Below are positions 1 to 64,000 of a stretch of DNA of 64,000 nt, piece by piece. This DNA is from Limnochordaceae bacterium (lineage in GTDB: Bacteria; Bacillota; Limnochordia; Limnochordales; DUMU01). The first letter of the stretch is position 1. The number at the start of each line of letters is the position of its first letter. Position numbers and translations under genes: made by a program. The stretch covers positions 62,001 to 126,000 of the forward strand of contig JADBKQ010000001.1 of the NCBI GenBank assembly GCA_014896305.1, given 5' to 3'. The notes under the pieces are model-generated. The model ran no database searches. It saw only the letters and a list, made by a program, of their open reading frames with translations, and had not been told where the DNA came from.

Positions 1-587
1 ATCGAGGGGTTCTCACTCTTGCGCGCGATCTTATCGATCTCGTCGATGTAAACGATACCCCTCTCGGCCTTTTCAACGTCGTAATCCGCATTCTGGATCA
101 GCCGCAGAAGGATATTCTCTACATCCTCGCCGACGTAACCAGCCTCTGTCAGCGATGTGGCATCAGCAATGGCAAACGGAACATTGAGAATCTTCGCCAG
201 GGTCTGTGCCAAGTATGTTTTCCCCGAGCCTGTCGGCCCAAGCAGGAGGATATTACTCTTTTGGATCTCTACGTCGTCAATCTGCCCACCAGAATTGATC
301 CGCTTGTAGTGGTTGTATACGGCGACAGAGAGGACCTTCTTCGCCTTTTCCTGGCCAATGACATACTGGTCCAGGATGGCCTTGATCTCCCGGGGAGTAG
401 GCAGATTCCGTAGCTCTACCTCGTTCTCTTCGCCCAGCTCCTCGGCGATGATCTCGTTGCACAGCTCGATACATTCGTCGCAGATGAACACTCCAGGACC
501 GGCAATGAGCTTCTTCACCTGCTCTTGGGGCTTGCCGCAGAAGGAGCACTTCAACTGGGACGTCTTCTCGTCACCGAACTTGAACAC
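1..587 (-). CDS. clpX: ClpX, ATPase subunit of ClpXP protease (partial, runs off left edge)
   Basis: AAA+ unfoldase of the cytosolic ClpXP protease; it recognises tagged or damaged proteins, including those marked by the tmRNA encoded at 17308, and feeds them into ClpP. The visible 195 residues show the N-terminal zinc-binding domain (Cys14, Cys17, Cys36, Cys39), Walker A GPTGSGKT at 117-124 and Walker B VYIDEID near 180. Roughly half of a usual ~420-residue ClpX is missing beyond the window. I chose GTG at 585-587 as start because AGGAGG lies 7 bases upstream, overlapping the clpP stop codon. It follows tig and clpP in the same direction, the usual order in Bacillota, so the three are probably one transcript. 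Confidence 0.96.
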
Positions 588-598
588 GCTGTTCCCTC

Positions 599-1201
599 CT
601 ACTTGCTGGCCCGGGCTTGCGTCTGCACCATCACGTCATCGATGATGCCGTACTCCTTCGCCTCCTGCGCCGTCATGTAGAAGTTACGATCGGTATCCTT
701 CTCGATCCGTTCCATCGGTTGACCCGTATGCTTTACCAGGATCTCATCGAGAGTACGCCGTACCCGCAGCACCTCGCGGGCCTCGATCTCGATCTCGGTC
801 GCCTGTCCCTGTGCTCCTCCGGAAGGCTGATGGATCATGATACGGCTATATGGAAGCGCATACCGCTTCCCCTTGGTTCCTGCCGCCAACAACAAAGCAG
901 CCATACTGGCGGCCATACCCACGCAAATCGTGGAAACATCGGGCTTAATGTACTGCATCGTGTCATAAATCGCCAGCCCTGCGTACACGACCCCGCCCGG
1001 GCTGTTGATGTAAATATTGATATCCTTGTCAGGATCTTCCGACTCCAAAAACAGCAACTGCGCAATGACCAGGTTGGCCACATGGTCATCGATCGGCCCG
1101 CCAATGAAGACGATTCGGTCTTTCAACAGGCGGGAGTAGATATCGTACGCCCGTTCCCCACGCTGCGACTGCTCGACTACCATCGGCACCAACAAGCCCA
1201 T
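599..1201 (-). CDS. clpP: ClpP, proteolytic subunit of Clp protease
   Basis: Serine peptidase that forms the double-heptamer chamber degrading proteins delivered by ClpX. The catalytic triad is visible: Ser99 in GMAASMAA, His124 in MIHQPSGG and Asp169 in EKDTDRN. The reading frame stays open upstream to 1300, but that extension is basic, unlike ClpP, and lies inside the end of tig. The ATG at 1199-1201 gives 200 residues, the family norm, with GGTGG about 8 bases upstream; an ATG at 1205-1207 is a close alternative. The gene sits 37 bases after tig and 11 bases before clpX. Confidence 0.96.
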
Positions 1202-1238
1202 CTGCATCCCCACCTTCCCTGGCACTAGAATATGAAGG

Positions 1239-2738
1239 TCAATCCTTCTTTGCCGTTTCCCGGTCCTGCTCTGCCTGCGGAGGAGCCGCTGGCCCATCAC
1301 CCGACTCAGCCGCCGCGGGCGGTTCCGCCGCCGGGGCAGATTCCTTCGCCGGCTCCGTTGCAGATGCCGCTTCCGCCGGTGCGGCTGCGGGTTGTTCTCC
1401 GGCAGGCGAGGCGGGCGGCTCGATTTCCACCGTCTGCACCTGGGCGTGATCCATCAAGAAGCGTAACCCCTTTTGAATCCGGAGCGAGCGGCGGATGGTC
1501 TCCTGACCTCCCTCGCTCTTCCAATACGTCAGGGCCTTCTCTTCCGTACTACCCGTACGCCGCGCCGTCTCCGCAGCCTCCTCATGGGTGGCCTTCTCGA
1601 CTTCATCGGGGGACGGCTCGAGACCCTCCTCTTTGGCCACCGCCTCCAGACACAGTTGCGCTTTTACAAACTCCAAAGCGTCGGGGCGCAGCTGCTGGTG
1701 CAGCTGCTCCATCGTCTGCTTGGTCGTGGTCAGGTAATCCTCAAGGCGGATGCCCTGATAAGCCAACCGGAGTTGCAGGTTGCGGATCCGGCTATCCACC
1801 TCCTGCTCCACCATGGCCTCCGGCACGTCCACCTGGCTACGCTCCACCAGCTGTTTGACCGCTGCCTCCTCGGCAGCCTGATCGGCCCGGCGCGCCGCCT
1901 GGTCGAGCAGTGATTCCCTTATGTGTTGGCGTAACTGCTCTAGCGTCTCGTAGTCACCGACGGAACGGGCAAACTCATCGTTCAACTCAGGCAGCTTCAA
2001 CGTTTTGATCTCCTTCACGGTAACCGTGAAGGTGGCGTCTTTGTCGGCCAGCTCAGCGTTGGAGTAGTCAGCCGGAAAGCGGACCGGGATCTCCCGCGTC
2101 TCTCCAGCCTTCATCCCTACCAGTGCATCCTCGAGCTGTGGCAGAAACTCGCCTGCCCCGACTTGCAGGCTGTAGTCCCGGGCTGCCCCGCCATGGAAGG
2201 GACGGCCTCCCACCAACCCCTGGTAGTCAATGAGGACGGTATCGCCCCTTTTCACGGGCCGATCCGTAACCGGCACCAGTTCGGCCTGGCGCTGCTGGTA
2301 AACCCGCAGTCCCGCCTCTACATCTGCATCGGTTACCTTGGTGAGCGGGCGTTGCACCTGCAGTCCGTGATATTCGCCCAACGTCACCTCCGGACGCACG
2401 CTGACATCCGCCTCAAAGACCACCGGCGCGCCCACCTCCACCTTGTCCAGGTGAACGTCGGGCTCGGCCACCGGTTCGAGGTTCTCCTGGCGGAGCGCCT
2501 CTCGATACGCATCGTTGATCAGGTCGTCCAGGGCTTCCCGCAACAGGTAGTCTTTCCCCAAGCGCATCTCCACGATACTGCGTGGCGCTTTGCCGGGGCG
2601 AAAGCCTGGAATCCGCAGGCGGGGACGCAGGCGCTGGAACGTGCGCTCCATAGCATTTTCCACTTCGTCCGCTGGCACTTCGACTCGCAACTTCACACGA
2701 CTGTGCTCAAGCTTCTCGACTGCTACCGACGTCTTCAT
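1239..2738 (-). CDS. tig: Trigger factor, ribosome-associated chaperone and prolyl isomerase
   Basis: Ribosome-bound chaperone that receives nascent chains at the exit tunnel. The N-terminal ribosome-binding domain has the signature motif GFRPGKAP (near residue 50), followed by an FKBP-type isomerase domain (residues ~160-245) and the helical C-terminal domain. At 499 residues it is longer than the usual 430-450; the excess is an Ala/Pro/Glu-rich, low-complexity tail of about 60 residues. The frame is open to 2933, but the conserved protein starts at ATG 2736-2738; the AAGGAGG upstream is 14 bases away, further than normal. It heads tig-clpP-clpX, with a tRNA terminator just upstream at 2850-2894. 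Confidence 0.95.
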
Positions 2739-2849
2739 CTCAGGGCCAATGTCCTCCTTGCGCCGGCGTGCCGACAATGCCGACGGACTTTTACTCCTTA
2801 TCGAGCCTTTGCCCAAACCGAGCATCTCTAGCCGGGATGAATCCAACAG

Positions 2850-2894
2850 CAAAAACGTAAAGAATGGGCAGTGTCCCCCAGGGAACAGCTGCCC
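2850..2894 (-). terminator. Intrinsic terminator of the tRNA-Lys/tRNA-Leu unit
   Basis: On the minus strand a long hairpin (outer arms GGGCAG/CTGCCC, inner arms TGTTCCC/GGGGACA, one bulged C) is followed by a T-rich tract. It lies between tRNA-Leu and tig and should separate their transcription. Confidence 0.7.
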
Positions 2895-2903
2895 GTAAAC
2901 CTC

Positions 2904-2988
2904 TGGTGCGAGAGGGGGGACTCGAACCCCCACGCCGTTAGGCCGACGATCCTAAGTCGCCGATGTCTGCCAATTCCATCACTCTCGC
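2904..2988 (-). tRNA. tRNA-Leu (anticodon TAG)
   Basis: Class II tRNA with 7-bp acceptor GCGAGAG/CTCTCGC, anticodon loop CTTAGGA (TAG, reading CUA), long variable arm, T-loop TTCGAGT and encoded CCA. It follows tRNA-Lys on the same strand. Confidence 0.95.
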
Positions 2989-3026
2989 CCACAAATGCCG
3001 CCGGGGTAGTACTACCGGATAAGCAC

Positions 3027-3102
3027 TGGTGAGCCGGGAGGGAATCGAACCCTCGACCCGCGGATTAAAAGTCCGCTGCTCTACCTACTGAGCTACCGGC
3101 TC
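3027..3102 (-). tRNA. tRNA-Lys (anticodon TTT)
   Basis: Cloverleaf with acceptor arms that pair as GAGCCGG/CCGGCTC, anticodon loop CTTTTAA (TTT) and encoded CCA. First gene of a two-tRNA unit driven by the promoter at 3141-3170. Confidence 0.96.
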
Positions 3103-3140
3103 AAACCCCCGCCCAGGCTGCCGCGGGGCCTGCATCCGGT

Positions 3141-3170
3141 ACTATAGCACACGCGCGCGAACCCTGTCAA
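3141..3170 (-). promoter_or_regulatory. Sigma-A-type promoter of the tRNA-Lys/Leu unit
   Basis: Minus strand TTGACA (3165-3170), 18-base spacer, TATAGT (3141-3146). The -35 box overlaps the glgA stop codon (3167-3169), so the promoter is nested in the end of the upstream gene. Confidence 0.8.
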
Positions 3171-4663
3171 AAGGCGGCGGCCAGCTCCCGTTGGCGGACT
3201 TTGGCCACGGCCGAGGCGTACAAGGCCATGTACTCGCTGGCCGAATGATTCCAAGAGAAATCGGCCCGCAGGTCCGCCTCGACCACCCCCCGCCAGCGAT
3301 CTGGACTGGCATAGACCCCCAGAGCGCGCCGGACGGTGTTCACCAGGCTGGACGCGTCCAGGCGGTCGAAGGAAAAACCTGTGCCGATGCCCTGTTGCTC
3401 ATCATAATCCATCACGGTGTCCGCCAATCCTCCTGTCGCATGTACAAGGGGGACCGTGCCGTACCGCATGGCAATCAGCTGGCTGATGCCGCTGGGTTCG
3501 AAACGACTGGGCATCAGGAAAATGTCTGCTCCTGCGTAGATCCGCTGCGCTAACACGGAGTTGAACCCGATCGTGACCCCAACCCGCTCGGGGTAACGAC
3601 GCCGCAGCTGCCGCCACCCGTCTTCGAAGCGTGCCTCGCCTTGCCCCAACACAGCCAACTGCACGTCGCTCTGGAGAATGTCGTCGGCAGCCGCCAGTAG
3701 AAGGTCTATGCCCTTTTGTTCCACCAGGCGGCTGACTACGGCGAGAACGGGTACCTCGGCTATGGGCAGGCCCAGTTCTTTTTGCAAGGCGTGTTTGTTT
3801 TCCCGCTTGCCCACAACCCAATTGGCTTGAGAGTAATTGCGGTAAATGCGGGGGTCGGTGGCAGGGTTGAACTCGTGGTAATTGATCCCGTTCTGGATTC
3901 CAAATAGTTCGTCTGCCCGCTGGGCAAAGACCCCTTCGAGACCAAAGCCGCGGTCGCGCTGTACCTCCTGCGCGTACGTTCGGCTAACCGTGTTCAGCAG
4001 GTCCGCATAGAGAAGGCCTGCCTTCAAATAGCTCACTTTCCCATAAAACTCGAGCTGATCCGGACTGTAATAGCTGGCGTCCAGCCCAAGATCGTCCAGC
4101 GCCTCCCGTCCGAAGTTTCCTTGGTACTGAGCGTTGTGCACGGTCAGCAGGGTGGCCATCAAGCTGTAAAACGGATCGCGACCGTAATGAGCCTTGAGTA
4201 ATACCGGAATGGGTGCGGTATGCCAGTCGTGGACGTGAATGACATCAGGTTTCCAGCTGAGTACCCGGAGCCACTCGAGCACGGCGCGGCAAAAGAACGC
4301 CCAACGCTGAGCATCATCCCCGTACCCATGCAAACGCTCACGATCAAAATAGTGATAATTGTCGATCAGGTAAGTAGGAACCAATCGCTCGACCCCGTCC
4401 AGCTGGGCCCGGATGTACGCCTGGCGAACGATCGCCGTCTCCCTCCGGTTGCCCACCTGGACAGGAAAATCGCCCAACGTGGTCAAGTCTTCGATTCCCC
4501 GGTAACGAGGGATAATGACCCGCACGTCATTGCCGTATACCGCCAGCGCTTTCGGCAATGAGCCGACCACATCGGCCAAGCCACCCGTCTTGGCAAACGG
4601 GACGGCTTCGGCAGCCACCATCAGGATCTTGTAAGTCTCGTCGTACTGCTGCTCCAGGCCCAT
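3167..4663 (-). CDS. glgA: Glycogen synthase (ADP-glucose type)
   Basis: GT5-family glycosyltransferase that extends alpha-1,4-glucan from ADP-glucose in the cytosol. The ADP-glucose-binding motif KTGGLADVVGSLP is at residues 25-37, and the C-terminal GT-B domain carries SRFEPSGISQLIAMRYG near 386-402, including the conserved glutamate. The 498-residue length fits the family. The start ATG 4661-4663 has GGAGG 11 bases upstream. It lies about 90 bases downstream of the ADP-dependent sugar kinase gene on the same strand. No ADP-glucose pyrophosphorylase or branching enzyme is seen in the window. Its stop codon overlaps the promoter of the next tRNA unit. Confidence 0.95.
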   Translation of the reverse strand: MGLEQQYDETYKILMVAAEAVPFAKTGGLADVVGSLPKALAVYGNDVRVIIPRYRGIEDLTTLGDFPVQVGNRRETAIVRQAYIRAQLDGVERLVPTYLIDNYHYFDRERLHGYGDDAQRWAFFCRAVLEWLRVLSWKPDVIHVHDWHTAPIPVLLKAHYGRDPFYSLMATLLTVHNAQYQGNFGREALDDLGLDASYYSPDQLEFYGKVSYLKAGLLYADLLNTVSRTYAQEVQRDRGFGLEGVFAQRADELFGIQNGINYHEFNPATDPRIYRNYSQANWVVGKRENKHALQKELGLPIAEVPVLAVVSRLVEQKGIDLLLAAADDILQSDVQLAVLGQGEARFEDGWRQLRRRYPERVGVTIGFNSVLAQRIYAGADIFLMPSRFEPSGISQLIAMRYGTVPLVHATGGLADTVMDYDEQQGIGTGFSFDRLDASSLVNTVRRALGVYASPDRWRGVVEADLRADFSWNHSASEYMALYASAVAKVRQRELAAAF

Positions 4664-4752
4664 GAACCATCGCTCCTCCCCCTCGACCTTGCGGTCACAC
4701 GCTAGTGTGGGGTGAAAGCATGGGCCTTTATCCGCCTGTTGCCGTATAACCC

Positions 4753-6219
4753 CTACAAAGTACCAGCAGCGGCCGGAGCAGTCTGCGCCTGCTGTTCACA
4801 GGCGTACGAAGAGGACGAGATCGTATCTCCCATACCCACCGTGCTCACGGGGTTCGGAATGATGTGGGCCGGCACCGCCAGCAGAACATGGTCTTCGCGG
4901 GCCAGTATGCCCTCGGCCAAAAACTGATCCAGCGCTTGACCGGTAAGCCCCAGGTCCTTCCCGATCAGTTCCAGATTCTTGAAGCCTGTGTCGGACAGCG
5001 CCCACCCGGCTGCCTCCGGCAACTGATCGCGATGCACGTAGCCGCCATAGCGGGCTTTCAACGCATTCACGCAGGAGGCAAACAAGCAGGCCTCCCGCAC
5101 CGCCTCAGGCTCGATGGGATACGGTCGCCGCAGGATCAACACATAGTAACCCAGGTTGTGGATTTGGATCCGCTGGAGATGCAACGCCCGCAACAACTCC
5201 AGACCGCCCAAGTACAATGTGTACGCCGATTCCGCCTGCTCGATCGCATGGGCTTGGTCGGCAAAGCCAAACTCTCGCAAGACCTGGCGGATCTCATTCT
5301 CGTTGATCCCGAAACTGGACATCTCCGCCAGGATGGCTGTCAATACCCGCTTCTCCCGTTCCTCGTCCGCCATGGGTACGTACTCCAGATGCAACCGGAG
5401 TTGCGGGTTGGACGACTTCAAAGCCCGGAGATCGTGCACACTATCGGCCAAATAGGCATCAAGCGAGCGACCGTCTGGCATGGGATCCGTTGCATAGTGA
5501 TAGCCCGCCAAGAAGGCTACATCCAATTGCTGGCCCAACTGCGGCAAGAAGGGGCGCAGTACCGGCGGGAAGCCCATTATGGCCTCCTTCGGCCGGGTAG
5601 CCAGAATCACTCGATTGGCTCTCGGAGTAACGATGGTTTCATCCCCAAAGTGAATGGTTAGCCCCTTGGCATACTCCAAGATCCAGTTAATCTTGGTCGG
5701 GGTCTGCGGGTCCGCCGCCTCCCGGGCAGGGCACCAGCACAATCCGGCCCCTCCCCGCACGGAAGGGCTTATCACTTGAGGGTGGAACAGGCGCGCCTGT
5801 TGAGGGGAGAGAACAGGCGTATAGACCGCAGAGGTCGCACCCAACTCGGCCATCTGGTTCGCAATGATGCCTGCCTGGCCGCCCATGCACTCTTCTTCCT
5901 CAGAAAAATGCCGGTCCAGCCAGCGGAGCAGATCTGGATTACTCACCGTAATGTGAAAGGATTTGCCCGTCCGCAACCGGTCCCTGAGCACCACGAACAG
6001 GTCCTCGGGCGAAACGATCTTTTCCACATCTGCGATGGATCGCTCCGGCAGCTGCCTGGGATCGATCCCAGCAGCCTGCAAGAGGCGAGCGACTGTGGCA
6101 TCATTCACATGAACAACGATATCTACGTTGGTGTTGAAGGCAGCAAACGTCCTTGCAGTAATGGCTCGCGACGTTACCTGGTCCAGGCGTCGTCGCCACA
6201 GTTCGCGCAATTCTTCCAT
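4753..6219 (-). CDS. ADP-dependent sugar kinase (ADP-glucokinase / ADP-phosphofructokinase family)
   Basis: Probable kinase that phosphorylates a sugar or sugar phosphate using ADP instead of ATP as donor (ribokinase fold, PF04587-type family, best known from archaeal modified glycolysis). Supporting motifs are GGQAGIIAN near residue 113, AGYH near 240, HLEYVPM near 281, and the C-terminal NPVSTVGMGD containing the GxGD catalytic aspartate. The 488-residue length fits the family. The ATG at 6217-6219 was chosen because the protein aligns from MEELRELW and a GGGGGG stretch precedes it; the frame is open to 6243. It precedes glgA, suggesting a link to glycogen and glucose use. Whether it prefers glucose or fructose-6-phosphate cannot be told by eye. 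Confidence 0.85.
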   Translation of the reverse strand: MEELRELWRRRLDQVTSRAITARTFAAFNTNVDIVVHVNDATVARLLQAAGIDPRQLPERSIADVEKIVSPEDLFVVLRDRLRTGKSFHITVSNPDLLRWLDRHFSEEEECMGGQAGIIANQMAELGATSAVYTPVLSPQQARLFHPQVISPSVRGGAGLCWCPAREAADPQTPTKINWILEYAKGLTIHFGDETIVTPRANRVILATRPKEAIMGFPPVLRPFLPQLGQQLDVAFLAGYHYATDPMPDGRSLDAYLADSVHDLRALKSSNPQLRLHLEYVPMADEEREKRVLTAILAEMSSFGINENEIRQVLREFGFADQAHAIEQAESAYTLYLGGLELLRALHLQRIQIHNLGYYVLILRRPYPIEPEAVREACLFASCVNALKARYGGYVHRDQLPEAAGWALSDTGFKNLELIGKDLGLTGQALDQFLAEGILAREDHVLLAVPAHIIPNPVSTVGMGDTISSSSYACEQQAQTAPAAAGTL

Positions 6220-6245
6220 GGTTGTCCCCCCAACCGTGCCCATTC

Positions 6246-6274
6246 AAAAACCGCCGGGCCCTGGCGTCCGGCGG
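6246..6274 (-). terminator. Terminator of the tRNA-Pro-Gly-Arg-His unit
   Basis: Minus strand hairpin CCGCCGG / CCGGCGG with a 10-base loop, directly followed by TTTTT. It lies 12 bases after tRNA-His and before the sugar kinase gene. Confidence 0.85.
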
Positions 6275-6285
6275 AAGAAACAAAC

Positions 6286-6363
6286 TGGGGTGAGCGGTGG
6301 GAGTCGAACCCACGACCTCCAGGGCCACAACCTGGCACTCTAACCAACTGAGCTACGCCCACC
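6286..6363 (-). tRNA. tRNA-His (anticodon GTG)
   Basis: Anticodon loop TTGTGGC (GTG). The extra 5' G at position -1, opposite C73, is encoded, the hallmark of tRNA-His. CCA is encoded. Last of four tRNAs in tandem. Confidence 0.95.
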
Positions 6364-6379
6364 ACAAGCTTCTTCAGAC

Positions 6380-6458
6380 TGGTGCGCCTGGAGGGACTCG
6401 AACCCCCGCAAGACAGGGCTTAGAAGGCCCCCGCTCTGTCCACCTGAGCTACAGGCGC
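6380..6458 (-). tRNA. tRNA-Arg (anticodon TCT)
   Basis: Acceptor GCGCCTG/CAGGCGC, anticodon loop CTTCTAA (TCT, reading AGA/AGG), T-loop TTCGAGT, encoded CCA. Confidence 0.94.
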
Positions 6459-6472
6459 TTGCACCCGAAGCA

Positions 6473-6546
6473 TGGAGCGGGTGAGGGGAATCGAACCCCC
6501 GTACTCGGCTTGGAAGGCCGATGCTCTACCATTGAGCTACACCCGC
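6473..6546 (-). tRNA. tRNA-Gly (anticodon TCC)
   Basis: Acceptor GCGGGTG pairing with the 3' arm, anticodon loop CTTCCAA (TCC), T-loop TTCGATT, encoded CCA. Confidence 0.95.
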
Positions 6547-6569
6547 TCGGTCTCCGATTGTCAAACCAC

Positions 6570-6646
6570 TGGTCGGGGTGCGCGGACTTGAACCGCGGAC
6601 CTTCTGCTCCCAAAGCAGACGCGCTACCAAACTGCGCTACACCCCG
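6570..6646 (-). tRNA. tRNA-Pro (anticodon TGG)
   Basis: Acceptor CGGGGTG/CACCCCG, anticodon loop TTTGGGA (TGG, reading CCA), encoded CCA. First gene of the four-tRNA unit. Confidence 0.95.
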
Positions 6647-6670
6647 ACCACGCCAGCCATTCACTTGCTA

Positions 6671-6700
6671 ATCCTAGCATTCGCCCCAGGGCACTGTCAA
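6671..6700 (-). promoter_or_regulatory. Promoter of the tRNA-Pro-Gly-Arg-His unit
   Basis: Minus strand TTGACA (6695-6700), 18-base spacer, TAGGAT (6671-6676), about 25 bases before tRNA-Pro. Confidence 0.75.
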
Positions 6701-6734
6701 CCGTGGCTCCCCTGCTGCATCCGCCTTCCGCAGC

Positions 6735-7484
6735 TTACCCCTGCCCGCCAGACCGGGTCGCGGCCTCGCCCAACCATTGGCGTCCAACCGCCTGCAAGAT
6801 CGGCCAAACCGCTCGTACCGCCCGCCCCCGGTGACTCCAGCGGTTCTTCTCCTCCAGGCTAAGCTCCGCCAGGGTACGACCCAACTCGGGAATCTCAAAG
6901 ATCGGGTCATAGCCAAACCCGCCGTAACCCCGCTCAGTGAGGGCAATCCGGCCTGGCAGGACACCTTCCATTGTGTGGACGGCGATCAACCTCTTGTTCT
7001 CCGGCGGCCCTTCCCTCCCCGGAACCGCCAGCGCCATCACCGTTCGAAACCGGGCTGTCCGCTGCTCCAGGGGCACACCGGCCAACTCCTGCAAGAGCCG
7101 GTGGCGATTGTCGGCGTAAGTAGCTCCCGGCCCCGCGTAACGGTGGGCAAAGACCCCGGGCCGCCCACCCAGCGCATCGACTTCCAACCCTGTGTCATCG
7201 GCTAGGCTGGGCAGCCCAGACCAGGCAGCAACCTTCTCCGCCTTTTTACGCGCATTCCCTTCCAGAGTGGACTGGTCCTCCTCTACCTCCGGCGCCGCGC
7301 CCAGATCCGTCGCCGCCACGATCTCCCACCGGAGAGGACGATCGGCCGCGCCCGCTGGCGAAAAACGGTCAACCAAACCGGCCTCTTGCTCGAGATCCAG
7401 AAGAAGCCGGCGCAATTCGCGAACCTTATCCTGGTTATGGGTGGCTAATACCAGGACGAGCTGGGTCTGCTGCGTGCTACTCAT
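6735..7484 (-). CDS. rdgB: XTP/dITP diphosphatase (nucleotide-pool house-cleaning)
   Basis: Ham1/RdgB-family pyrophosphatase that hydrolyses non-canonical purine triphosphates to monophosphates in the cytosol. Motifs are [11 protein letters not shown] at the N-terminus, [18 protein letters not shown] with the Mg-binding acidic residues, and [12 protein letters not shown] followed by SHRGRA. At 249 residues it is longer than the usual ~200; an insertion at about residues 33-60 and a longer tail explain this. It overlaps the end of rph by 8 bases, so the two are translationally coupled. The rph-rdgB pair is a conserved arrangement in Bacillota. Confidence 0.94.
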
Positions 7485-8262
7485 CTACCTTTCGTACCAC
7501 CGTCGGGCGCCGGCCCTCCTGGCTGCGAATGCGGCCCACCAGGTCTGCCGGCAGGATCTCCTGCTGCAACTGAATCAGCTGGCTCACCCCTCGCTGGCCC
7601 AGTTCCAGCATCGTCTGCAACTGTTCGAAGGTGAAAGGATTCCCTTCCGCCGTCCCCTGGATCTCCACGAATCGACCGCTGCCGGTCATGACGACATTGA
7701 GGTCGACCTGGGCCTGGGAGTCCTCTTGAAACGTAAGATCCAATGCCGGTTGCCCGTCCACTACACCGACACTGATGGCAGCAATGAAATCGTATAATGG
7801 ATAGGTCTCCCACTTTTCCGCCACGGCCAGGCGTCCCAGGGCCTCCGCCAAAGCGACGAATCCGCCTGTAATCGAGGCTGTACGAGTCCCTCCGTCCGCC
7901 TGGAGTACGTCGCAGTCGACCCAGACCGTACGCTCACCCAATGCCCCCAGGTCCACGGCAGAACGGAGTGAACGCCCGATCAAGCGCTGGATCTCTCCTG
8001 TCCGCCCCGACACTCGTCCCCGGGAGACCTCCCGCTGCGTTCGGCTGCTCGTCGCCCGCGGCAGCATCGAGTACTCCGCGGTTATCCACCCCTGCCCTGT
8101 CCCCCGCAGGAAGGGAGGGACTCGGTCTTCCACCGAAGCCGTGCAGACGACCCACGTATCCCCAGCCTGGATCATGACCGAACCCTCTGCCCATTTGGTG
8201 TAGTTTCGCAGAATACGGACCGGCCGCAGTTCATCCGGGCGTCGACCATCGGGTCTGCTCAA
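7477..8262 (-). CDS. rph: Ribonuclease PH
   Basis: Phosphorolytic 3'-5' exoribonuclease that trims tRNA 3' ends. The protein begins with the family signature [14 protein letters not shown] and carries [14 protein letters not shown] and RSLRSAVDL in the phosphate and RNA-binding core. I chose TTG 8260-8262, giving 261 residues, because AAGGAG lies 10 bases upstream within the end of murD. A GTG at 8269-8271, overlapping the murD stop as GTGA, is possible but only one base from that Shine-Dalgarno sequence. It sits between murD and rdgB in one operon. Confidence 0.93.
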
Positions 8263-8267
8263 TGCAG

Positions 8268-9749
8268 TCACACTCCTTGTTGATCCGCCGGCGTTGCCGG
8301 GGCGGCCAACGGGGCTTCGTCTTGCCACACCCGCTCTTTGACGAGTTGGCGGAAAACCTCTCCCCGTTCCTCAAAGTTATGGAAAAGGTCGTAGCTGGCA
8401 CACGCAGGCGATAGCAAAACCGCATCTCCGGGGCGGGCCTGCCGTCCGGCCAGCGCCACGGCCTCGCGAAACGAGCCAGCTCGCAGCACTACCGGTGTCT
8501 GGGCACCGCTCATGCCAGCTTGAACAGCCGCTCGTTCCAAAGCTGCGGCAATCTTTCCGGCCGTGGCCCCCAGCAGCACGACAACTCGTACCCGGCCACC
8601 CGGACGCATGATCTCCTGGGCCAGTTCATCGAAGGGAAGGTGCTTGTCGTAGCCGCCGGCAATCAACACAATGGGCCGCTCTACCGCCCGGATGCCTGCC
8701 AATGCCCTCGAGGGCGTGGTGGCAATGGAGTCATTGTAGAAGAGGACACCATCCACCTCATCCACTCGCTCCAGCCGGTGCGGCACTCCCCGAAACCGCG
8801 TGAACACTTCCCTTATGGCTGCCACCGGAAGGCGCGCCGCCAGCCCTGTGACGGCCGCCGCCGCCAGGACGTTTTCTACATTATGCCACCCGGGCAACAC
8901 AATCTCCTGCCGTAAGCCCAGTTCCTCGACGTTACCGTGAGGTTGGCGGCGCAGCAGCAACCGGTCTCCTTCCACCCATGCTCCCACCTCGACTGGCTCT
9001 TCCCGGCTGAAGAACGCCACTTGCCCAGGAGCTCGCACCGCCATCGCCCGAGTGGTGGTGTTCCCTTTGTTGAATATCGCCCAGTCATTCTCACCCTGGT
9101 AGCGGAAGATATGTTCCTTGGCCGCGATGTACTCCTCCATGCTGGCATGAACATCCAGATGGTTGGGAGTTACATTCGTCACCACCGCGGCCTGGGGACT
9201 TTGCTGGAGCATCTCCAGCTGAAAGCTGGATAGCTCCAAGACCACCCAAGCTCCCAAGGGAATGTGGGCTGCCTGTTCGATCAACGGCTGACCAATGTTG
9301 CCGCCGACAAATGTCTGCAGGCCGGCTGCCTGTAGCATTTTCCCGACCAGCGTCGTCGTGGTGGTTTTCCCACTGGAACCCGTGACCCCGATCACGGGGG
9401 CTCGACACTCGGCCAGCACGATCTCGATTTCGCTGTGAATTTCAACTCCCCTGGCCATTGCCAGCTGCAGTTCTGGCAGGTGCTTGGGGATTCCGGGAGT
9501 TAAGAAGAGAGCATCGAACTGGTCCAATCCGTCCAGGTACCCTGCACCCAGTCGCAAGTCCACCGGCAGGGCGGCAAGCTCTTTACCAATTTCACCCAGC
9601 TGATCCAGGGTTTTCTTATCGCGCCCACTGATGATAGCTCCATGCTTCATCAAGTAACGGATGACGGCCAGGTTGCTGATCCCTAGCCCTACGACAGCCA
9701 CTCGTCGCCCCCGCCACTGGTGTGGGCCGGGTCGACCTATGTTGTCCAC
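8268..9749 (-). CDS. murD: UDP-N-acetylmuramoylalanine--D-glutamate ligase
   Basis: Cytosolic Mur ligase adding D-Glu to UDP-MurNAc-L-Ala in peptidoglycan synthesis. It shows the N-terminal nucleotide-fold motif [10 protein letters not shown], the ATP-binding P-loop [10 protein letters not shown] at 121-130, the central [16 protein letters not shown], and the C-terminal [12 protein letters not shown] and [13 protein letters not shown]. The 493-residue length is slightly above the usual ~450. It is inserted between the GerMN gene and rph rather than in a division and cell-wall cluster, which is unusual. Its last codons contain the rph ribosome-binding site. Confidence 0.95.
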
Positions 9750-9815
9750 GCAGCAATCACGCTCCTATGCAGCGCCCACCGCGCTCTGGTAAATCCTACC
9801 CCTTCCTCTGCTGGT

Positions 9816-10433
9816 TCACAAGAGTTGTGCCCTTCGAACATTCATCAAGGCCTGGCGAGCCTGGCGCAGTGCTACCATGTCTACCAGTGAAAGATCGGAC
9901 GTCAAAGGTCCCCGCAGGTCCAGATGCCCGGCCAGCGTATCCAGCGGCCGCCCCTCGACCCAGAGTTCTACCGCCTTTACGCCAGGCAGCAACGTCAGGG
10001 TGTCGACCAGGGTGTAAACAGTGGCCAGCTCACCGCTGGTGCCTCCACCGTGCCCAGCCACTAGTTCCCCACTGAGGTTGACGCGCAGAACTCCCTGCGT
10101 CGGCTCGACCCACTGCCACCCCAGCAAGCGGGTACCGGCGGGAAACGGGTTGACGAGGTAAAGGCCTGCTGGAGGACCTGCCAATAAGCGACCGATGACC
10201 TCGCTGATCACCCCACCGCCAGAAGCGGCGACAACCGGCAGACGAACGACCACTGGCTTGAGGTTCATGCTTTCCTCGCTGGGAAACAGGAGAATCGCTA
10301 CTCCCTGCGAATCCACCGGCCCGCTAGTCCAAACGTACCCTGCCCGCATCTGTTGGCCCTGCCACCAGCCCGCCGCCACCAGCAATAGCAGCAAAGCAGC
10401 CACGATGCTGTGCCGCGCCCATCTACCCAGCAC
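9816..10433 (-). CDS. GerMN-domain membrane-anchored protein
   Basis: Extracytoplasmic protein with an N-terminal hydrophobic anchor or signal segment (residues ~8-27, AALLLLLVAAGWW) and a single GerMN domain in the C-terminal half. In Bacillus subtilis GerM acts in spore-envelope or peptidoglycan remodelling; similar domains occur in non-sporulating cells. I chose GTG 10431-10433 because GGGGAGGTG lies just upstream and the signal segment then sits at the very N-terminus; the frame is open to a TTG at 10481. It follows an amidase gene and precedes murD-rph-rdgB, close to the gerM-rph-rdgB order known in Bacillota. Confidence 0.82.
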   Translation of the reverse strand: MLGRWARHSIVAALLLLLVAAGWWQGQQMRAGYVWTSGPVDSQGVAILLFPSEESMNLKPVVVRLPVVAASGGGVISEVIGRLLAGPPAGLYLVNPFPAGTRLLGWQWVEPTQGVLRVNLSGELVAGHGGGTSGELATVYTLVDTLTLLPGVKAVELWVEGRPLDTLAGHLDLRGPLTSDLSLVDMVALRQARQALMNVRRAQLL

Positions 10434-10487
10434 TGTTGCACCTCCCCAGATGGAATCTCCATCCGCGACAGGTTCCGCCAATAACCA

Positions 10488-12962
10488 TTATGGGAGGTTT
10501 CCGGCAAAATAACGATCCAACCCGTCTGCTATAGCTTGTACAGCCCGCGCTTGATAGCCGGGATCGGCGAGATGGGCGGCCTCATCCGGGTTGCTCAGAT
10601 AGCCCACTTCGATCAGCACGGCCGGCACCCAGCTTTGTCGAACGACATATAGATCGTCACGGGCACGGGCGCCCCCGTCAAACGCCGCCAACTTCTGGAC
10701 GAGCGCTTCCTGCAAGGCCTGGGCCAGTCGCCGAGCCTGAGCCTGGTCGGAACGATAGTAAGTTTCTACGCCGTGGGCGCTCGGACCTTGATAGGAGTTG
10801 AGGTGGATGCTGAGCAGTGCATCCGCATGGTTGAGGTTCGCCGGCGCGACCCGCTGCGCCCAGTCCACCAATGTGTCGTCCTGACGCGTCAGCAGCACCC
10901 TGGCGCCATCGGCCTCCAGTACCTTCTGCAACTGCAAGACAAGCGCCAGAGCGACATCTTTCTCCTGCAGCCCATTGACTCCGATCGCACCGGGATCCCG
11001 GCCGCCATGCCCCGCATCCAAGACAATGAGCCGCCCCTTTAGATGGGTGCGGGTGGACGCCGCCGGCGCCATCACGGAGTCCTGGGCTTCCGGGCGGCTT
11101 CCAGAGGCTCCGGTCCGGTCCGACTCGGCTGGGGGATATGGCAACAGAGCGCCCTGTGTGACGTTGGAGGAAGGAGGGGGAGCAGTGGTACGGGCCAGCG
11201 CCGAGGCCGTCCCGTTCACCGGCGTGGCCTCGGTTCCCGACGGAAGCTGGAGGAACACCGGACCTGCGTCGTCAGGGGGGTGCAATGCCCCTACATCGAT
11301 AGTGGTGACCTGGCCGGCAGGAGGCCCGAGAGTAACCATCAGCGAACTGCCATCGGGACTTTGGGTAATATGAACGGCGGCGGGCGACGCCAGATCCACC
11401 ACGACCCGCACCGTTCTCGGGTCGAACTGGGAAACCCGTACTTGACGCACCCAGGAGTTCGGCTGGGTTTGCAGCCTCGGCCCGCCCACTGGATTGGCGG
11501 CACCCTCCAGATCCAGAACCAGTCGTTCCGGATCAGGTAAGCGAAACGCCCGGCGCAGCCGCACCGGCCCCGATGTGTCCACTCGCAGCGCCACATCGCC
11601 GCCAGCGCCCGACGAGCTGGCGTCCGCAACCATCGCCAACGTCACCTGTTGAACCAGCCGCAGGACGTCTAAAAAGAGGGTATCAGCTTGGTCGCCGGTG
11701 CCCCGAACCACCCGCACCCAGCCGGGGTGGCGCTGCCAAAGGACGACCTGGACAGAAGGGGCATTGCTGGCATCCCCCGGCTGAGGGTTGACAGCAATGG
11801 CCTGAAAATCGGGATCGGCCAGTTCCAGTCGCTGAGAAGGAAACGGCCACTCCCAGCCGGTGAGGTTGAGCACCAGCCGGTCCGGGTCTCGCAACACCTG
11901 CGTCTCCAGCTGCAGAGAATGCCCGTCTCCACCAGCCAGCGTCAGTTGTGCAGACTCTCCGGGCCGGCGGGTGAACGTCAGGACAGGCCCAGCCGGTCCG
12001 GGGGCCGTGCCACGAGCGGGCGTCTGTACCGGCGGTAGTGCGCTCGAGGACGCGGTCCGGCTGAGGCGCAGCCGTGCCTCATAGCGGCCGTCCCCTCCGC
12101 TGGCAGCAGTCGCCCGCAACGGCCAGGGACCCGTCAGGGTGAACCCCGGCTGAACCCACAGCTCGAAAGCAATCCCTGTGACATGCGGATCCTGAGAGGA
12201 CGGGGGCAACTGGCGTACTTGCTGCCAGGGAGCCGGCCAGTGCCCGGGTAGGATCGCTGGCAAAGCCACTTGGGTGGTGGGCAAGATTCCCTCGACCCAC
12301 ACTTGCCATCGCTGTACCGGCCCATCCGCTCCTGCCGGCCCCGGCAAGGTTTCAGCCGCCGGGGCCGTCAACTGGACCGAAAACGGGCGCTCCGATCGGA
12401 AAAGCAGAGTTGGTGTCCCCTCCGCGGTTTCCAGCGTGACCTGGAGGGAGGAGGAAGAGCCAGGTCCAGAGCCAGGAGGACTGGCGGCCGGCGCTCGCGC
12501 TGTTTCAGGCTTCTCCAACTGAAGGGATCGCAACTGGTTATCCCAGTACAAATTGAGGTTGAGAGCGATGGCCACGGCCGACAGGGGTACCAGCCACTCG
12601 TCTCCGGCTAGTTGCGGCGTCACGGGTAGGGGGCGCGGCTGGCCATCGAGGTAGGCGGTGCGGCTGCCCAAGCGAAGGACTAGCTTCCGGTCGGCGTTTT
12701 GCAGGTGCAGTTCACCAGGGGTCGGGGTCCCCACCTGGATACCCAGCGGGCCAAACGTAGCGGCAGCGGGTACCAGCAAGTACCCTTGTTCCGAACGCAC
12801 CGGTACGCTGCTTTCCAGGGGTCGGCCTGCCACCCACAAGACGGCCGCAGCTGCTGGCATCGGTTGGAGCAAAAACATCCCGCTGGACAAGGTGAGCACG
12901 CATGCCAAGAAAAATCGACGGAAGGCCAAACCCAGGGAGGTCATGGCCTGCGAGCCTGGCAT
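10488..12962 (-). CDS. N-acetylmuramoyl-L-alanine amidase with AMIN-type domains
   Basis: Secreted zinc amidase cleaving the MurNAc-L-Ala bond in peptidoglycan. Residues 1-40 are a signal peptide ending in PMPAAAA, followed by a copper-amine-oxidase-N-like (stalk) region with repeated beta segments, Pro/Ser/Ala linkers, at least two AMIN-like modules, and an Amidase_3 domain from about residue 640. Catalytic elements are VLDAGHGGRDPG and SIHLNSYQG (zinc His residues), LQEKD (zinc Glu) and IEVGYLSN (catalytic Glu). The ATG 12960-12962 is supported by GGGGGAG 7-8 bases upstream. At 824 residues it is large for the family because of the N-terminal modules. It is the first gene of the amidase-GerMN-murD-rph-rdgB run. 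Confidence 0.9.
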   Translation of the reverse strand: MPGSQAMTSLGLAFRRFFLACVLTLSSGMFLLQPMPAAAAVLWVAGRPLESSVPVRSEQGYLLVPAAATFGPLGIQVGTPTPGELHLQNADRKLVLRLGSRTAYLDGQPRPLPVTPQLAGDEWLVPLSAVAIALNLNLYWDNQLRSLQLEKPETARAPAASPPGSGPGSSSSLQVTLETAEGTPTLLFRSERPFSVQLTAPAAETLPGPAGADGPVQRWQVWVEGILPTTQVALPAILPGHWPAPWQQVRQLPPSSQDPHVTGIAFELWVQPGFTLTGPWPLRATAASGGDGRYEARLRLSRTASSSALPPVQTPARGTAPGPAGPVLTFTRRPGESAQLTLAGGDGHSLQLETQVLRDPDRLVLNLTGWEWPFPSQRLELADPDFQAIAVNPQPGDASNAPSVQVVLWQRHPGWVRVVRGTGDQADTLFLDVLRLVQQVTLAMVADASSSGAGGDVALRVDTSGPVRLRRAFRLPDPERLVLDLEGAANPVGGPRLQTQPNSWVRQVRVSQFDPRTVRVVVDLASPAAVHITQSPDGSSLMVTLGPPAGQVTTIDVGALHPPDDAGPVFLQLPSGTEATPVNGTASALARTTAPPPSSNVTQGALLPYPPAESDRTGASGSRPEAQDSVMAPAASTRTHLKGRLIVLDAGHGGRDPGAIGVNGLQEKDVALALVLQLQKVLEADGARVLLTRQDDTLVDWAQRVAPANLNHADALLSIHLNSYQGPSAHGVETYYRSDQAQARRLAQALQEALVQKLAAFDGGARARDDLYVVRQSWVPAVLIEVGYLSNPDEAAHLADPGYQARAVQAIADGLDRYFAGNLP

Positions 12963-13049
12963 CTTGTGGCTCCCCCCTCTCGGACAAGCACTTCTTCTCT
13001 GATTCTCACGAAGGAGAACGATTCCTGTTTCCTTCAGCGAAGAAAGGCG

Positions 13050-13104
13050 AAAAACGGGGAAACGCGGCCGGAGCGGTCGGACCTTACGGTCCCGACCGCT
13101 CCGG
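13050..13104 (-). terminator. Intrinsic terminator of the exporter operon
   Basis: A 16-bp stem starting CCGGAGCGGTCGG (13068-13083 with 13088-13104, one bulged C, loop TTAC) is followed on the minus strand by a short spacer and CCGTTTTTC. It ends the operon 16492-13168. The remaining 13105-13167 and 12963-13049 show no further feature. Confidence 0.75.
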
Positions 13105-13167
13105 CAGGCGTTACAGTGGGTTGGTGTCAGGATACGCGTTTGCTACCGAGACCTCTGGTCGAAAGCC

Positions 13168-14700
13168 TCAGGCCACCGGTGGCGCTTTCGGACGGCGGCT
13201 ACGACGCCAGCCAAAGGCGACCAGCCCCAACGCCAGCGGAATTAGAGACAGTCCATACAACGTCCAGGGTGAACGCTGACCAACGGAACGAATCTCGCGT
13301 TCACTGCCGGGGATTACCTTCCCCTGGGCGTCGATCACGCGAATCTGATATCCGTCGCCCTCGGGAATCGTGACCCGGAAGCCCCACAGCGTGGGCTTCT
13401 GTCCCTGCATGGCAGGATCCTTCGGGTCAAAAGGCACGATCTGGTACCCCAACGCGTAGCCAGGCGATTGTTTCACGAAGAACGGCTCCCGGACCACGGT
13501 CTGGAGCACATCACCATTGCGCACCAGTTGCAGCTTTACATCCGTCCGTTCCTTGGTATGTACCCACTCCCAGTCTGTCTCCGTGCCCTTGCCGGCCAGT
13601 GGCTGGTGGACTTGGGTCAGCTGGGTGTAACCATACCGGTTGTATTGCTGCTCGTCGAAGGCAGCCAGGTAGACGGTGCGACTTCCCCAGGCGTACAGGA
13701 CCTGGGTCTCGTCGTCGCTGCTGATCGGTACCGTCCACTTGCTCTCCGGAACGATCACGTAGCCGAGCCCATTCCGGCGCGGGCCTATCACAATCAGCTT
13801 CTTCTGGCTGCCGGCCACTACTGCCCCCTTGGGATCGACCGCCTGAACCTGATATTCGCCTGGCGGCAAGTTGACCAGGTATGAGTCGGCCGGTTCCGTC
13901 ACGTAGAAGCCGACCGGATCTGGTTGCTTGGGGGCAGGGGGAATCTCGCTCTGCTTGGCCGGCTTACCTGTCTTCTGCACCCGCTGGATCAGGTTGTTCA
14001 TGTACTGCTGCCACTTGTCGTAATCGTCGTAGTACTTGGTGACCGCTTTATAGTAAGCGTCGTTGGCCTTATTGTAGCGGTCGTACTCCTTGACTGCCTC
14101 ATCCCCGATCAACAACCGGGGCGGGTCACTGAAGTTTTCCCCCCCATAGTAGTAGGCGTATTTGACCTTCTCCAGGGTCTTGATAACCTTGCCGTTTTGA
14201 AGGATCTGTAACTTCCCTGGCACATCCTCTCGGTAACCAAACCAGTCCGCCATGTACTCCCCCGTGATGGGCCAAAAGTAAACTTCGGTCCGCACCGGGT
14301 TTACGAGGCTGTCATGGTTGGCCACCAGGTAGAACGTATCCGCTTGCTTGGGTACGAACGTGCCGCCATACGGATCATCCGTTTTGCCCGTCCATGGGCT
14401 CAGCGAGTACACCAGCTGCTTCTCTTTGGCTGGCATACCTTCGCTCTGCAGCTGCTCTGCGCTGGGTTGCTGCGGCATTCCCGGCAGATTGGCCTCGGGT
14501 GGAGTAGCTTTCCCGCTGGTGGAATTGCTTTCCCCGGCGGGCGAAGTGGCGGTCGTCGTCGACGAACTGGTCGTAGTAGAGCTCTTACTAGTAGAGGGGC
14601 TGCTGCTCGCTCCCGTTGCTGCCCAGGCTACCGAGGTCGCCGTCAAGGCCACGAGCAGACCCGAGAGGGCCAGCCACGGCGTCAGTTTCGTTCTCCTCAT
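13168..14700 (-). CDS. Secreted, C-terminally membrane-anchored protein of unknown function
   Basis: Not recognised as a named family. It has a signal peptide (residues 1-28, ending VAWAA), a Ser/Thr-rich stretch (29-55), a large extracytoplasmic region rich in Tyr and Trp with beta-rich segments resembling Ig-like folds, a Tyr/Asp/Lys-rich coiled segment near 205-250, and a C-terminal transmembrane helix (~484-502) with a basic tail RRSRRPK. The topology is therefore outside-facing with a cytoplasmic tip. It overlaps the upstream ABC permease gene by 4 bases (ATGA), so it is translationally coupled to an ABC-2 exporter and may be its accessory or cargo-linked protein. Confidence 0.75.
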   Translation of the reverse strand: MRRTKLTPWLALSGLLVALTATSVAWAATGASSSPSTSKSSTTTSSSTTTATSPAGESNSTSGKATPPEANLPGMPQQPSAEQLQSEGMPAKEKQLVYSLSPWTGKTDDPYGGTFVPKQADTFYLVANHDSLVNPVRTEVYFWPITGEYMADWFGYREDVPGKLQILQNGKVIKTLEKVKYAYYYGGENFSDPPRLLIGDEAVKEYDRYNKANDAYYKAVTKYYDDYDKWQQYMNNLIQRVQKTGKPAKQSEIPPAPKQPDPVGFYVTEPADSYLVNLPPGEYQVQAVDPKGAVVAGSQKKLIVIGPRRNGLGYVIVPESKWTVPISSDDETQVLYAWGSRTVYLAAFDEQQYNRYGYTQLTQVHQPLAGKGTETDWEWVHTKERTDVKLQLVRNGDVLQTVVREPFFVKQSPGYALGYQIVPFDPKDPAMQGQKPTLWGFRVTIPEGDGYQIRVIDAQGKVIPGSEREIRSVGQRSPWTLYGLSLIPLALGLVAFGWRRSRRPKAPPVA

Positions 14701-15530
14701 CCCCTCTTCACTCCTTTCCGGTTAAAGAAGAAGACCGAACCGGCCAACAGGACGAGGGCATATACGAGCGCTTCGCCCACGGCAACCAGGTAGCCAGTGG
14801 GACTCTGAAGGGCTACAGCCATTGCTCCCCGATTCAGGTAGCCGACCGGAGACAACCAGTTGATTCCCCGGCTCAGGATGTCTGCTGCCTGTCGCAGGTA
14901 GATCAGGCCGGTGCTCAAGTCCTTGTCCGGCAAGTTCATCAGATACTGGTACCCGTAAGAGAAGCCAATTAGAGCAACCATGAGCGCAACAAAGAGAACC
15001 ACCGACGCTCTACTACTCTTCGTCACAGAGGAGAGGAAGATCCCAAACGCGACTACAGAAGCCGCCACGAAGAATGAAATGACCAGCAGAGCCAGAAGCT
15101 CCCAGTTTAGCCCCAGATTGGTCACCAACGAAAGGATGAGGAAGAACACTAAATCAACGATGAGAACGGCTCCAAAAACCAGCATCTGCTCGACGAACTT
15201 CCCCAACACATAGCTGATCGAGTCGACTGGGCCGTAAAAGAGCACCTCCAGCGTTCCCTGGTCTCTTTCCCGGGAAATGGAAAGCGACGATAGTAACGCC
15301 AAATACACAGAGCTGATAAGGACCGCGATGAATAAGGGGCCTACCAGCGGTGGCGGCACGACCAGGACTCCATTTTGCGAGATCGTCCAAAGAGCCTGGT
15401 TGAGAAAGTACGATGACGCCACAAACGAGAGCGCCATCACGATATAGATGCCAATCCCATAGAGCGTGGATCGAAGCTCCCGGCCAGCCACCAACCGAAT
15501 CACGCGCAGGCGCTGTGCGGTGACACTCAT
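14697..15530 (-). CDS. ABC-2 type transporter permease
   Basis: Integral membrane half of an exporter. The 277-residue protein shows six hydrophobic segments (about 28-48, 66-86, 112-135, 142-165, 175-192 and 247-268) and the ABC-2 motif SISRERDQGTLEVLFYGP, typical of permeases related to GldF/NatB/CcmB-like systems. It overlaps the ATPase gene by 4 bases and the downstream secreted protein by 4 bases, so the three form a tightly coupled operon. The exported substrate is unknown. Confidence 0.88.
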   Translation of the reverse strand: MSVTAQRLRVIRLVAGRELRSTLYGIGIYIVMALSFVASSYFLNQALWTISQNGVLVVPPPLVGPLFIAVLISSVYLALLSSLSISRERDQGTLEVLFYGPVDSISYVLGKFVEQMLVFGAVLIVDLVFFLILSLVTNLGLNWELLALLVISFFVAASVVAFGIFLSSVTKSSRASVVLFVALMVALIGFSYGYQYLMNLPDKDLSTGLIYLRQAADILSRGINWLSPVGYLNRGAMAVALQSPTGYLVAVGEALVYALVLLAGSVFFFNRKGVKRG

Positions 15531-16492
15531 GCAACACCCTCCTCCGCCAACAGCGAGATATTGTTTTCCGTGATCGTCACAAATGCCTCTTCCAGGCTCA
15601 TTTCCACTGTCTGCATGCCCAGGACCAGCGCACCGGCTTCTGCAATGGCTCGCGCCACCTGCGTGCGACGTTCACTGCCTGGTTTGGCCTTGATGATCAA
15701 CGTAGCTCCAGCGCCAGCTGACGGCTGCTCCGAGACGTCGATGCTGGATACCCCTGGGATCTGCTGCAAAGCCGGGATCAGGCTGGCCGGCAGCTGGTCC
15801 AGATCGACCCGGAGCTCCATTTCCTGGGAAAGGCGCTGGCGGAGTTCATCCATGGTCGCTTCTGCTAACAGGCGCCCCTTATTCATGATGCCAACCCGCC
15901 CGCATATCCGTTCGACCTCTGACAGCAGGTGCGAGGAGATTAAAAGCGTCCGGCCCCTCTCATGCTCTTCCATCAAAATGTCGCGGACTTCCCGCACGCC
16001 GTACGGATCGAGGGAGTTGGTTGGCTCGTCCAGGATCAGGATCTCCGGGTCATGCAGGAGCACCCGGGCCAAGCCCAGCTTCTGCTTCATTCCCTTGGAG
16101 TACCCCCCCACTAACTCCTGCTGGCGGTCGCGCAGGCGAACTCGCTCCAAGACCTCCTGGATGCGCTGGTTGGGGTGCTCCACGGCGTACAGGCGGGCGA
16201 AAAACTGCAGGTACTCCAGGGCTGTCATTTCGTCGTACATGTACTGGTACTCGGAGAGTACCCCCAACCGCCGCTTGATGCCGAAGTAATCTTCGGGCAA
16301 GAGCTTCCCAAATAGGCGGACACGTCCGGCCGTAGGCTGCAACAGCCCCAGGATCATCATGATCGTGGTCGTCTTCCCCGCGCCGTTAGGCCCAAGGAAC
16401 CCAAATATCTCGCCCTTCTCCACGTGCAGGTTGAGGTTATCCACCGCCGTCAACGTGCCAAATCGTTTGGTCAACCCCTCCGTTACGATCAT
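15527..16492 (-). CDS. ABC transporter ATP-binding protein
   Basis: Cytosolic ATPase of the ABC-2 exporter encoded with it. It shows Walker A GPNGAGKTT near residue 35, the Q-loop at SEYQYMYDEM, the signature GGYSKGMKQKLGLAR, Walker B ILILDEPTNSLDP and the H-loop SSHLLSE. After the ~220-residue nucleotide-binding domain there is a C-terminal regulatory segment, as in CcmA/DrrA-type exporters. Length 321 residues. Its promoter should lie in the 70-base gap shared with the divergent smpB gene. Confidence 0.92.
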   Translation of the reverse strand: MIVTEGLTKRFGTLTAVDNLNLHVEKGEIFGFLGPNGAGKTTTIMMILGLLQPTAGRVRLFGKLLPEDYFGIKRRLGVLSEYQYMYDEMTALEYLQFFARLYAVEHPNQRIQEVLERVRLRDRQQELVGGYSKGMKQKLGLARVLLHDPEILILDEPTNSLDPYGVREVRDILMEEHERGRTLLISSHLLSEVERICGRVGIMNKGRLLAEATMDELRQRLSQEMELRVDLDQLPASLIPALQQIPGVSSIDVSEQPSAGAGATLIIKAKPGSERRTQVARAIAEAGALVLGMQTVEMSLEEAFVTITENNISLLAEEGVA

Positions 16493-16526
16493 TCAGGCGA
16501 CCCCCTTACAAACAAAATGCGTCCTC

Positions 16527-16556
16527 TTGACATCTCTGGCAAAACCTTTCTATGAT
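16527..16556 (+). promoter_or_regulatory. Near-consensus promoter of smpB
   Basis: TTGACA (16527-16532), 18-base spacer, TATGAT (16551-16556). The smpB ATG starts only 7 bases after the -10 box, where transcription itself would be expected to start. Confidence 0.8.
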
Positions 16557-16562
16557 GAGGTC

Positions 16563-17048
16563 ATGAACGCACCAGCCGACTCCGTCCGGCTCATCGCAGA
16601 AAATCGCCGAGCCCGTCACGATTACTTCGTAGAAGAGACCTTCGAGGCCGGGATCGTGCTCACCGGAACCGAGGTCAAGTCCTTGCGGCTCGGCCGCCTC
16701 AACCTCGGTGACGGGTACGCCTCTATCGAGCACGGCGAAGTCTTCCTACGCAACGTCCATATCTCCCCCTATGAGCAAGGCAATCGATTCAACCCCGACC
16801 CCCTTCGCCCTCGCAAGCTCTTGCTGCACCGCCGGGAAATCCTGCGGCTGCAAGTACGGTTACGGGAGCGAGGAATGACGCTGGTGCCCCTCTCTTTCTA
16901 CTTCCGCAAAGGTCGAGTGAAGGTGAGTTTAGCCCTCGCCCGGGGCAAGAAGCTGTATGACAAGCGGGAGTCCCAGGCCCGGGAAGAGACAGCCCGTCGT
17001 CTTCGTCAGGTGCTCCGCGAACGAGAACGGACGAGCCCTTCCGAGTAA
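16563..17048 (+). CDS. smpB: SmpB, tmRNA-binding protein
   Basis: Small basic RNA-binding protein that delivers tmRNA to stalled ribosomes in trans-translation. Family motifs are NRRARHDYFVEETFEAGIVL, GTEVKSLR, the HISPYEQGN stretch and the basic tail beginning RGKKLYDKR. The 161-residue length fits. The ATG 16563-16565 is the only one matching the family N-terminus; the frame is open far upstream, but only antisense to the ABC ATPase. The start codon sits 7 bases after a strong -10 box, and only a weak GAGG precedes it. The tmRNA gene follows 259 bases downstream; I see no gene in that gap. Confidence 0.95.
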   Translation: MNAPADSVRLIAENRRARHDYFVEETFEAGIVLTGTEVKSLRLGRLNLGDGYASIEHGEVFLRNVHISPYEQGNRFNPDPLRPRKLLLHRREILRLQVRLRERGMTLVPLSFYFRKGRVKVSLALARGKKLYDKRESQAREETARRLRQVLRERERTSPSE

Positions 17049-17284
17049 GTCACCCGCACTGATCCAACCACGTGCCCACACGCCGCTTCTTCCCCTTCTC
17101 CCCCAGCTCTTTGCTTGTCTTTCGACAGCCCAAGGTCAATTCCCGCCAGTAGTTTCCGGTGAACCAGGAGGCCCGTATCCTTGTTCTCCAGAAGTTGGCG
17201 GGATGTCTCATTCGCTGTCCAGAGGTTTACATCCTGCCAGCCCCGCCGATTTCACCTGCCCTGTCGCAGGCGGAGCAGTCATGA

Positions 17285-17290
17285 TATACT
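17285..17290 (+). promoter_or_regulatory. Probable -10 box of the tmRNA gene
   Basis: TATACT lies about 18 bases before the mature tmRNA 5' end, leaving a short leader for RNase P. The -35 region (TGTCGC at 17262-17267) is weak, so only the -10 is called. Confidence 0.45.
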
Positions 17291-17307
17291 CATACTGTAT
17301 CGAGTTT

Positions 17308-17656
17308 GGGGGTGAATCAGGTTCGACACAGGGCGGGATGGCATTCGCAGCGAGCCGAGCCTCTCCGACTCGTAAATCCGGGGAAAGAACCATAAGTGCC
17401 AACAACGATTACGCTCTAGCGGCTGCGTAAGTAGCCTCTACGCCGGCCCGATGACGCCCGCTATTCGGTGCCCGGTGTCATGCAGCGGGATGGCTCTGAC
17501 CGCAAGCCTGGACGGTCAGGGGACTCAACAGGCTGGCTGATGCAGGACCCTGCTTTGGGGGGCCGGCATGAGCGAGATGCAAAACCAAGGCTACGCTCGT
17601 AGACGCGGGTGTGGTCCTCCTTGTGGACAGCGGTGCAACTCCGCTCACCTCCACCA
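17308..17656 (+). ncRNA. ssrA: tmRNA (ssrA)
   Basis: Transfer-messenger RNA that rescues stalled ribosomes. The 5' GGGGGTG pairs with the 3' CACCTCC ahead of A-CCA, forming the alanine-type acceptor, and the T arm is AGCGG-TGCAACT-CCGCT. The internal reading frame encodes ANNDYALAAA followed by TAA at 17428-17430, so with the added alanine the degradation tag ends in ALAAA, recognisable by ClpXP. The 349-base length is normal. smpB lies just upstream on the same strand. Confidence 0.96.
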
Positions 17657-17670
17657 TCTTTGTGAAGCAC

Positions 17671-17714
17671 AACTCGCCGCCCGCTGGCCAGCAGGGGGCG
17701 GCGAGTTCTTATTT
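17671..17714 (+). terminator. Terminator of the tmRNA gene
   Basis: A 12-bp perfect stem AACTCGCCGCCC / GGGCGGCGAGTT is followed by CTTATTT, 14 bases after the tmRNA 3' end. Confidence 0.85.
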
Positions 17715-17760
17715 ACCTATCTTTCCCTGCCCCTCTTGCGGATCGGCCTGGGAGGTCCTG

Positions 17761-18666
17761 TCAGAAGCGAATGCCTGCCGAGAACCGATGGCTCACGGGC
17801 AAATACGCCTCCAACTGGAGGGCGTAGTCAACGGCCAGATTCCCGCTCACCACTCCCAGTCCGGCCGTCACCGCTGAGCTGCCGCGACCGCTCCAGCCCC
17901 CCAGCCGCAACATCAACCGGCCACTAGTGAGTTCGACTCCGCCCCGCAGCGTGTTCGGCGCCTGGAAATCGCCGACCCAAAGGAGATTGCCGTGACGCCA
18001 CGCCATGCCAAACACATACTCGCTATCGAAGCGGTCACTGACTCCATTGTCATAGACCACCGTGCCGGCTGCATTCCGGACTACAGCTGCCAGCGAGACT
18101 GGTCCCTGGGTGAGGAGCACCCCGGCGTCAGCCGTCAGCCCCCACCCCTTCACCCCCGGCAGGTTCTGACGATAGTACTTGGCAGCCACGCCAATGGCCA
18201 CGGCACCCGCCTGGCGCGCTCCCCCGACCACCACCACCGACTCCGACAGGTCGAAGACCCCTGTCGGATTCCCGAACGAATCCCGGTACTCATTCCCGGC
18301 CGAGCCGAGCTGCACCAGACCTGCTCCCCAGCCCCCACTGGCTGCCCCGACCGATAGGTAGTCGGCCACATCGAACTGAGTGGCATACATTGAGGAGAGC
18401 TGTGTTCCCCCGACCCGGACCAGCGCTGCCGGATTATAAAAGATGGCCGTGCCGTCGGCAACCGCGGCCACTCCCGCCCCCCCTAGCGCCAACAAACGTG
18501 CGCTGGTGCCCAGGCCCAACAACCCGGCGGTCCCCGCATAGTCGTTCGTTTCACCTGCCGCCGCAGCGGCCGGGCTACCGACCAGCCCGGCTATGGCCAC
18601 GACAAGGACCGACGCTGCCAGAGCGGCCCATCGCCCTGACCACTTTTCGTTCACAGGATGCACCAT
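17761..18666 (-). CDS. PorV/FadL-like outer-membrane beta-barrel protein
   Basis: Predicted secreted beta-barrel. A signal peptide (residues ~1-38, ending SPAAAAA) precedes a segment typical of the PorV/PorQ/UPF0164 group: GLLGLGTSARLLALGGAGVA and GTAIFYNPAALV. Alternating hydrophobic and Gly/Ala-rich strands follow, and the chain ends FSAGIRF with a terminal Phe, as in outer-membrane barrels recognised by the Bam machinery. I chose ATG 18664-18666, 8 bases after GGGAG, giving 301 residues. It starts 21 bases after the big subtilisin-like gene and is surely co-transcribed with it. It suggests an outer membrane; a non-barrel fate cannot be excluded. Confidence 0.75.
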   Translation of the reverse strand: MVHPVNEKWSGRWAALAASVLVVAIAGLVGSPAAAAAGETNDYAGTAGLLGLGTSARLLALGGAGVAAVADGTAIFYNPAALVRVGGTQLSSMYATQFDVADYLSVGAASGGWGAGLVQLGSAGNEYRDSFGNPTGVFDLSESVVVVGGARQAGAVAIGVAAKYYRQNLPGVKGWGLTADAGVLLTQGPVSLAAVVRNAAGTVVYDNGVSDRFDSEYVFGMAWRHGNLLWVGDFQAPNTLRGGVELTSGRLMLRLGGWSGRGSSAVTAGLGVVSGNLAVDYALQLEAYLPVSHRFSAGIRF

Positions 18667-18687
18667 GCTGCCCACTCCCTTCCCCTC

Positions 18688-21600
18688 TCAGCGAACGATC
18701 GTCAGCCGCCCGACCCGACTGGCCGCTCCATCCGCTGTCACCACGGTGAACAGGTACAGCCCACTGGCCAGTGGCCGGCCGGATAGGTCGGTCAGATCCC
18801 ACGTGTAATGATTGGCCGCCGGATTGAGATCCCGCTGGAAGACCAACTCGCCGCTGATGCTGTAGACGTACAACGTAGCCGGGCCGGTCACTGTGTAGTA
18901 GAAGGTTACGGAGTCGTGCGCCGGGTTCGGGCCCGTGGTTACCGTCCCGTTCACCACGGCGATGGTGAAGATCCCGCTCTTCGCCTGCACGCTGTGCCCC
19001 AGCGGGTCAGTGGCCGTTACCCGCACCTGGAACCGGTCGCCGCCCCTACCGACCTGCCGGGTGTCCCAAGAGTACACCCCGTCGTTCTCCGTCTTCTGCA
19101 CGATGGTCTTCCATGTGCTTCCACCATCTGCACTGTACTCGATCCGAATGGACAGTTCGTCCCCGTCCGGATCCTGGGCCTGCCACCGGATCTCGTGCTC
19201 GCCGGTCCAGACATCCCCTGCCTGAGGTGCCGTCACCTCCACCTTGGCGTCGGCTACGTGCAGCACCACCGGTACAGTGATCTCTGACTTGTTGGGATCG
19301 TTGGTTGTGATCTTCACCATTGCCGAGTACTCCCCCACCGCCAGACCGGCTGTATTGACGGTCACCTTGAGCACTCGTTGTTCACCCGGCGGAATGCTTC
19401 CGGTCGCTGGCTCGAGAGACAACCAGCTGGCAGAGGAAACGACCTGCGTCTGGAAGTCAAGAGTACCCTGGACGCCCTGGACACGGGGGTTGGCTACTGT
19501 CAACGTTGCTTGCGCCGTCGTCTCCCGGTTCAAGGTGAACTCCAGCTGGTTTGGCGTAACGACGTACGCAACGGTCACCTGCCCGACAGCTACGCTCTGG
19601 GCACCCTCGTTATCCTCGTAACTGACCCGGATGGTGTACTTCCCAGGCTGCTGGTAGGCATGTTTCTGGTTGACCTGCGCGGGCTGTGGCGGCGTTCCGT
19701 CTCCCCAGTCCACCGTGGCCGTTTTGATCGAGCCATCCACATCCTCAGCTGCCGTGACGAGCAGGATTTCTGTCCCTGGTTCCACTGGACCGGCAGCATC
19801 GATGCCAGCCAACAGGATGACCGGGGCCACGTTGGTCGCACCGCCAAAGTTGTGGTAGGCCCGAGCCAGTACCTGCGGCAAGGTGCCAGTAACCGGCACC
19901 AGAGCCTGTGAGCTTACCCTGCCGTTGGGATAGTTGGGATAGTAGACAGGCCACTTCAGCGGGAGCAGTTGAGTCCCTCCCTGCTTCCGGTTGGGCAGAC
20001 TGAGTTGCCCCCGGCGGGCCGGCTGAACCACGAAGGAACCAGCCTGCGCCGCTGCCAAGGCCGCCTGTTGCTCATCGTTGGCCACCAGGCTCTGAAGGGG
20101 GATCGCCTCCAGGGGGAAGGTGGTAAACGCGACCCAGTAGTCATCGCCACGATACACCAGGCCATTGGGGACAAAGCCCTGGCTGTAATCGTTCGGGTCA
20201 GCCGGACGAAGGAAAAACGGAGAGATCGTACGCCAGTCGCTAGTGATCGCATCACTCCAGTCGCTGAACGGAAAGTCCGGCTGAATGACCAGGTCTTTCG
20301 TAATGGGTTCACTCTGCCAGCCGATGACGAGCGGCGATCCAACGTCGTGTTGCACGTTATCCACGTGCAGGTAGGTTCTGGCAAACGCTTGCCCTTCAGG
20401 GGTCGGCCAAAGATTGAAGAGCTCGTCCTGCCCGGACAGAATCAAACGGCCGCCGTGATCCAGGAATTCGGCCAGAGCCGCCACCTGCGCTCTGCCGGTA
20501 TAACCTGTTTCACCCGTCGTCCATAACAGCAGGTAGTCCCAGGCTCCATCGAGGATTCCCTGGCTGTCCACCAGATCATCTGGGTTCACCACGACATAGG
20601 GCAGGCGAAGCTGGTCGAGAGCGGCGGTCAACCTCTGCCAGGCGACCAGGTGCGTTTCTTCGCTGGAATATGTACCGCCGTCGACCACCAGGAGACGGGT
20701 TCCCACCGGAACGACCACAAAGGTACGAGTCGCCCAGGTGTCTTCCCCTTGATCGTCCACCGCCTGTAAGCGGGCCTGGTAGACGCCCGGCGCTGTATAG
20801 GTGTGGGATGCCGCATAATCCGGCCCCTGCACTCGCACCCTCGGCGAACCATCGCCGAACTCCCAGTAGACCTCGGCGACCGCAGCGACTTGCACCGGGT
20901 CGGTCACCTGGGCCCGTACTTCGACAGTCAACGGCGCGTCACCCAGCTGGCGATTGCTGCCAACACTGACGACGGGGGGCAGGTTGACATCGAAACCGGT
21001 CAAGAAGTGGTAGATACGCTGCGCTACGTCGGCAGCGCCGGTCACCCCGGAGGGCAGAGCCGCGAATTCAAACGCGGCAAATACCGACCGCGCCCCCTTC
21101 GGATCTGAGGAGATGAACCGAACCGCCGGCGTTATGCCAGCGGGAGACGTCAACGTCGCATCCGCATCCAGGGTGGGAACCAGCGAGTCGGCTCGATCGG
21201 TATATCCCACTGGATACTGAAGCTCGATCGCCCCCAGCCCCCTGCTGATGGGGTCTGCTGGGATACCTGCAATCGCAGCCAACCCTACGTCCTGTTGGGT
21301 CCTGTCCACATGCAATACTGTCTTGGCAAATGAGGTACCTGCCAAGTCCTGCAGAATGTCCTGGCCGGTCAGGAAGAACTTCCCTCCGGCCTGGTGCAAA
21401 GCAGCCAGGAAAGCCTGTTCATCCGGGTTCAGGGCACCGCTGGATACTGCCCCCGTCTCCCAGAATACCGGCTCGGGCAGCTGAGCAGGGTCCAGCCGCA
21501 ACAGGGATGCAGGATCGGTCACAGTGAAAGGAATCCGGGCTGATTGCAGTGCGTTGGCCAGCGCTTGCTGGTACTCCGCCCCCTGATCATCATCCACGAC

Positions 21601-23433
21601 CAGGGCCAGCGGCGGCTGACCGGGTGGTGGAGCCACCTCCACCGTTGCGTACACGGTCACCGCATCGCCATCCGCATCCGTAGCGGTGACGGCAACCACA
21701 TACACTCCTGGCTCGCGGTACGCGTGTGTCACCTCCGCTTGTGTGCCCGTCACTGGTGCACCGCCATCGCCGAAATCCCATTTCAAGGAGGCCAGCGTGC
21801 TAAACGGCGTCTTGACCGTGGCCGCAAAGCTCACCTCTACCGGAGAAGCGTTGTCCGTCTTGGCCACGCGCTGCCCCCAGGGCCGTCCGTTTACTTTCAC
21901 CTCCTCAATTACGGGCAAGATCCGTTGGCTCACCGCATTCCAGGCGTTCAGCCGGACCGGAGAGACCATCTTGCCCTGGAACGATGGCTGGTAGTCTCCA
22001 GAGTACATTAGAAGCTCCTTGAGGGTTAGCTGCCCTTGCTGGTAGCCTGGTGCACCTGGGAAAGCGGGCATATCGGGATACATGTCAAGCAGTAAGGCAG
22101 CGACGCCAGAAACATGGGGTGTCGCCATCGATGTGCCGGACAACCATGCGTACGAGGGAACAGCTTTACCGTCGACCAGCTTCCAGTACGTGCTCAGGAT
22201 GTAACTGCCGGGGGCGGCCATGTCCACCGTCTGTGTACCATAATTGCTGAAGGACGAGAGCTGGTCATTCCAATCACTGGAAGACACCGAAATGACGTTG
22301 GGCAGGTCGTAGCTGGACGGATAGTGCGGAGCTACATCCGTATCGACCCCGTCGTTACCTGCAGCCGCTACGAAGAGCATGCCCTGTTCACTGCTTTGCT
22401 GGATCGCGTCATATAATGCCTGATCCCATTCACTGCCGCCCCAGCTATTCGTCGTCAGGCGGGCGCCCATTTTCGTGGCATACTGAATCGCTGCCACCGC
22501 ATCTTGGGTCGAACCACCATTGGGCCCGATGAACTTCAGCACCATGATCTGAATGTGCTCGTTGATCCCTGCCGAGCCTATGCCATTGTTGAACAAGGCG
22601 CCGATGGTTCCCGCTACGTGGGTGCCGTGGTAGTCATCATCCCCGATGTCCCACACCGTCGCATCATTGTTGAAGAAATCCCAGCCGTGCACATCGTCGA
22701 CATACCCGTTCCCATCGTCATCCTTACCGTTGTCCGGGATCTCTCCAGGGTTCGTCCAGATCTGCCCCTGTAGATCGGGATGATCGATCCAGACCCCGGT
22801 ATCGATTACCCCAATGACGATGTTCCCTGAAGCCTTGTGCACGCCCCACGCTTCGGGCGCATCGATGTCCGCGTCCGGTTTTCCCTTCAGACCCAATGGC
22901 GGTACGAACACTTGTCCCTCATTGTTCAGGTCATAGTTGTAGGGGAAGAACGGGTCGTTAGGAATCTGCGGCTCCTGGTCCGGGTAGTAGAGGTAATTTG
23001 GCTGAGCATAGCGGACTGCCCCCGATTTCTTCAGCTGAAGGGTTGCCTGTTCCACTGTCATCCCGTCCGGCAGCTTCACGGTCAGTAGCGCCGAACCATC
23101 CCGATAGCGGAGCACACGCTTCCAATCCACTTCTCCTCCCAGACTCTTCACGGCCTGTACCAGCGGCTGGAGTGCCTGGGAAGGCACGACCTGATCCGCC
23201 TGAACCTGTACCGCCGTCCGGGTGCGAACCAGTACTTCCCCGTCAACGTACAGCGGACGCCCTGCCGCAGTGGGTGGAGGCAGAATGGTTGGCGTCGAAA
23301 CCACCCCGTCGCTCGCGGCGGCCTTAACTCCGCGCCTGGCCATCATGCCCTGTGACAGAGTGCAGGCCAACACGACAGCGATCATTCCGGTGAATAACCG
23401 TACCCACCCAGCGGACCGAATCCGTTCTCTCAC
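18688..23433 (-). CDS. Very large secreted subtilisin-like (S8) peptidase with PKD and C-terminal sorting-like domain
   Basis: Secreted serine peptidase of 1581 residues. Order: signal peptide (1-~39), an inhibitor-like propeptide (~60-150), the S8 domain with Asp211 (VIDTGVW), His269 (YHGTHVAG), oxyanion Asn360 (AAGNDG) and Ser435 (SGTSMATPH), then PKD-like modules with FGDG/WGDG motifs near 550, 860 and 1245. Two similar ~200-residue modules alternate with these, containing FLTGQD/ILSGQD and LHVD. A choice-of-anchor/Ig segment, an Ig-like module and a final ~85-residue FlgD-Ig/type-A sorting-like domain (TGPNPAHDSV at start, LASGLYLFTV near end) follow. The GTG start has GAGGAGGGG 5 bases upstream. 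Co-transcribed with the PorV-like gene. Confidence 0.9.
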   Translation of the reverse strand: MRERIRSAGWVRLFTGMIAVVLACTLSQGMMARRGVKAAASDGVVSTPTILPPPTAAGRPLYVDGEVLVRTRTAVQVQADQVVPSQALQPLVQAVKSLGGEVDWKRVLRYRDGSALLTVKLPDGMTVEQATLQLKKSGAVRYAQPNYLYYPDQEPQIPNDPFFPYNYDLNNEGQVFVPPLGLKGKPDADIDAPEAWGVHKASGNIVIGVIDTGVWIDHPDLQGQIWTNPGEIPDNGKDDDGNGYVDDVHGWDFFNNDATVWDIGDDDYHGTHVAGTIGALFNNGIGSAGINEHIQIMVLKFIGPNGGSTQDAVAAIQYATKMGARLTTNSWGGSEWDQALYDAIQQSSEQGMLFVAAAGNDGVDTDVAPHYPSSYDLPNVISVSSSDWNDQLSSFSNYGTQTVDMAAPGSYILSTYWKLVDGKAVPSYAWLSGTSMATPHVSGVAALLLDMYPDMPAFPGAPGYQQGQLTLKELLMYSGDYQPSFQGKMVSPVRLNAWNAVSQRILPVIEEVKVNGRPWGQRVAKTDNASPVEVSFAATVKTPFSTLASLKWDFGDGGAPVTGTQAEVTHAYREPGVYVVAVTATDADGDAVTVYATVEVAPPPGQPPLALVVDDDQGAEYQQALANALQSARIPFTVTDPASLLRLDPAQLPEPVFWETGAVSSGALNPDEQAFLAALHQAGGKFFLTGQDILQDLAGTSFAKTVLHVDRTQQDVGLAAIAGIPADPISRGLGAIELQYPVGYTDRADSLVPTLDADATLTSPAGITPAVRFISSDPKGARSVFAAFEFAALPSGVTGAADVAQRIYHFLTGFDVNLPPVVSVGSNRQLGDAPLTVEVRAQVTDPVQVAAVAEVYWEFGDGSPRVRVQGPDYAASHTYTAPGVYQARLQAVDDQGEDTWATRTFVVVPVGTRLLVVDGGTYSSEETHLVAWQRLTAALDQLRLPYVVVNPDDLVDSQGILDGAWDYLLLWTTGETGYTGRAQVAALAEFLDHGGRLILSGQDELFNLWPTPEGQAFARTYLHVDNVQHDVGSPLVIGWQSEPITKDLVIQPDFPFSDWSDAITSDWRTISPFFLRPADPNDYSQGFVPNGLVYRGDDYWVAFTTFPLEAIPLQSLVANDEQQAALAAAQAGSFVVQPARRGQLSLPNRKQGGTQLLPLKWPVYYPNYPNGRVSSQALVPVTGTLPQVLARAYHNFGGATNVAPVILLAGIDAAGPVEPGTEILLVTAAEDVDGSIKTATVDWGDGTPPQPAQVNQKHAYQQPGKYTIRVSYEDNEGAQSVAVGQVTVAYVVTPNQLEFTLNRETTAQATLTVANPRVQGVQGTLDFQTQVVSSASWLSLEPATGSIPPGEQRVLKVTVNTAGLAVGEYSAMVKITTNDPNKSEITVPVVLHVADAKVEVTAPQAGDVWTGEHEIRWQAQDPDGDELSIRIEYSADGGSTWKTIVQKTENDGVYSWDTRQVGRGGDRFQVRVTATDPLGHSVQAKSGIFTIAVVNGTVTTGPNPAHDSVTFYYTVTGPATLYVYSISGELVFQRDLNPAANHYTWDLTDLSGRPLASGLYLFTVVTADGAASRVGRLTIVR

Positions 23434-23558
23434 GCAGACCCCTCCTCACCCGCCTGGGTAACGGATACTATGACCAAGCCAGTTTGTCTGGGACATTCCG
23501 CGGCCTCGGCCAAACTCCTTTCCGTTTTCTGAGAACTGCGTGCAAAAACGGATAGGCG

Positions 23559-23587
23559 TTGACAATCCCCCACATCTGGGTTTAGAT
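23559..23587 (+). promoter_or_regulatory. Promoter upstream of the flavoprotein/Rnf locus
   Basis: TTGACA (23559-23564), 17-base spacer, TTAGAT (23582-23587). A hairpin with arms GACTCGGGC/GCCTGAGTC begins 2 bases after the -10 box. Confidence 0.65.
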
Positions 23588-23722
23588 TGACTCGGGCGAA
23601 GGGGAGCGGTGCCTGAGTCAGTGTCTTACTTGGCCTAGCCAGGACTTGGGATAATGACCTGACCGCCGGCCGAGGTGGAGTGAAGGGGCACGGTTGGCCG
23701 TGCCCATATCATTCGCCCAGGA

Positions 23723-23740
23723 TTGTGATGCGGGGCACAA
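23723..23740. promoter_or_regulatory. Rex-like operator before the FMN-binding protein gene
   Basis: TTGTGATGCGGGGCACAA keeps the perfect outer arms TTGTG-N8-CACAA of the Rex (NADH/NAD+ sensor) consensus TTGTGAA-N4-TTCACAA, matching 11 of 14 specified positions. It lies about 130 bases before the start codon and downstream of the promoter at 23559, where bound repressor would block transcription. Confidence 0.45.
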
Positions 23741-23866
23741 TCGCAAAGCGTTGCCGGCCGGTCAAGGGGGTGGGGCAGCCCAGGATACGGGAAAAAGTGA
23801 AAAAGGGATTCCTCAGGCACACTAAAAGTTGACACCACGATCATCAGGATGAGGAGATGCAGCACA

Positions 23867-24604
23867 ATGAAGCAGGCGTTCCCTACCCGTCGGATGCTGG
23901 CCGGGCTGGCAGCCATTGCAGTAGCCGTCGGAGCGGTGGCGATCTGGCCCAAGGTCGGCCAGATGCGGGGCAAAGTCTACAAGGATGGTTCATATTTTGC
24001 TGTTTCGGATGCAGACGCTCACGGATATTCTACGGCTCTGGTGACCATCAGCAACGACCGGATCACCCGGGTCGTCCTCAACGAGATCACCGAGAAGGGC
24101 GTGCCGAAGGATTTTTCCACGTATCCGTGGCCGGCGTCCAAAGAGGCCCACGAGAAGCTGCCGGCCCAGTTCGTGGCCAAGAATGGCACTGACGTGGACG
24201 TGATCGCGAAAGCGACCGAGTCTACGAATAAATACAAGCAGGCTGTGGCTCGTGCTCTGGAGAAGGCCCGGGTGTCGCCAACGGACAAGTCAAAGTACTT
24301 CGACGGTACATTTTTCGGTAAAAGCGCCAGCGGTCCACACGGATACGCAGTGACCCGGGTCACAATCAAAGGTGATAAGATTACCGGTGTAGTGTTGGAC
24401 TGGGTCTCCGCCGATGGCACGATGATGGATTGGGCCAACGAGGCCAAGTCGTTCCCGACCGGCGTGAAGGCCCGGGATGAGATGGCCAAGCGCTTTGTCG
24501 AGAAGAACTCGGCAGACGTGGATGTGTTCACAGGTGCGACCAACAGTTCTCAAGCCTATAAAGAGGCTGTAGCCAACGCCCTGAAGACCGCCACGATTCG
24601 TTGA
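23867..24604 (+). CDS. Membrane-anchored protein with two FMN-binding domains
   Basis: Predicted extracytoplasmic electron carrier. An N-terminal hydrophobic anchor (residues ~10-28) is followed by two tandem FMN_bind domains. The second ends in DVFTGATNSS (~219-228), the TGATxS/T motif where ApbE attaches FMN covalently; the first has the altered DVIAKATEST (~112-121), in which the invariant Gly is Lys, so it may not be flavinylated. ATG 23867-23869 was chosen because GAGGAG is 10 bases upstream; an in-frame ATG at 23849 precedes that site. It is followed by a terminator and then the rnf genes, with apbE 6 kb on. It resembles PplA-type flavoproteins of extracellular electron transfer in domain content, though it lacks a lipobox. 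Confidence 0.85.
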   Translation: MKQAFPTRRMLAGLAAIAVAVGAVAIWPKVGQMRGKVYKDGSYFAVSDADAHGYSTALVTISNDRITRVVLNEITEKGVPKDFSTYPWPASKEAHEKLPAQFVAKNGTDVDVIAKATESTNKYKQAVARALEKARVSPTDKSKYFDGTFFGKSASGPHGYAVTRVTIKGDKITGVVLDWVSADGTMMDWANEAKSFPTGVKARDEMAKRFVEKNSADVDVFTGATNSSQAYKEAVANALKTATIR

Positions 24605-24622
24605 ATATCCGTCTTGGCCAAG

Positions 24623-24657
24623 GAGCGGCCCGCACTGGCCGGGCCGCTCTTGTTGTC
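24623..24657 (+). terminator. Terminator after the double FMN-binding gene
   Basis: Perfect 10-bp stem GAGCGGCCCG / CGGGCCGCTC with a 7-base loop, followed by TTGTTGT. The weak T tract may allow partial read-through into rnfC. Confidence 0.75.
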
Positions 24658-24737
24658 CCACTGTGTGCTGTGGCGGCCGTGACCCGGAACCTATGTGGTA
24701 AAGGCATTCCGGAGGGAAGAAAGGAAGGTTGAACGCG

Positions 24738-26093
24738 GTGAAGGGATGGAGGCCAAGGGGATCCTGGCCGAATTCGCCCAGCCTCGGGCGGGGGCGTAGC
24801 CCTGCCAGAGCGCGGCAAAGCCAACCGCTACCCCTGCCCGAGCAGCTGGTTTTTCGCTGCCTCACGCCGGACGGGCAGGCCCTCACACCCACGGTTCGGA
24901 AGGGGCAGACGCTCATGGCGGGGGATGTCTTAGCTCAGGATGCCAAGACGGCCGCCCGGCTATACGCACCGGTCACCGGCTCGGTACTGGATGTCGTATG
25001 GCAAATGACCCCAGGTCAAGGATATCATGCCAGCATCCATTACCGGCCAACTCATGGGAGAACCGCACCGGCAGGGAGCGAGACCGCCCAACCCGTGGCT
25101 GAACCCTCCGCCGGCCCGGCCGGCTCTCCGCAGCAGCGCCTGGCGCAGGCGGCCGCCGTCTGTGGTCTGGATCTGGGTGCAATCATCCGGGCGCCGTTTG
25201 TCGTGGTCAACGGGTGTGAGCCCGACCTGGGTATCGCCACCCGAACCGCCTGGCTGAATGAAAGAACAGCCGACGTAGCCGCCGGTGTCGCCGCGATCGC
25301 GGCGTGCCGTGGAGAGCGGCCTATGTTCCTCGTGACATACGACGGCCAACTGTCTGACGGCGTTCGGCAAGCCCTGGTCCACGACATGTCTCCAGTGCCC
25401 CTGCAACGGATTCCCCTGCACGTGCCGTGGGGTCAAGACGCCTTGTTGGCCCGCTACGTTCAGCGGGTGAAGCATTGGCAGGACTCTCCCCTTGTTGTGG
25501 GGGTAGAGCGAGTCGCTGCTCTAGCCGGAGTTCTTCAAAGAAACATGCCCGTCCCGTCGGTGCTGGTCACGGTAGATGGCGACGCGGTGGACCACCCTGG
25601 CATCTATCGAGTCCCTGTTGGTTCCCGACTGAGCGAGCTCTTACACTTTGCGGGCCTGCGCTCTGACCGCTTGCGGCAAGTGTTGCGGGGAGGCTTTCTC
25701 GCCGGTGAGGCCCTGGCTGATCTGGAGCAGCCTGTCAGCTGGACCGATCTGGCGTTTCTGGCCCTTACCCGCGAGCGAGTGACGGAATCCTTTGCTGGGG
25801 CGGGGATTTGCCTGCGCTGTGGTCGTTGCATCCACGCCTGCCCGGTTCACTTGGTTCCGCACCAGATTGCCCGCTGGGCCAGGGGAGGCCACTGGCAAGA
25901 GGCCCAGGCAGCCGGTGTGGAGCAGTGTGTCCTTTGCGGGCTGTGTGCCTACGCCTGCCCGGCCCGCCTGCCGCTGGTGGCATTGCTTCGCCTCGCACAG
26001 CGGCGGCTGGCACCGTCGCGTTCCGTGCCGCAAGCGATGACGTCAGCAGCTGCCGGGGATAGAGAAGCCAAGGCGGCCGCGTCGGCCAGGTAA
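24738..26093 (+). CDS. Divergent RnfC-like subunit (copy 1)
   Basis: Iron-sulfur subunit resembling RnfC, the cytoplasmic electron-entry subunit of the Rnf ion-translocating complex. The N-terminal biotinyl-like region (KGQTLMAGDVLAQ) and both C-terminal 4Fe-4S motifs (CLRCGRCIHACP and CVLCGLCAYACP) are present. The Gly-rich flavin/NADH loop that canonical RnfC has as GGxGFPT is absent, and NGxECEP is reduced to NGCEPD. It may therefore relay electrons without oxidising or reducing NADH itself. GTG 24738 is preferred (GGAAGG 9 bases upstream); a TTG at 24729 is the alternative. It is the first gene of the rnf run; a canonical rnfC lies at 33135. Confidence 0.8.
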   Translation: MKGWRPRGSWPNSPSLGRGRSPARARQSQPLPLPEQLVFRCLTPDGQALTPTVRKGQTLMAGDVLAQDAKTAARLYAPVTGSVLDVVWQMTPGQGYHASIHYRPTHGRTAPAGSETAQPVAEPSAGPAGSPQQRLAQAAAVCGLDLGAIIRAPFVVVNGCEPDLGIATRTAWLNERTADVAAGVAAIAACRGERPMFLVTYDGQLSDGVRQALVHDMSPVPLQRIPLHVPWGQDALLARYVQRVKHWQDSPLVVGVERVAALAGVLQRNMPVPSVLVTVDGDAVDHPGIYRVPVGSRLSELLHFAGLRSDRLRQVLRGGFLAGEALADLEQPVSWTDLAFLALTRERVTESFAGAGICLRCGRCIHACPVHLVPHQIARWARGGHWQEAQAAGVEQCVLCGLCAYACPARLPLVALLRLAQRRLAPSRSVPQAMTSAAAGDREAKAAASAR

Positions 26094-26143
26094 CTGGCGG
26101 CACTTGGGTCGCTGGTACAGGTAACGGGTGGAGGGGGAGTTTG

Positions 26144-27130
26144 ATGGCTACGATGGCGCAGGAGCGTCAGGCTAGTTCCGAGCCGGTTGCTCCTCGGTTA
26201 TTGCTCAGTAGTTCACCTCACATTCATGCGCCCCTGACGACGCAACAGGCGATGTACACCGTCTTGGCCACGCTCATCCCGGTGTTGGGGGCGGCTATTT
26301 ATGTCTTCGGGTGGCGGTCGGCCTGGATATCGCTGGTTTGCGTGCTGGCGGCTATGGCCACGGAAGCGCTGGCTCAATGGGCCCGTCGCCGTCCGCCGTT
26401 CGGGACGCTGCCAGACGGAAGCGCTGCTGTGACCGGCCTATTACTGGCTCTGACCCTGCCGGCCAGCACCCCCTACTGGATGGCTGTCCTGGGGGCAGTG
26501 GTCTCTATTGCCCTGGGCAAGCAAGCGTTCGGAGGCCTTGGACAGAACGTGTTCAACCCTGCTCTGGTTGGGCGTGTCTTTCTGTTGGTCTCCTTCCCCC
26601 AGTTCTTGGGGAACTTCCAGGGCACCGTACGCGGAGTAGATACCTTGACCGGAGCGACACCGCTAGCCAGTTTAGCACAGAACAAGCCGGTCCCCAGCGT
26701 GCTGCAATTGCTGGCAGGATTCCACCCCGGCTCTTTAGGTGAGACAGTAACTGCCGCCTTGCTGCTGGGAGGCCTGGTCCTGGTCCTCTTCGGGGTCATC
26801 GACTGGCGGATTCCTGTCAGCATTTTTGCCACGGTGGCTCTCTTTGCCTGGGCCAAGGGAACCGACCCACTCGTGCACCTCTTGTCGGGGGGGCTGGTGC
26901 TGGGTGCGATTTACATGGCGACAGACTGGGTGACCAGTCCCGCCACCAGCCTGGGCCGGTGGATTTACGGGATTGCGATCGGTGCCATTACCATGGTCAT
27001 TCGCCTCTGGGGCACGTATCCCGAAGGGGTCTCGTTTGCCATTTTGTTCGTGAACACGCTGGTGCCCCTGATCAACCGGTTCACCCTACCCCGTCCCCAT
27101 GTCACGAAGGAGGTTTCTGCCCGTGCGTAG
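26144..27130 (+). CDS. rnfD: RnfD, membrane flavoprotein subunit of Rnf complex
   Basis: Integral membrane subunit carrying a covalently bound FMN on the outer face. The flavinylation motif DTLTGATPLA lies near residues 166-175, after about five transmembrane helices; FGGLGQNVFNPALVGR is the conserved NqrB/RnfD stretch, and four to five more helices follow. The 328-residue length is normal. ATG 26144 follows GGAGGGGGAG by 4 bases; an ATG at 26153 is also possible. It starts 50 bases after rnfC copy 1, and rnfG overlaps its end. Confidence 0.93.
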   Translation: MATMAQERQASSEPVAPRLLLSSSPHIHAPLTTQQAMYTVLATLIPVLGAAIYVFGWRSAWISLVCVLAAMATEALAQWARRRPPFGTLPDGSAAVTGLLLALTLPASTPYWMAVLGAVVSIALGKQAFGGLGQNVFNPALVGRVFLLVSFPQFLGNFQGTVRGVDTLTGATPLASLAQNKPVPSVLQLLAGFHPGSLGETVTAALLLGGLVLVLFGVIDWRIPVSIFATVALFAWAKGTDPLVHLLSGGLVLGAIYMATDWVTSPATSLGRWIYGIAIGAITMVIRLWGTYPEGVSFAILFVNTLVPLINRFTLPRPHVTKEVSARA

Positions 27131-28199
27131 TTCCACCACACGCATGATCACTGTACTAAGCCTGACAGCGATTCTGTCCGGCGGCGTACTGGCCGGTTTC
27201 TATTCCTACCTTGAGCCCATCATCGAGACCAACCAGAAGAAGGCGGATCTGGAGAGCGGGTTCAAAGGCATTTTCCCACAGGCCGCAGACTTCAAGGAGA
27301 TCTCACCGGCCACCTCTGCCGAGGCTGACGACGCCATCTATCAGGCGATCAGCAGCGACGGCCAGGTGCTAGGCGTTGCGTTCAAGACCACCGGCAAAGG
27401 CTTCGAGGGACCGATCAAAATGGCACTGGGCCTCAGCCCTGACTACTCGAAGCTGGTCGGCGTGAGAGTTTTGCAGATGTCCGAGACTCCTGGCTTGGGC
27501 TCACGGATTCAAGAGCCTGGTTTTACTGACCAATTCAATAACAAACCGCTGACCGACTCGTTCCAGCTAGGTCAGGACGTGGATGGGATCACCGGCGCCA
27601 CCATGTCGTCCCGGGCCGTCGTGACCATCATTCGTGATGGAATCCAGCAGGCCACCCAGCGTCTGGGCAAACCCGTCACCCTGGCCGCGGCTGGTGGGAC
27701 GGCGAGCGCCAGTGGCGAGACTGGCTCGGGTGCGGGCAGCCCCGAGATCACTCCGGTCTCCACCAATCCAGAGGAGGCGTTGGCCAGCATCACGCCGGAT
27801 GTAGCCATGTTTGTCTCGGTGGGCACCTTCCCGGTCAATGGGGCGCCAACCAACCCTGAAGTATATCAGGGCATCGGCTTGACAGGGGAAACTGCCGCGA
27901 TCGGGTTCAAGGCCAGCGCCAAAGGCATGGACGGAGACGTAGTGGTCATCGGGTCGTTGGATGCAACCAAACAAAGGCTCATCGCCGTGCGGGTACTGGA
28001 GCAACACGAGACTGCCGGGTTGGGCGACAAGGTAGCAACGGACGGTACCTTCTTGCATCAATTTGACAACAAGCCAGTCTCGTCTGCCTTTGAGGTCGGC
28101 CAGGATGTGGACGTCATCACAGGCGCGACGGTCTCGTCCAAGGCCGTGGTACAAGCAGTCCGGTATGGCATCGAAGCGGTGAAGGCTTCCGGGCTGTGA
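27123..28199 (+). CDS. rnfG: RnfG-like subunit with two FMN-binding domains
   Basis: Extracytoplasmic, membrane-anchored flavoprotein of the Rnf complex. One N-terminal helix (~residues 8-27) is followed by a first FMN_bind domain with DGITGATMSS (~154-163), a Gly/Ser/Ala-rich linker, and a second with DVITGATVSS (~330-339). Both carry an intact ApbE flavinylation motif. Normal RnfG has one such domain and ~200 residues; this one has 358, so the domain has been duplicated. GTG 27123 was chosen because AAGGAGG is 9 bases upstream inside rnfD; the two genes overlap by 8 bases. Confidence 0.92.
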   Translation: MRSSTTRMITVLSLTAILSGGVLAGFYSYLEPIIETNQKKADLESGFKGIFPQAADFKEISPATSAEADDAIYQAISSDGQVLGVAFKTTGKGFEGPIKMALGLSPDYSKLVGVRVLQMSETPGLGSRIQEPGFTDQFNNKPLTDSFQLGQDVDGITGATMSSRAVVTIIRDGIQQATQRLGKPVTLAAAGGTASASGETGSGAGSPEITPVSTNPEEALASITPDVAMFVSVGTFPVNGAPTNPEVYQGIGLTGETAAIGFKASAKGMDGDVVVIGSLDATKQRLIAVRVLEQHETAGLGDKVATDGTFLHQFDNKPVSSAFEVGQDVDVITGATVSSKAVVQAVRYGIEAVKASGL

Positions 28200-28282
28200 G
28201 CGAACATCAGGGCTTGGGCTGAGCGCCGGCAGCCCGGCGCCACCCTCCTTCAGAATTCGGTTGTGAGGAAGGAGATCGGACA

Positions 28283-28981
28283 ATGGGGAGGACCCTCTGG
28301 AAGGACTTCATGCGGGGAGCATGGAACGAAAGCTCCCCTTTCCGCTTGATGATCGCTTTCTGCCCGGCCCTGGCCGTGACGACTGCAGTCATCAACGGCG
28401 CGGCGATGGGAGCAGCGGTCATCTTCGTGTTGCTGGGCACAAACATCATCGTGTCGCTGATGCGAAAGATTGTCCCCAGTGAGGTACGGATCCCAGTGTA
28501 CACCATTGTGATCGCCACCTTCGTGACCGTAGCCGACCTCGTCCTGGCCGCTACCATGCCGTCCGTGCACAAGGTGCTCGGGTTGTTCGTGCCCCTGATC
28601 GTCGTCAACTGCATCATCCTGGGCCGGGCCGAAGCCTGGGCTTCCCACGTGCCAGTGGCCCGGGCAGCCGCCGACGGCCTGGGATACGGTGTGGGATACA
28701 CCATCAACCTTCTGATGCTGGGCGTGATCCGGGAGCTCTTGGGCAGTGGCACTCTGTTGGGTCATGCCGTCATGCCGGCCGGATTCGTACCGTGGCGCAT
28801 CATGCTGCAGCCGCCGGGAGCGTTCCTGACCATTGGAGTCATCGTCGCGGTGTTCAATCTCACGGGCCGGTTGCAGAAGGAGCGGGCGGAACGGCGGGCG
28901 CAACGGCTGCGCCTGCCTGGCAGAGCAGTCACCGCGGCAGCCGTTGCAGCGGCCAGCGAGGGCAGCGGTTATCATGGGTGA
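28283..28981 (+). CDS. rnfE: RnfE, membrane subunit of Rnf complex
   Basis: Six-helix membrane subunit that pairs with RnfA and holds an intramembrane iron site. Diagnostic stretches are ENPV-like WNESSPFRLMIAFCPALAVT and the conserved Cys motif VPLIVVNCIILGRAE, plus LGYGVGYTINL. The C-terminal ~35 residues are a basic, Arg/Ala-rich extension. The 232-residue length fits RnfE. The ATG has AAGGAG 8 bases upstream. It lies between rnfG and rnfA, as in typical rnfCDGEAB operons. Confidence 0.94.
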   Translation: MGRTLWKDFMRGAWNESSPFRLMIAFCPALAVTTAVINGAAMGAAVIFVLLGTNIIVSLMRKIVPSEVRIPVYTIVIATFVTVADLVLAATMPSVHKVLGLFVPLIVVNCIILGRAEAWASHVPVARAAADGLGYGVGYTINLLMLGVIRELLGSGTLLGHAVMPAGFVPWRIMLQPPGAFLTIGVIVAVFNLTGRLQKERAERRAQRLRLPGRAVTAAAVAAASEGSGYHG

Positions 28982-29079
28982 ACCGTTGACGCCAGTGTCC
29001 AGGACGAAAGCGATAACGAGCGCTGGTGTGGTGGATTGCTGGGTCTGAGGCTTGCCTGCGGGCAGAAAGGGATGGCAGC

Positions 29080-29670
29080 ATGAGTTTCGGGGCACTGATC
29101 CTTCTCTTCGTAGGATCTGCTTTGATCAACAACTTCATCTTGTCACGCTTCCTTGGAATTTGTGCCTTCCTGGGCGTCAGCCGCCGGTTGGACACCGCCC
29201 TCGGCATGGGGGCTGCCGTCGTCTTCGTGATGACGTGCTCGGCCCTTATCAGCTGGGCGATTCAACGGTACCTGCTGACCCCGTTCAAGCTGCAGTTCCT
29301 GGAGTACGTCATCTTCATCTTGGTGATTGCCACCTTCGTACAGCTGCTCGAGATGGTGATCAAGAAGTACAGCCCCTCGCTCTATGAGGCGTTCGGCATT
29401 TACCTGCCCCTGATCACCACGAACTGCTCGATCCTGGGGGTCGCCTTGTTGGTAGCCGGTAGCTCGTACAACCTTCTCCAAACGCTGGTCTTTGCGGTGG
29501 GTAGCGGGCTCGGCTGGACCCTCGCCATCGTGATGATGGCGGGACTACGGGAAGAGCTGGACTTCGCCGATGTCCCGCTCAGTCTGCAGGGCTCTTCGTT
29601 GTCGCTTCTGATCGCTGCCATCATGTCCCTGGCCTTCGCCGGCTTCGCCGGGGTTGTGCCCAACCTGTGA
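29080..29670 (+). CDS. rnfA: RnfA, membrane subunit of Rnf complex
   Basis: Six-helix membrane partner of RnfE. Recognised from NNFILSRFLGICAFLGVS near the N-terminus and from PLITTNCSILGVAL with the Cys that, together with one from RnfE, ligates the intramembrane cluster. The 196-residue length is exactly typical. The frame is open to 29026, but the conserved protein starts at MSFGAL, preceded by AAAGGGA. It follows rnfE after a 98-base spacer with no other feature. Confidence 0.94.
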   Translation: MSFGALILLFVGSALINNFILSRFLGICAFLGVSRRLDTALGMGAAVVFVMTCSALISWAIQRYLLTPFKLQFLEYVIFILVIATFVQLLEMVIKKYSPSLYEAFGIYLPLITTNCSILGVALLVAGSSYNLLQTLVFAVGSGLGWTLAIVMMAGLREELDFADVPLSLQGSSLSLLIAAIMSLAFAGFAGVVPNL

Positions 29671-29681
29671 GGTGAATGATT

Positions 29682-30524
29682 ATGTGGGCCTCAATCGGCC
29701 TCTCCGCAGTGGCTATGGGTGTGTTGGCTATCGCCTTTGCCCTCTTACTGGTGTGGGCCTCTCGCACGTTTGCGGTAAAGAATGACCCTCGTATCGAGAT
29801 GCTGACCAACCTGCTGCCCGGGGCGAACTGCGGCGCTTGTGGCTTTAGCGGCTGTTCCGGTTTTGCCAAGGCGGCTGCCGAAGGCAAGGCTCCGGCAGAT
29901 GGCTGCCGGGCGGGCGGGCCCAGCGTCGCCGCCAAAGTGGCCGAAGTTCTGGGGGTCAAAGCGAGCGGATTCAAGCGGCAAGTCGCCCACGTCTTCTGCA
30001 GCGGGACAGAGGCTTTGGCCAAGCGCTCTGCCGATTATGAAGGCTGGGAGGATTGCCGGGCAGCGGACCTGGTGGGCGGAGGTGGCAAGGATTGCGCCTT
30101 CGGCTGCCTGGGCCTGGGAACGTGCGTCAAGTCATGCCTGTTCGGTGCTCTCAGCATGGGCCCCGATGGCCTGCCTATCGTCGATACCGAGCGCTGCACC
30201 GGCTGCGGCATCTGTGCGCAAGTCTGCCCTCGCGGTGTCATCCAGTTGGTCGACGCTGACCGGCGAACCTTTGTCAACTGTGTATCGCCTGCGCCCGGCA
30301 AGCTGGTCCGCCAGGTGTGCAGCGCCGGTTGCATCGCCTGCAATATCTGCCAGCGCACCTGCGAGACCGGCGCGATTCACGTGGTGGACAACCTCGCCAT
30401 CATCAACCCGGACGCTTGTACCGCTTGCGGCAAGTGTGCAGCGAAGTGCCCCACCCACGTCATCGAATGCCTCGGACCCCAGGAGGAGGCAGAGCCGTTG
30501 GCGGCAGGGCAGGCAGTACAATAG
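29682..30524 (+). CDS. rnfB: RnfB, iron-sulfur subunit of Rnf complex
   Basis: Ferredoxin-accepting subunit on the cytoplasmic side. An N-terminal helix (~residues 5-26) anchors it; the motif NCGACGFSGCSGFA plus a later DGC binds the first 4Fe-4S cluster, and three further Cys-rich segments follow (CLGLGTCVKSC, CTGCGICAQVCP, CNICQRTC with CTACGKCAAKCP). Length 280 residues. ATG 29682 is preferred with GAGGTG 7 bases upstream; the ATG at 29676 is only one base from that site. It follows rnfA directly and precedes apbE. Confidence 0.94.
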   Translation: MWASIGLSAVAMGVLAIAFALLLVWASRTFAVKNDPRIEMLTNLLPGANCGACGFSGCSGFAKAAAEGKAPADGCRAGGPSVAAKVAEVLGVKASGFKRQVAHVFCSGTEALAKRSADYEGWEDCRAADLVGGGGKDCAFGCLGLGTCVKSCLFGALSMGPDGLPIVDTERCTGCGICAQVCPRGVIQLVDADRRTFVNCVSPAPGKLVRQVCSAGCIACNICQRTCETGAIHVVDNLAIINPDACTACGKCAAKCPTHVIECLGPQEEAEPLAAGQAVQ

Positions 30525-30616
30525 GCAGCGATGCGTACGAGTGTCTCGTGGGAGAGGATGGTGGCTATTTGGTAAGGCCAGGGTGGACATCCGGCCGGGC
30601 AGGGGGCTGTGGTTCG

Positions 30617-31786
30617 ATGGGAGTCGCCAGCCTCGCGCGGGGGTTGGTAAGTATCATGGCCGTTGTGAGCCTGGCCGGATGTCAGCTGCGCAGCCGGCCC
30701 GAAGAGAGCAGGACACCGGCACCTGCGACCGAGGCAGCAAGCCAGACGGCCACAGTCAGCTCGTTCACCATGGGAACGTACGTGACCGTGCAGGCCACGG
30801 CGACCACGGCCGAGAAGGCTCAAGAGGCAGCCGACGCAGCCATCCGTGCACTCAGCGAGCTTTCCGATGAAGTTGACCGTTTCTTGCCAGCCAGCCCCGT
30901 CTCCCGAATCAACCAGGCGGCTGGAAACGGGCAGTGGGTGACGGTCAGCCCCCGGCTCTTCACACTGCTGCAGAAAGCCAAGCAGGCAGCGGAGTTGACC
31001 GACGGAGCGTTTGACCCTACCGTCGGCCCGCTGGTCGACTTGTGGGGATTCGTGGAGGTCTCTGACACCCAGGCGGGTTCAGGCTCGACGGCAGCCGGGT
31101 CTGAGGATGAAACGGGCACGGCACAAGTAGGCCCGGCTCCCATCGTGGGCCGGAAACCCCCAAGCCAGGAGGCGATTGAGCGAGTCTTACCGCTGGTGAA
31201 TTACCACGACCTCGAGCTGGACGCTGCCACCCACTCGGCCCGACTCCGGCGGCGCGGTCAAGTGCTGGACCTGGGAGGCATCGCCAAGGGGTATGGGGCA
31301 GAGTTGGCCGCCAGGATGCTCCAGGAGAGCGGGGTGACACAAGGTCTGGTAGATCTGGGAGGCAACATCTTTGCCCTTGGTCACAAGCCTGACGGTACAC
31401 CCTGGCGAGCCGGCATCAAGGATCCTCGGAATGCCGGGGCGTTGCAGGCGGTGGCCGTGTTACCGGTGGCGGACACGGCCCTGGCTACCTCCGGTGACTA
31501 TGAGCGTTATTTCATCTATGAGGGAGTGCGGTACAGCCACCTGCTCGACCCTCACACGGGATATCCAGCCCGGTCGGTCATGAGCGCAACCGTTATCACC
31601 CCCGATGGGGCCATGGGAGATGCGCTTTCCACGGCAGCCTTCGTGGTTGGCCCGGAAAAGGGTCCGGCGTTGCTCAGCAAGGCCGGAGCGGAGGGAATCT
31701 GGATTCGGCCGGACTTTTCCGTGATCGCGACGCCCGGAATCCGACCCGAAGTAGAGCTGCGCGGACGGGCACACTGGGCGCAATGA
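30617..31786 (+). CDS. apbE: ApbE, FAD:protein FMN transferase (lipoprotein)
   Basis: Extracytoplasmic enzyme that transfers FMN from FAD to Thr/Ser in flavinylation motifs such as those of RnfD, RnfG and the FMN-binding protein at 23867. A lipoprotein signal ends in SLAGC (Cys22). Catalytic-domain motifs are FTMGTYVTV, FDPTVGPLVDLWGF, DLGGIAKGYG, GLVDLGGNIFALG and the Mg-binding GDALSTAAFV; HLLDPHTGYPA is also present. An ~30-residue Gly/Ser/Glu-rich insertion occurs near 155-185. The 389-residue length is otherwise normal. The ATG fits the lipoprotein N-terminus, though its Shine-Dalgarno is weak. Its stop overlaps the ATGA of the next frame. Confidence 0.93.
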   Translation: MGVASLARGLVSIMAVVSLAGCQLRSRPEESRTPAPATEAASQTATVSSFTMGTYVTVQATATTAEKAQEAADAAIRALSELSDEVDRFLPASPVSRINQAAGNGQWVTVSPRLFTLLQKAKQAAELTDGAFDPTVGPLVDLWGFVEVSDTQAGSGSTAAGSEDETGTAQVGPAPIVGRKPPSQEAIERVLPLVNYHDLELDAATHSARLRRRGQVLDLGGIAKGYGAELAARMLQESGVTQGLVDLGGNIFALGHKPDGTPWRAGIKDPRNAGALQAVAVLPVADTALATSGDYERYFIYEGVRYSHLLDPHTGYPARSVMSATVITPDGAMGDALSTAAFVVGPEKGPALLSKAGAEGIWIRPDFSVIATPGIRPEVELRGRAHWAQ

Positions 31787-31851
31787 CGCACCTGAACGGA
31801 CTTGCACGACGAGGCTGCATGAAGATGAAGGGGAAGGAGGGAGATTCATCG

Positions 31852-32931
31852 TTGACCAGCAAGGAAGAGATGGCAACGCAACTCTGCCCCGCAGTAGCAA
31901 CTTCCGTCCCTGGCGCGGAGGGGGTTTTACCCCTGCCAGTGCGGCGGGAGATGGGTCACAGCTGGCTGTGGGGCAAGCAAAACGTCACTGGCTCCGTGGG
32001 GACACAGAAAGTTGCCCGACTGGGTCTGTTGCTGGCCATGGCGGTAGGCCTGCAGGTCTTCGAAGGCCAACTCCCCTCTTTACCCATCCCCGGGGCCAAA
32101 CTCGGGTTGGCCAACCTGGTTTCCCTCCTCGTGATCCTGCTATGGGGCTGGCGCGAGGCCATGTTGGTCGTCCTCACCCGCCAGTTCCTGGGTTCGCTGG
32201 CTACAGGTACATTCCTGTCCACCCCCTTTTTCTTCGGCCTTGCGGGTGGGGTAGCCAGCGTGGTCACCATGTCCTTGGCGGCGCCGCGCCGCAAAGCCCG
32301 GCTTTCCCCTATCGGGATCAGCCTCATCGGCGCCATCACCCATAACTGCACCCAGTTGCTGGTGGCCTGGGCGATCACCAGCGTGCCCGCGATCCTAGGA
32401 TACCTCCCCTTCTTGCTCTGGTTCTCCTTACCGGCTGGAGCACTGGTCGGAGCGCTGGCCCAGCTTCTCTGGCCCCGCCTGGCCCAGTTGAACCGGGTGG
32501 CCCAGGCGTTGGGGACGGTCACGGAAGATGAACCCCAGACCCGGCAAGGGCTGTACCGACGGTTCACTCTGGCAGATGCAGGGGTCGCCGTAATGGTAGC
32601 CCTCGTCGCTGTCGGCCTGACCGTGTTTCGCCAAGCTCAGACCGCTCCCGTGGCCCATCCAGTCGCTGTAATCGCCGTCAATGGCCGGGTGAAGGAGCAG
32701 ATCCCGCTGGACCAGAACCGCCAGTTACTCCTGGATGTGAACGGCGGGCACATGATCATCGAGACTGTTCCTGGCAAAGTACGGGTGTTGACCTCCACCT
32801 GCCCAGACAAGATCTGCGTTCGAACGGGTTGGATCAGCGCTGCCTCCCAGGCGATCGTCTGCGTTCCCTACCGCACGGTGATACGGATTCAAGGAGGTCA
32901 ACCGGTCGACTACGATGTCATTAGCAGTTGA
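31852..32931 (+). CDS. Fused Gx-family membrane protein and NusG domain II protein
   Basis: Two families that are usually separate neighbouring genes are joined here. The N-terminal half is a Gx-transporter / heptaprenyl-diphosphate-synthase-component-I-like membrane domain with about six helices (GAKLGLANLVSLL and ATGTFLSTPFFFGLAGG are characteristic). After another helix (~residues 243-260) an extracytoplasmic NusG-domain-II segment contains STCPDKICVRTGW and IVCVPYRTVI with three conserved-looking Cys. The families occur near apbE and in flavin-based electron transfer loci. TTG 31852 is chosen because AAGGAGG lies 11 bases upstream; ATG 31783 (overlapping apbE) and 31819 are alternatives. 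Biochemical role unknown. Confidence 0.82.
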   Translation: MTSKEEMATQLCPAVATSVPGAEGVLPLPVRREMGHSWLWGKQNVTGSVGTQKVARLGLLLAMAVGLQVFEGQLPSLPIPGAKLGLANLVSLLVILLWGWREAMLVVLTRQFLGSLATGTFLSTPFFFGLAGGVASVVTMSLAAPRRKARLSPIGISLIGAITHNCTQLLVAWAITSVPAILGYLPFLLWFSLPAGALVGALAQLLWPRLAQLNRVAQALGTVTEDEPQTRQGLYRRFTLADAGVAVMVALVAVGLTVFRQAQTAPVAHPVAVIAVNGRVKEQIPLDQNRQLLLDVNGGHMIIETVPGKVRVLTSTCPDKICVRTGWISAASQAIVCVPYRTVIRIQGGQPVDYDVISS

Positions 32932-32997
32932 TGGCCACGCCTCTCTCCTTTGCGAACTCTGTCCCCGCTGGGCTGGCCGGATGGGATCGTAAAAGAA

Positions 32998-33015
32998 CTG
33001 TGAAGGGATTCACAA
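32998..33015. promoter_or_regulatory. Rex-like operator upstream of rnfC copy 2
   Basis: CTGTGAAGGGATTCACAA matches the Rex consensus TTGTGAA-N4-TTCACAA at 13 of 14 specified positions and contains the palindrome TGTGAA-GGGA-TTCACA. It lies 6 bases upstream of the -35 box at 33022. Confidence 0.65.
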
Positions 33016-33021
33016 ATACCC

Positions 33022-33050
33022 TTGACTCATGGCGTGCTGACTGTTAAAGT
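33022..33050 (+). promoter_or_regulatory. Promoter of rnfC copy 2
   Basis: TTGACT (33022-33027), 17-base spacer, TAAAGT (33045-33050), about 75 bases before the start codon. Confidence 0.6.
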
Positions 33051-33134
33051 CAGCTTAGAGGTTCTCGACGTATCATGAGGGCGCAGTATCGATGGAATCG
33101 TGAAAGTTCCCACTATCTCAGAGGAGGCTCCAGC

Positions 33135-34586
33135 ATGTGGCGGCTCTTCCCCGGTGCCCAACGAGCTGGTGGACGAGTGAGGGTTCCCGAGCATAAGGGA
33201 ACCGCTTCGTCGGCGTCATCCCATCTGCCCGCTCCCCCCAGGATCTATCTGTCCCTGCAACAACACGCAGGCCGTCCTTGCCAGCCGATCGTCCGGGCGG
33301 GCGAGCGCGTGGTCATCGGCCAGGTAGTGGCCCAACCCGACGGGTTGGGCGCTCCAATTCACAGTCCGGTTTGCGGAAAAGTATCGGCCATCACTTTGTG
33401 GCCGCATCCTTCCGGCCAATTCGTCCCGACCATCATCATCGACAATGATGGTGGAGACACGGTTCTTCCCCTGGACCGCTTGGGCCTGGAAGCGGCCGGT
33501 TCACCTGAGGTCATGGAGCCTGCCGACATCCGTCGTTTGGCTCAGGACGCCGGGTTGGTCGGCCTGGGTGGCGGACTATTCCCTACCAGCGTCAAGCTGA
33601 CCCCACCCCCGGGGTGCCAGATCGATACAGTGATCATCAACGGGTGCGAGTGTGAGCCTTACCTGACCTGTGACGATCGGCTGATGCAAGAGCAGACCGC
33701 CACCCTGGTATGGGGAGCCCGGGCCATTCGGCGGGCCGTCGGCGCCACGCACCTCCTCTTTGCTGTGGAAGAGAATAAACCGGCGGCCATCGCTGCTTTG
33801 CGCCTGGCCATTACGGGTCTGGCCAACGCGGAAGTGAAGGTGCTTCCTTCCCGCTACCCACAAGGCAGCGAGCTTTGCCTGGTACGGGTGCTGACTGGCC
33901 GCGAAGTGCCGGTTTCGGGAATCCCGGCGCAAGTTGGAACGCTGGTACAAAATGTTGGAACTACTGTTGCCCTGGGTCAGGCCCTGCAAAAAGGCCGGCC
34001 GCTGACCGAACGATTGGTGACGGTGGCTGGCGACCTCGTCCAAAAGCCAGGCAACTACTGGATTCCGCTCGGGACGCTGATCCAGGATGTGTTACAAGCG
34101 GTAGGAGTAGACACGAGTCGCCTGCGTCATTTGCTCATGGGCGGCCCGATGATGGGACAGTCCCTGGGCCGGTTGGATGTACCGGTCATCAAAGGGACCG
34201 GGGGTATCCTCGCTTTCTCTTCCGTCACGCTGCCTACGCTTGAACCGCAGCCTTGCGTCCGTTGCGGCATGTGCGTCAAGGTCTGTCCGCAAGGCCTGAT
34301 CCCTTTCCGATTGGGCCGGCTGGCTCAGGCAGGGCAGTGGCAACAAGCCGCGCAAGAGGGGCTGTGGTCCTGTATGGAATGCGGTAGCTGCGTTTACGTC
34401 TGCCCCAGCGCCCGTCCCACCGTACAACTGGTCCGGATGGCCAAGGCAGCGCTCCGGCAGGAGCAGCAACGCCGGCAGCAAGCGCAGCCGGCACCTTCTC
34501 CCCGCACGGTGGCGCCAGCGACAGCCGCCAGCAATACCAGCGCTGGTGCGAAAGTGAAACAGCCAGTTGCCGCCAAGGTTTCGTAG
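33135..34586 (+). CDS. rnfC: RnfC, NADH-interacting iron-sulfur subunit (canonical copy 2)
   Basis: Electron-entry/exit subunit of the Rnf complex. It has the flavin/NADH loop GLVGLGGGLFPTSVKL (~140-155), the adjacent INGCECEPYLTCDDRLM, and two 4Fe-4S motifs CVRCGMCVKVCP and CMECGSCVYVCP, then an Ala/Gln/Pro-rich tail of about 50 residues. ATG 33135 follows GAGGAGG by 7 bases; the frame is open to 33075. Length 483 residues. It is set apart from the main rnf run by a 203-base gap with its own promoter and a Rex-like site, so its dosage may be controlled separately. In most rnf operons rnfC is the first gene. Confidence 0.93.
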   Translation: MWRLFPGAQRAGGRVRVPEHKGTASSASSHLPAPPRIYLSLQQHAGRPCQPIVRAGERVVIGQVVAQPDGLGAPIHSPVCGKVSAITLWPHPSGQFVPTIIIDNDGGDTVLPLDRLGLEAAGSPEVMEPADIRRLAQDAGLVGLGGGLFPTSVKLTPPPGCQIDTVIINGCECEPYLTCDDRLMQEQTATLVWGARAIRRAVGATHLLFAVEENKPAAIAALRLAITGLANAEVKVLPSRYPQGSELCLVRVLTGREVPVSGIPAQVGTLVQNVGTTVALGQALQKGRPLTERLVTVAGDLVQKPGNYWIPLGTLIQDVLQAVGVDTSRLRHLLMGGPMMGQSLGRLDVPVIKGTGGILAFSSVTLPTLEPQPCVRCGMCVKVCPQGLIPFRLGRLAQAGQWQQAAQEGLWSCMECGSCVYVCPSARPTVQLVRMAKAALRQEQQRRQQAQPAPSPRTVAPATAASNTSAGAKVKQPVAAKVS

Positions 34587-34627
34587 GGTCTTTCCTGCTT
34601 TAACCTCCGACGCACGTTTGACCTGCC

Positions 34628-34678
34628 CCACCGGCCGTTTTCCGAGCGCGTTTGAGAGCGCAGGGAAGCGGCCGGTGG
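34628..34678 (+). terminator. Possible terminator after rnfC copy 2
   Basis: Inverted repeat CCACCGGCCG / CGGCCGGTGG (10 bp) with a second small stem (GCGC/GCGC) in the loop, 41 bases after the stop codon. No clear T tract follows, so termination is uncertain. Confidence 0.35.
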
Positions 34679-34774
34679 TGTCGTATGTATTTGGGAGGGA
34701 TCACGGGGGAACCAACCCACTCCTCCCTGACCCCCAACGGACCATGCCAGGAAACAGTATCAAGGAGGATCATG

Positions 34775-35581
34775 ATGAAAACGGCCGAATTGTGGCGGTC
34801 ACCGGTCATTTCGAGCAAGATGCGGTGGCTCCGAGAGGTCGCCCAACTTCCTCTGACCGTCGGCGTGGCGCTTAGCTGCTTGCTCTTGTCATCCCTGCCT
34901 GCGATGGGGGCGCCAACCGACCTGAACCTGGCAGTGCAGGGCGGTAATTCGCTCACCGTCACCTTCGGGGAGTGGCTGGTCTACCTCCCTGCTGAGGGAG
35001 GAGCCGGCAAACTCTCGCTCGGGAGCGGCACCCAGCCGCTGCGCCTGCAGCCGGTGACCGGCTATGTGTTGGTTCACGCCGGTGCAGTGTTGCTGCCGGG
35101 AAATAACACGCTGCTCTGGTCCGGTGGTCCGGAAACGCTCCTGTTTCGCAGCTCGGACCCGCAGGTAGCGACGATCTCCCCGCAGGGGCAGTTGCAGTTT
35201 CTTTCCCCCGGCACAGTACAAATCACCGTGGCCAGTCAAGTGAGCGAAGTAAACTGGCTGTATCGGGTCATCGCTCTACCATTCGGGCCAGGAGACAGCC
35301 AGGCCCAGGTCGTTGCTGCCCTGGGTTCACCGGATGAGGTCGAGTCCGTACAGGTCGCCCCCGGCCAACAAGTGTATCGGTACGGACACTTGTTCCAGGC
35401 CACCGGCGGGAAGAGTATTCGCAAGGAACTCTGGTCCTGGGAAGGCTATCCCGGGCTCGTCGTCGTCTATGACCCGTCCAGCGCCAAAGTGGAGTCCGTC
35501 ATCAACTGGGGTCAGGAGTTGTTGGCCGACCAGTGGCGGCAGGCCACGCAGGCACCGAAGAGCCCTGCAGCAGGTAAGTAG
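34775..35581 (+). CDS. Secreted protein of unknown function with Ig-like and possible BamE-like segments
   Basis: Not assigned to a named family. A basic N-terminus and hydrophobic segment (residues ~24-45, ending LPAMGA) form a signal peptide. The middle contains SSDPQVATISPQGQL and SPGTVQITV, typical of a bacterial Ig-like (Big_2) repeat. The C-terminal part has VVAALGSPDEVE, a Tyr/Trp-rich core and VVVYDPSSAKVESVI, reminiscent of the SmpA/BamE fold in which W-Y strands follow an LGxPD turn. This last comparison is tentative. ATG 34775 lies 6 bases after AAGGAGG; the ATG three bases earlier is also possible. Length 268 residues. Confidence 0.65.
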   Translation: MKTAELWRSPVISSKMRWLREVAQLPLTVGVALSCLLLSSLPAMGAPTDLNLAVQGGNSLTVTFGEWLVYLPAEGGAGKLSLGSGTQPLRLQPVTGYVLVHAGAVLLPGNNTLLWSGGPETLLFRSSDPQVATISPQGQLQFLSPGTVQITVASQVSEVNWLYRVIALPFGPGDSQAQVVAALGSPDEVESVQVAPGQQVYRYGHLFQATGGKSIRKELWSWEGYPGLVVVYDPSSAKVESVINWGQELLADQWRQATQAPKSPAAGK

Positions 35582-35624
35582 GCAGGTGGGCATAAGGGAT
35601 GATACGAGGGAGTGACGGTGGGCG

Positions 35625-37058
35625 GTGAGGAACCAGGCCGGTTTTCGTAACCAGACGGATTGGGAGGAGCGGGCCGGGCAGTGGTTGAGAGACCACGATT
35701 CGGAGATCTTCGCGGGACTCGGTCGTTTTCTGCGTCTGCCCAGTATCAGCACTTTACCTGAGCACGCGCAGGACGTACAGGCCACCGCCCGTTTTCTCGC
35801 GGAGGAGTTACAGCGGCTGGGCGTTCCCCGGGTCGAGTTGATCCCGACTGCCGGTCACCCGCTGGTTTACGGTGAATGGACCGGTGTTTCCGGTCGGCCG
35901 ACCGTGCTCATCTACGGGCACTACGACGTCCAACCGGTGGATCCGGTCGACCAGTGGAAATCCGACCCCTTTACACCGACCCTGAAGGAGGGTGATCGAC
36001 TATACGCCCGCGGAGCTAGCGATGACAAGGGGCCCGTTTGGGCACATCTGGCAGCGCTACAGGCCCTGCTTCAGACTGCGCCAGGACGGTCCGCCGGGAT
36101 CGCCGGATCAGAGTCACCTCTGCCCATCAACGTGAAGCTCCTTTTCGAGGGCGAGGAGGAGGTGTCCAGCAAGCATTTGATGGAGTTCGTCAACCAGAAT
36201 GCCCAGCAATTGAGTTGCGACCTGATCGTTATCTCGGACACGACCCTCTATGCTCCAGGAGTCCCCGCCGTTTGCTATGGGCTGCGGGGGATCGTTGCCT
36301 GTCAAATCGATGTGTTTGGCCCTGCCCACGACCTGCATTCCGGTACATACGGCGGAGTCGTGGCCAACCCCGTGCACGAACTCAGTCGCCTCCTGGCCTC
36401 CTTCCATGATGAGCAAGGCCGGGTCAACGTGGACGGTTTCTACGAGGATGTTCGCCCTCTATCCGCAGCCGAGAGACGCTCCTGGGCCTCCCTGCCGTTT
36501 GACCCCCATGCCCTCGAGCAAGAGGCCGGCGTGCCAGCCTTGGCCGGCGAACCTGTCTACACTCCCCTGGAGCGCATGTGGGCTCGTCCCACTCTGGAGG
36601 TAAATGGAATCTGGGGTGGTTTCCAGGGGTCAGGGACAAAGACGATTATCCCGGCCAGTGCGCATGCCAAAGTAACCTGCCGGCTCGTCCCGGATCAAGA
36701 TCCGGTTCGGGTCCTGGATTGCCTGGAGGCTGCCGTGCGGCAGCGACTGCCGGCCACCGTACGTGCACAGTTCACCCGCATGGAAGGTGGGCGAGCCTGG
36801 ATCGCCGACCCGGGGCACCCCGCTCTGCAGAAGGCAGCGGCTGCACTTCGCCAGGGCTTCGGCGCGGAGCCGGTGTTCATCCGGATGGGTGGGTCGATCC
36901 CTGTGGTTTCCACGTTTTCCCAGGCATTGCAGAAACCGGTGGTGCTCATGGGGTTCTCCCTACCCAACGAGAACTTCCATGCCCCCAACGAACACGTGCA
37001 TCTGGACAACCTGCGGGCAGGGATGCGGACTCTGGTTCACTACTGGTTAAACCTGTAA
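35625..37058 (+). CDS. M20-family metallopeptidase (dipeptidase-like)
   Basis: Zinc-dependent exopeptidase, probably acting on small peptides in the cytosol. Metal and catalytic residues are visible: His and Asp in YGHYDVQPVDP, Asp in GASDDKGP, catalytic Glu and metal Glu in FEGEEEVSS, Asp in VISDTT, and the late His in NEHVHLDN. The dimerisation insert typical of M20 (AHDLHSGTYGG) is present. The 477-residue length fits dipeptidases of the CNDP/PepV-like branch. The GTG at 35625 is the first possible start; the ribosome-binding site is weak (GGTGGG nearby). It follows the secreted protein gene by 43 bases on the same strand. Confidence 0.9.
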   Translation: MRNQAGFRNQTDWEERAGQWLRDHDSEIFAGLGRFLRLPSISTLPEHAQDVQATARFLAEELQRLGVPRVELIPTAGHPLVYGEWTGVSGRPTVLIYGHYDVQPVDPVDQWKSDPFTPTLKEGDRLYARGASDDKGPVWAHLAALQALLQTAPGRSAGIAGSESPLPINVKLLFEGEEEVSSKHLMEFVNQNAQQLSCDLIVISDTTLYAPGVPAVCYGLRGIVACQIDVFGPAHDLHSGTYGGVVANPVHELSRLLASFHDEQGRVNVDGFYEDVRPLSAAERRSWASLPFDPHALEQEAGVPALAGEPVYTPLERMWARPTLEVNGIWGGFQGSGTKTIIPASAHAKVTCRLVPDQDPVRVLDCLEAAVRQRLPATVRAQFTRMEGGRAWIADPGHPALQKAAAALRQGFGAEPVFIRMGGSIPVVSTFSQALQKPVVLMGFSLPNENFHAPNEHVHLDNLRAGMRTLVHYWLNL

Positions 37059-37078
37059 TACAAGGGGAAAACGGAGAA

Positions 37079-37135
37079 GTGGGGACAGTAAAGCAGGCGC
37101 AGAGATGTGCACCTGCTTCGCTGTGTTTCGCCGGT
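37079..37135 (+). terminator. Possible bidirectional terminator between convergent genes
   Basis: AAGCAGG...CCTGCTT with a partly paired interior lies between the convergent M20 peptidase and GH18-like genes. T tract is poor. Confidence 0.3.
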
Positions 37136-37205
37136 CGCGACTTCATCGCGGCTCCCGATTGGCGACGATATCGGAGGATGGATGACGGTAGTGGCGTGAC
37201 CGCCC

Positions 37206-38363
37206 CTAATGGCGCGCCTTTCCACCCCGGTTGAGTGCTTCTTCGAGTTTTTGCCAGAAGTACCCGGATTCATAGCCCACGCGCCAGATGCCAACCCCCA
37301 TCAGGCCATATTTCCTGGCCAGCTCAGCCTTTTGCATGGCGCTATCTCCCCCTTCGAACCAGACGTTGCGGGGCACCGACTGACCTGGATAGTAGCTGAA
37401 GAACAGCGACTTTGTGCTGTTGTCGTAGCGAATGTCGGCGCCGGTGGCCCGGGCTTTCTGTACCGCCTCTTTGAGCCCCACCGTCTGAGCGCCAGGTTGG
37501 GAGTCATGCCAATCGTATCCGTAGGTCGCAATACCCAGTACCAGCTTGTGGCGGGGCACGCCGTTCGACAGGGACCATTTGATGTTTTCCTCTACCCAGT
37601 CGGCCGGCGCCACCGGCCCTGGCGGTGAACCGGTGCTGTGCCGGTCATAGGCCATTAACATTAGAAAGTCGCAGTATCGGGCCAACGTCCTTTGGTCATA
37701 AGCAGCCGTTACTTGCGCCGGCACTCCGACTTTCGGGAAAAGGGAGACCGACACCATCTTCCCCTGGGGATGGAGCCGGTTGGCAACGTCCCGTACGAAA
37801 GCGGTGAACTCATCCCGCAAGTCTGGGGTGAGAGGCTGAAGGTCGATGTTTACTCCGGCGTAGCCGTTTTGGTCGACGATGTCCGCAATGCCGCGGGCCG
37901 CCCGGGCCCGGGCAGCGGGGTCCGTTAACATGGCGGTCCCTTCACCCTTGTTGAAGAGAGGGTGTATGGGGATCCGCTTTTGCTTTGCAAAGGCGATCAC
38001 CGCGGGGTCGACGTCCCGGGGACGGATAGAACCATCGGACTCTACCGTGTACCAGAACGGCGATAGGATATCGATGTGTTGATAGTTCGCCTTGAGTGCG
38101 GGCAGGCCCTGGTCCAAATCGGTCCAGCCACTCTGGTAGAATGCAACCACCTGGGGAGTGTGCGGCCGGATGATGCCCGACATCCAGGTCCGCCCTCGCA
38201 GCATGGTCACGCCCACTGCGACTATCACCAACAGAGCGACCACCGCTGGCAGAGGGTGCTTTTGCAGCCAGAAAAGCACTTTCCGCCAGTTACGGCCCGG
38301 GTACGGCCCTTGACCCTGACCACGGTCCTGGCCTTGCCCCGAACCCCAGTCGTTGACCGCCAT
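37206..38363 (-). CDS. GH18-like membrane-anchored protein with substituted catalytic residue
   Basis: Resembles spore/cell-wall GH18 proteins (YdhD/SleL-type). A Gly/Gln-rich cytoplasmic N-terminus is followed by one transmembrane helix (~residues 39-58), then the TIM-barrel: QVVAFYQSGW, NYQHIDILSPFWY, GYAGVNIDLQPL, VSVSLFPKVG, LMAYDRHSTG and the C-terminal GVGIWRVGYES. In active GH18 enzymes the fourth strand ends in DxxDxDxE; here the acid is Gln (codon CAG) in NIDLQ. It may therefore be a binding protein or use another residue. ATG 38361-38363 has AAGGGGG 8 bases upstream. Length 385 residues. Confidence 0.82.
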   Translation of the reverse strand: MAVNDWGSGQGQDRGQGQGPYPGRNWRKVLFWLQKHPLPAVVALLVIVAVGVTMLRGRTWMSGIIRPHTPQVVAFYQSGWTDLDQGLPALKANYQHIDILSPFWYTVESDGSIRPRDVDPAVIAFAKQKRIPIHPLFNKGEGTAMLTDPAARARAARGIADIVDQNGYAGVNIDLQPLTPDLRDEFTAFVRDVANRLHPQGKMVSVSLFPKVGVPAQVTAAYDQRTLARYCDFLMLMAYDRHSTGSPPGPVAPADWVEENIKWSLSNGVPRHKLVLGIATYGYDWHDSQPGAQTVGLKEAVQKARATGADIRYDNSTKSLFFSYYPGQSVPRNVWFEGGDSAMQKAELARKYGLMGVGIWRVGYESGYFWQKLEEALNRGGKARH

Positions 38364-38547
38364 ACGGTTGTCCCCCTTAACCAACCCTGGGTAATGTCAT
38401 CCCGGTTATTCGTCAGGATTGCAAACGGACGAATCATTAGTCAGGGTCACCACCCAGCCAGAGGCTATTCCACCTAGGGGGGCAAGAGGGACCAGCAGAG
38501 TTCGGCAGGAACGGCAGCCACTCCCGCAGGTCAGGTCTGAAGGCATG

Positions 38548-38572
38548 AAAAAAGACCGCCCGACCGCGGTCT
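38548..38572 (-). terminator. Terminator of tRNA-Arg(ACG)
   Basis: Minus strand hairpin GACCGC-GGTCGG-GCGGTC followed by TTTTTT, 5 bases after the tRNA 3' end. Confidence 0.88.
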
Positions 38573-38577
38573 CGAAA

Positions 38578-38655
<78 letters not shown>

Positions 38656-38682
38656 CAAACTCCGGCTGTTCACACAGCGACC

Positions 38683-38711
38683 ATTATAGGCGGCTACGTC
38701 TCGCTTGTCAA
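38683..38711 (-). promoter_or_regulatory. Perfect-consensus promoter of tRNA-Arg(ACG)
   Basis: Minus strand TTGACA (38706-38711), 17-base spacer, TATAAT (38683-38688), 29 bases before the tRNA. Confidence 0.88.
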
Positions 38712-38846
38712 CCTGCCGCGCAGCCGGTACAACGGGGGTGGGGTTTACCTGCTGGGCGGGTAGCCGGCAGGGATCGTTGGCCAGGCCTCGAATGGTACGC
38801 TGGGCGCCTACCGCGCCCTTACAAGCATTGGAAGGAGATGCCTTGC

Positions 38847-39599
38847 TTGAACCTGGCCACCGTCACCTTTCTGAGCCAGTCTTTGGGCCGCCATGTCACG
38901 TACACCGCCATCTTGCCCAACCCGCAGGCTGGGCGTGGACCATACCCGGTGTTGTACCAGCTCCATGGAGCTTCTGACGACCACAGCGGCTGGCTACGGC
39001 TGTCGAATCTGGTTCGGCATGTCAGCGCCCTGCCCCTCGTGGTAATTCTACCCGAAGGAGCGTTGAGCTTCTGGCTTAACTATTCACCCCATGAGCGGTA
39101 CGAAGACTTTCTGATGAATGATCTGCCTGCTCATGTGCAAGCGACGTTCCCGATCCGTACGGGGCGTGCCGCCACGGCCATCGGCGGGCTGTCGATGGGC
39201 GGTTTTGGCGCTCTCCGCCTGGGCTTGAAGTTCCCCGACCGCTTCATCTCGGTATGGGGTCATTCCAGCGGCTTGTGGCGTCCTGATGACCTGGCCAAGC
39301 GATGGCCCGGGCAACCCCCCGCGGACCCGCAGGACGCAGACATCTACTATTGGGCAGAGCAGGCAGCCGCTTGGGTGCGCACCGATCCGCAGCGCTTGCC
39401 CACCCTTTCTTTTGACTGCGGCACGGAGGACTTTCTCCTACCGCAAAACCGGGAGTTCCACCGGTTCCTGACAGAGCACGGAATCCCGCACCAGTATCTG
39501 GAGCATCCGGGCAGTCATACCTGGGATTACTGGGACCTCCACGTGAAAGATGCCTTGAAGCAACACGCTCGCCTGCTGGGCATATCGCAGGGTCAGTGA
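38847..39599 (+). CDS. Alpha/beta-hydrolase esterase (esterase D / S-formylglutathione hydrolase-like)
   Basis: Serine esterase of the PF00756-type family, probably cytosolic. The nucleophile elbow GLSMGGFGALRLG holds the Ser; the Asp is in CGTEDF and the His in GSHTWDYW. The oxyanion region YQLHGASDDHSGW is near residue 38. Length 250 residues. TTG 38847 was chosen because GAAGGAG lies 9 bases upstream; the ATG at 38838 abuts that site. The physiological ester is unknown; related proteins act on carbohydrate esters or formylglutathione. Confidence 0.85.
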   Translation: MNLATVTFLSQSLGRHVTYTAILPNPQAGRGPYPVLYQLHGASDDHSGWLRLSNLVRHVSALPLVVILPEGALSFWLNYSPHERYEDFLMNDLPAHVQATFPIRTGRAATAIGGLSMGGFGALRLGLKFPDRFISVWGHSSGLWRPDDLAKRWPGQPPADPQDADIYYWAEQAAAWVRTDPQRLPTLSFDCGTEDFLLPQNREFHRFLTEHGIPHQYLEHPGSHTWDYWDLHVKDALKQHARLLGISQGQ

Positions 39600-39906
39600 G
39601 GCTCGCCATTCAGCTCCGGTCCGGTCAACCGTCCGTGGCAGCACCAATCTGGAAACGATCCGCCACGAATGAAACAGTGGGGGGAGCCCCCTAGCAAGTA
39701 CTTCGACTCCTGTTCCTCGATCTCCAACCTGAGTCCAATTCACTGGGAGGGGAGACGCGCACCTGCCACAGGTCTGTAACATCCTCATTTACCCTCCTGT
39801 GCCGAGAGGTCCCTGCCGCAACCGGTCCTGGTACGTCTAACGCAAAGAGGAGAGGCCGGCCCCCCGGCGAAGTGTTGCGGTTGGAATGTGCGGAGGGATC
39901 GAAATC
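39600..39906. other. 307-base intergenic region
   Basis: Between the esterase and the giant secreted protein. I see no gene and no convincing promoter; a small GC hairpin GGGGGGAGCCCCC is near 39683. The last 20 bases hold the ribosome-binding site GGAGGG of the next gene. Confidence 0.4.
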
Positions 39907-42900
39907 ATGCGAATCGTACCCATAACGACCCGTAATCCCAAGCTGGCCACGGGGCTTATCCTGTCCTTTTGTTGGACAATCACAATGACCGTAGTCGCTG
40001 CCGGCGCTTTGGCGGTTCCCGGGGAAGGAGCACCTGCACCGTCTGCCTGGACGATCGTGGATGATACCAGTGAACCACTTTCTCCTGGCGTCCTCTTGCG
40101 CCGTGTCCGGGCTCAGCCCCCCGCCGGGTCCGCTACTCTTAGCCCGCTAGAACTGCGCCTGGTCACGGTAGAACGGGCGCTTTTGGGACCAGGTTCCATG
40201 CTAGCCTTGCAACCCGATAGCCCACCCATCAGCCCGCAGACGGTCGAAGCAGGCTCTCTTCCATCTGCCTCTTCCACCTCTGCTTCTTCTCCTTCGACTT
40301 CCGCTTCCCCTGCCCTTGCGGCTCCCTCCTCAGAACCGCCCACCTCCGGCCCGATCGTCCCAACCTCCCCGGCAGGCAGCGGCCCGGCCAATCCTTCTCC
40401 TCGCCTGCTGGCCGCCCTCATCACAGATGGCACGGCCGAGGCGCATGTGGGGACCCGGGTACGGGATGGCCGCCTTCTATGGATGCAAAAAGGTTTACCG
40501 GCCCTGGGACTTACAGCCACCGGTGCACCGCTTTTGGGTGTTCCTTTGCCCTACGTGACCGTCACCCCCTTGCGGGTGGGAGGCGCCGCCACCACCTCCT
40601 TTGAAATTCAGGCGGTGAACTGTTCTTTCGCCCAGCAACTGACCCTGTTTACAGGAGTATACGGTCCAAGTACAGGCACACCGCCCGGAACGACCGAAGT
40701 CATCTTGTCCCCCGTCGCTTCCGGTACAGCTACAGCTTCCGAGCCTTCTCCTTCGCTCCGAGATCCGCTCACGTTGCCCCTGACGCAGCCTGTGGAACTG
40801 GTCGTCGCGGCTCGCCGCCAAAGCGGCAACAGTCCCATTCCTGCCGGCGGCGCCGTGCTGGCGGTTCCACCCGCCCTCGTCGGACCTCTTCTGGACAGCC
40901 TGGTGAACGGTCGCCTGGTGCGGGTGGATACGCGGCTGAACGGATCCTGGCAGGACAGCCGGGGCGTTGTCTATTGGCAGCAAGCCGCTCAGGTCCTGCC
41001 TGCCCAGGCTCTGCTCTTGGGTGCTGGCTACATCAACCCCCAGTTGAGCAGTGATCCGGACGCTCTTCGTCCCGGTCACCAGCTGGTGGTGGCACTCGCC
41101 CGGGACCAGCTGATCCTGGCAGAAAGTCTTTCTCCTGTCAGCCTATTGGACCTGGCCTATTTTCTGCAGTCCTCTTTGGGTGCCTCCTGGGCGGCCGCTT
41201 TGCCTGCCACCGGTCGTTCCCTTTATGCTGCCCCCGCGGCCTTTCCCGCCGATCGCTACCGGCTGCTGGCCCTATGGAACACGGCGCCCCCCTCTGCCAC
41301 CCCTGCACTGTTGCAGATAGCGGCGCCTGCCACTCGTATTCTGGCCGGATCGCGGGTGCACCTGGAACTGTCTGCGTATGACGCCCGGGGTGAGACGATC
41401 CCTTTGCTCCCGGGCTCGGTCGATTGGCAGGTAGTGGCCGGCACAGGCAGCCGCATCGTTGAACTCAGTGCCACGGGTGCAGTCGTGCAAGTGGGTGACC
41501 CCGGCTCCTTGCTCGTGCGGGCCATCGTTTCCGGGCAGGGGCTTCCAGTCACCCGTACCTGGCAAGCGGAAGTGCTGCCTGCGGCGGCTCTCTCGAGCCT
41601 GGTCGTCCGCCCCCAGCAACTCTTGCTGCAACCGGGCCAAAAGGCTCCCCCCCTCGAGGTATACGGACAGGATGCCGCAGGTCATTCCGTGTGGGTTGAC
41701 CCGAGACTCCTTGTCTGGTCAGGACCCGCCTCCCTTGGGCGAGCCCTACCAGAGGGTTCCGGCTGGGAGGCCGGGTCCTCGCCTGCCACGGGCTTGCTGC
41801 AGATCGGGCTGGTTTCCCGCCCCTCCCTGCAGGCCCGTGTGAGTGTGGCGATCGGCGGGCCGCCCTCTCCTGTTGATACCTTTCAAGCAGAGCCACCGGC
41901 CTGGCGGTTGCTGAGCCAACGGGTAACCTCCACCATGGTCCTGCTGCGTAGCGACCGCCCTTCCTTGCCGGCCGGAGATCGGCAGCCCGCTGCCTCACCT
42001 CCCGCGGCGCCCGTCGAAGGGGGCTCTGGCTGGCTCTCACCGGCAGCCGGGCCCGACCGGGTCGGTCCCCGGCTGCTTGGGGTGACGGTGAACCGCCAGC
42101 CCGGTGCGAGTGACGCTGCAGCTTACCTCCAGCCTGCGGGGGCGCGTCCGCTGATCGAGGCGCGCAGCCGGGTCGTGGGGATTTGGGTCTACGGCCCTCA
42201 TCCGCTGCCCACCCTCAGCGCCGAGCTGTGGGACTCGGTGGGCCGCCGCCATGTCGTCTCGTTCGCCCCTGCTGCCACCCCGGGACTACCCGGCGAGGCG
42301 GCAGCAGAGGCCCCGTTCACCTGGCAGTACCTGGTAGCCAGGTTGCCGGAGGGAGACTCGGTACACCCGCCGCTATCGATAGGCCGGCTCACCATACAGC
42401 CCCAGGCAGACGGGCCCGTCAGCCTCGTTTTCGGTCTTCTGGAACAGTGGGAGCTTGCGCCTCCCGATCTGGCGGCGGCCATGGCGTCAAATCCGGAGGC
42501 CCGTTCAAGCCCGGCTGTCTCGCCCGCCCCCTCTGAGCCCATCTCCGCCCGGATCGATTCCGCCAATGGCAACGTCATAGCTCCGGCTCAGTTCAGCGCC
42601 GGCTCGTTCTCCTTGCCTGCCCCCACCCGCAACCTGCGGCTGGCTATCGTCGGCAGCCCAGGTCCCCCCGCAGGCAAGAATGTGACCGAGCAAGTCTATC
42701 AGACAAGCTGGCGGATTTGGGAGCGCTTGTTGGCGGAGTACCAGAAGTCTCGCCTCCCCCATACCACCGCAACGGGGGATGAAAACGATTTTGCCGATCT
42801 GCTGGTAGTGGTCACAGGGCCGGCTTCAACAGCCGACGAAGACGATGCCGGCCGGCTGGAAACCAGTAGAATCCTCAACAAAGTTCATTCATCCCTGGAA

Positions 42901-43716
42901 ATGTCCAAGACCCCCTACCTCCTTTTTGCTGGAATGGGCCAGGAGCAGACGCCAGGTTCGACCATAGTGGGACCGGCTTGCCTCGATGTGGGGGACACAC
43001 GTCTTATCTTTCTGGACGACCGCGGCGGCCGCCTGGACAAAAGTGAGCCTGAGCAGTGGCAGTGGCTGGCCGGTCAGCTTCGGCCAACTCCTGGCATTCA
43101 TCGGTATTTGATCTTCTCCCACGAGGCGATCAGTTCATTCTCTCCCCCTGAACAAGAACGACTCCGCCAACTGCTGGTGGCCGCTTCCCGCACACAGATC
43201 GAGGCACTGCCCGCCCCGGCCTTCTGGCTGATCAGCGGAGAAGCCGGGGCATTCTCTGCCCAGCAAGAACCAGGTGGCGACGTAGTGTTTCTCAATAGCG
43301 GGGGTGGCGGACAGCCCTTGCGGGTATCGCCAGAACAGGGAGGATACTACCACTGGTTGGAAGTGATCCTGCCCGCCGGCCAGCGAGGAACGTGGATGGT
43401 TCACCCCTTGCTGGAACGGCTGACCGTCATTGGGTGCCCGGAAACCCTCCCAGTCGGCAGTTCGGTGCAATTGACTGCCATTGGGGACGGCTACGCCGGG
43501 GGAGCTGCCCCCTTGCGCGTGCCCATACAGTACCCGATCGCTTACCGGTGGCAGGTGAGTGACCCCAGCAAGGCCACCATCGACCCGCTGAGTGGCGAGC
43601 TTACCGCTCTGGCCCCCGGGCCGCTGACGGTGAGCCTCGACATTGGCGATCTTCATTGGGAGTCCAGGCTCGACGTCGTTACTGCCGGCCAGCAGGGGTC
43701 TGTAGGTCCAGGGTGA
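39907..43716 (+). CDS. Giant secreted protein with degenerate phosphodiester-glycosidase-like and metallophosphatase-like domains
   Basis: Secreted protein of 1269 residues. Order: signal peptide (~1-38); a short domain; a Ser/Pro/Ala linker (~105-165); a region at ~168-270 resembling phosphodiester glycosidase (NAGPA), with VRDGRLLW, ALGLTATG and LFTGVYGPSTGTPPGTTEVI; Ig-like segments and Pro-rich linkers; a region at ~908-1175 laid out like calcineurin-type phosphoesterases; and a final Big_2-like domain (PSKATIDPLSGELTA). In the phosphoesterase part the metal-binding GD, GNH and GHxH positions read GP, GMG and GEAG, so it is probably inactive. ATG 39907 lies 9 bases after GGAGGG. Assignments rest on motif layout only. 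Its 3' end overlaps the GNAT gene on the other strand by 38 bases. Confidence 0.7.
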   Translation: MRIVPITTRNPKLATGLILSFCWTITMTVVAAGALAVPGEGAPAPSAWTIVDDTSEPLSPGVLLRRVRAQPPAGSATLSPLELRLVTVERALLGPGSMLALQPDSPPISPQTVEAGSLPSASSTSASSPSTSASPALAAPSSEPPTSGPIVPTSPAGSGPANPSPRLLAALITDGTAEAHVGTRVRDGRLLWMQKGLPALGLTATGAPLLGVPLPYVTVTPLRVGGAATTSFEIQAVNCSFAQQLTLFTGVYGPSTGTPPGTTEVILSPVASGTATASEPSPSLRDPLTLPLTQPVELVVAARRQSGNSPIPAGGAVLAVPPALVGPLLDSLVNGRLVRVDTRLNGSWQDSRGVVYWQQAAQVLPAQALLLGAGYINPQLSSDPDALRPGHQLVVALARDQLILAESLSPVSLLDLAYFLQSSLGASWAAALPATGRSLYAAPAAFPADRYRLLALWNTAPPSATPALLQIAAPATRILAGSRVHLELSAYDARGETIPLLPGSVDWQVVAGTGSRIVELSATGAVVQVGDPGSLLVRAIVSGQGLPVTRTWQAEVLPAAALSSLVVRPQQLLLQPGQKAPPLEVYGQDAAGHSVWVDPRLLVWSGPASLGRALPEGSGWEAGSSPATGLLQIGLVSRPSLQARVSVAIGGPPSPVDTFQAEPPAWRLLSQRVTSTMVLLRSDRPSLPAGDRQPAASPPAAPVEGGSGWLSPAAGPDRVGPRLLGVTVNRQPGASDAAAYLQPAGARPLIEARSRVVGIWVYGPHPLPTLSAELWDSVGRRHVVSFAPAATPGLPGEAAAEAPFTWQYLVARLPEGDSVHPPLSIGRLTIQPQADGPVSLVFGLLEQWELAPPDLAAAMASNPEARSSPAVSPAPSEPISARIDSANGNVIAPAQFSAGSFSLPAPTRNLRLAIVGSPGPPAGKNVTEQVYQTSWRIWERLLAEYQKSRLPHTTATGDENDFADLLVVVTGPASTADEDDAGRLETSRILNKVHSSLEMSKTPYLLFAGMGQEQTPGSTIVGPACLDVGDTRLIFLDDRGGRLDKSEPEQWQWLAGQLRPTPGIHRYLIFSHEAISSFSPPEQERLRQLLVAASRTQIEALPAPAFWLISGEAGAFSAQQEPGGDVVFLNSGGGGQPLRVSPEQGGYYHWLEVILPAGQRGTWMVHPLLERLTVIGCPETLPVGSSVQLTAIGDGYAGGAAPLRVPIQYPIAYRWQVSDPSKATIDPLSGELTALAPGPLTVSLDIGDLHWESRLDVVTAGQQGSVGPG

Positions 43717-44236
43717 GGGTCAGCACATCGATCCCTCCCACCCCGCCCGTCAGACACTCCGTCTGTACAAAGCCAAGGCTACGGAGGATGGGTACCAAGG
43801 GTTCAGTCGCCAGCAGCTCCATTGAGACCTGTTGTAGATGAAGAACGTCGCGGGCATAGTCGAGCAGCAGCGAACAAGCCTCTTTCTCCAGCTCGGGAAT
43901 CCAGTACTCCTTGCGGCCGAAGAATGGGTTGATCCAGGCGTGGCGGGGCGCGCCGGGCGGCTGAAGCCCTATGCTGTGCAAGTCCAGGTCGCCAATGTAG
44001 ACACCGTCGCGCGTCTCTACGGCCCACAGTTGGCCGTGGGAGTCGGCGCTCAGAGTGCGCCACCAATCCTGAAGATCGCTCAACCGGGAGGTCCCGACCT
44101 TCTCCCCCACTGTCCGGATCTGCACGTCCGGGTCGTTATTCATGACCAGGCGTTCGGGTAGATCGGCCTCCCGCAAGGGCCGTAACCGGACCCGGGCTCC
44201 TTTCAACTCAGGCCGGTCGCCATTAGCAGCAGGCAT
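43679..44236 (-). CDS. GNAT-family N-acetyltransferase (RimJ/RimL type)
   Basis: Acetyl-CoA-dependent acetyltransferase. The N-terminal VRLRPLREADLPERL, the central YIGDLDLHSIG strand and ELEKEACSLLLDYA, with LRSLGFVQTEC near the end, fit the RimJ/RimL subgroup that acetylates protein N-termini or small amines. The acetyl-CoA P-loop (Q/RxxGxG/A) is poorly preserved. The 185-residue length is normal. The ATG has GGAGGAGG upstream. It is convergent with the giant secreted gene and overlaps its last 38 bases. A perfect palindrome lies 27 bases before the start codon. Confidence 0.82.
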   Translation of the reverse strand: MPAANGDRPELKGARVRLRPLREADLPERLVMNNDPDVQIRTVGEKVGTSRLSDLQDWWRTLSADSHGQLWAVETRDGVYIGDLDLHSIGLQPPGAPRHAWINPFFGRKEYWIPELEKEACSLLLDYARDVLHLQQVSMELLATEPLVPILRSLGFVQTECLTGGVGGIDVLTLTLDLQTPAGRQ

Positions 44237-44262
44237 GGCGGCCTCCTCCCACTGTCGGACAG

Positions 44263-44276
44263 GATCTAGTTAGATC
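44263..44276. promoter_or_regulatory. Palindrome upstream of the GNAT gene
   Basis: GATCTAGTTAGATC is a perfect inverted repeat (6-base arms, 2-base centre) 27 bases before the GNAT start codon. It is a candidate operator. Confidence 0.3.
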
Positions 44277-44305
44277 ACTCGTAGTAGTTGACCCGTTCCG
44301 GGAAT

Positions 44306-44332
44306 AAAAAAGCGGCGGCCCGTGAGCCTCCG
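44306..44332 (-). terminator. Terminator of tRNA-Ser(GCT)
   Basis: Minus strand hairpin CGGAGGC-TCACGG-GCCGCCG (one mismatch) followed by CTTTTTT. Confidence 0.65.
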
Positions 44333-44341
44333 TTAGAGAAA

Positions 44342-44435
44342 TGGCGGAAGGGGAGGGATTCGAACCCTCGGTAGAGCTTTTGGCCCTACAATCGCTTAGC
44401 AGGCGACTGCCATCGACCGGCTCGGCCACCCTTCC
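44342..44435 (-). tRNA. tRNA-Ser (anticodon GCT)
   Basis: Class II tRNA: acceptor GGAAGGG/CCCTTCC, anticodon loop CTGCTAA (GCT, reading AGC/AGU), long variable arm, T-loop TTCGAAT, encoded CCA. Confidence 0.95.
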
Positions 44436-44452
44436 GCACTGGCAACATGTGT

Positions 44453-44481
44453 AGGTTATCACAGCTGAACCCCTCTGTCAA
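44453..44481 (-). promoter_or_regulatory. Promoter of tRNA-Ser(GCT)
   Basis: Minus strand TTGACA (44476-44481), 17-base spacer, TAACCT (44453-44458). Confidence 0.65.
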
Positions 44482-44518
44482 ACCGCCCTCACCAGGCAGC
44501 ACCAGCTTCCGGGCCCGA

Positions 44519-44552
44519 GGAAAAAGGGCGGACGTGCCGGATCATCCGCCCT
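44519..44552 (-). terminator. Terminator of the CBM9-like gene
   Basis: Minus strand stem GGGCGGA / TCCGCCC with a 12-base loop followed by TTTTT, just after the stop codon at 44585. Confidence 0.82.
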
Positions 44553-44584
44553 CTACCGAGTCCCTCAAACCCTACTTGCTCGTT

Positions 44585-45280
44585 TCACTCCGGCTTGACA
44601 TACGCGGCAGCCAACGTTACTTCGCCAAAGCGGGCAGCATTGAGGAAGCTGCCGAAGGTCGGCGACCAGCAATTCCACTGGTCCGCCTGAATGTCGTGGC
44701 TGGTGAAGTTGGCGCCGATGGTCAGCCCCTCGGCCGGCGTCACACCAAGGAGTGACCAAGGAATGGCTACTTCCGACGTCCAGGATTGGTTGTCCTTGGA
44801 GGTGGCTACTTGCCAACTCTCGTAGTCGCCCAGTCCGCTCCACTTGGTGCCCAGAGCGTTCCAGGCAAACTGGATAAAGCTTGTCTTGTCATTGGCTGGA
44901 TCGATGAAGAGCTCGTTGTCGTCCTCGTTCCAGACCGGCGAGCCCGGGTCCGTCATGCTGGCCGCCAACTTGCTCATGTCCTGCCGATAGTTCTTGTAGG
45001 CTACGTAGAGGTTCTGATCGTCCCAGGTAACAAAGACTATGGTCTGCCCGGCCGAGATTGCATCGCCCGTGTTGGTGACGAATCCCCCCATCTTGGACCC
45101 GGCCAACGCGGCGTCGATCCAAGCAGCATCATCCAGCTTGCCGTCGATCACAGGGGCCTGTGTGGCCTTGACCGCCACCACCGAGACGGGCTTTTGTTCG
45201 GCCAGCGCCGGCGCTGTCCACGCTGCCGCCGCCACGATCATCGATGCCACCGTCATCACTGCCCGGAAGCTCTTGACCAT
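44585..45280 (-). CDS. Secreted CBM9-like (carbohydrate-binding, DOMON-like) protein
   Basis: Small secreted binding protein. A clear signal peptide (residues 1-27, ending APALA) is followed by one beta-sandwich domain of the CBM9 type: PVIDGKLDDAAW near the start, a WDDQNLYVAY strand, DDNELFIDP and the late EVAIPWSLLG. Family members bind sugars, or haem in the DOMON branch; no enzyme domain is attached. Length 231 residues. The ATG is preceded by AGGGAGGG. It is a single-gene unit between two tRNA-Ser genes with its own terminator. Confidence 0.82.
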   Translation of the reverse strand: MVKSFRAVMTVASMIVAAAAWTAPALAEQKPVSVVAVKATQAPVIDGKLDDAAWIDAALAGSKMGGFVTNTGDAISAGQTIVFVTWDDQNLYVAYKNYRQDMSKLAASMTDPGSPVWNEDDNELFIDPANDKTSFIQFAWNALGTKWSGLGDYESWQVATSKDNQSWTSEVAIPWSLLGVTPAEGLTIGANFTSHDIQADQWNCWSPTFGSFLNAARFGEVTLAAAYVKPE

Positions 45281-45610
45281 TCCAATCCCTCCCTATCCAT
45301 GCTTGTCCCTGCCAACTGTTCGGTCTCGAATTTCATGGGTGGAGCGGGTAGTGGTCTACAGGGACAATGCCCGCAAAGCCTGCCGTGCCCTCCACACCGG
45401 GTCGCGATCCCTGTCCGGCCCAGGGCCGACTCAACCATCCGGTAAGGGTGTGAAGGTCTGGTGTGCTATTCTTCTCGAACCCAATTTCTCCTGCTTGCTC
45501 ATAACCAGTAGCGGCCTGACCATTTGCCCCGTTCGACTGGATTCCGGCCGTCGCCGGGTCTTGCAGGACGGAGTTCGTTGGCTGGCATGGACCACGGATT
45601 CAGGCCACGG
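45281..45610. other. Intergenic region between the CBM9-like gene and tRNA-Ser(TGA)
   Basis: About 330 bases. It must hold the leftward promoter of the CBM9-like gene, but I cannot pick it confidently. No gene or RNA structure was recognised. Confidence 0.4.
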
Positions 45611-45616
45611 TATAAT
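45588..45616 (+). promoter_or_regulatory. Promoter of tRNA-Ser(TGA)
   Basis: TGGACC (45588-45593), 17-base spacer, consensus TATAAT (45611-45616), 12 bases before the tRNA. Confidence 0.65.
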
Positions 45617-45627
45617 AGTCGGTGTGC

Positions 45628-45712
45628 GGAGGGGTGTCGTAACGGTAGCGAAGCAGTCTTGAAAACTGCCGGCCTTCGGGCCTTGCGGGTTCGAATCCCG
45701 CCCCCTCCGCCA
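45628..45712 (+). tRNA. tRNA-Ser (anticodon TGA)
   Basis: Class II tRNA: acceptor GGAGGGG/CCCCTCC, anticodon loop CTTGAAA (TGA, reading UCA), variable arm GGCC-TTC-GGGCC, T-loop TTCGAAT, encoded CCA. Convergent with serS. Confidence 0.94.
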
Positions 45713-45739
45713 GTTCGCGTCTTCGGATGGGTGAGACTC

Positions 45740-47032
45740 CTACCCTTGCAAACCCCGAGGCGGAAACGCTTCGATGCCGTCCATGTAAGGCCGCAGTGCC
45801 AGCGGCACTTGAATCGTCCCATCAGCCCGCTGGTAGTTTTCCAGCACCGCGGCCACGGTTCGCCCAATCGCTAGCCCCGAGCCATTCAGCGTATGAACGA
45901 ACTCCAGTTTGCCGCCCCCCTCTGGCCGGTAACGGATGTTGGCGCGGCGGGCCTGGTAGTCCTCGAAGTTGCTGCAAGAGCTGATCTCCACGTACCGCCC
46001 GTAACTGGGCATCCAAACCTCGAGGTCGTAGGTCTTCGCTGAGGAGAAGGTCAAGTCTCCCGTGGATAGGCAGACCACCCGGTATGGCAGTTCCAGACGC
46101 TGTAACACGGCTTCAGCATCGTTGACCAGCTTTTCCAACTCGTCATAGCTGGTTTGCGGCAACACGAATTTGACCAGCTCTACCTTTTCGAACTGGTGCA
46201 TGCGGATCAACCCGCGCGTGTCCCGCCCATACGCGCCCGCCTCCGCCCGGAAGCAGGAGGAGTAACCCACGTAGTAGAGCGGGAGGTCCGCTGTGCTGAG
46301 GATCTCGTCCCGGTGGATGTTGGTCACCGGCACCTCAGCCGTCGGAATCAAGTAGAGGTCCTGCTTTTCGACCTTGAACATCTCTTCCGCAAACTTGGGC
46401 AGCTGGCCGGTGCCAATCATGCTCTCCCGGTTCACGAGGAAAGGCGGAAGGACTTCCAGATACCCATGCTCTTTGACGTGCAGGTCCAGCATGAAGTTGG
46501 TCAAGGCCCGTTGCAGGCGGGCGCCCCAACCTTTGACAAACGTAAAGCGAGCTCCCGCCACTTTGGCTGCCCGTTCCGAATCAAGGATCCCCAGCTGGAC
46601 GCCGAGATCCCAATGCGCCAGGGGCGTGAACTCGAAGGTTCGCGGTTCGCCCCAACGACGGACTTCGACGTTATCCCGGTCGTCGCGCCCCTCCGGTACC
46701 GAGGCGTGAGGAATGTTGGGAATGGCCAGAAGAAGGTCGCGCACAGCACTCTCCAGCTGCCGCACTTTCCCGTCGAGAGCACTGATCTGGTCAGAGACCT
46801 GCCGCATCCGCTCGATTTGTGCGGTGACATCCTCCCCCTGCTTGCGGCCACGGGCAATCTGTTCCGACGCCTTGTTGCGCTCCGCCTTCAGCTGCTCCAC
46901 GGCAGCCAGGTCTGCACGCCACGCCTCATCCTTGGCCAGTAGCTCATTCAGTACGGTCTCGTCTTGATGACGTCGACGCAAGGCCTCCCGAACCTGTTCG
47001 GGGTGAGCCCTCACCCACTTCAAATCCAGCAC
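45740..47032 (-). CDS. serS: Seryl-tRNA synthetase
   Basis: Class II synthetase charging tRNA-Ser. An N-terminal coiled coil (residues ~30-100) that contacts the long variable arm of tRNA-Ser is followed by the catalytic core with motif 2 ([14 protein letters not shown]) and motif 3 ([19 protein letters not shown]). The 430-residue length is typical. GTG 47030-47032 is chosen because AAGGGGG lies 8-10 bases upstream and the protein aligns from VLDLKWVR. No T-box fits in the 95-base upstream gap. Two tRNA-Ser genes lie within 3 kb. Confidence 0.96.
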
Positions 47033-47127
47033 CAGTGTCTCCCCCTTATTCGGCCACCGCAACCCCGTTCGTCGGCTGCGTCCTCCGTGCTGCTGCAGTC
47101 GGACATAGCCACTCTCTCACTCTACGG

Positions 47128-48570
47128 TCATGCGCTCGACCCCGGGCCGCGCCGGCTGGACGGGTACCACACCCGCCAGCGAGATGCCGGGTTGTCGCCC
47201 ATCGCAGCCCACCACAGGTCCGACCACCTCCAGGGCCGGTCCCGCTCGGCCTTCACCATATGAGCGATGACGACTAAACTGGCCAGGCGCAAGACCGTCG
47301 ACAGCGCAAAAACCGGAAGGAGTCCCCAGTATTGTCCCATCATCGCCCCCAGCATGGGGCCGATGGCCGCCGTAAGGCCCATGACCATGTTATACACCGC
47401 TACCGAGCGAGTCCGGTACTCCTGGGCGGTCATCTCCAGCAGCAAGTTGAACGCGGCCAGGTTGTACCCGGCCCAGGCCAGGCCACTCCACGCGTTCGCC
47501 CAGATGGCATCGGTCGGACGGGTGGCCAGCAGCCAGGGGACAGGGACAAGCGCTGCACCTATGCCCGACAGGAGAGCGGTGCGGCGCGAGCCCCACCGGT
47601 CGGCCAGCCGGCCCCAGTACCTCTGGCTCAAGATCGTGACCAGGAAGGTCGCAGCCTGAGCCAGCCCCCAGATGCCCTCGTCGCCGTGGAGAGTCTCCTG
47701 GTAGTAAACGGCCATCAGAGGTCCGGCAATGTTCACGGAGAAGCTCCATAGCGCCGAACTCCACAGGAAGCCGCCCATAGCATGCCAGGAGAGGAGGTTC
47801 AACCATGCACGTAGAGTTCCCTGCTGGTGAGTGGCCGCGCCGGATGAAGGCGGCGGGATCCGGGTGGAAGAGGTAACGGGAGAGGCAGAAGTCCCATCTT
47901 CGCCTGTGGTGGGTCGGGTCTGGGGGGGATCAGCAGGCGGCCCGGTGGCAGGTAACTCGGGAACGCGGGCAAACGAGGCAAAAGCGAACAGCCCCGCCAC
48001 AAAAGCGACCAGGAAGGTGACCAGGTAACCCCAGGCAGTGGGAAGCCCATGAATCAGCCAGCCGGCGGTCACGGAGGCGCCCAGTGCCGCCAGGTTCACC
48101 ATCAGGTTGCGCCAGGCAAAGTACGCGCCCCGGCCGGATCGCTCGGTCAGATCGGCCATTAGCGAGGTCCAACCCGGGACGGGCGCCGAGGCAAGAACCG
48201 TTCTGAGGGTCACCAGAGCAATAAATAAATAGACCGCCGCAGGCCCGCGAGGCAACAAGAAGGGAAGCATCCCGGCAGGGATCCACATGAGCCGGGCCAG
48301 CAGGTTAGCATAAAGATAGATCCGCTTGCGCTCGTCCCGGCGCTCCGTCCACGACGCACCCAGTGGTTGCACCAGGTTGCCCAACAGGACCGGCACCGCA
48401 ACCAACAAGCCTACCTGAGCTTTGGTAGCACCCAAATAGAGGGCGAAAAGCACCTGAAAGGGAATGACCAGGTTGTCACTGAAGGATGCAAATAACCCGT
48501 CCCAGATGGCCCAGCGCCGCCCTTCCGCTCGCCCATCCGGGTCGGCTGGCGGGGTCAGAGTTAGTTTCAT
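47128..48570 (-). CDS. Major facilitator superfamily transporter
   Basis: Membrane transporter with about 12 predicted helices in two halves joined by a Pro/Thr/Ser-rich cytoplasmic loop (~residues 215-255). The MFS signature appears as RYWGRLADRWGSRR in the second half, with an equivalent ASWTERRDERKR loop in the first. Length 480 residues. ATG 48568-48570 has AGGGAG 7 bases upstream; the frame is open to 48621. Substrate unknown; it could be a drug or metabolite exporter. It stands between serS and the 2-oxoacid oxidoreductase genes on the same strand. Confidence 0.85.
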   Translation of the reverse strand: MKLTLTPPADPDGRAEGRRWAIWDGLFASFSDNLVIPFQVLFALYLGATKAQVGLLVAVPVLLGNLVQPLGASWTERRDERKRIYLYANLLARLMWIPAGMLPFLLPRGPAAVYLFIALVTLRTVLASAPVPGWTSLMADLTERSGRGAYFAWRNLMVNLAALGASVTAGWLIHGLPTAWGYLVTFLVAFVAGLFAFASFARVPELPATGPPADPPQTRPTTGEDGTSASPVTSSTRIPPPSSGAATHQQGTLRAWLNLLSWHAMGGFLWSSALWSFSVNIAGPLMAVYYQETLHGDEGIWGLAQAATFLVTILSQRYWGRLADRWGSRRTALLSGIGAALVPVPWLLATRPTDAIWANAWSGLAWAGYNLAAFNLLLEMTAQEYRTRSVAVYNMVMGLTAAIGPMLGAMMGQYWGLLPVFALSTVLRLASLVVIAHMVKAERDRPWRWSDLWWAAMGDNPASRWRVWYPSSRRGPGSSA

Positions 48571-48686
48571 ACGTCTCTCCCTGAGAACGTGCCAGGGCGC
48601 CTGTGCCGAAACGAGGGGCACTCGCCCGTGGGCGAGCGTCCCCCGTCCCTTGTGGCTTGCCGTCCAGCGACAGACTCTTGCCTACC

Positions 48687-50975
48687 TTACAGCACTGGGC
48701 TCTCGTGCCGGGCCTTCAAGCGTACCCAACGCCGCTCCACCTCATCCGAGAAAGCCTTCAACTCGTCGGCGTATTCCGGCTTGAGCAGGTGCTTGGTCTT
48801 GCCCATCATCTTGAGCCAGTCGGTCACCGGCACCCGCTTGCCCTTCTCCTCAGGGTTGTAGGTGATCGTGGTGATCCCATGCTCCACCTCGTAGAGCGGG
48901 AAGAAGCAGCAGTTGACCGCGGTCTCCACGATCTTCGTCCCCATGTCATCCGGCGACCGCCAGTTGAGCGGGCAAGCGCTCAGGATCTTGCCATAAGCCA
49001 ATCCTTCGTGCTTGGCGTACCACTGCGCCTTCGCCGCCTTGCGGACAAGATCCTGGTTGAATGCCTCCACACCCGTAAATACATACGGGATATTGGTAGC
49101 CGCCATGATTTGCGGCGTGTCCTTGTGCTGGAAGGACTTACCGCGACCAGCCGGGCCAATGTGGCTGGTGCTGGTCATGTTGCCCAGCGGCGTGGAGTAG
49201 GACATCTGGCTACCCGTATTCATGTAGCCTTCGTTGTCGTACTCCAGGATGATCATATGATGGTTCCGCAGGGCGGTGCCGATCGCCGGCCCCATACCGA
49301 TGTCCATTCCGCCGTCGCCTGTCACCATGATGAAGGTGATGTCCTCGCCAGCCGGAATCTCACCGCGCCGCTGCCGTTCCTCGAACATGTCCACCACACC
49401 GGAGAGGGTGGCGGCGCCGTTCTGGAAGAGGTTGTGGATGAACGTCACCCGGTGCGAGCTGTACGGGTAGCCGGTCGAAACGACGTACCCACAGCCGGTC
49501 TGGAAGAGGATGACGACATCCCCCTCGATCCCCTTCAGGAACTGGTCTACGCCGGAGAAGATACCGCAGCCAGGGCAGGCGCCATGGCCGGAAACGATCC
49601 GCTTCGGCCGCTCGGTCAACGCCCGCGGCGGGCTAATCCGTACCTTTAGCTGCCCCGTCTCCTCGTCTTTCTCGACCGAGGTCAAGCCCAAAGTCACGTC
49701 CTCTTTGCGGAGCGGCTCGAGGACCTGCACCGGCGCTTGGGCCGGGTCGCCTGGCGTTACGTCGGAGTAATCGTACGGAATCTCCACCTTGCCGGTATGG
49801 GCGATCTCCAGGCCCAGGCGGAAGAAGGATTCTGCTTCGTCATCGTAAAAGTCCTTGCCGCCCAACCCGAAGATGCGCGTCGCCACCAGCGTCCGGTTAC
49901 TGGGGTCATCTTTCAGTGCAGACTTGACCTCATGGCTGATGCTGCCACCGTAGCCACCCACCGAGTCGGCCCGTTCACCAATGACCAGCGCCTTGACATT
50001 GCGCAGCGCCTGCTGGATCTCCCGGATCGGGAAGGGCCGCAGAATGTTGGGGCTGATGACACCCACTTTGTATCCTTGTGCCCGCAGGCGATCCACCACG
50101 TCCTTGGCCGTCTCGGCAGCCGAGTTGATCAGGAAAACGGCCACTTCGGCATCGTCCATACGGTACAGATCGACCAGCGGGTACTGCCGCCCAGTCAGCT
50201 CCGCCCACTCGGCAAAGATCTGCGGGATTACCTGGTAGGCGCGATCCATGGCCAGCTTGTGCTGGTAGTGGTTGTTAATCAGGTCCGGATCGTTCATATA
50301 GCCGCCCACCGAGATCGGATGGCGAGGATCGATAGTGACATATGGCTGCTTCCGCTGGCCAATGAACCGCTGCACCGCGTCATTGTCGGAGAAGAACTCC
50401 ACCCGCCGCTTCTGGTGGCTGGTGAAAAAGCCATCATACGCGACGATGACCGGCAACAGTACGTCGGGATGCTCCCCCACGCGCACGGCGATGATGTTCA
50501 TGTCGTACACCGCTTGCGGGTCGCGGGCCAGCAGGATCACCCAGCCCGTATGAACGGCGAAGTTGAGGTCGCTGTGGTCTCCCCGAATGTCCAGAGGCCC
50601 GCTGATGGTCCGGGTCACCAGGTCCAGCACCATCGGAAAACGGGTACCGGACTGCACCGGCAGTTGCTCGAGCGAGTACAACAGCCCTTGCGAGCTGGTG
50701 GCGTTGAAGACCCGGCCACCGGCGGTCGACGCTCCGTAACAGATACCGGCCGCGCCATGCTCACCGTCGCCCTCGATCATGTGGACGGTGTTCTTACCCT
50801 CCGCCTTCATTTCATCGAGAAACTCGGCGATTTCGGTGGAAGGAGTGATGGGATAATAACCCATGATATGGTAGTTGATCTGGTTGGCCGCCAGGGCCGC
50901 CATTTCGTTACCGGTCTTGAGAGCCACCGTTTGCGGAGCGGCCGAAGATAACTCTTCTTTACGAACCACTGCCAT
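48687..50975 (-). CDS. 2-oxoacid:ferredoxin oxidoreductase, fused alpha-beta subunit
   Basis: Thiamine-diphosphate enzyme half that oxidatively decarboxylates a 2-oxoacid (pyruvate most likely) to acyl-CoA and passes electrons to ferredoxin. Residues ~1-400 match the PorA (alpha) subunit: YYPITPSTEIAEF, MIEGDGEHGAAG and NATSSQGLLYSLEQLP. After a linker, ~465-762 match PorB (beta): HGACPGCGIF and CGYV supply cluster Cys, GDGGMDIGMGP with NEGYMNTG binds ThDP-Mg, and SACPLNW gives a later Cys. In most organisms these are separate proteins. The ATG has AAGGA 5 bases upstream. It follows the gamma-delta gene by 53 bases. Confidence 0.9.
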   Translation of the reverse strand: MAVVRKEELSSAAPQTVALKTGNEMAALAANQINYHIMGYYPITPSTEIAEFLDEMKAEGKNTVHMIEGDGEHGAAGICYGASTAGGRVFNATSSQGLLYSLEQLPVQSGTRFPMVLDLVTRTISGPLDIRGDHSDLNFAVHTGWVILLARDPQAVYDMNIIAVRVGEHPDVLLPVIVAYDGFFTSHQKRRVEFFSDNDAVQRFIGQRKQPYVTIDPRHPISVGGYMNDPDLINNHYQHKLAMDRAYQVIPQIFAEWAELTGRQYPLVDLYRMDDAEVAVFLINSAAETAKDVVDRLRAQGYKVGVISPNILRPFPIREIQQALRNVKALVIGERADSVGGYGGSISHEVKSALKDDPSNRTLVATRIFGLGGKDFYDDEAESFFRLGLEIAHTGKVEIPYDYSDVTPGDPAQAPVQVLEPLRKEDVTLGLTSVEKDEETGQLKVRISPPRALTERPKRIVSGHGACPGCGIFSGVDQFLKGIEGDVVILFQTGCGYVVSTGYPYSSHRVTFIHNLFQNGAATLSGVVDMFEERQRRGEIPAGEDITFIMVTGDGGMDIGMGPAIGTALRNHHMIILEYDNEGYMNTGSQMSYSTPLGNMTSTSHIGPAGRGKSFQHKDTPQIMAATNIPYVFTGVEAFNQDLVRKAAKAQWYAKHEGLAYGKILSACPLNWRSPDDMGTKIVETAVNCCFFPLYEVEHGITTITYNPEEKGKRVPVTDWLKMMGKTKHLLKPEYADELKAFSDEVERRWVRLKARHESPVL

Positions 50976-51028
50976 TGTCTTCCTTCACCTGACTTTCTAA
51001 TCGTGCAAGAGGTACTGTTGCCCGACCG

Positions 51029-52078
51029 TCACGACGCCCTAGTCGCGACAGCTGATACCGAATGACGAGAAGCCGGAATCCAGGAGTGCTTCACCGTATG
51101 CTCCTCCGCATACCCTTCCACTTCCCGGATCGACGTAAGGGCCCCATCAGCCGGGCAGGCTTCCACGCACTTCAAGCAGCCCTTACAGTACTGGTAGTCA
51201 ATGCCCTTCAACGACATGACAGGACGCTGCCGCTTGTCCAAGGTCTTCTCCCAGACAAAGCAAAAGTCTGGACAGACGAGGTCACATTGCCCGCAGTCAA
51301 TGCACTTGGTACGGTCGAAGGCCGGGATGAAGCCACTACGATAAGCACTCAGATCCTTGAGCACGTTGTTGCCCGGGTTGACAATGACGCCCCCGACTGG
51401 CGCCGTCACGTAACCCAGCTGTGGCCGCGCCCGTACGAACTCCGTTGCTTGCGCCGTGGCCGTGCCGTGCAAGGTCTCCTTCTGGACTTCGTTGTAGCCC
51501 CGGTCGAAGGTGCGCAAGTTCGCCTCCACCAGTTGCGGATAGCGGTGCTCGAACGTTGCTCGAATCGTATCCCGCATGGCCTGTGACTCCAAGAACGGGA
51601 GCAGACGAGCGATAGCCCCGAGCATGGCCGTATTGACCCGGGTCTTCTCTTCCACTGCTATCTTGAGCGCGTCCACCACCGCGACCGTGCCGGACGCCAG
51701 GCCCAAGCGCTTTTTCATCTCATCGAGCGTATGGGCAGTATTGACCAGCACGATACTGTCGGGGTACAGTCCGCTGAGAACTTCTTTATGCCGGAGCAAT
51801 CGCTCGTGGAAGACGACCAGCATGTGAGGCCTCTCCACCGGGCTGTTGGTCCTGACCTGCTGCGTGGGAGCGCAAACTCGCACAAATGACTTGACTGGCG
51901 AACCCTTCTTTTCCGACCCATACGAGGAGAAATGGGCACCATTCAACCCCATCCGCAGCACCGCTGCTTCCGCCAGCATCTGGCCGGCCAGGTGGGCTCC
52001 CAACCCACCAATGGACTCAAAGCGAATTTCATAAAACCCCAGCGAATTGGTTACTGGTAATTGGGGAACCTGATCCAT
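51029..52078 (-). CDS. 2-oxoacid:ferredoxin oxidoreductase, fused gamma-delta subunit
   Basis: Partner of the alpha-beta polypeptide. Residues ~15-200 match PorG (gamma): IRFESIGGLGAHLAGQML and GSEKKGSPVKSFVRV. Residues ~245-330 are a PorD-type ferredoxin with two 4Fe-4S motifs, CIDCGQCDLVCPD and CKGCLKCVEACP, that move electrons from the buried cluster to external ferredoxin. Length 349 residues. The ATG has GGGGG upstream. It is first in a two-gene operon whose promoter at 52264-52293 overlaps a perfect palindrome; the ~180-base leader contains a stable hairpin. Together the two genes encode all four classical subunits in two chains. Confidence 0.9.
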   Translation of the reverse strand: MDQVPQLPVTNSLGFYEIRFESIGGLGAHLAGQMLAEAAVLRMGLNGAHFSSYGSEKKGSPVKSFVRVCAPTQQVRTNSPVERPHMLVVFHERLLRHKEVLSGLYPDSIVLVNTAHTLDEMKKRLGLASGTVAVVDALKIAVEEKTRVNTAMLGAIARLLPFLESQAMRDTIRATFEHRYPQLVEANLRTFDRGYNEVQKETLHGTATAQATEFVRARPQLGYVTAPVGGVIVNPGNNVLKDLSAYRSGFIPAFDRTKCIDCGQCDLVCPDFCFVWEKTLDKRQRPVMSLKGIDYQYCKGCLKCVEACPADGALTSIREVEGYAEEHTVKHSWIPASRHSVSAVATRAS

Positions 52079-52204
52079 GACGAAACCCCCTATCGGAGGA
52101 TGAATTGGGAGCTCCTCACTCCCGCGTGAACCCCGCCGCCTGGCTCATCCCCCGCCACGAGCATCAGGCAGCTGACACCGGCACCGCCAAACCCTCGCGT
52201 GAAT

Positions 52205-52227
52205 AGGGCGAGTCGCCGCCTCGCCCT
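52205..52227 (-). other. Hairpin in the leader of the oxidoreductase operon
   Basis: Perfect 8-bp stem AGGGCGAG / CTCGCCCT with loop of 7. It lies downstream of the operon promoter and of glyA; without a T tract it looks like a leader structure or weak terminator. Confidence 0.4.
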
Positions 52228-52260
52228 TCTCCTAGTGAACGTCTGCACGAGCCAACCCAT

Positions 52261-52277
52261 GGCAGTGTAACACTGCC
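52261..52277. promoter_or_regulatory. Palindromic operator over the oxidoreductase promoter
   Basis: GGCAGTGTAACACTGCC is a perfect inverted repeat with 8-base arms and a one-base centre. It covers the -10 box at 52264-52269, the position expected for a repressor site. The regulator is unknown. Confidence 0.55.
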
Positions 52278-52293
52278 TTCAACCGAACGTCAA
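52264..52293 (-). promoter_or_regulatory. Promoter of the 2-oxoacid oxidoreductase operon
   Basis: Minus strand TTGACG (52288-52293), 18-base spacer, TACACT (52264-52269). The expected transcript has a ~180-base leader before the gamma-delta start codon. Confidence 0.65.
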
Positions 52294-52308
52294 CCCGGCG
52301 GCACCGGC

Positions 52309-53619
52309 CTACATTTGCGCTTGCCGCAGGGCCGCGTAGAGAGGGAATTGTTCTACCAGCTCCTCTACCCGGGCTCGGATGACGGTTAGCGCCGCCTCAT
52401 CGGCTTGCGGATCCAGGGCGGCCGTGATGAGGCTGGCGATCTCCTGCATCTCCGTAGGGCCCATCCCGCGGGTGGTCAAGGCTGGGGTTCCAAGACGGAT
52501 ACCACTGGCTACCGTGGGTTTTTCTGTGTCGAAGGGGATTGTGTTCTTGTTCACGGTGATCCCCACGGAGTCGAGCCGGGTTTCCGCCCATTTCCCGGTC
52601 AGCCCCTTGGACTTCACGTCGACTAGCACCAGGTGGTTGTCGGTGCCTCCTGAAACCAGCCGGAACCCATGGGACGCCAGCGCCTCCGCCAGCGTTGCCG
52701 CGTTCGCTACTACCCGCTCCTGGTACTCGCGAAACTCTGGGCGCAAGGCCTCCCCCAGGGCAACCGCTTTGGCCGCAATGACATGCATGAGGGGCCCGCC
52801 CTGGGTGCCAGGAAAGATTGCTTTGTCGATGACGGCTGCCCAGTCCGAATGCGTCAAGATAAGACCGCCCCTTGGACCCCGCAAAGTCTTGTGGGTGGTC
52901 GTCGTGACAAAGTGGGCGTATGGCACGGGAGATGGATGCAGGCCAACAGCTACCAGGCCGGCGATGTGAGCCATGTCTACCATCAAATAGGCCCCTACTT
53001 CGTCCGCGATTTCCCGGAAAGCCGCGAAGTCGATCAAGCGGGGATAAGCGCTCGCCCCGGCCACGATCAGTTGGGGCCGGTGTTCGTGGGCCAGGTGCCG
53101 CACCTCGGCATAGTCAATCCGCTCCGTCTCCCGGCTCACTCCGTAATGTACGAACCGAAACCATTTCCCTGACAGGTTGACTGGTGAACCATGGCTGAGG
53201 TGCCCGCCGTGGGAGAGGTTCATCCCCATCACTGTGGCCCCTGGCGTCAGAGCAGCAAAATAGACCGCCGTGTTGGCCTGCGCTCCCGAGTGCGGCTGCA
53301 CGTTCACGTGCTCTGCCCCAAATAGACGCTGGGCTCTTTCCTGAGCGAGTCGTTCCACAATGTCCACGTACTCACAGCCGCCGTAGTAGCGGTGGCCGGG
53401 ATAACCCTCCGCGTATTTGTTCGTCAGGACGGATCCTTGCGCCTCCAACACGGCCCGACTGACATGGTTCTCCGAGGCGATCATTTCCAACTTCCGGTGT
53501 TGACGGGATACCTCCTGCCGAATGGCAGCAGCCACCTCTGGATCTGCCTGCGACAACGGTTCCCAAAAATGTGCGGGCGTATGTGCCACCGCACTGGAAG
53601 ATAGAGACTGTTCACTCAA
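52309..53619 (-). CDS. glyA: Serine hydroxymethyltransferase
   Basis: PLP enzyme interconverting serine and glycine with tetrahydrofolate. Motifs are MIASENHVS, the [15 protein letters not shown] substrate loop, MVDMAHIAG, and the PLP lysine in [14 protein letters not shown] (Lys244). The start is TTG 53617-53619, with GGAGGGGAG about 10 bases upstream; the frame is open to 53691, but that part is unlike the family. With this start the protein has 436 residues, including ~15 extra N-terminal residues. It lies downstream of the TrpB2 gene, separated by a terminator-like hairpin. Confidence 0.95.
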
Positions 53620-53701
53620 GCTGCACCCGCTCCCCTCCGGCGGCTGCCCTGGCCTGGCAGGGTTCGCCGCTGCCTGCGGCCAGTATACCATCTAGACGGA
53701 C

Positions 53702-53737
53702 AAAACCGAACGGCCCGGGTGCTGGTGGGCACCCGGA
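53702..53737 (-). terminator. Terminator after the TrpB2 gene
   Basis: Minus strand stem CCGGGTGC / GCACCCGG with a small loop, followed after a few bases by GGTTTTG. Moderate T tract. Confidence 0.55.
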
Positions 53738-53822
53738 CCGCGCTTGCTCACGATCTCACCAACAGGGTATCCCCTTCTCCTGGCCACGCTCACTGACCGA
53801 TCCCATGGTCTCTCTCCCTACG

Positions 53823-55208
53823 TTATCGGGACGCCGGAAACTGAGCAGCCAGGCGGGCCAGGGACTCTTCAACCTTCTCTTCCGGGTATGAGTAGTTCTC
53901 CAGGCGGCCGGCAAAGTACGCTTCGTATGCCGCTAGATCGAAGTGACCATGCCCGCTCAGGTTGAACAGAATCACCCGCTCTTTTTGCTCTTCCTTAGCC
54001 GCCAGGGCTTCGTCGATTGCAGCTCGGATCGCATGGGCCGATTCCGGCGCAGGAATAATCCCTTCACTCCGGGCGAAGGTGACCGCTGCCTCAAATGTGG
54101 GCAGTTGATCCACTGCACGCGCCTCGACCAACCCGTCGGCCACCAGGCGGCTGATCAGGGGCGAGTCCCCGTGGTACCGTAATCCACCCGCATGGATTGC
54201 CGGGGGCATAAAGTCGTGGCCCAGGGTAAACATCTCCAGCATCGGCGTAAGGCCGGCTACATCCGCCAAATCGTACGTCAGCTTCCCCTTGGTCAGTGTT
54301 GGGCAGGAACTTGGTTCTACGGCAATGGCGCGCAGCGGGCGACCCGCGAACTTGTCGGCCAGGAAGGGGAAGACCAGCCCGCCAAAGTTGCTGCCGCCAC
54401 CGACACAAGCAATGACGACGTCCGGGTACTCTCCCGCCAGCTCCATTTGCTTTTTGGCTTCCTGTCCGATCACCGTCTGGTGGAGCAACACGTGGTTGAG
54501 AACACTGCCTAGTGTGTAGTTGGTATCCTTACGGCTGGCCGCTTCCTCCACTGCTTCCGAAATCGCCACACCCAGACTACCCGGTGAATTGGGATCCTTG
54601 GCCAGGATGGCACGCCCCGCCTGCGTCCGGTCACTGGGGCTGGGAATTACCTCGGCCCCCCAGGTTTGCATCATCAGCCGGCGGTAGGGTTTTTGTTCGT
54701 AACTCACCTTCACCATGTACACCCGGCATTCCAGACCAAACTGGCGGCTGGCCAAAGCCAGAGCGCTGCCCCACTGGCCGGCACCGGTCTCCGTGGTCAA
54801 ACGGCGAATCCCTGCCACCTTGTTGTAGTACGCCTGCGGCACGGCGGTGTTGGGCTTGTGGCTACCAGCTGGGCTGACTCCTTCGTACTTGTAGTAGATG
54901 TGGGCCGGTGTATCCAACGCCCGTTCCAGCCCGCGGGCCCGGTATAGCGGGCTGGGCCGCCACAGCCGGTAGACATCCAGCACGGGTTCAGGAATGGGAA
55001 TCCAACGTTCCTGGCTCACCTCTTGCTCGATCAGGGCTGGCGGGAAAATGGCGGCCAGCAGGTCCGGAGTGATTGGCTTGCCCGTAGCCGGATTGAGGGG
55101 TGGACCCGGAAGCTTGGGCATGTCGGCCTGGATGTTGTACCATGCTTGCGGGATCTCGCTCTCGTCCAGGACGAACTTGATCTGCTTCTCGTCTGCGCTC
55201 TTTCCCAT
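53823..55208 (-). CDS. TrpB2-type tryptophan synthase beta-like PLP enzyme
   Basis: PLP-dependent enzyme of the TrpB2 branch, which condenses indole with serine (or O-phosphoserine in some members) without needing TrpA. The PLP lysine is Lys118 in [19 protein letters not shown] is the phosphate-binding loop, and the N-terminal [17 protein letters not shown] is specific to this branch. Length 461 residues, longer than TrpB1 (~400). ATG 55206-55208 has AGGAG 8 bases upstream. There is no trpA or other trp gene nearby, so it may salvage indole. Confidence 0.9.
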
Positions 55209-55476
55209 TCCTCTGACTCCTCTCTGCTCTTCTCTGCGGTTGACCGTGCCGGGCTCGACTCTACCGCCGCCTGACGAAGGCAGGACGGCAGCACGACTCA
55301 AGTTCTTTCGCTATTCGACCACACCAGCAAATCTCCTGCTGGCAGAGGCTGGCATCGAGCCCGCCAGGCAACCACCCCCGCATCTCCCGCTCCTGTCCCC
55401 TTTGTTCGTGCCGAAGTGCATGAGGGCTTGGTCCCTAGCATAGCGATGGAACATGCCAAGTCCGGAGGGGGCTTCT

Positions 55477-55743
55477 ATGAGCGAGCACCGGGTGGTGATG
55501 GGGATGGTTGCCTTGCGCTTGCTCTCTTCCCTCTTGGAACTGATCGGCGCTCTGCTCATGTGGCATCTGGGCACCGTGCGCGGTGCTTTTCAGGTCAACG
55601 CCATCCTCGGCCTGGTAGGGCCCACCATCTTGATCCTAGTCAGCACCCTAGGGCTGGTGGGCCTGGCCGGCCAGATTGCCCCCGCAAAACTCCTCCTCAT
55701 CGTAGCAGGGGTACTGCTCATCTTTTGGGGGGTAACCCGCTGA
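55477..55743 (+). CDS. YqhV-family (DUF2619) small membrane protein
   Basis: An 88-residue protein with three predicted helices and the family pattern ALRLLSSLLELIGALLM, NAILGLVGPTILILV and a Gly-rich final helix. In Bacillus subtilis yqhV is next to the spoIIIA operon; the biochemical role is unknown. Here it stands alone, on the opposite strand to both neighbours. ATG 55477 was chosen because GGAGGGGG lies 5 bases upstream. Its stop is 5 bases from the end of the convergent asnS. Confidence 0.8.
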   Translation: MSEHRVVMGMVALRLLSSLLELIGALLMWHLGTVRGAFQVNAILGLVGPTILILVSTLGLVGLAGQIAPAKLLLIVAGVLLIFWGVTR

Positions 55744-55748
55744 AGGGC

Positions 55749-57080
55749 CTACGGGTACAGCCGGTTGAGCAGCCGGGGGAACGGTATGGTCTCCCGCACG
55801 TGCGGCAAGCCGCAGATCCAGGCGACGGTCCGTTCGATGCCTACACCAAAACCAGAGTGAGGAACAGTGCCATACCGGCGAAGGTCCAAATACCACTTGT
55901 ACGTTTCCTTGGGGAGGCCATTCTGCTGTAGCCGTTCCTCCAACAGCTGAAGATCGTCGATCCGCTGCCCTCCCCCGGTGATCTCTCCGTAGCCTTCCGG
56001 GGCCAGCAGATCTGCGCAAAGGGCCACCTCCGGTCGCTCCGGATCAGGCTTCATGTAGAACGCCTTGGCCTGCACCGGGTAGCGATGTACGAACACCGGC
56101 CGGTCAAAGTGCTCAGCAATGAGGGTCTCGTGCGGAGCGCCCAGGTCCTCACCCCAGGGCAGCGGTTCACCCGCTGCCTGGACCATCTTGATCGCATCAT
56201 CGTAAGCTAGCCGGGGAAACGGAGGCTTCACGTTTTCCAGGGGTATCGTGTCCCGTTCGAGCACATCCCGCAGCAAGGACCCGAAGCGTTCCAGCACGCG
56301 GGCGACGACATAAGAAATCAGCTCTTCCTGCACCCGCATGTCTTCGTCCAGATCGGCAAAGGCCATCTCCGGCTCGAGCATCCAGAACTCCGTCAGGTGC
56401 CGGCGAGTCTTGGACTTTTCTGCGCGGAAAGTCGGGCCAAAGCAGTATACCTTGCCGAAGGCCATCGCTGCCGCTTCCATGTAGAGCTGGCCACTCTGCG
56501 AAAGGTAAGCCTTGGTATCGAAGTAGTTCGTCTCAAAGAGCGTGGTCGTGCCTTCCACGGCGTTCGGCGTCAAAATGGGTGCGTCGATGAGTACGAATTC
56601 GTGTTCATCGAGCCAGTCGCGAAAAGCCTTCACCACTTCGCTACGGACTCTCATGATCACCTGTTGGCGGCGGGAACGAAGCCAGAGGTGACGGTGATCC
56701 ATCAAAAACTCGATGCCATGCTCTTTGGGCGTGATGGGATAGGGCTCGGCCACCTGGATCAGCCGCAACCCGGTCAACCCCAGCTCATAGCCACCAGGAG
56801 CCCGGCTCTCCTGCCGGACCCACCCCTGGACAGTGAGAGAGCTCTCCTGAGTGACGGTATCGTAAAGGTCAAACACTTCCGGGGGCAGCTCGCTCCGGAC
56901 CATCACCGCCTGAACGATGCCGGTCCCATCTCGCACTTCGAGAAACCGGATCTTGCCGCTCGACCGTTTGTTGTAAAGCCAGCCCTGGATCTCCACCTCT
57001 TGCCCAACATGCTCGTTCAGGTGAGCAATGCGGACTACGGGAACGGATGGAGCGACTCCCTTAGCTCCTGTTTCTGCCAT
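55749..57080 (-). CDS. asnS: Asparaginyl-tRNA synthetase
   Basis: Class IIb synthetase charging tRNA-Asn. An N-terminal OB-fold anticodon-binding domain (~residues 15-110; [25 protein letters not shown]) precedes the catalytic core with DHRHLWLRS, motif 2 ([20 protein letters not shown]) and motif 3 ([15 protein letters not shown]). The asparagine type is indicated by the overall pattern and the [14 protein letters not shown] stretch. Length 443 residues. ATG 57078-57080 follows AGGAGG by 8 bases. YlbF-family and gyrase genes lie upstream on the same strand. Confidence 0.94.
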
Positions 57081-57162
57081 AGCTCCGGCCTCCTGTGCCA
57101 ACCGAATCTCCCCTGTCCTCTCGCGCTCCTCATCGAGAGGTGCTTATCCCGCCTGCCCGCGG

Positions 57163-57642
57163 TCAGGGCTGCCCCGGCACCCACAGCTTGGATTTGGCCA
57201 CTGTCAAATCTGGGACAGCGGTTTGTCCACCGGGAGACGACGGCATAACAGCCGCCGATTCCTGCGCTGGGGTCTGCGCAGCCTCTTCCTGAGGAGGCTG
57301 AATCCCGGCCTTCTCGTGAACGAGTCGTTGGGCCGCCAAGACCATCTCCGCAAAGCGCTCCTGCGCCAGAACTAGCTCCTGGATGTAAGGGTTGTACATC
57401 GCCAGCCGAAACATCTCATCGACCGACTTGCGCTGCTCATCGGTGACGGTTTTCCCGGAAGTCAGCTGTTCCTGCAGCTGTTCAATTCGCCGCTGCAGAT
57501 CGTCCCACATGATGCGAGCTGCTTCGTGCTCCTGAACTACTTTCTTCGCACGCTGCCACGCCTGATACGCCTCCGATTGGGCCAGAGCCCAGCCCAGTGC
57601 CTCTGCTGCCCGCTTGACGGCGGGCTCTAGCGCGACCTCCAT
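57163..57642 (-). CDS. YlbF/YmcA-family protein
   Basis: Cytosolic helical protein of the Com_YlbF family; in Bacillus subtilis YlbF, YmcA and YaaT form a complex that modulates RNase Y and affects competence, sporulation and biofilm. The N-terminal ~115 residues are amphipathic helices with heptad patterns (LGWALAQSEAYQAWQRAKKV, LQRRIEQLQEQL) and MYNPYIQELVLAQERF. The last ~45 residues are a Pro/Ala/Gln-rich tail. ATG 57640-57642 follows GAGGTG by 6 bases. Length 159 residues. Confidence 0.8.
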   Translation of the reverse strand: MEVALEPAVKRAAEALGWALAQSEAYQAWQRAKKVVQEHEAARIMWDDLQRRIEQLQEQLTSGKTVTDEQRKSVDEMFRLAMYNPYIQELVLAQERFAEMVLAAQRLVHEKAGIQPPQEEAAQTPAQESAAVMPSSPGGQTAVPDLTVAKSKLWVPGQP

Positions 57643-57724
57643 TCTCCCCACCTCAGCCTCGATTTTCGCCTTTGTTTACCGCATCTGCCATCCAGGACTG
57701 ATTCATCAGGTCGGCGAGCCCTGC

Positions 57725-60193
57725 TTACCGATCGCCCGCCGGCTCATCCGCCTCGTCGTGGCTAGCCAGCAAGGCCAGAGTAACTACCTTCTCCCCTGGC
57801 GCGAGCTTCATCACCCGTACCCCCTGAGCCGCCCGCCCGTGCACAGCGATGTCTGCCACCGAGATGCGGATCATGATCCCACCCGAGCTGATGATCATGA
57901 GCTGGTCTGCTTCAGTGACCACTCGCGCTCCTATTACCGGGCCATTGCGTTCCGTGACCGTGACGGTACGAATGCCCTTACCTCCGCGGCTGGTCACCCG
58001 GTATTCCGACAGCGGTGTCCGTTTACCGAAGCCGCCTTCCGTCGCCACCAGCAGATCAGCCTGCGGCCGGAGAACCTCCATCGCCACCACCTGGTCGCCG
58101 GAGTTCAACGCAATTCCTCGCACTCCTCTGGCTGTACGGCCCATGGCACGTACCTCTTCCTCAGGAAAGCGGATCGCCTGTCCTTGCCGGGTGACCAGCA
58201 TGACCTCCTGTTTGCCATCGGTCAGACGGGCGCCGATCAGTTCGTCCCCTTCCTCCAGCGTCACCCCGATCAACCCCGCCCGAGGGCTGTCGAACTCCGA
58301 CAGGAGCGTCTTTTTGACGGTCCCTTGCCTGGTAGCCATAAAGAGATAGTGGGCGTCGTCGTACTGTCTTACCGCCACGGCCGCCTGCACCATCTCGTCC
58401 TTGTCCAGCTGAATCAGGTTGATAATGGCGATCCCACGCGCCTGTCGGCTCGCCTCCGGAATCTCATGCGCCCGCACGCGGAAGACCCGCCCACGGTTGG
58501 TGAAGAAAAGAACGTAGGCATGAGTCGTGGTGACGAAGAGCTGCTCCACGAAGTCTTCCTGCCTCGTGGAGATGGCTGCCATGCCCCGGCCTCCGCGCCT
58601 CTGCGGGCGATAGGCGGTCGTCGGCAGTCGCTTGATGTAACCCTGGTGGGTTACGGTAACAACGACCTCCTCGTTGGGAATCAAGTCTTCAGGGTCAAAC
58701 TCCCCCGACTCCACCGCCTCCCGCACGATCTCTGTACGCCGTGGATCGGCGAACTTCTCCCGGATCGCCAGCAACTCTTCCCGGATGACTCCGTCCCGCC
58801 GGAGAGGGTCGGCCAGGATCTCTTTCAGCTCAGCAATCTTGCGCAAAAGCTCCCGGTACTCGGCTTCAATCTTTTCCCGTTCCAGCCCAGTAAGACGCCG
58901 GAGCATCATGTCCAAGATGGCAACCGCCTGGACCTCCGACAGGCTGAAACGGCTCATCAACTCCGCTTTCGCCTCATCGTCCGATTTGCTCTCCCGGATG
59001 AGCCGGACGATCTCGTCGATGTGATCGAGCGCGATCCGCAAGCCCTCGAGGATGTGCGCCCGCTCTTGCGCTTTCCGCAGCCGAAAGCGGCTACGGCGAG
59101 TGATGACGTCCCGCTGGAACGAAAGATAATGCAGGCAGGCATCGCGTAGATTGAGAACCTTGGGCTGGTTATCAACGAGGGCTAGCATGATCACACCAAA
59201 CGTCTCTTCCAGGGGCGTGTGCTTGAAGAGGTTATTCAGCACGACGCGGGCGTTGGCATCCCGCCGTATCTCCACAACGATGCGCATGCCCCGTCGATCG
59301 GACTCATCCCGCAGGTCCGAGATGCCTTCCACCACATGCTGGTGAACCAGATCGGCAATCTTCTCCAAAAGGAGTCTCTTGTTGACCATATACGGGATCT
59401 CGGTGACCACGATCCGGCTGCGTCCACCCTCCATGGGCTCGATGAAGGCGCGAGCCCGCATTCGGATCCGTCCCCTACCGGTGCGATAGGCGTCGCGAAT
59501 CCCCTCCGTTCCCAGGATGAGGGCGCCGGTCGGGAAATCGGGTCCCTTCACTTTGCCCATGAGATCCTCAACCGTACTATCTGGCCGATCCAGCAGCAGG
59601 ACCAGGGCATCGATCACCTCACCCAGGTTGTGGGGAGGGATATTGGTCGCCATCCCTACGGCGATTCCGGACGCGCCATTGATTAGCAGGTTGGGCAGGC
59701 GAGCAGGCAGGACTACCGGTTGCTGCTGCGTGCCATCATAGTTGGGAATGAAATCGACGGTCTCCTCGTCGATGTCAGCCAGGAGCCGCATGGACAGGGG
59801 GGAAAGACGTGCCTCGGTATACCGCATGGCCGCAGGCGGGTCGCCATCGATGCTCCCGAAGTTGCCGTGCGCATCAATCAGGGGGTAACGGTACGAGAAA
59901 TCCTGACCCATCCGCACCATGGCATCGTAGATGGCAGCGTCCCCGTGCGGATGATACTTCCCCATCACTTCGCCGACGATGGCAGCTGATTTCCGGTGAG
60001 CCTTACTGGGATCCAGCCCCATTTCGGACATGGAGTACAAAATGCGCCGCTGTACCGGCTTGAGGCCGTCGCGCACATCGGGCAAGGCGCGGTCGACAAT
60101 CACACTCATCGCATAGTCGATGTACGAGCGTTGCATCTCCTGCTCGACATCGGTTTTTAAGATGCGACCGCCCACATCCTGTGCCTCTGCCAT
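57725..60193 (-). CDS. gyrA: DNA gyrase subunit A
   Basis: Breakage-reunion subunit of DNA gyrase. The catalytic Tyr125 is in MRYTEARLS, and the winged-helix region [12 protein letters not shown] (81-92) is the quinolone-resistance-determining region, with Ala at the position of E. coli Ser83. A long coiled coil follows, then a C-terminal beta-pinwheel with the GyrA box QRRGGRG, which separates gyrase from topoisomerase IV. Length 822 residues. GGGGGGAG precedes the ATG. It follows gyrB by 65 bases. Confidence 0.97.
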
Positions 60194-60258
60194 GCTCTCC
60201 CCCCATCACCTTGACATGCCTGTCTCCCCAAGAATCCTCAAGTTACCGAAGTTACCAC

Positions 60259-62208
<1,950 letters not shown>

Positions 62209-62305
62209 TCACCACAGACCGATTCGTCCTGGAAAAAGAGCACTGGCGCCGGACGGGGTGTACGATTTGCCCGTAACCCCCCCGTCCCAAACGCGCAACA
62301 TTATG

Positions 62306-62334
62306 ATGGTACCCTTTCGCCCCCAGGCTGTCAA
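62306..62334 (-). promoter_or_regulatory. Promoter of gyrB-gyrA
   Basis: Minus strand TTGACA (62329-62334), 17-base spacer, TACCAT (62306-62311). The -35 box overlaps the remB stop codon (62331-62333). Confidence 0.6.
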
Positions 62335-62651
62335 TTCAAGCGCCCGTTCGTCGCCCGCTGGGGACGGCTCCGCTCGCCGGCTTCGGCCACTGGCTCCAGC
62401 CACTCCGAATCGCCCACGACAAGGCCTCGCGCCTTTAACGTGGCCGGAGCCACGGGGCACCCATACGCCCGATCTGCCAGGATCACGTACGAGTTGATCC
62501 GCAGGGGGTCGACGATGATCAGCCGGCCCTCTGACCGCTGCCGCTGCAAATAGGCCTGTGTCTGGCTGGGCAACCGCCCCTCGTGTGCATCGATGATGGC
62601 GATCACCTCAGACAATGGCACCAGGACATCTCCGCCAAGATGAAGATACAG
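62331..62651 (-). CDS. remB: RemB-like DUF370 regulator
   Basis: Small DNA-binding regulator; in Bacillus subtilis RemB (YaaB) lies between recF and gyrB and relates to RemA, which controls biofilm matrix genes. The conserved N-terminus reads YLHLGGDVLVPLSEVIAI only if translation begins at CTG 62649-62651, with GGGGGTG about 8 bases upstream; no ATG, GTG or TTG lies between that site and this codon in frame. The downstream GTG in GDVLVPLS would remove the conserved first strand. Length 106 residues, with ~20 extra C-terminal residues. Position between recF and gyrB is fully conserved. Confidence 0.88.
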   Translation of the reverse strand: MYLHLGGDVLVPLSEVIAIIDAHEGRLPSQTQAYLQRQRSEGRLIIVDPLRINSYVILADRAYGCPVAPATLKARGLVVGDSEWLEPVAEAGERSRPQRATNGRLN

Positions 62652-62682
62652 AGTACCCCACCCCCTGTCTGTCGAATGGGGT

Positions 62683-63873
62683 CTATTCCATTCGAGGAAA
62701 TTCCATCCTGCCGTCCGTTACGCGCAAAACGAGGTCGTCTAATCCTCCCTTTGGATCGTCTGCCTGCAGGGTACGCAAAAGCTCCGGCTCTGCCGTGGTG
62801 ATCCAAACCTGAGTTGGGGACGGAATCGTCCGCAGGAACCGCTGCCTGCGGTCGGGATCCAACTCCGACAACACGTCGTCTAGCAAGAAGACCGGCCAGC
62901 GTCCCGTCTGTTGCTCCAGAAAGCAGACTTCTGCCAGTTTCAGCGCCAGTACCGCGCTGCGTTGCTGTCCCTGTGAACCAAAAGTTCGCAGGTCAACCCG
63001 GCCGCTCATGACTCGCAGATCGTCTCGCTGGGGACCTACGAGAGTCATCCCCCGTCGCCACTCCAAATCGGCAACGGCCTCCAACCTGCGCTCCAGCCAG
63101 TGCCGTAACGTTACCCAGTCCTGACTGTTTTCCACTTCCGCCACAGGTGTGGCCGCTGGCACCGCCTCCGACTCGTACGCGAGGGTGAATGGCTCCGATG
63201 AGCCAGCAATCTGCTGGTAGGCCTGGGCTGCGGCCTTCGCCAGATGAGATACGGCCCACAGACGCCGTTCCCACAAGCGAGCCGCGCTTTCCAAGAACAC
63301 GTCCGTAAACGTTTCCAGCAGCTGACTCCGGGCCCGTCCGGCCCCGGCAGCGGCTGCCTGTTGCAGGATGTGGTTTCGCTGCGCCAGCACTCTCTGATAT
63401 CGCTGCAGGTGGTGCCGGTAATACGAGCTGGCTTGAGACAAAAGCTCATCCAGGAACTGGCGCCGTTCCTGCGGACCCCCTTTGATCAAAAACAGGGTAT
63501 CGGGCGTGAACACCACGGCCGAAAAGAAGCCACGCAACTCCCGTGCAGCAACGGCCGTCGCATTCACCCGTACCTGCCGGCGGCTCGCCCCTCCTCCATC
63601 GGCGTGCGCCTGGGTTGCGATGGTGACCTCGGCCGGCCCGTCCTCTCTCTCTACTTCCAGTCTGACCCGGTAACCGCTCTGTCCCCAGCGAATCATCTCG
63701 CGATCCCGGGCGGTCCGAAAAGAGCTACCAGTCAGGCCAAGGTAGATCGCCTCCAGCAGGTTGGTCTTGCCCTGTCCGTTCTCCCCCAGGAGAACCACCC
63801 GCCGCGCATCACACGCAACGTGCAGTTGTGGGTAATTACGGAAATCCTCCAGCTGAACTTCACGTACCCGCAC
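62683..63873 (-). CDS. recF: RecF, DNA replication and repair ATPase
   Basis: SMC-like ATPase that loads RecA at gaps with RecO and RecR. Walker A GENGQGKTN is at ~30-38, the signature FGSQGQQRSAVLALKLAE near 318, and Walker B PVFLLDDVLSELD near 343. The N-terminal VREVQLEDFRNY matches the family when GTG 63871-63873 is the start, with GGGAG 5 bases upstream; a GTG at 63895-63897 is also in frame. Length 397 residues, slightly long because of Ala-rich insertions. It overlaps the S4-domain gene by 14 bases, as in the usual dnaN-yaaA-recF cluster. Confidence 0.95.
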   Translation of the reverse strand: MRVREVQLEDFRNYPQLHVACDARRVVLLGENGQGKTNLLEAIYLGLTGSSFRTARDREMIRWGQSGYRVRLEVEREDGPAEVTIATQAHADGGGASRRQVRVNATAVAARELRGFFSAVVFTPDTLFLIKGGPQERRQFLDELLSQASSYYRHHLQRYQRVLAQRNHILQQAAAAGAGRARSQLLETFTDVFLESAARLWERRLWAVSHLAKAAAQAYQQIAGSSEPFTLAYESEAVPAATPVAEVENSQDWVTLRHWLERRLEAVADLEWRRGMTLVGPQRDDLRVMSGRVDLRTFGSQGQQRSAVLALKLAEVCFLEQQTGRWPVFLLDDVLSELDPDRRQRFLRTIPSPTQVWITTAEPELLRTLQADDPKGGLDDLVLRVTDGRMEFPRME

Positions 63874-64000
63874 GGTCGCTCCCAGACTCCGCCACACAGC
63901 GATACGTCGTGGCCCCTATACGGATCTCGTCGCCCGGATGCAGTTTTCGTCCCCGGCGGTTCTCGGGTTGCCCGTTTACCTCGACTTTCTGTTGGGCAAG
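63860..64000 (-). CDS. S4-domain RNA-binding protein (YaaA/RlbA-like, partial)
   Basis: Last 46 residues of a short S4-domain protein that continues beyond the right edge. The sequence VEVNGQPENRRGRKLHPGDE is the typical S4 signature of the YaaA group, found between dnaN and recF in Bacillota. The TGA at 63860-63862 lies inside the start of recF, so the two are translationally coupled. A role in ribosome assembly has been suggested for the family. Confidence 0.88.
   Translation of the reverse strand, partial: LAQQKVEVNGQPENRRGRKLHPGDEIRIGATTYRCVAESGSDRAGT

Follow-up and report, generated by a model that had tools for sequence, protein, structure and literature searches.

A complete Rnf operon of Limnochordales with its own flavin-attachment genes and two non-equivalent RnfC proteins, one of them predicted to lack the FMN/NADH site

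The Rnf complexes of Acetobacterium woodii and Clostridium tetanomorphum and the Rnf1 of Azotobacter vinelandii share six subunits, covalent-FMN motifs in RnfD and RnfG, cluster cysteines in RnfA and RnfE, and a canonical RnfC. In published structures RnfC sits on the arms of RnfD, and electrons pass from the RnfD riboflavin through the two RnfC clusters to FMN and then to NAD (PMC9588780, PMC11889175). The Rnf of Methanosarcina acetivorans does not use NAD, and its RnfC carries two 4Fe-4S motifs (PMC4023990), whereas NqrA of Na+-NQR is an RnfC homologue in which the FMN/NADH function and also the two [4Fe-4S] clusters have been lost. Accessory flavin genes are described from Listeria, where the extracellular electron transfer (EET) locus comprises EetA, EetB, FmnB/ApbE, PplA, Ndh2 and DmkA/B; EetB (PF07456) binds FAD and acts as the ECF-S subunit in the export of FAD to ApbE, and deletion of eetA gives no EET phenotype (PMC9973259). 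Clostridial Rnf clusters have Gx and NusG_II, apbE and a multi-FMN RnfG beside rnf (PMC9973259, PMC8238504), and one survey counts 572 genomes of the class Clostridia in which eetB adjoins Rnf and 14 genomes with an EetA-EetB fusion (PMC9973259). It has been proposed that multi-flavinylated RnfGs give electrons an additional path to acceptors outside the cell (PMC8238504).

The window analyzed here is a stretch of 64,000 nucleotides from a Limnochordaceae bacterium (family DUMU01 of the order Limnochordales, termed f1; host assembly 2.56 Mb, 92% complete). Pfam and NCBIfam profiles confirm ten genes on one strand (+) at 23867-34586, with the gene set and positions given in an initial annotation. 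The first gene (23867..24604) encodes a membrane-anchored, PplA-like protein with two FMN_bind domains (PF04205 in two stretches, E 5e-15) and is followed by rnfC1 (24729..26093), an RnfC paralogue with both [4Fe-4S] sites and no recognizable FMN/NADH site. The rnfD gene (26141..27130; PF03116, E 7e-107) and rnfG (27099..28199; PF04205 in two stretches, E 2e-32) precede rnfE (28283..28981; PF02508, E 3e-55, and the RsxE model) and rnfA (29026..29670; TIGR01943, E 3e-75; Pfam E 1e-57), the likely start of the latter being an internal ATG at about 29080. The ferredoxin-side polyferredoxin is encoded by rnfB (29676..30524; RnfB models with FeS and Fer4 domains), and the cluster cysteines of RnfE, RnfA and RnfB are all conserved. 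The FAD:protein FMN transferase gene apbE (30617..31786; PF02424, E 4e-87), with the lipobox LAGC at the N terminus of its product, is followed by an EetB-EetA fusion (31783..32931) of a Gx domain, the putative ECF-S FAD exporter (PF07456, E 1e-38, with a weak ECF_trnsprt match), and NusG_II (PF07009, E 9e-24). The last gene is rnfC2 (33075..34586, likely start 33135; TIGR01945, E 1e-139), a canonical NAD-linked RnfC. RnfA, B, C, D, E and G are all present and linked, and the locus is a complete Rnf operon with its own flavin-attachment genes.

Upstream, the unit is bordered by a large gene on the opposite strand that is protease-like as judged from its sequence; on the downstream side lie an ORF with no annotation and a gene for an M20 peptidase. 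A pyruvate:ferredoxin oxidoreductase subunit is encoded at 51029-52078, ~17 kb downstream of the rnf unit; this enzyme is a supplier of reduced ferredoxin. The gap of ~200 bases between the fusion gene and rnfC2 contains a weak promoter-like match, and because of both features rnfC2 may be expressed or regulated apart from the rest of the operon; the total of 3 promoter-like matches does not exceed chance (1.9 expected). Terminator-like matches are above chance (18 found, 8.5 expected). Between the double-FMN gene and rnfC1 a GC-rich hairpin of ten base pairs followed by TTGTTGT (window 24623-24649) may attenuate transcription; the same gap is only about 10 bases in the relative L088. An Rfam scan gave no riboswitch or other RNA.

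Compared with the three Rnf systems named first, the window shares the six subunits, the RnfD/RnfG motifs, the RnfA/E cluster cysteines and a canonical RnfC in the form of RnfC2, and adds a second RnfC without the FMN/NADH site, a duplicated RnfG, the PplA-like protein, apbE and the FAD exporter. The difference from the clostridial clusters, as these are described (PMC9973259, PMC8238504), is the presence of two RnfCs including an NAD-blind RnfC1. Gx, NusG_II, ApbE and a double-FMN_bind protein are shared with the Listeria EET locus, which differs in that no Ndh2 or Dmk genes are seen in the window locus, the FMN protein has no lipobox, the genes are linked to Rnf and Gx serves FAD export. The order FMNx2-rnfC-rnfD-rnfG(2x)-rnfE-rnfA-rnfB-apbE-Gx/NusG is also found in the other f1 genomes (G001, G002), in f6 (G015, G020) and in f10 (G024), and f3 (G004, G007) has the same order without FMNx2. 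Scattering of these genes in relatives had been named at the outset as the result that would count against a common unit, and conserved linkage is what the synteny comparison gives. In 9 of the 11 genomes searched all FMN_bind domains are confined to the rnf locus, the exceptions being G001 and G024 with a single outlying domain apiece, and because of this confinement and the recurrence of the order across families the linkage of rnf with the flavin genes is not accidental.

The Gx/NusG_II fusion is best read as a flavin supply for ApbE, with export predicted, because the Listeria EetB exports FAD (PMC9973259) and an ECF-T gene (CbiQ family) adjoins the fusion, convergent with it, in the relatives G004, G007, G015 and G020. 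The EetB and ApbE components of a Listeria-type EET system are represented in this way, by family match and by ECF-T adjacency in relatives. The cluster-encoded membrane Ndh2 of the operational definition of such systems (PMC8238504) was not found among the ten locus genes or the scanned neighbors, and the scanned neighbors contain no other EET-type gene. A role for Gx/NusG_II as an electron carrier in an extracellular chain was dropped, EetB being a FAD exporter and the eetA deletion lacking an EET phenotype (PMC9973259). The same families together with apbE had also been taken as an EET marker; eetB beside Rnf is common, in the 572 genomes already mentioned, and is therefore no such marker. 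Most of the apparent merger of Rnf with EET is an Rnf operon with its own flavin-attachment kit, because eetB beside Rnf, EetA-EetB fusions and multi-flavinylated RnfGs have all been published.

Flavinylation was scored with the motif D-x-x-[S/T]-G-A-[S/T], which is intact in RnfD (one copy, DTLTGAT, by alignment) and in domains 1 and 2 of RnfG (TGAT, TGAT). RnfG has more than one FMN_bind domain with the motif, as in the multi-flavinylated class, and its two domains are 40% identical to one another and therefore represent an internal duplication, seen also in the orthologues. The domains of the double-FMN protein are likewise 40% identical to each other; the motif is intact in domain 2 (TGAT) and reads DVIAKAT in domain 1, and in G001 both domains have AKAT. 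Mutational work summarized in PMC12052999 indicates that loss of the acceptor threonine abolishes flavinylation and that other single changes in the motif reduce it only partly, and for this reason the AKAT domain may be partly flavinylated. Four covalent FMNs, possibly five, are thus predicted from the intact motifs in RnfD, the two RnfG domains and domain 2 of the FMN protein together with the AKAT of domain 1. A hydrophobic anchor is present at the N terminus of the double-FMN protein, which has no Cys in its first 40 residues, hence no lipobox, and scores 46 of 325 bits against the NCBIfam PplA model; of the features that characterize the PplA lipoprotein, it has neither the lipobox Cys nor the pair of canonical motifs. 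The host assembly contains four FMN_bind domains in total, all in the rnf locus, and a second apbE-family gene lies elsewhere in the genome (G000:C1:281357-282178), with no FMN_bind protein outside the rnf locus. An outer branch through the extra flavins to an external acceptor is possible, as proposed for multi-flavinylated RnfGs (PMC8238504).

The new feature of the locus is the predicted non-equivalence of its two RnfCs, RnfC2 being canonical and RnfC1 lacking the FMN/NADH site; the initial annotation had listed both genes and missed this difference. RnfC1 scores below the RnfC cut-off (146 vs 246 bits) and gives no match to the Complex1_51K domain (PF01512, FMN/NADH), for which RnfC2 scores 155-159 bits. 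In all three family orthologues of RnfC1 the glycine-rich loop GxGGxxFP is deleted and the NG-x-E-x-E-P-x-L-T motif is replaced. Using positions that reach 90% conservation or more among 38 canonical RnfCs drawn from many phyla (RnfC2 itself among the 38), RnfC1 retains 9 of 31 columns in the FMN/NADH domain compared with 30 of 31 for RnfC2, whereas in the ferredoxin domain it retains 13 of 14, including all eight cysteines of the two C-terminal 4Fe-4S sites, compared with 14 of 14. RnfC2 accordingly has the FMN/NADH domain and two 4Fe-4S sites expected of an RnfC, and RnfC1 lacks the former. Identity among RnfC1 orthologues is 36-48% in the FMN domain vs 53-54% in the ferredoxin domain, and among RnfC2 orthologues 57-79% vs 54-65%. 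The pattern looks like release of the NAD function in RnfC1 with maintenance of the electron-transfer part, and the gene is intact in all three f1 genomes. In its AlphaFold model (pLDDT 85.7) RnfC1 still has the RnfC fold. Since RnfC1 is without the FMN/NADH motifs, a reading of the two rnfC genes as two NAD sites was rejected. Literature searches covering only a minority of subscription journals gave no account of a bacterial RnfC blind to NAD, nor of an operon with two rnfC genes.

The same motifs are missing, with the cysteines kept, from the sole RnfC of G004 and G007 (f3) and of G005, G008, G010 and G012 (f4), which are all the other Rnf-bearing relatives found in the order Limnochordales. 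A whole-genome search of these six f3/f4 relatives, three of them single-contig assemblies, gave no other RnfC. PF01512 scores, which are independent of the motif definitions used here for the control loci, are 137-167 bits for canonical RnfCs, 76-77 for f3 and 24-31 for the f4 genomes searched. Aligned relatives from other families of the class keep the RnfC motifs, and in a control set of 79 other RnfC loci across many phyla the glycine loop is present in 78 and E-x-E-P in all 79. The single control without the loop is an Oscillospiraceae RnfC (L136:9703-11049) in which it is replaced by SAGIVDAENGEPPVWWK and the ECEP motif is kept, which may reflect an alteration of the FMN site that arose independently. 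A locus with two rnfC genes was seen in the window family only, with none elsewhere among 80 fetched loci or in 250 genomes of the phylum (E 1e-25). In the RnfC tree the degenerate RnfCs group on one side of a branch with support of 82/88 when the FMN domain is included and 64/34 when it is left out, a pattern that would fit one basal loss of the FMN/NADH site in the order.

These features are probably best read as one Rnf operon with flavin-loading genes that would link ferredoxin to NAD via RnfC2 and would have a second, NAD-independent head in RnfC1 and a doubled flavin outlet. The Gx/NusG_II fusion would export FAD as an ECF-S subunit, and ApbE would place FMN on the anchored double-FMN protein as well as on RnfD and RnfG. 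Reduced ferredoxin would donate electrons to RnfB, from where they would cross the membrane by the RnfA/E cluster to the outward RnfG flavins and return via RnfD. Docking of RnfC2 on RnfD is predicted to give an ordinary ion-translocating ferredoxin:NAD+ oxidoreductase. In the form with RnfC1, electrons would reach the two [4Fe-4S] clusters and not NAD, because an RnfC without FMN could still take up electrons on its clusters and should be unable to reduce NAD; this form could either pass single electrons to a cytoplasmic acceptor other than NAD or have no cytoplasmic exit, in which case the outlet would be the double-FMN protein together with the second flavin of RnfG. Assembly of both RnfCs with the same core is inferred from operon position. 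A broader proposal is offered tentatively, as plausible: that the Rnf of Limnochordales is NAD-independent, the RnfC Fe-S sites being kept, the FMN/NADH site lost and ferredoxin oxidation coupled to another acceptor, and that in the window family the output head is exchangeable between two forms, of which one is NAD-linked and the other is not. The M. acetivorans Rnf, compared here through its published description, is a precedent for an Rnf independent of NAD; that system differs in being archaeal, in having a multihaem cytochrome and methanophenazine, and in that a second RnfC is unmentioned (PMC4023990).

A somewhat unlikely alternative is an ordinary ferredoxin:NAD Rnf with maturation genes, in which RnfC1 is a non-catalytic structural or decaying protein resembling NqrA and the extra FMN domains do nothing beyond the normal RnfG shuttle. 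RnfC2 is fully canonical, Gx and apbE are common with Rnf (PMC9973259) and NqrA provides a published cofactor-free RnfC homologue (PMC12174285), all as this account would have it. However, the eight cluster cysteines are present in every RnfC1 orthologue, whereas NqrA is defined by loss of both the FMN and the Fe-S sites, and the RnfC1 model is structurally nearer to solved RnfCs (TM 0.74-0.77) than to NqrA (0.44-0.61). It also has to contend with the degenerate RnfC being the sole RnfC in six relatives of the order and with an RnfG duplication that retains both motifs in f1.

It is less likely still that the Rnf with a degenerate RnfC is a ferredoxin:quinone oxidoreductase in respiring relatives, the fermentative window family having kept or acquired RnfC2 for NAD and retaining RnfC1 as an inherited head of the quinone era. 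COX1 is present in the searched f3, f4, f6 and f10 relatives and absent from all three f1 genomes, DUMU01 is called fermentative in a published comparison (PMC11456536), and an NAD-independent Rnf reduces methanophenazine in M. acetivorans (PMC4023990). The futalosine menaquinone genes are absent in the window family, and a MenA-like prenyltransferase is present, just below its family cut-off. The grouping of the degenerate RnfCs on one branch points the same way, but is weak at 64/34 without the FMN domain, and RnfD has no sign of the extra quinone-binding N-terminal helices of NqrB, as inferred from the alignment and PMC12174285.

A merged Rnf and EET system, in which ferredoxin electrons reach an external acceptor by way of RnfG and the PplA-like protein, is improbable, since the doubled RnfG and anchored FMN protein in an operon that holds every FMN_bind domain of the genome, the lack of the oxidase COX1 in the window family (where an external sink could help) and the published proposal for multi-flavinylated RnfG (PMC8238504) stand against an EetA/EetB part that is a FAD exporter and no wire (PMC9973259), a PplA-like protein with one of two motifs canonical (none in G001) and no lipobox, the lack of Ndh2 in the locus or scanned neighbors, and f3 and f4 relatives without the FMN protein.

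The preferred reading, of one operon with two output heads, suggests that the little-studied bacteria of this group run Rnf partly without NAD. Rnf is routinely annotated as a ferredoxin:NAD+ oxidoreductase, in cultured Limnochordia as well (PMC11456536), and energy models built on that annotation would be wrong if the RnfC of Limnochordia is unable to bind NAD. The order would then offer natural Rnf variants with the outward limb and the NAD limb uncoupled, and with two heads the cell could alternate between acceptors for a single ion pump. The window family, whose operon encodes an RnfC of each kind, makes the range of Rnf acceptors directly testable.

Several other arrangements were observed in the relatives. 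In f4 (L052:11997-14207, L053, L054, L055) RnfD is fused to an RnfG with a single FMN_bind domain, and in this protein the covalent-FMN motif of RnfD is lost and the riboflavin-site regions look conserved; with this fusion, the motif loss and the degenerate RnfC, the predicted f4 Rnf is strongly altered. A purely outward, or half, Rnf in f4 was rejected, as RnfC keeps the Fe-S cysteines and a return path is still possible. Class relatives contain a second rnf-like cluster (L085:9222-15549 in G051, with similar ones at L072 in G034 and L080 in G045) in which rnfC is canonical, RnfD carries five fused FMN_bind domains (1288 amino acids in all), rnfE and rnfA are divergent and no rnfB was found nearby; from its gene content it looks like a flavin wire running from NADH to the outside or from the outside to NAD. 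In G004 a NuoF/formate-dehydrogenase-beta-like gene and a RuBisCO large subunit gene adjoin the rnf operon (L178:6046-10068). In the window itself, 4753-6243 on the reverse strand (-) encodes a protein of the ADP-dependent phosphofructokinase/glucokinase family (PF04587), a family best known from archaea, and lies beside a starch/glycogen synthase gene.
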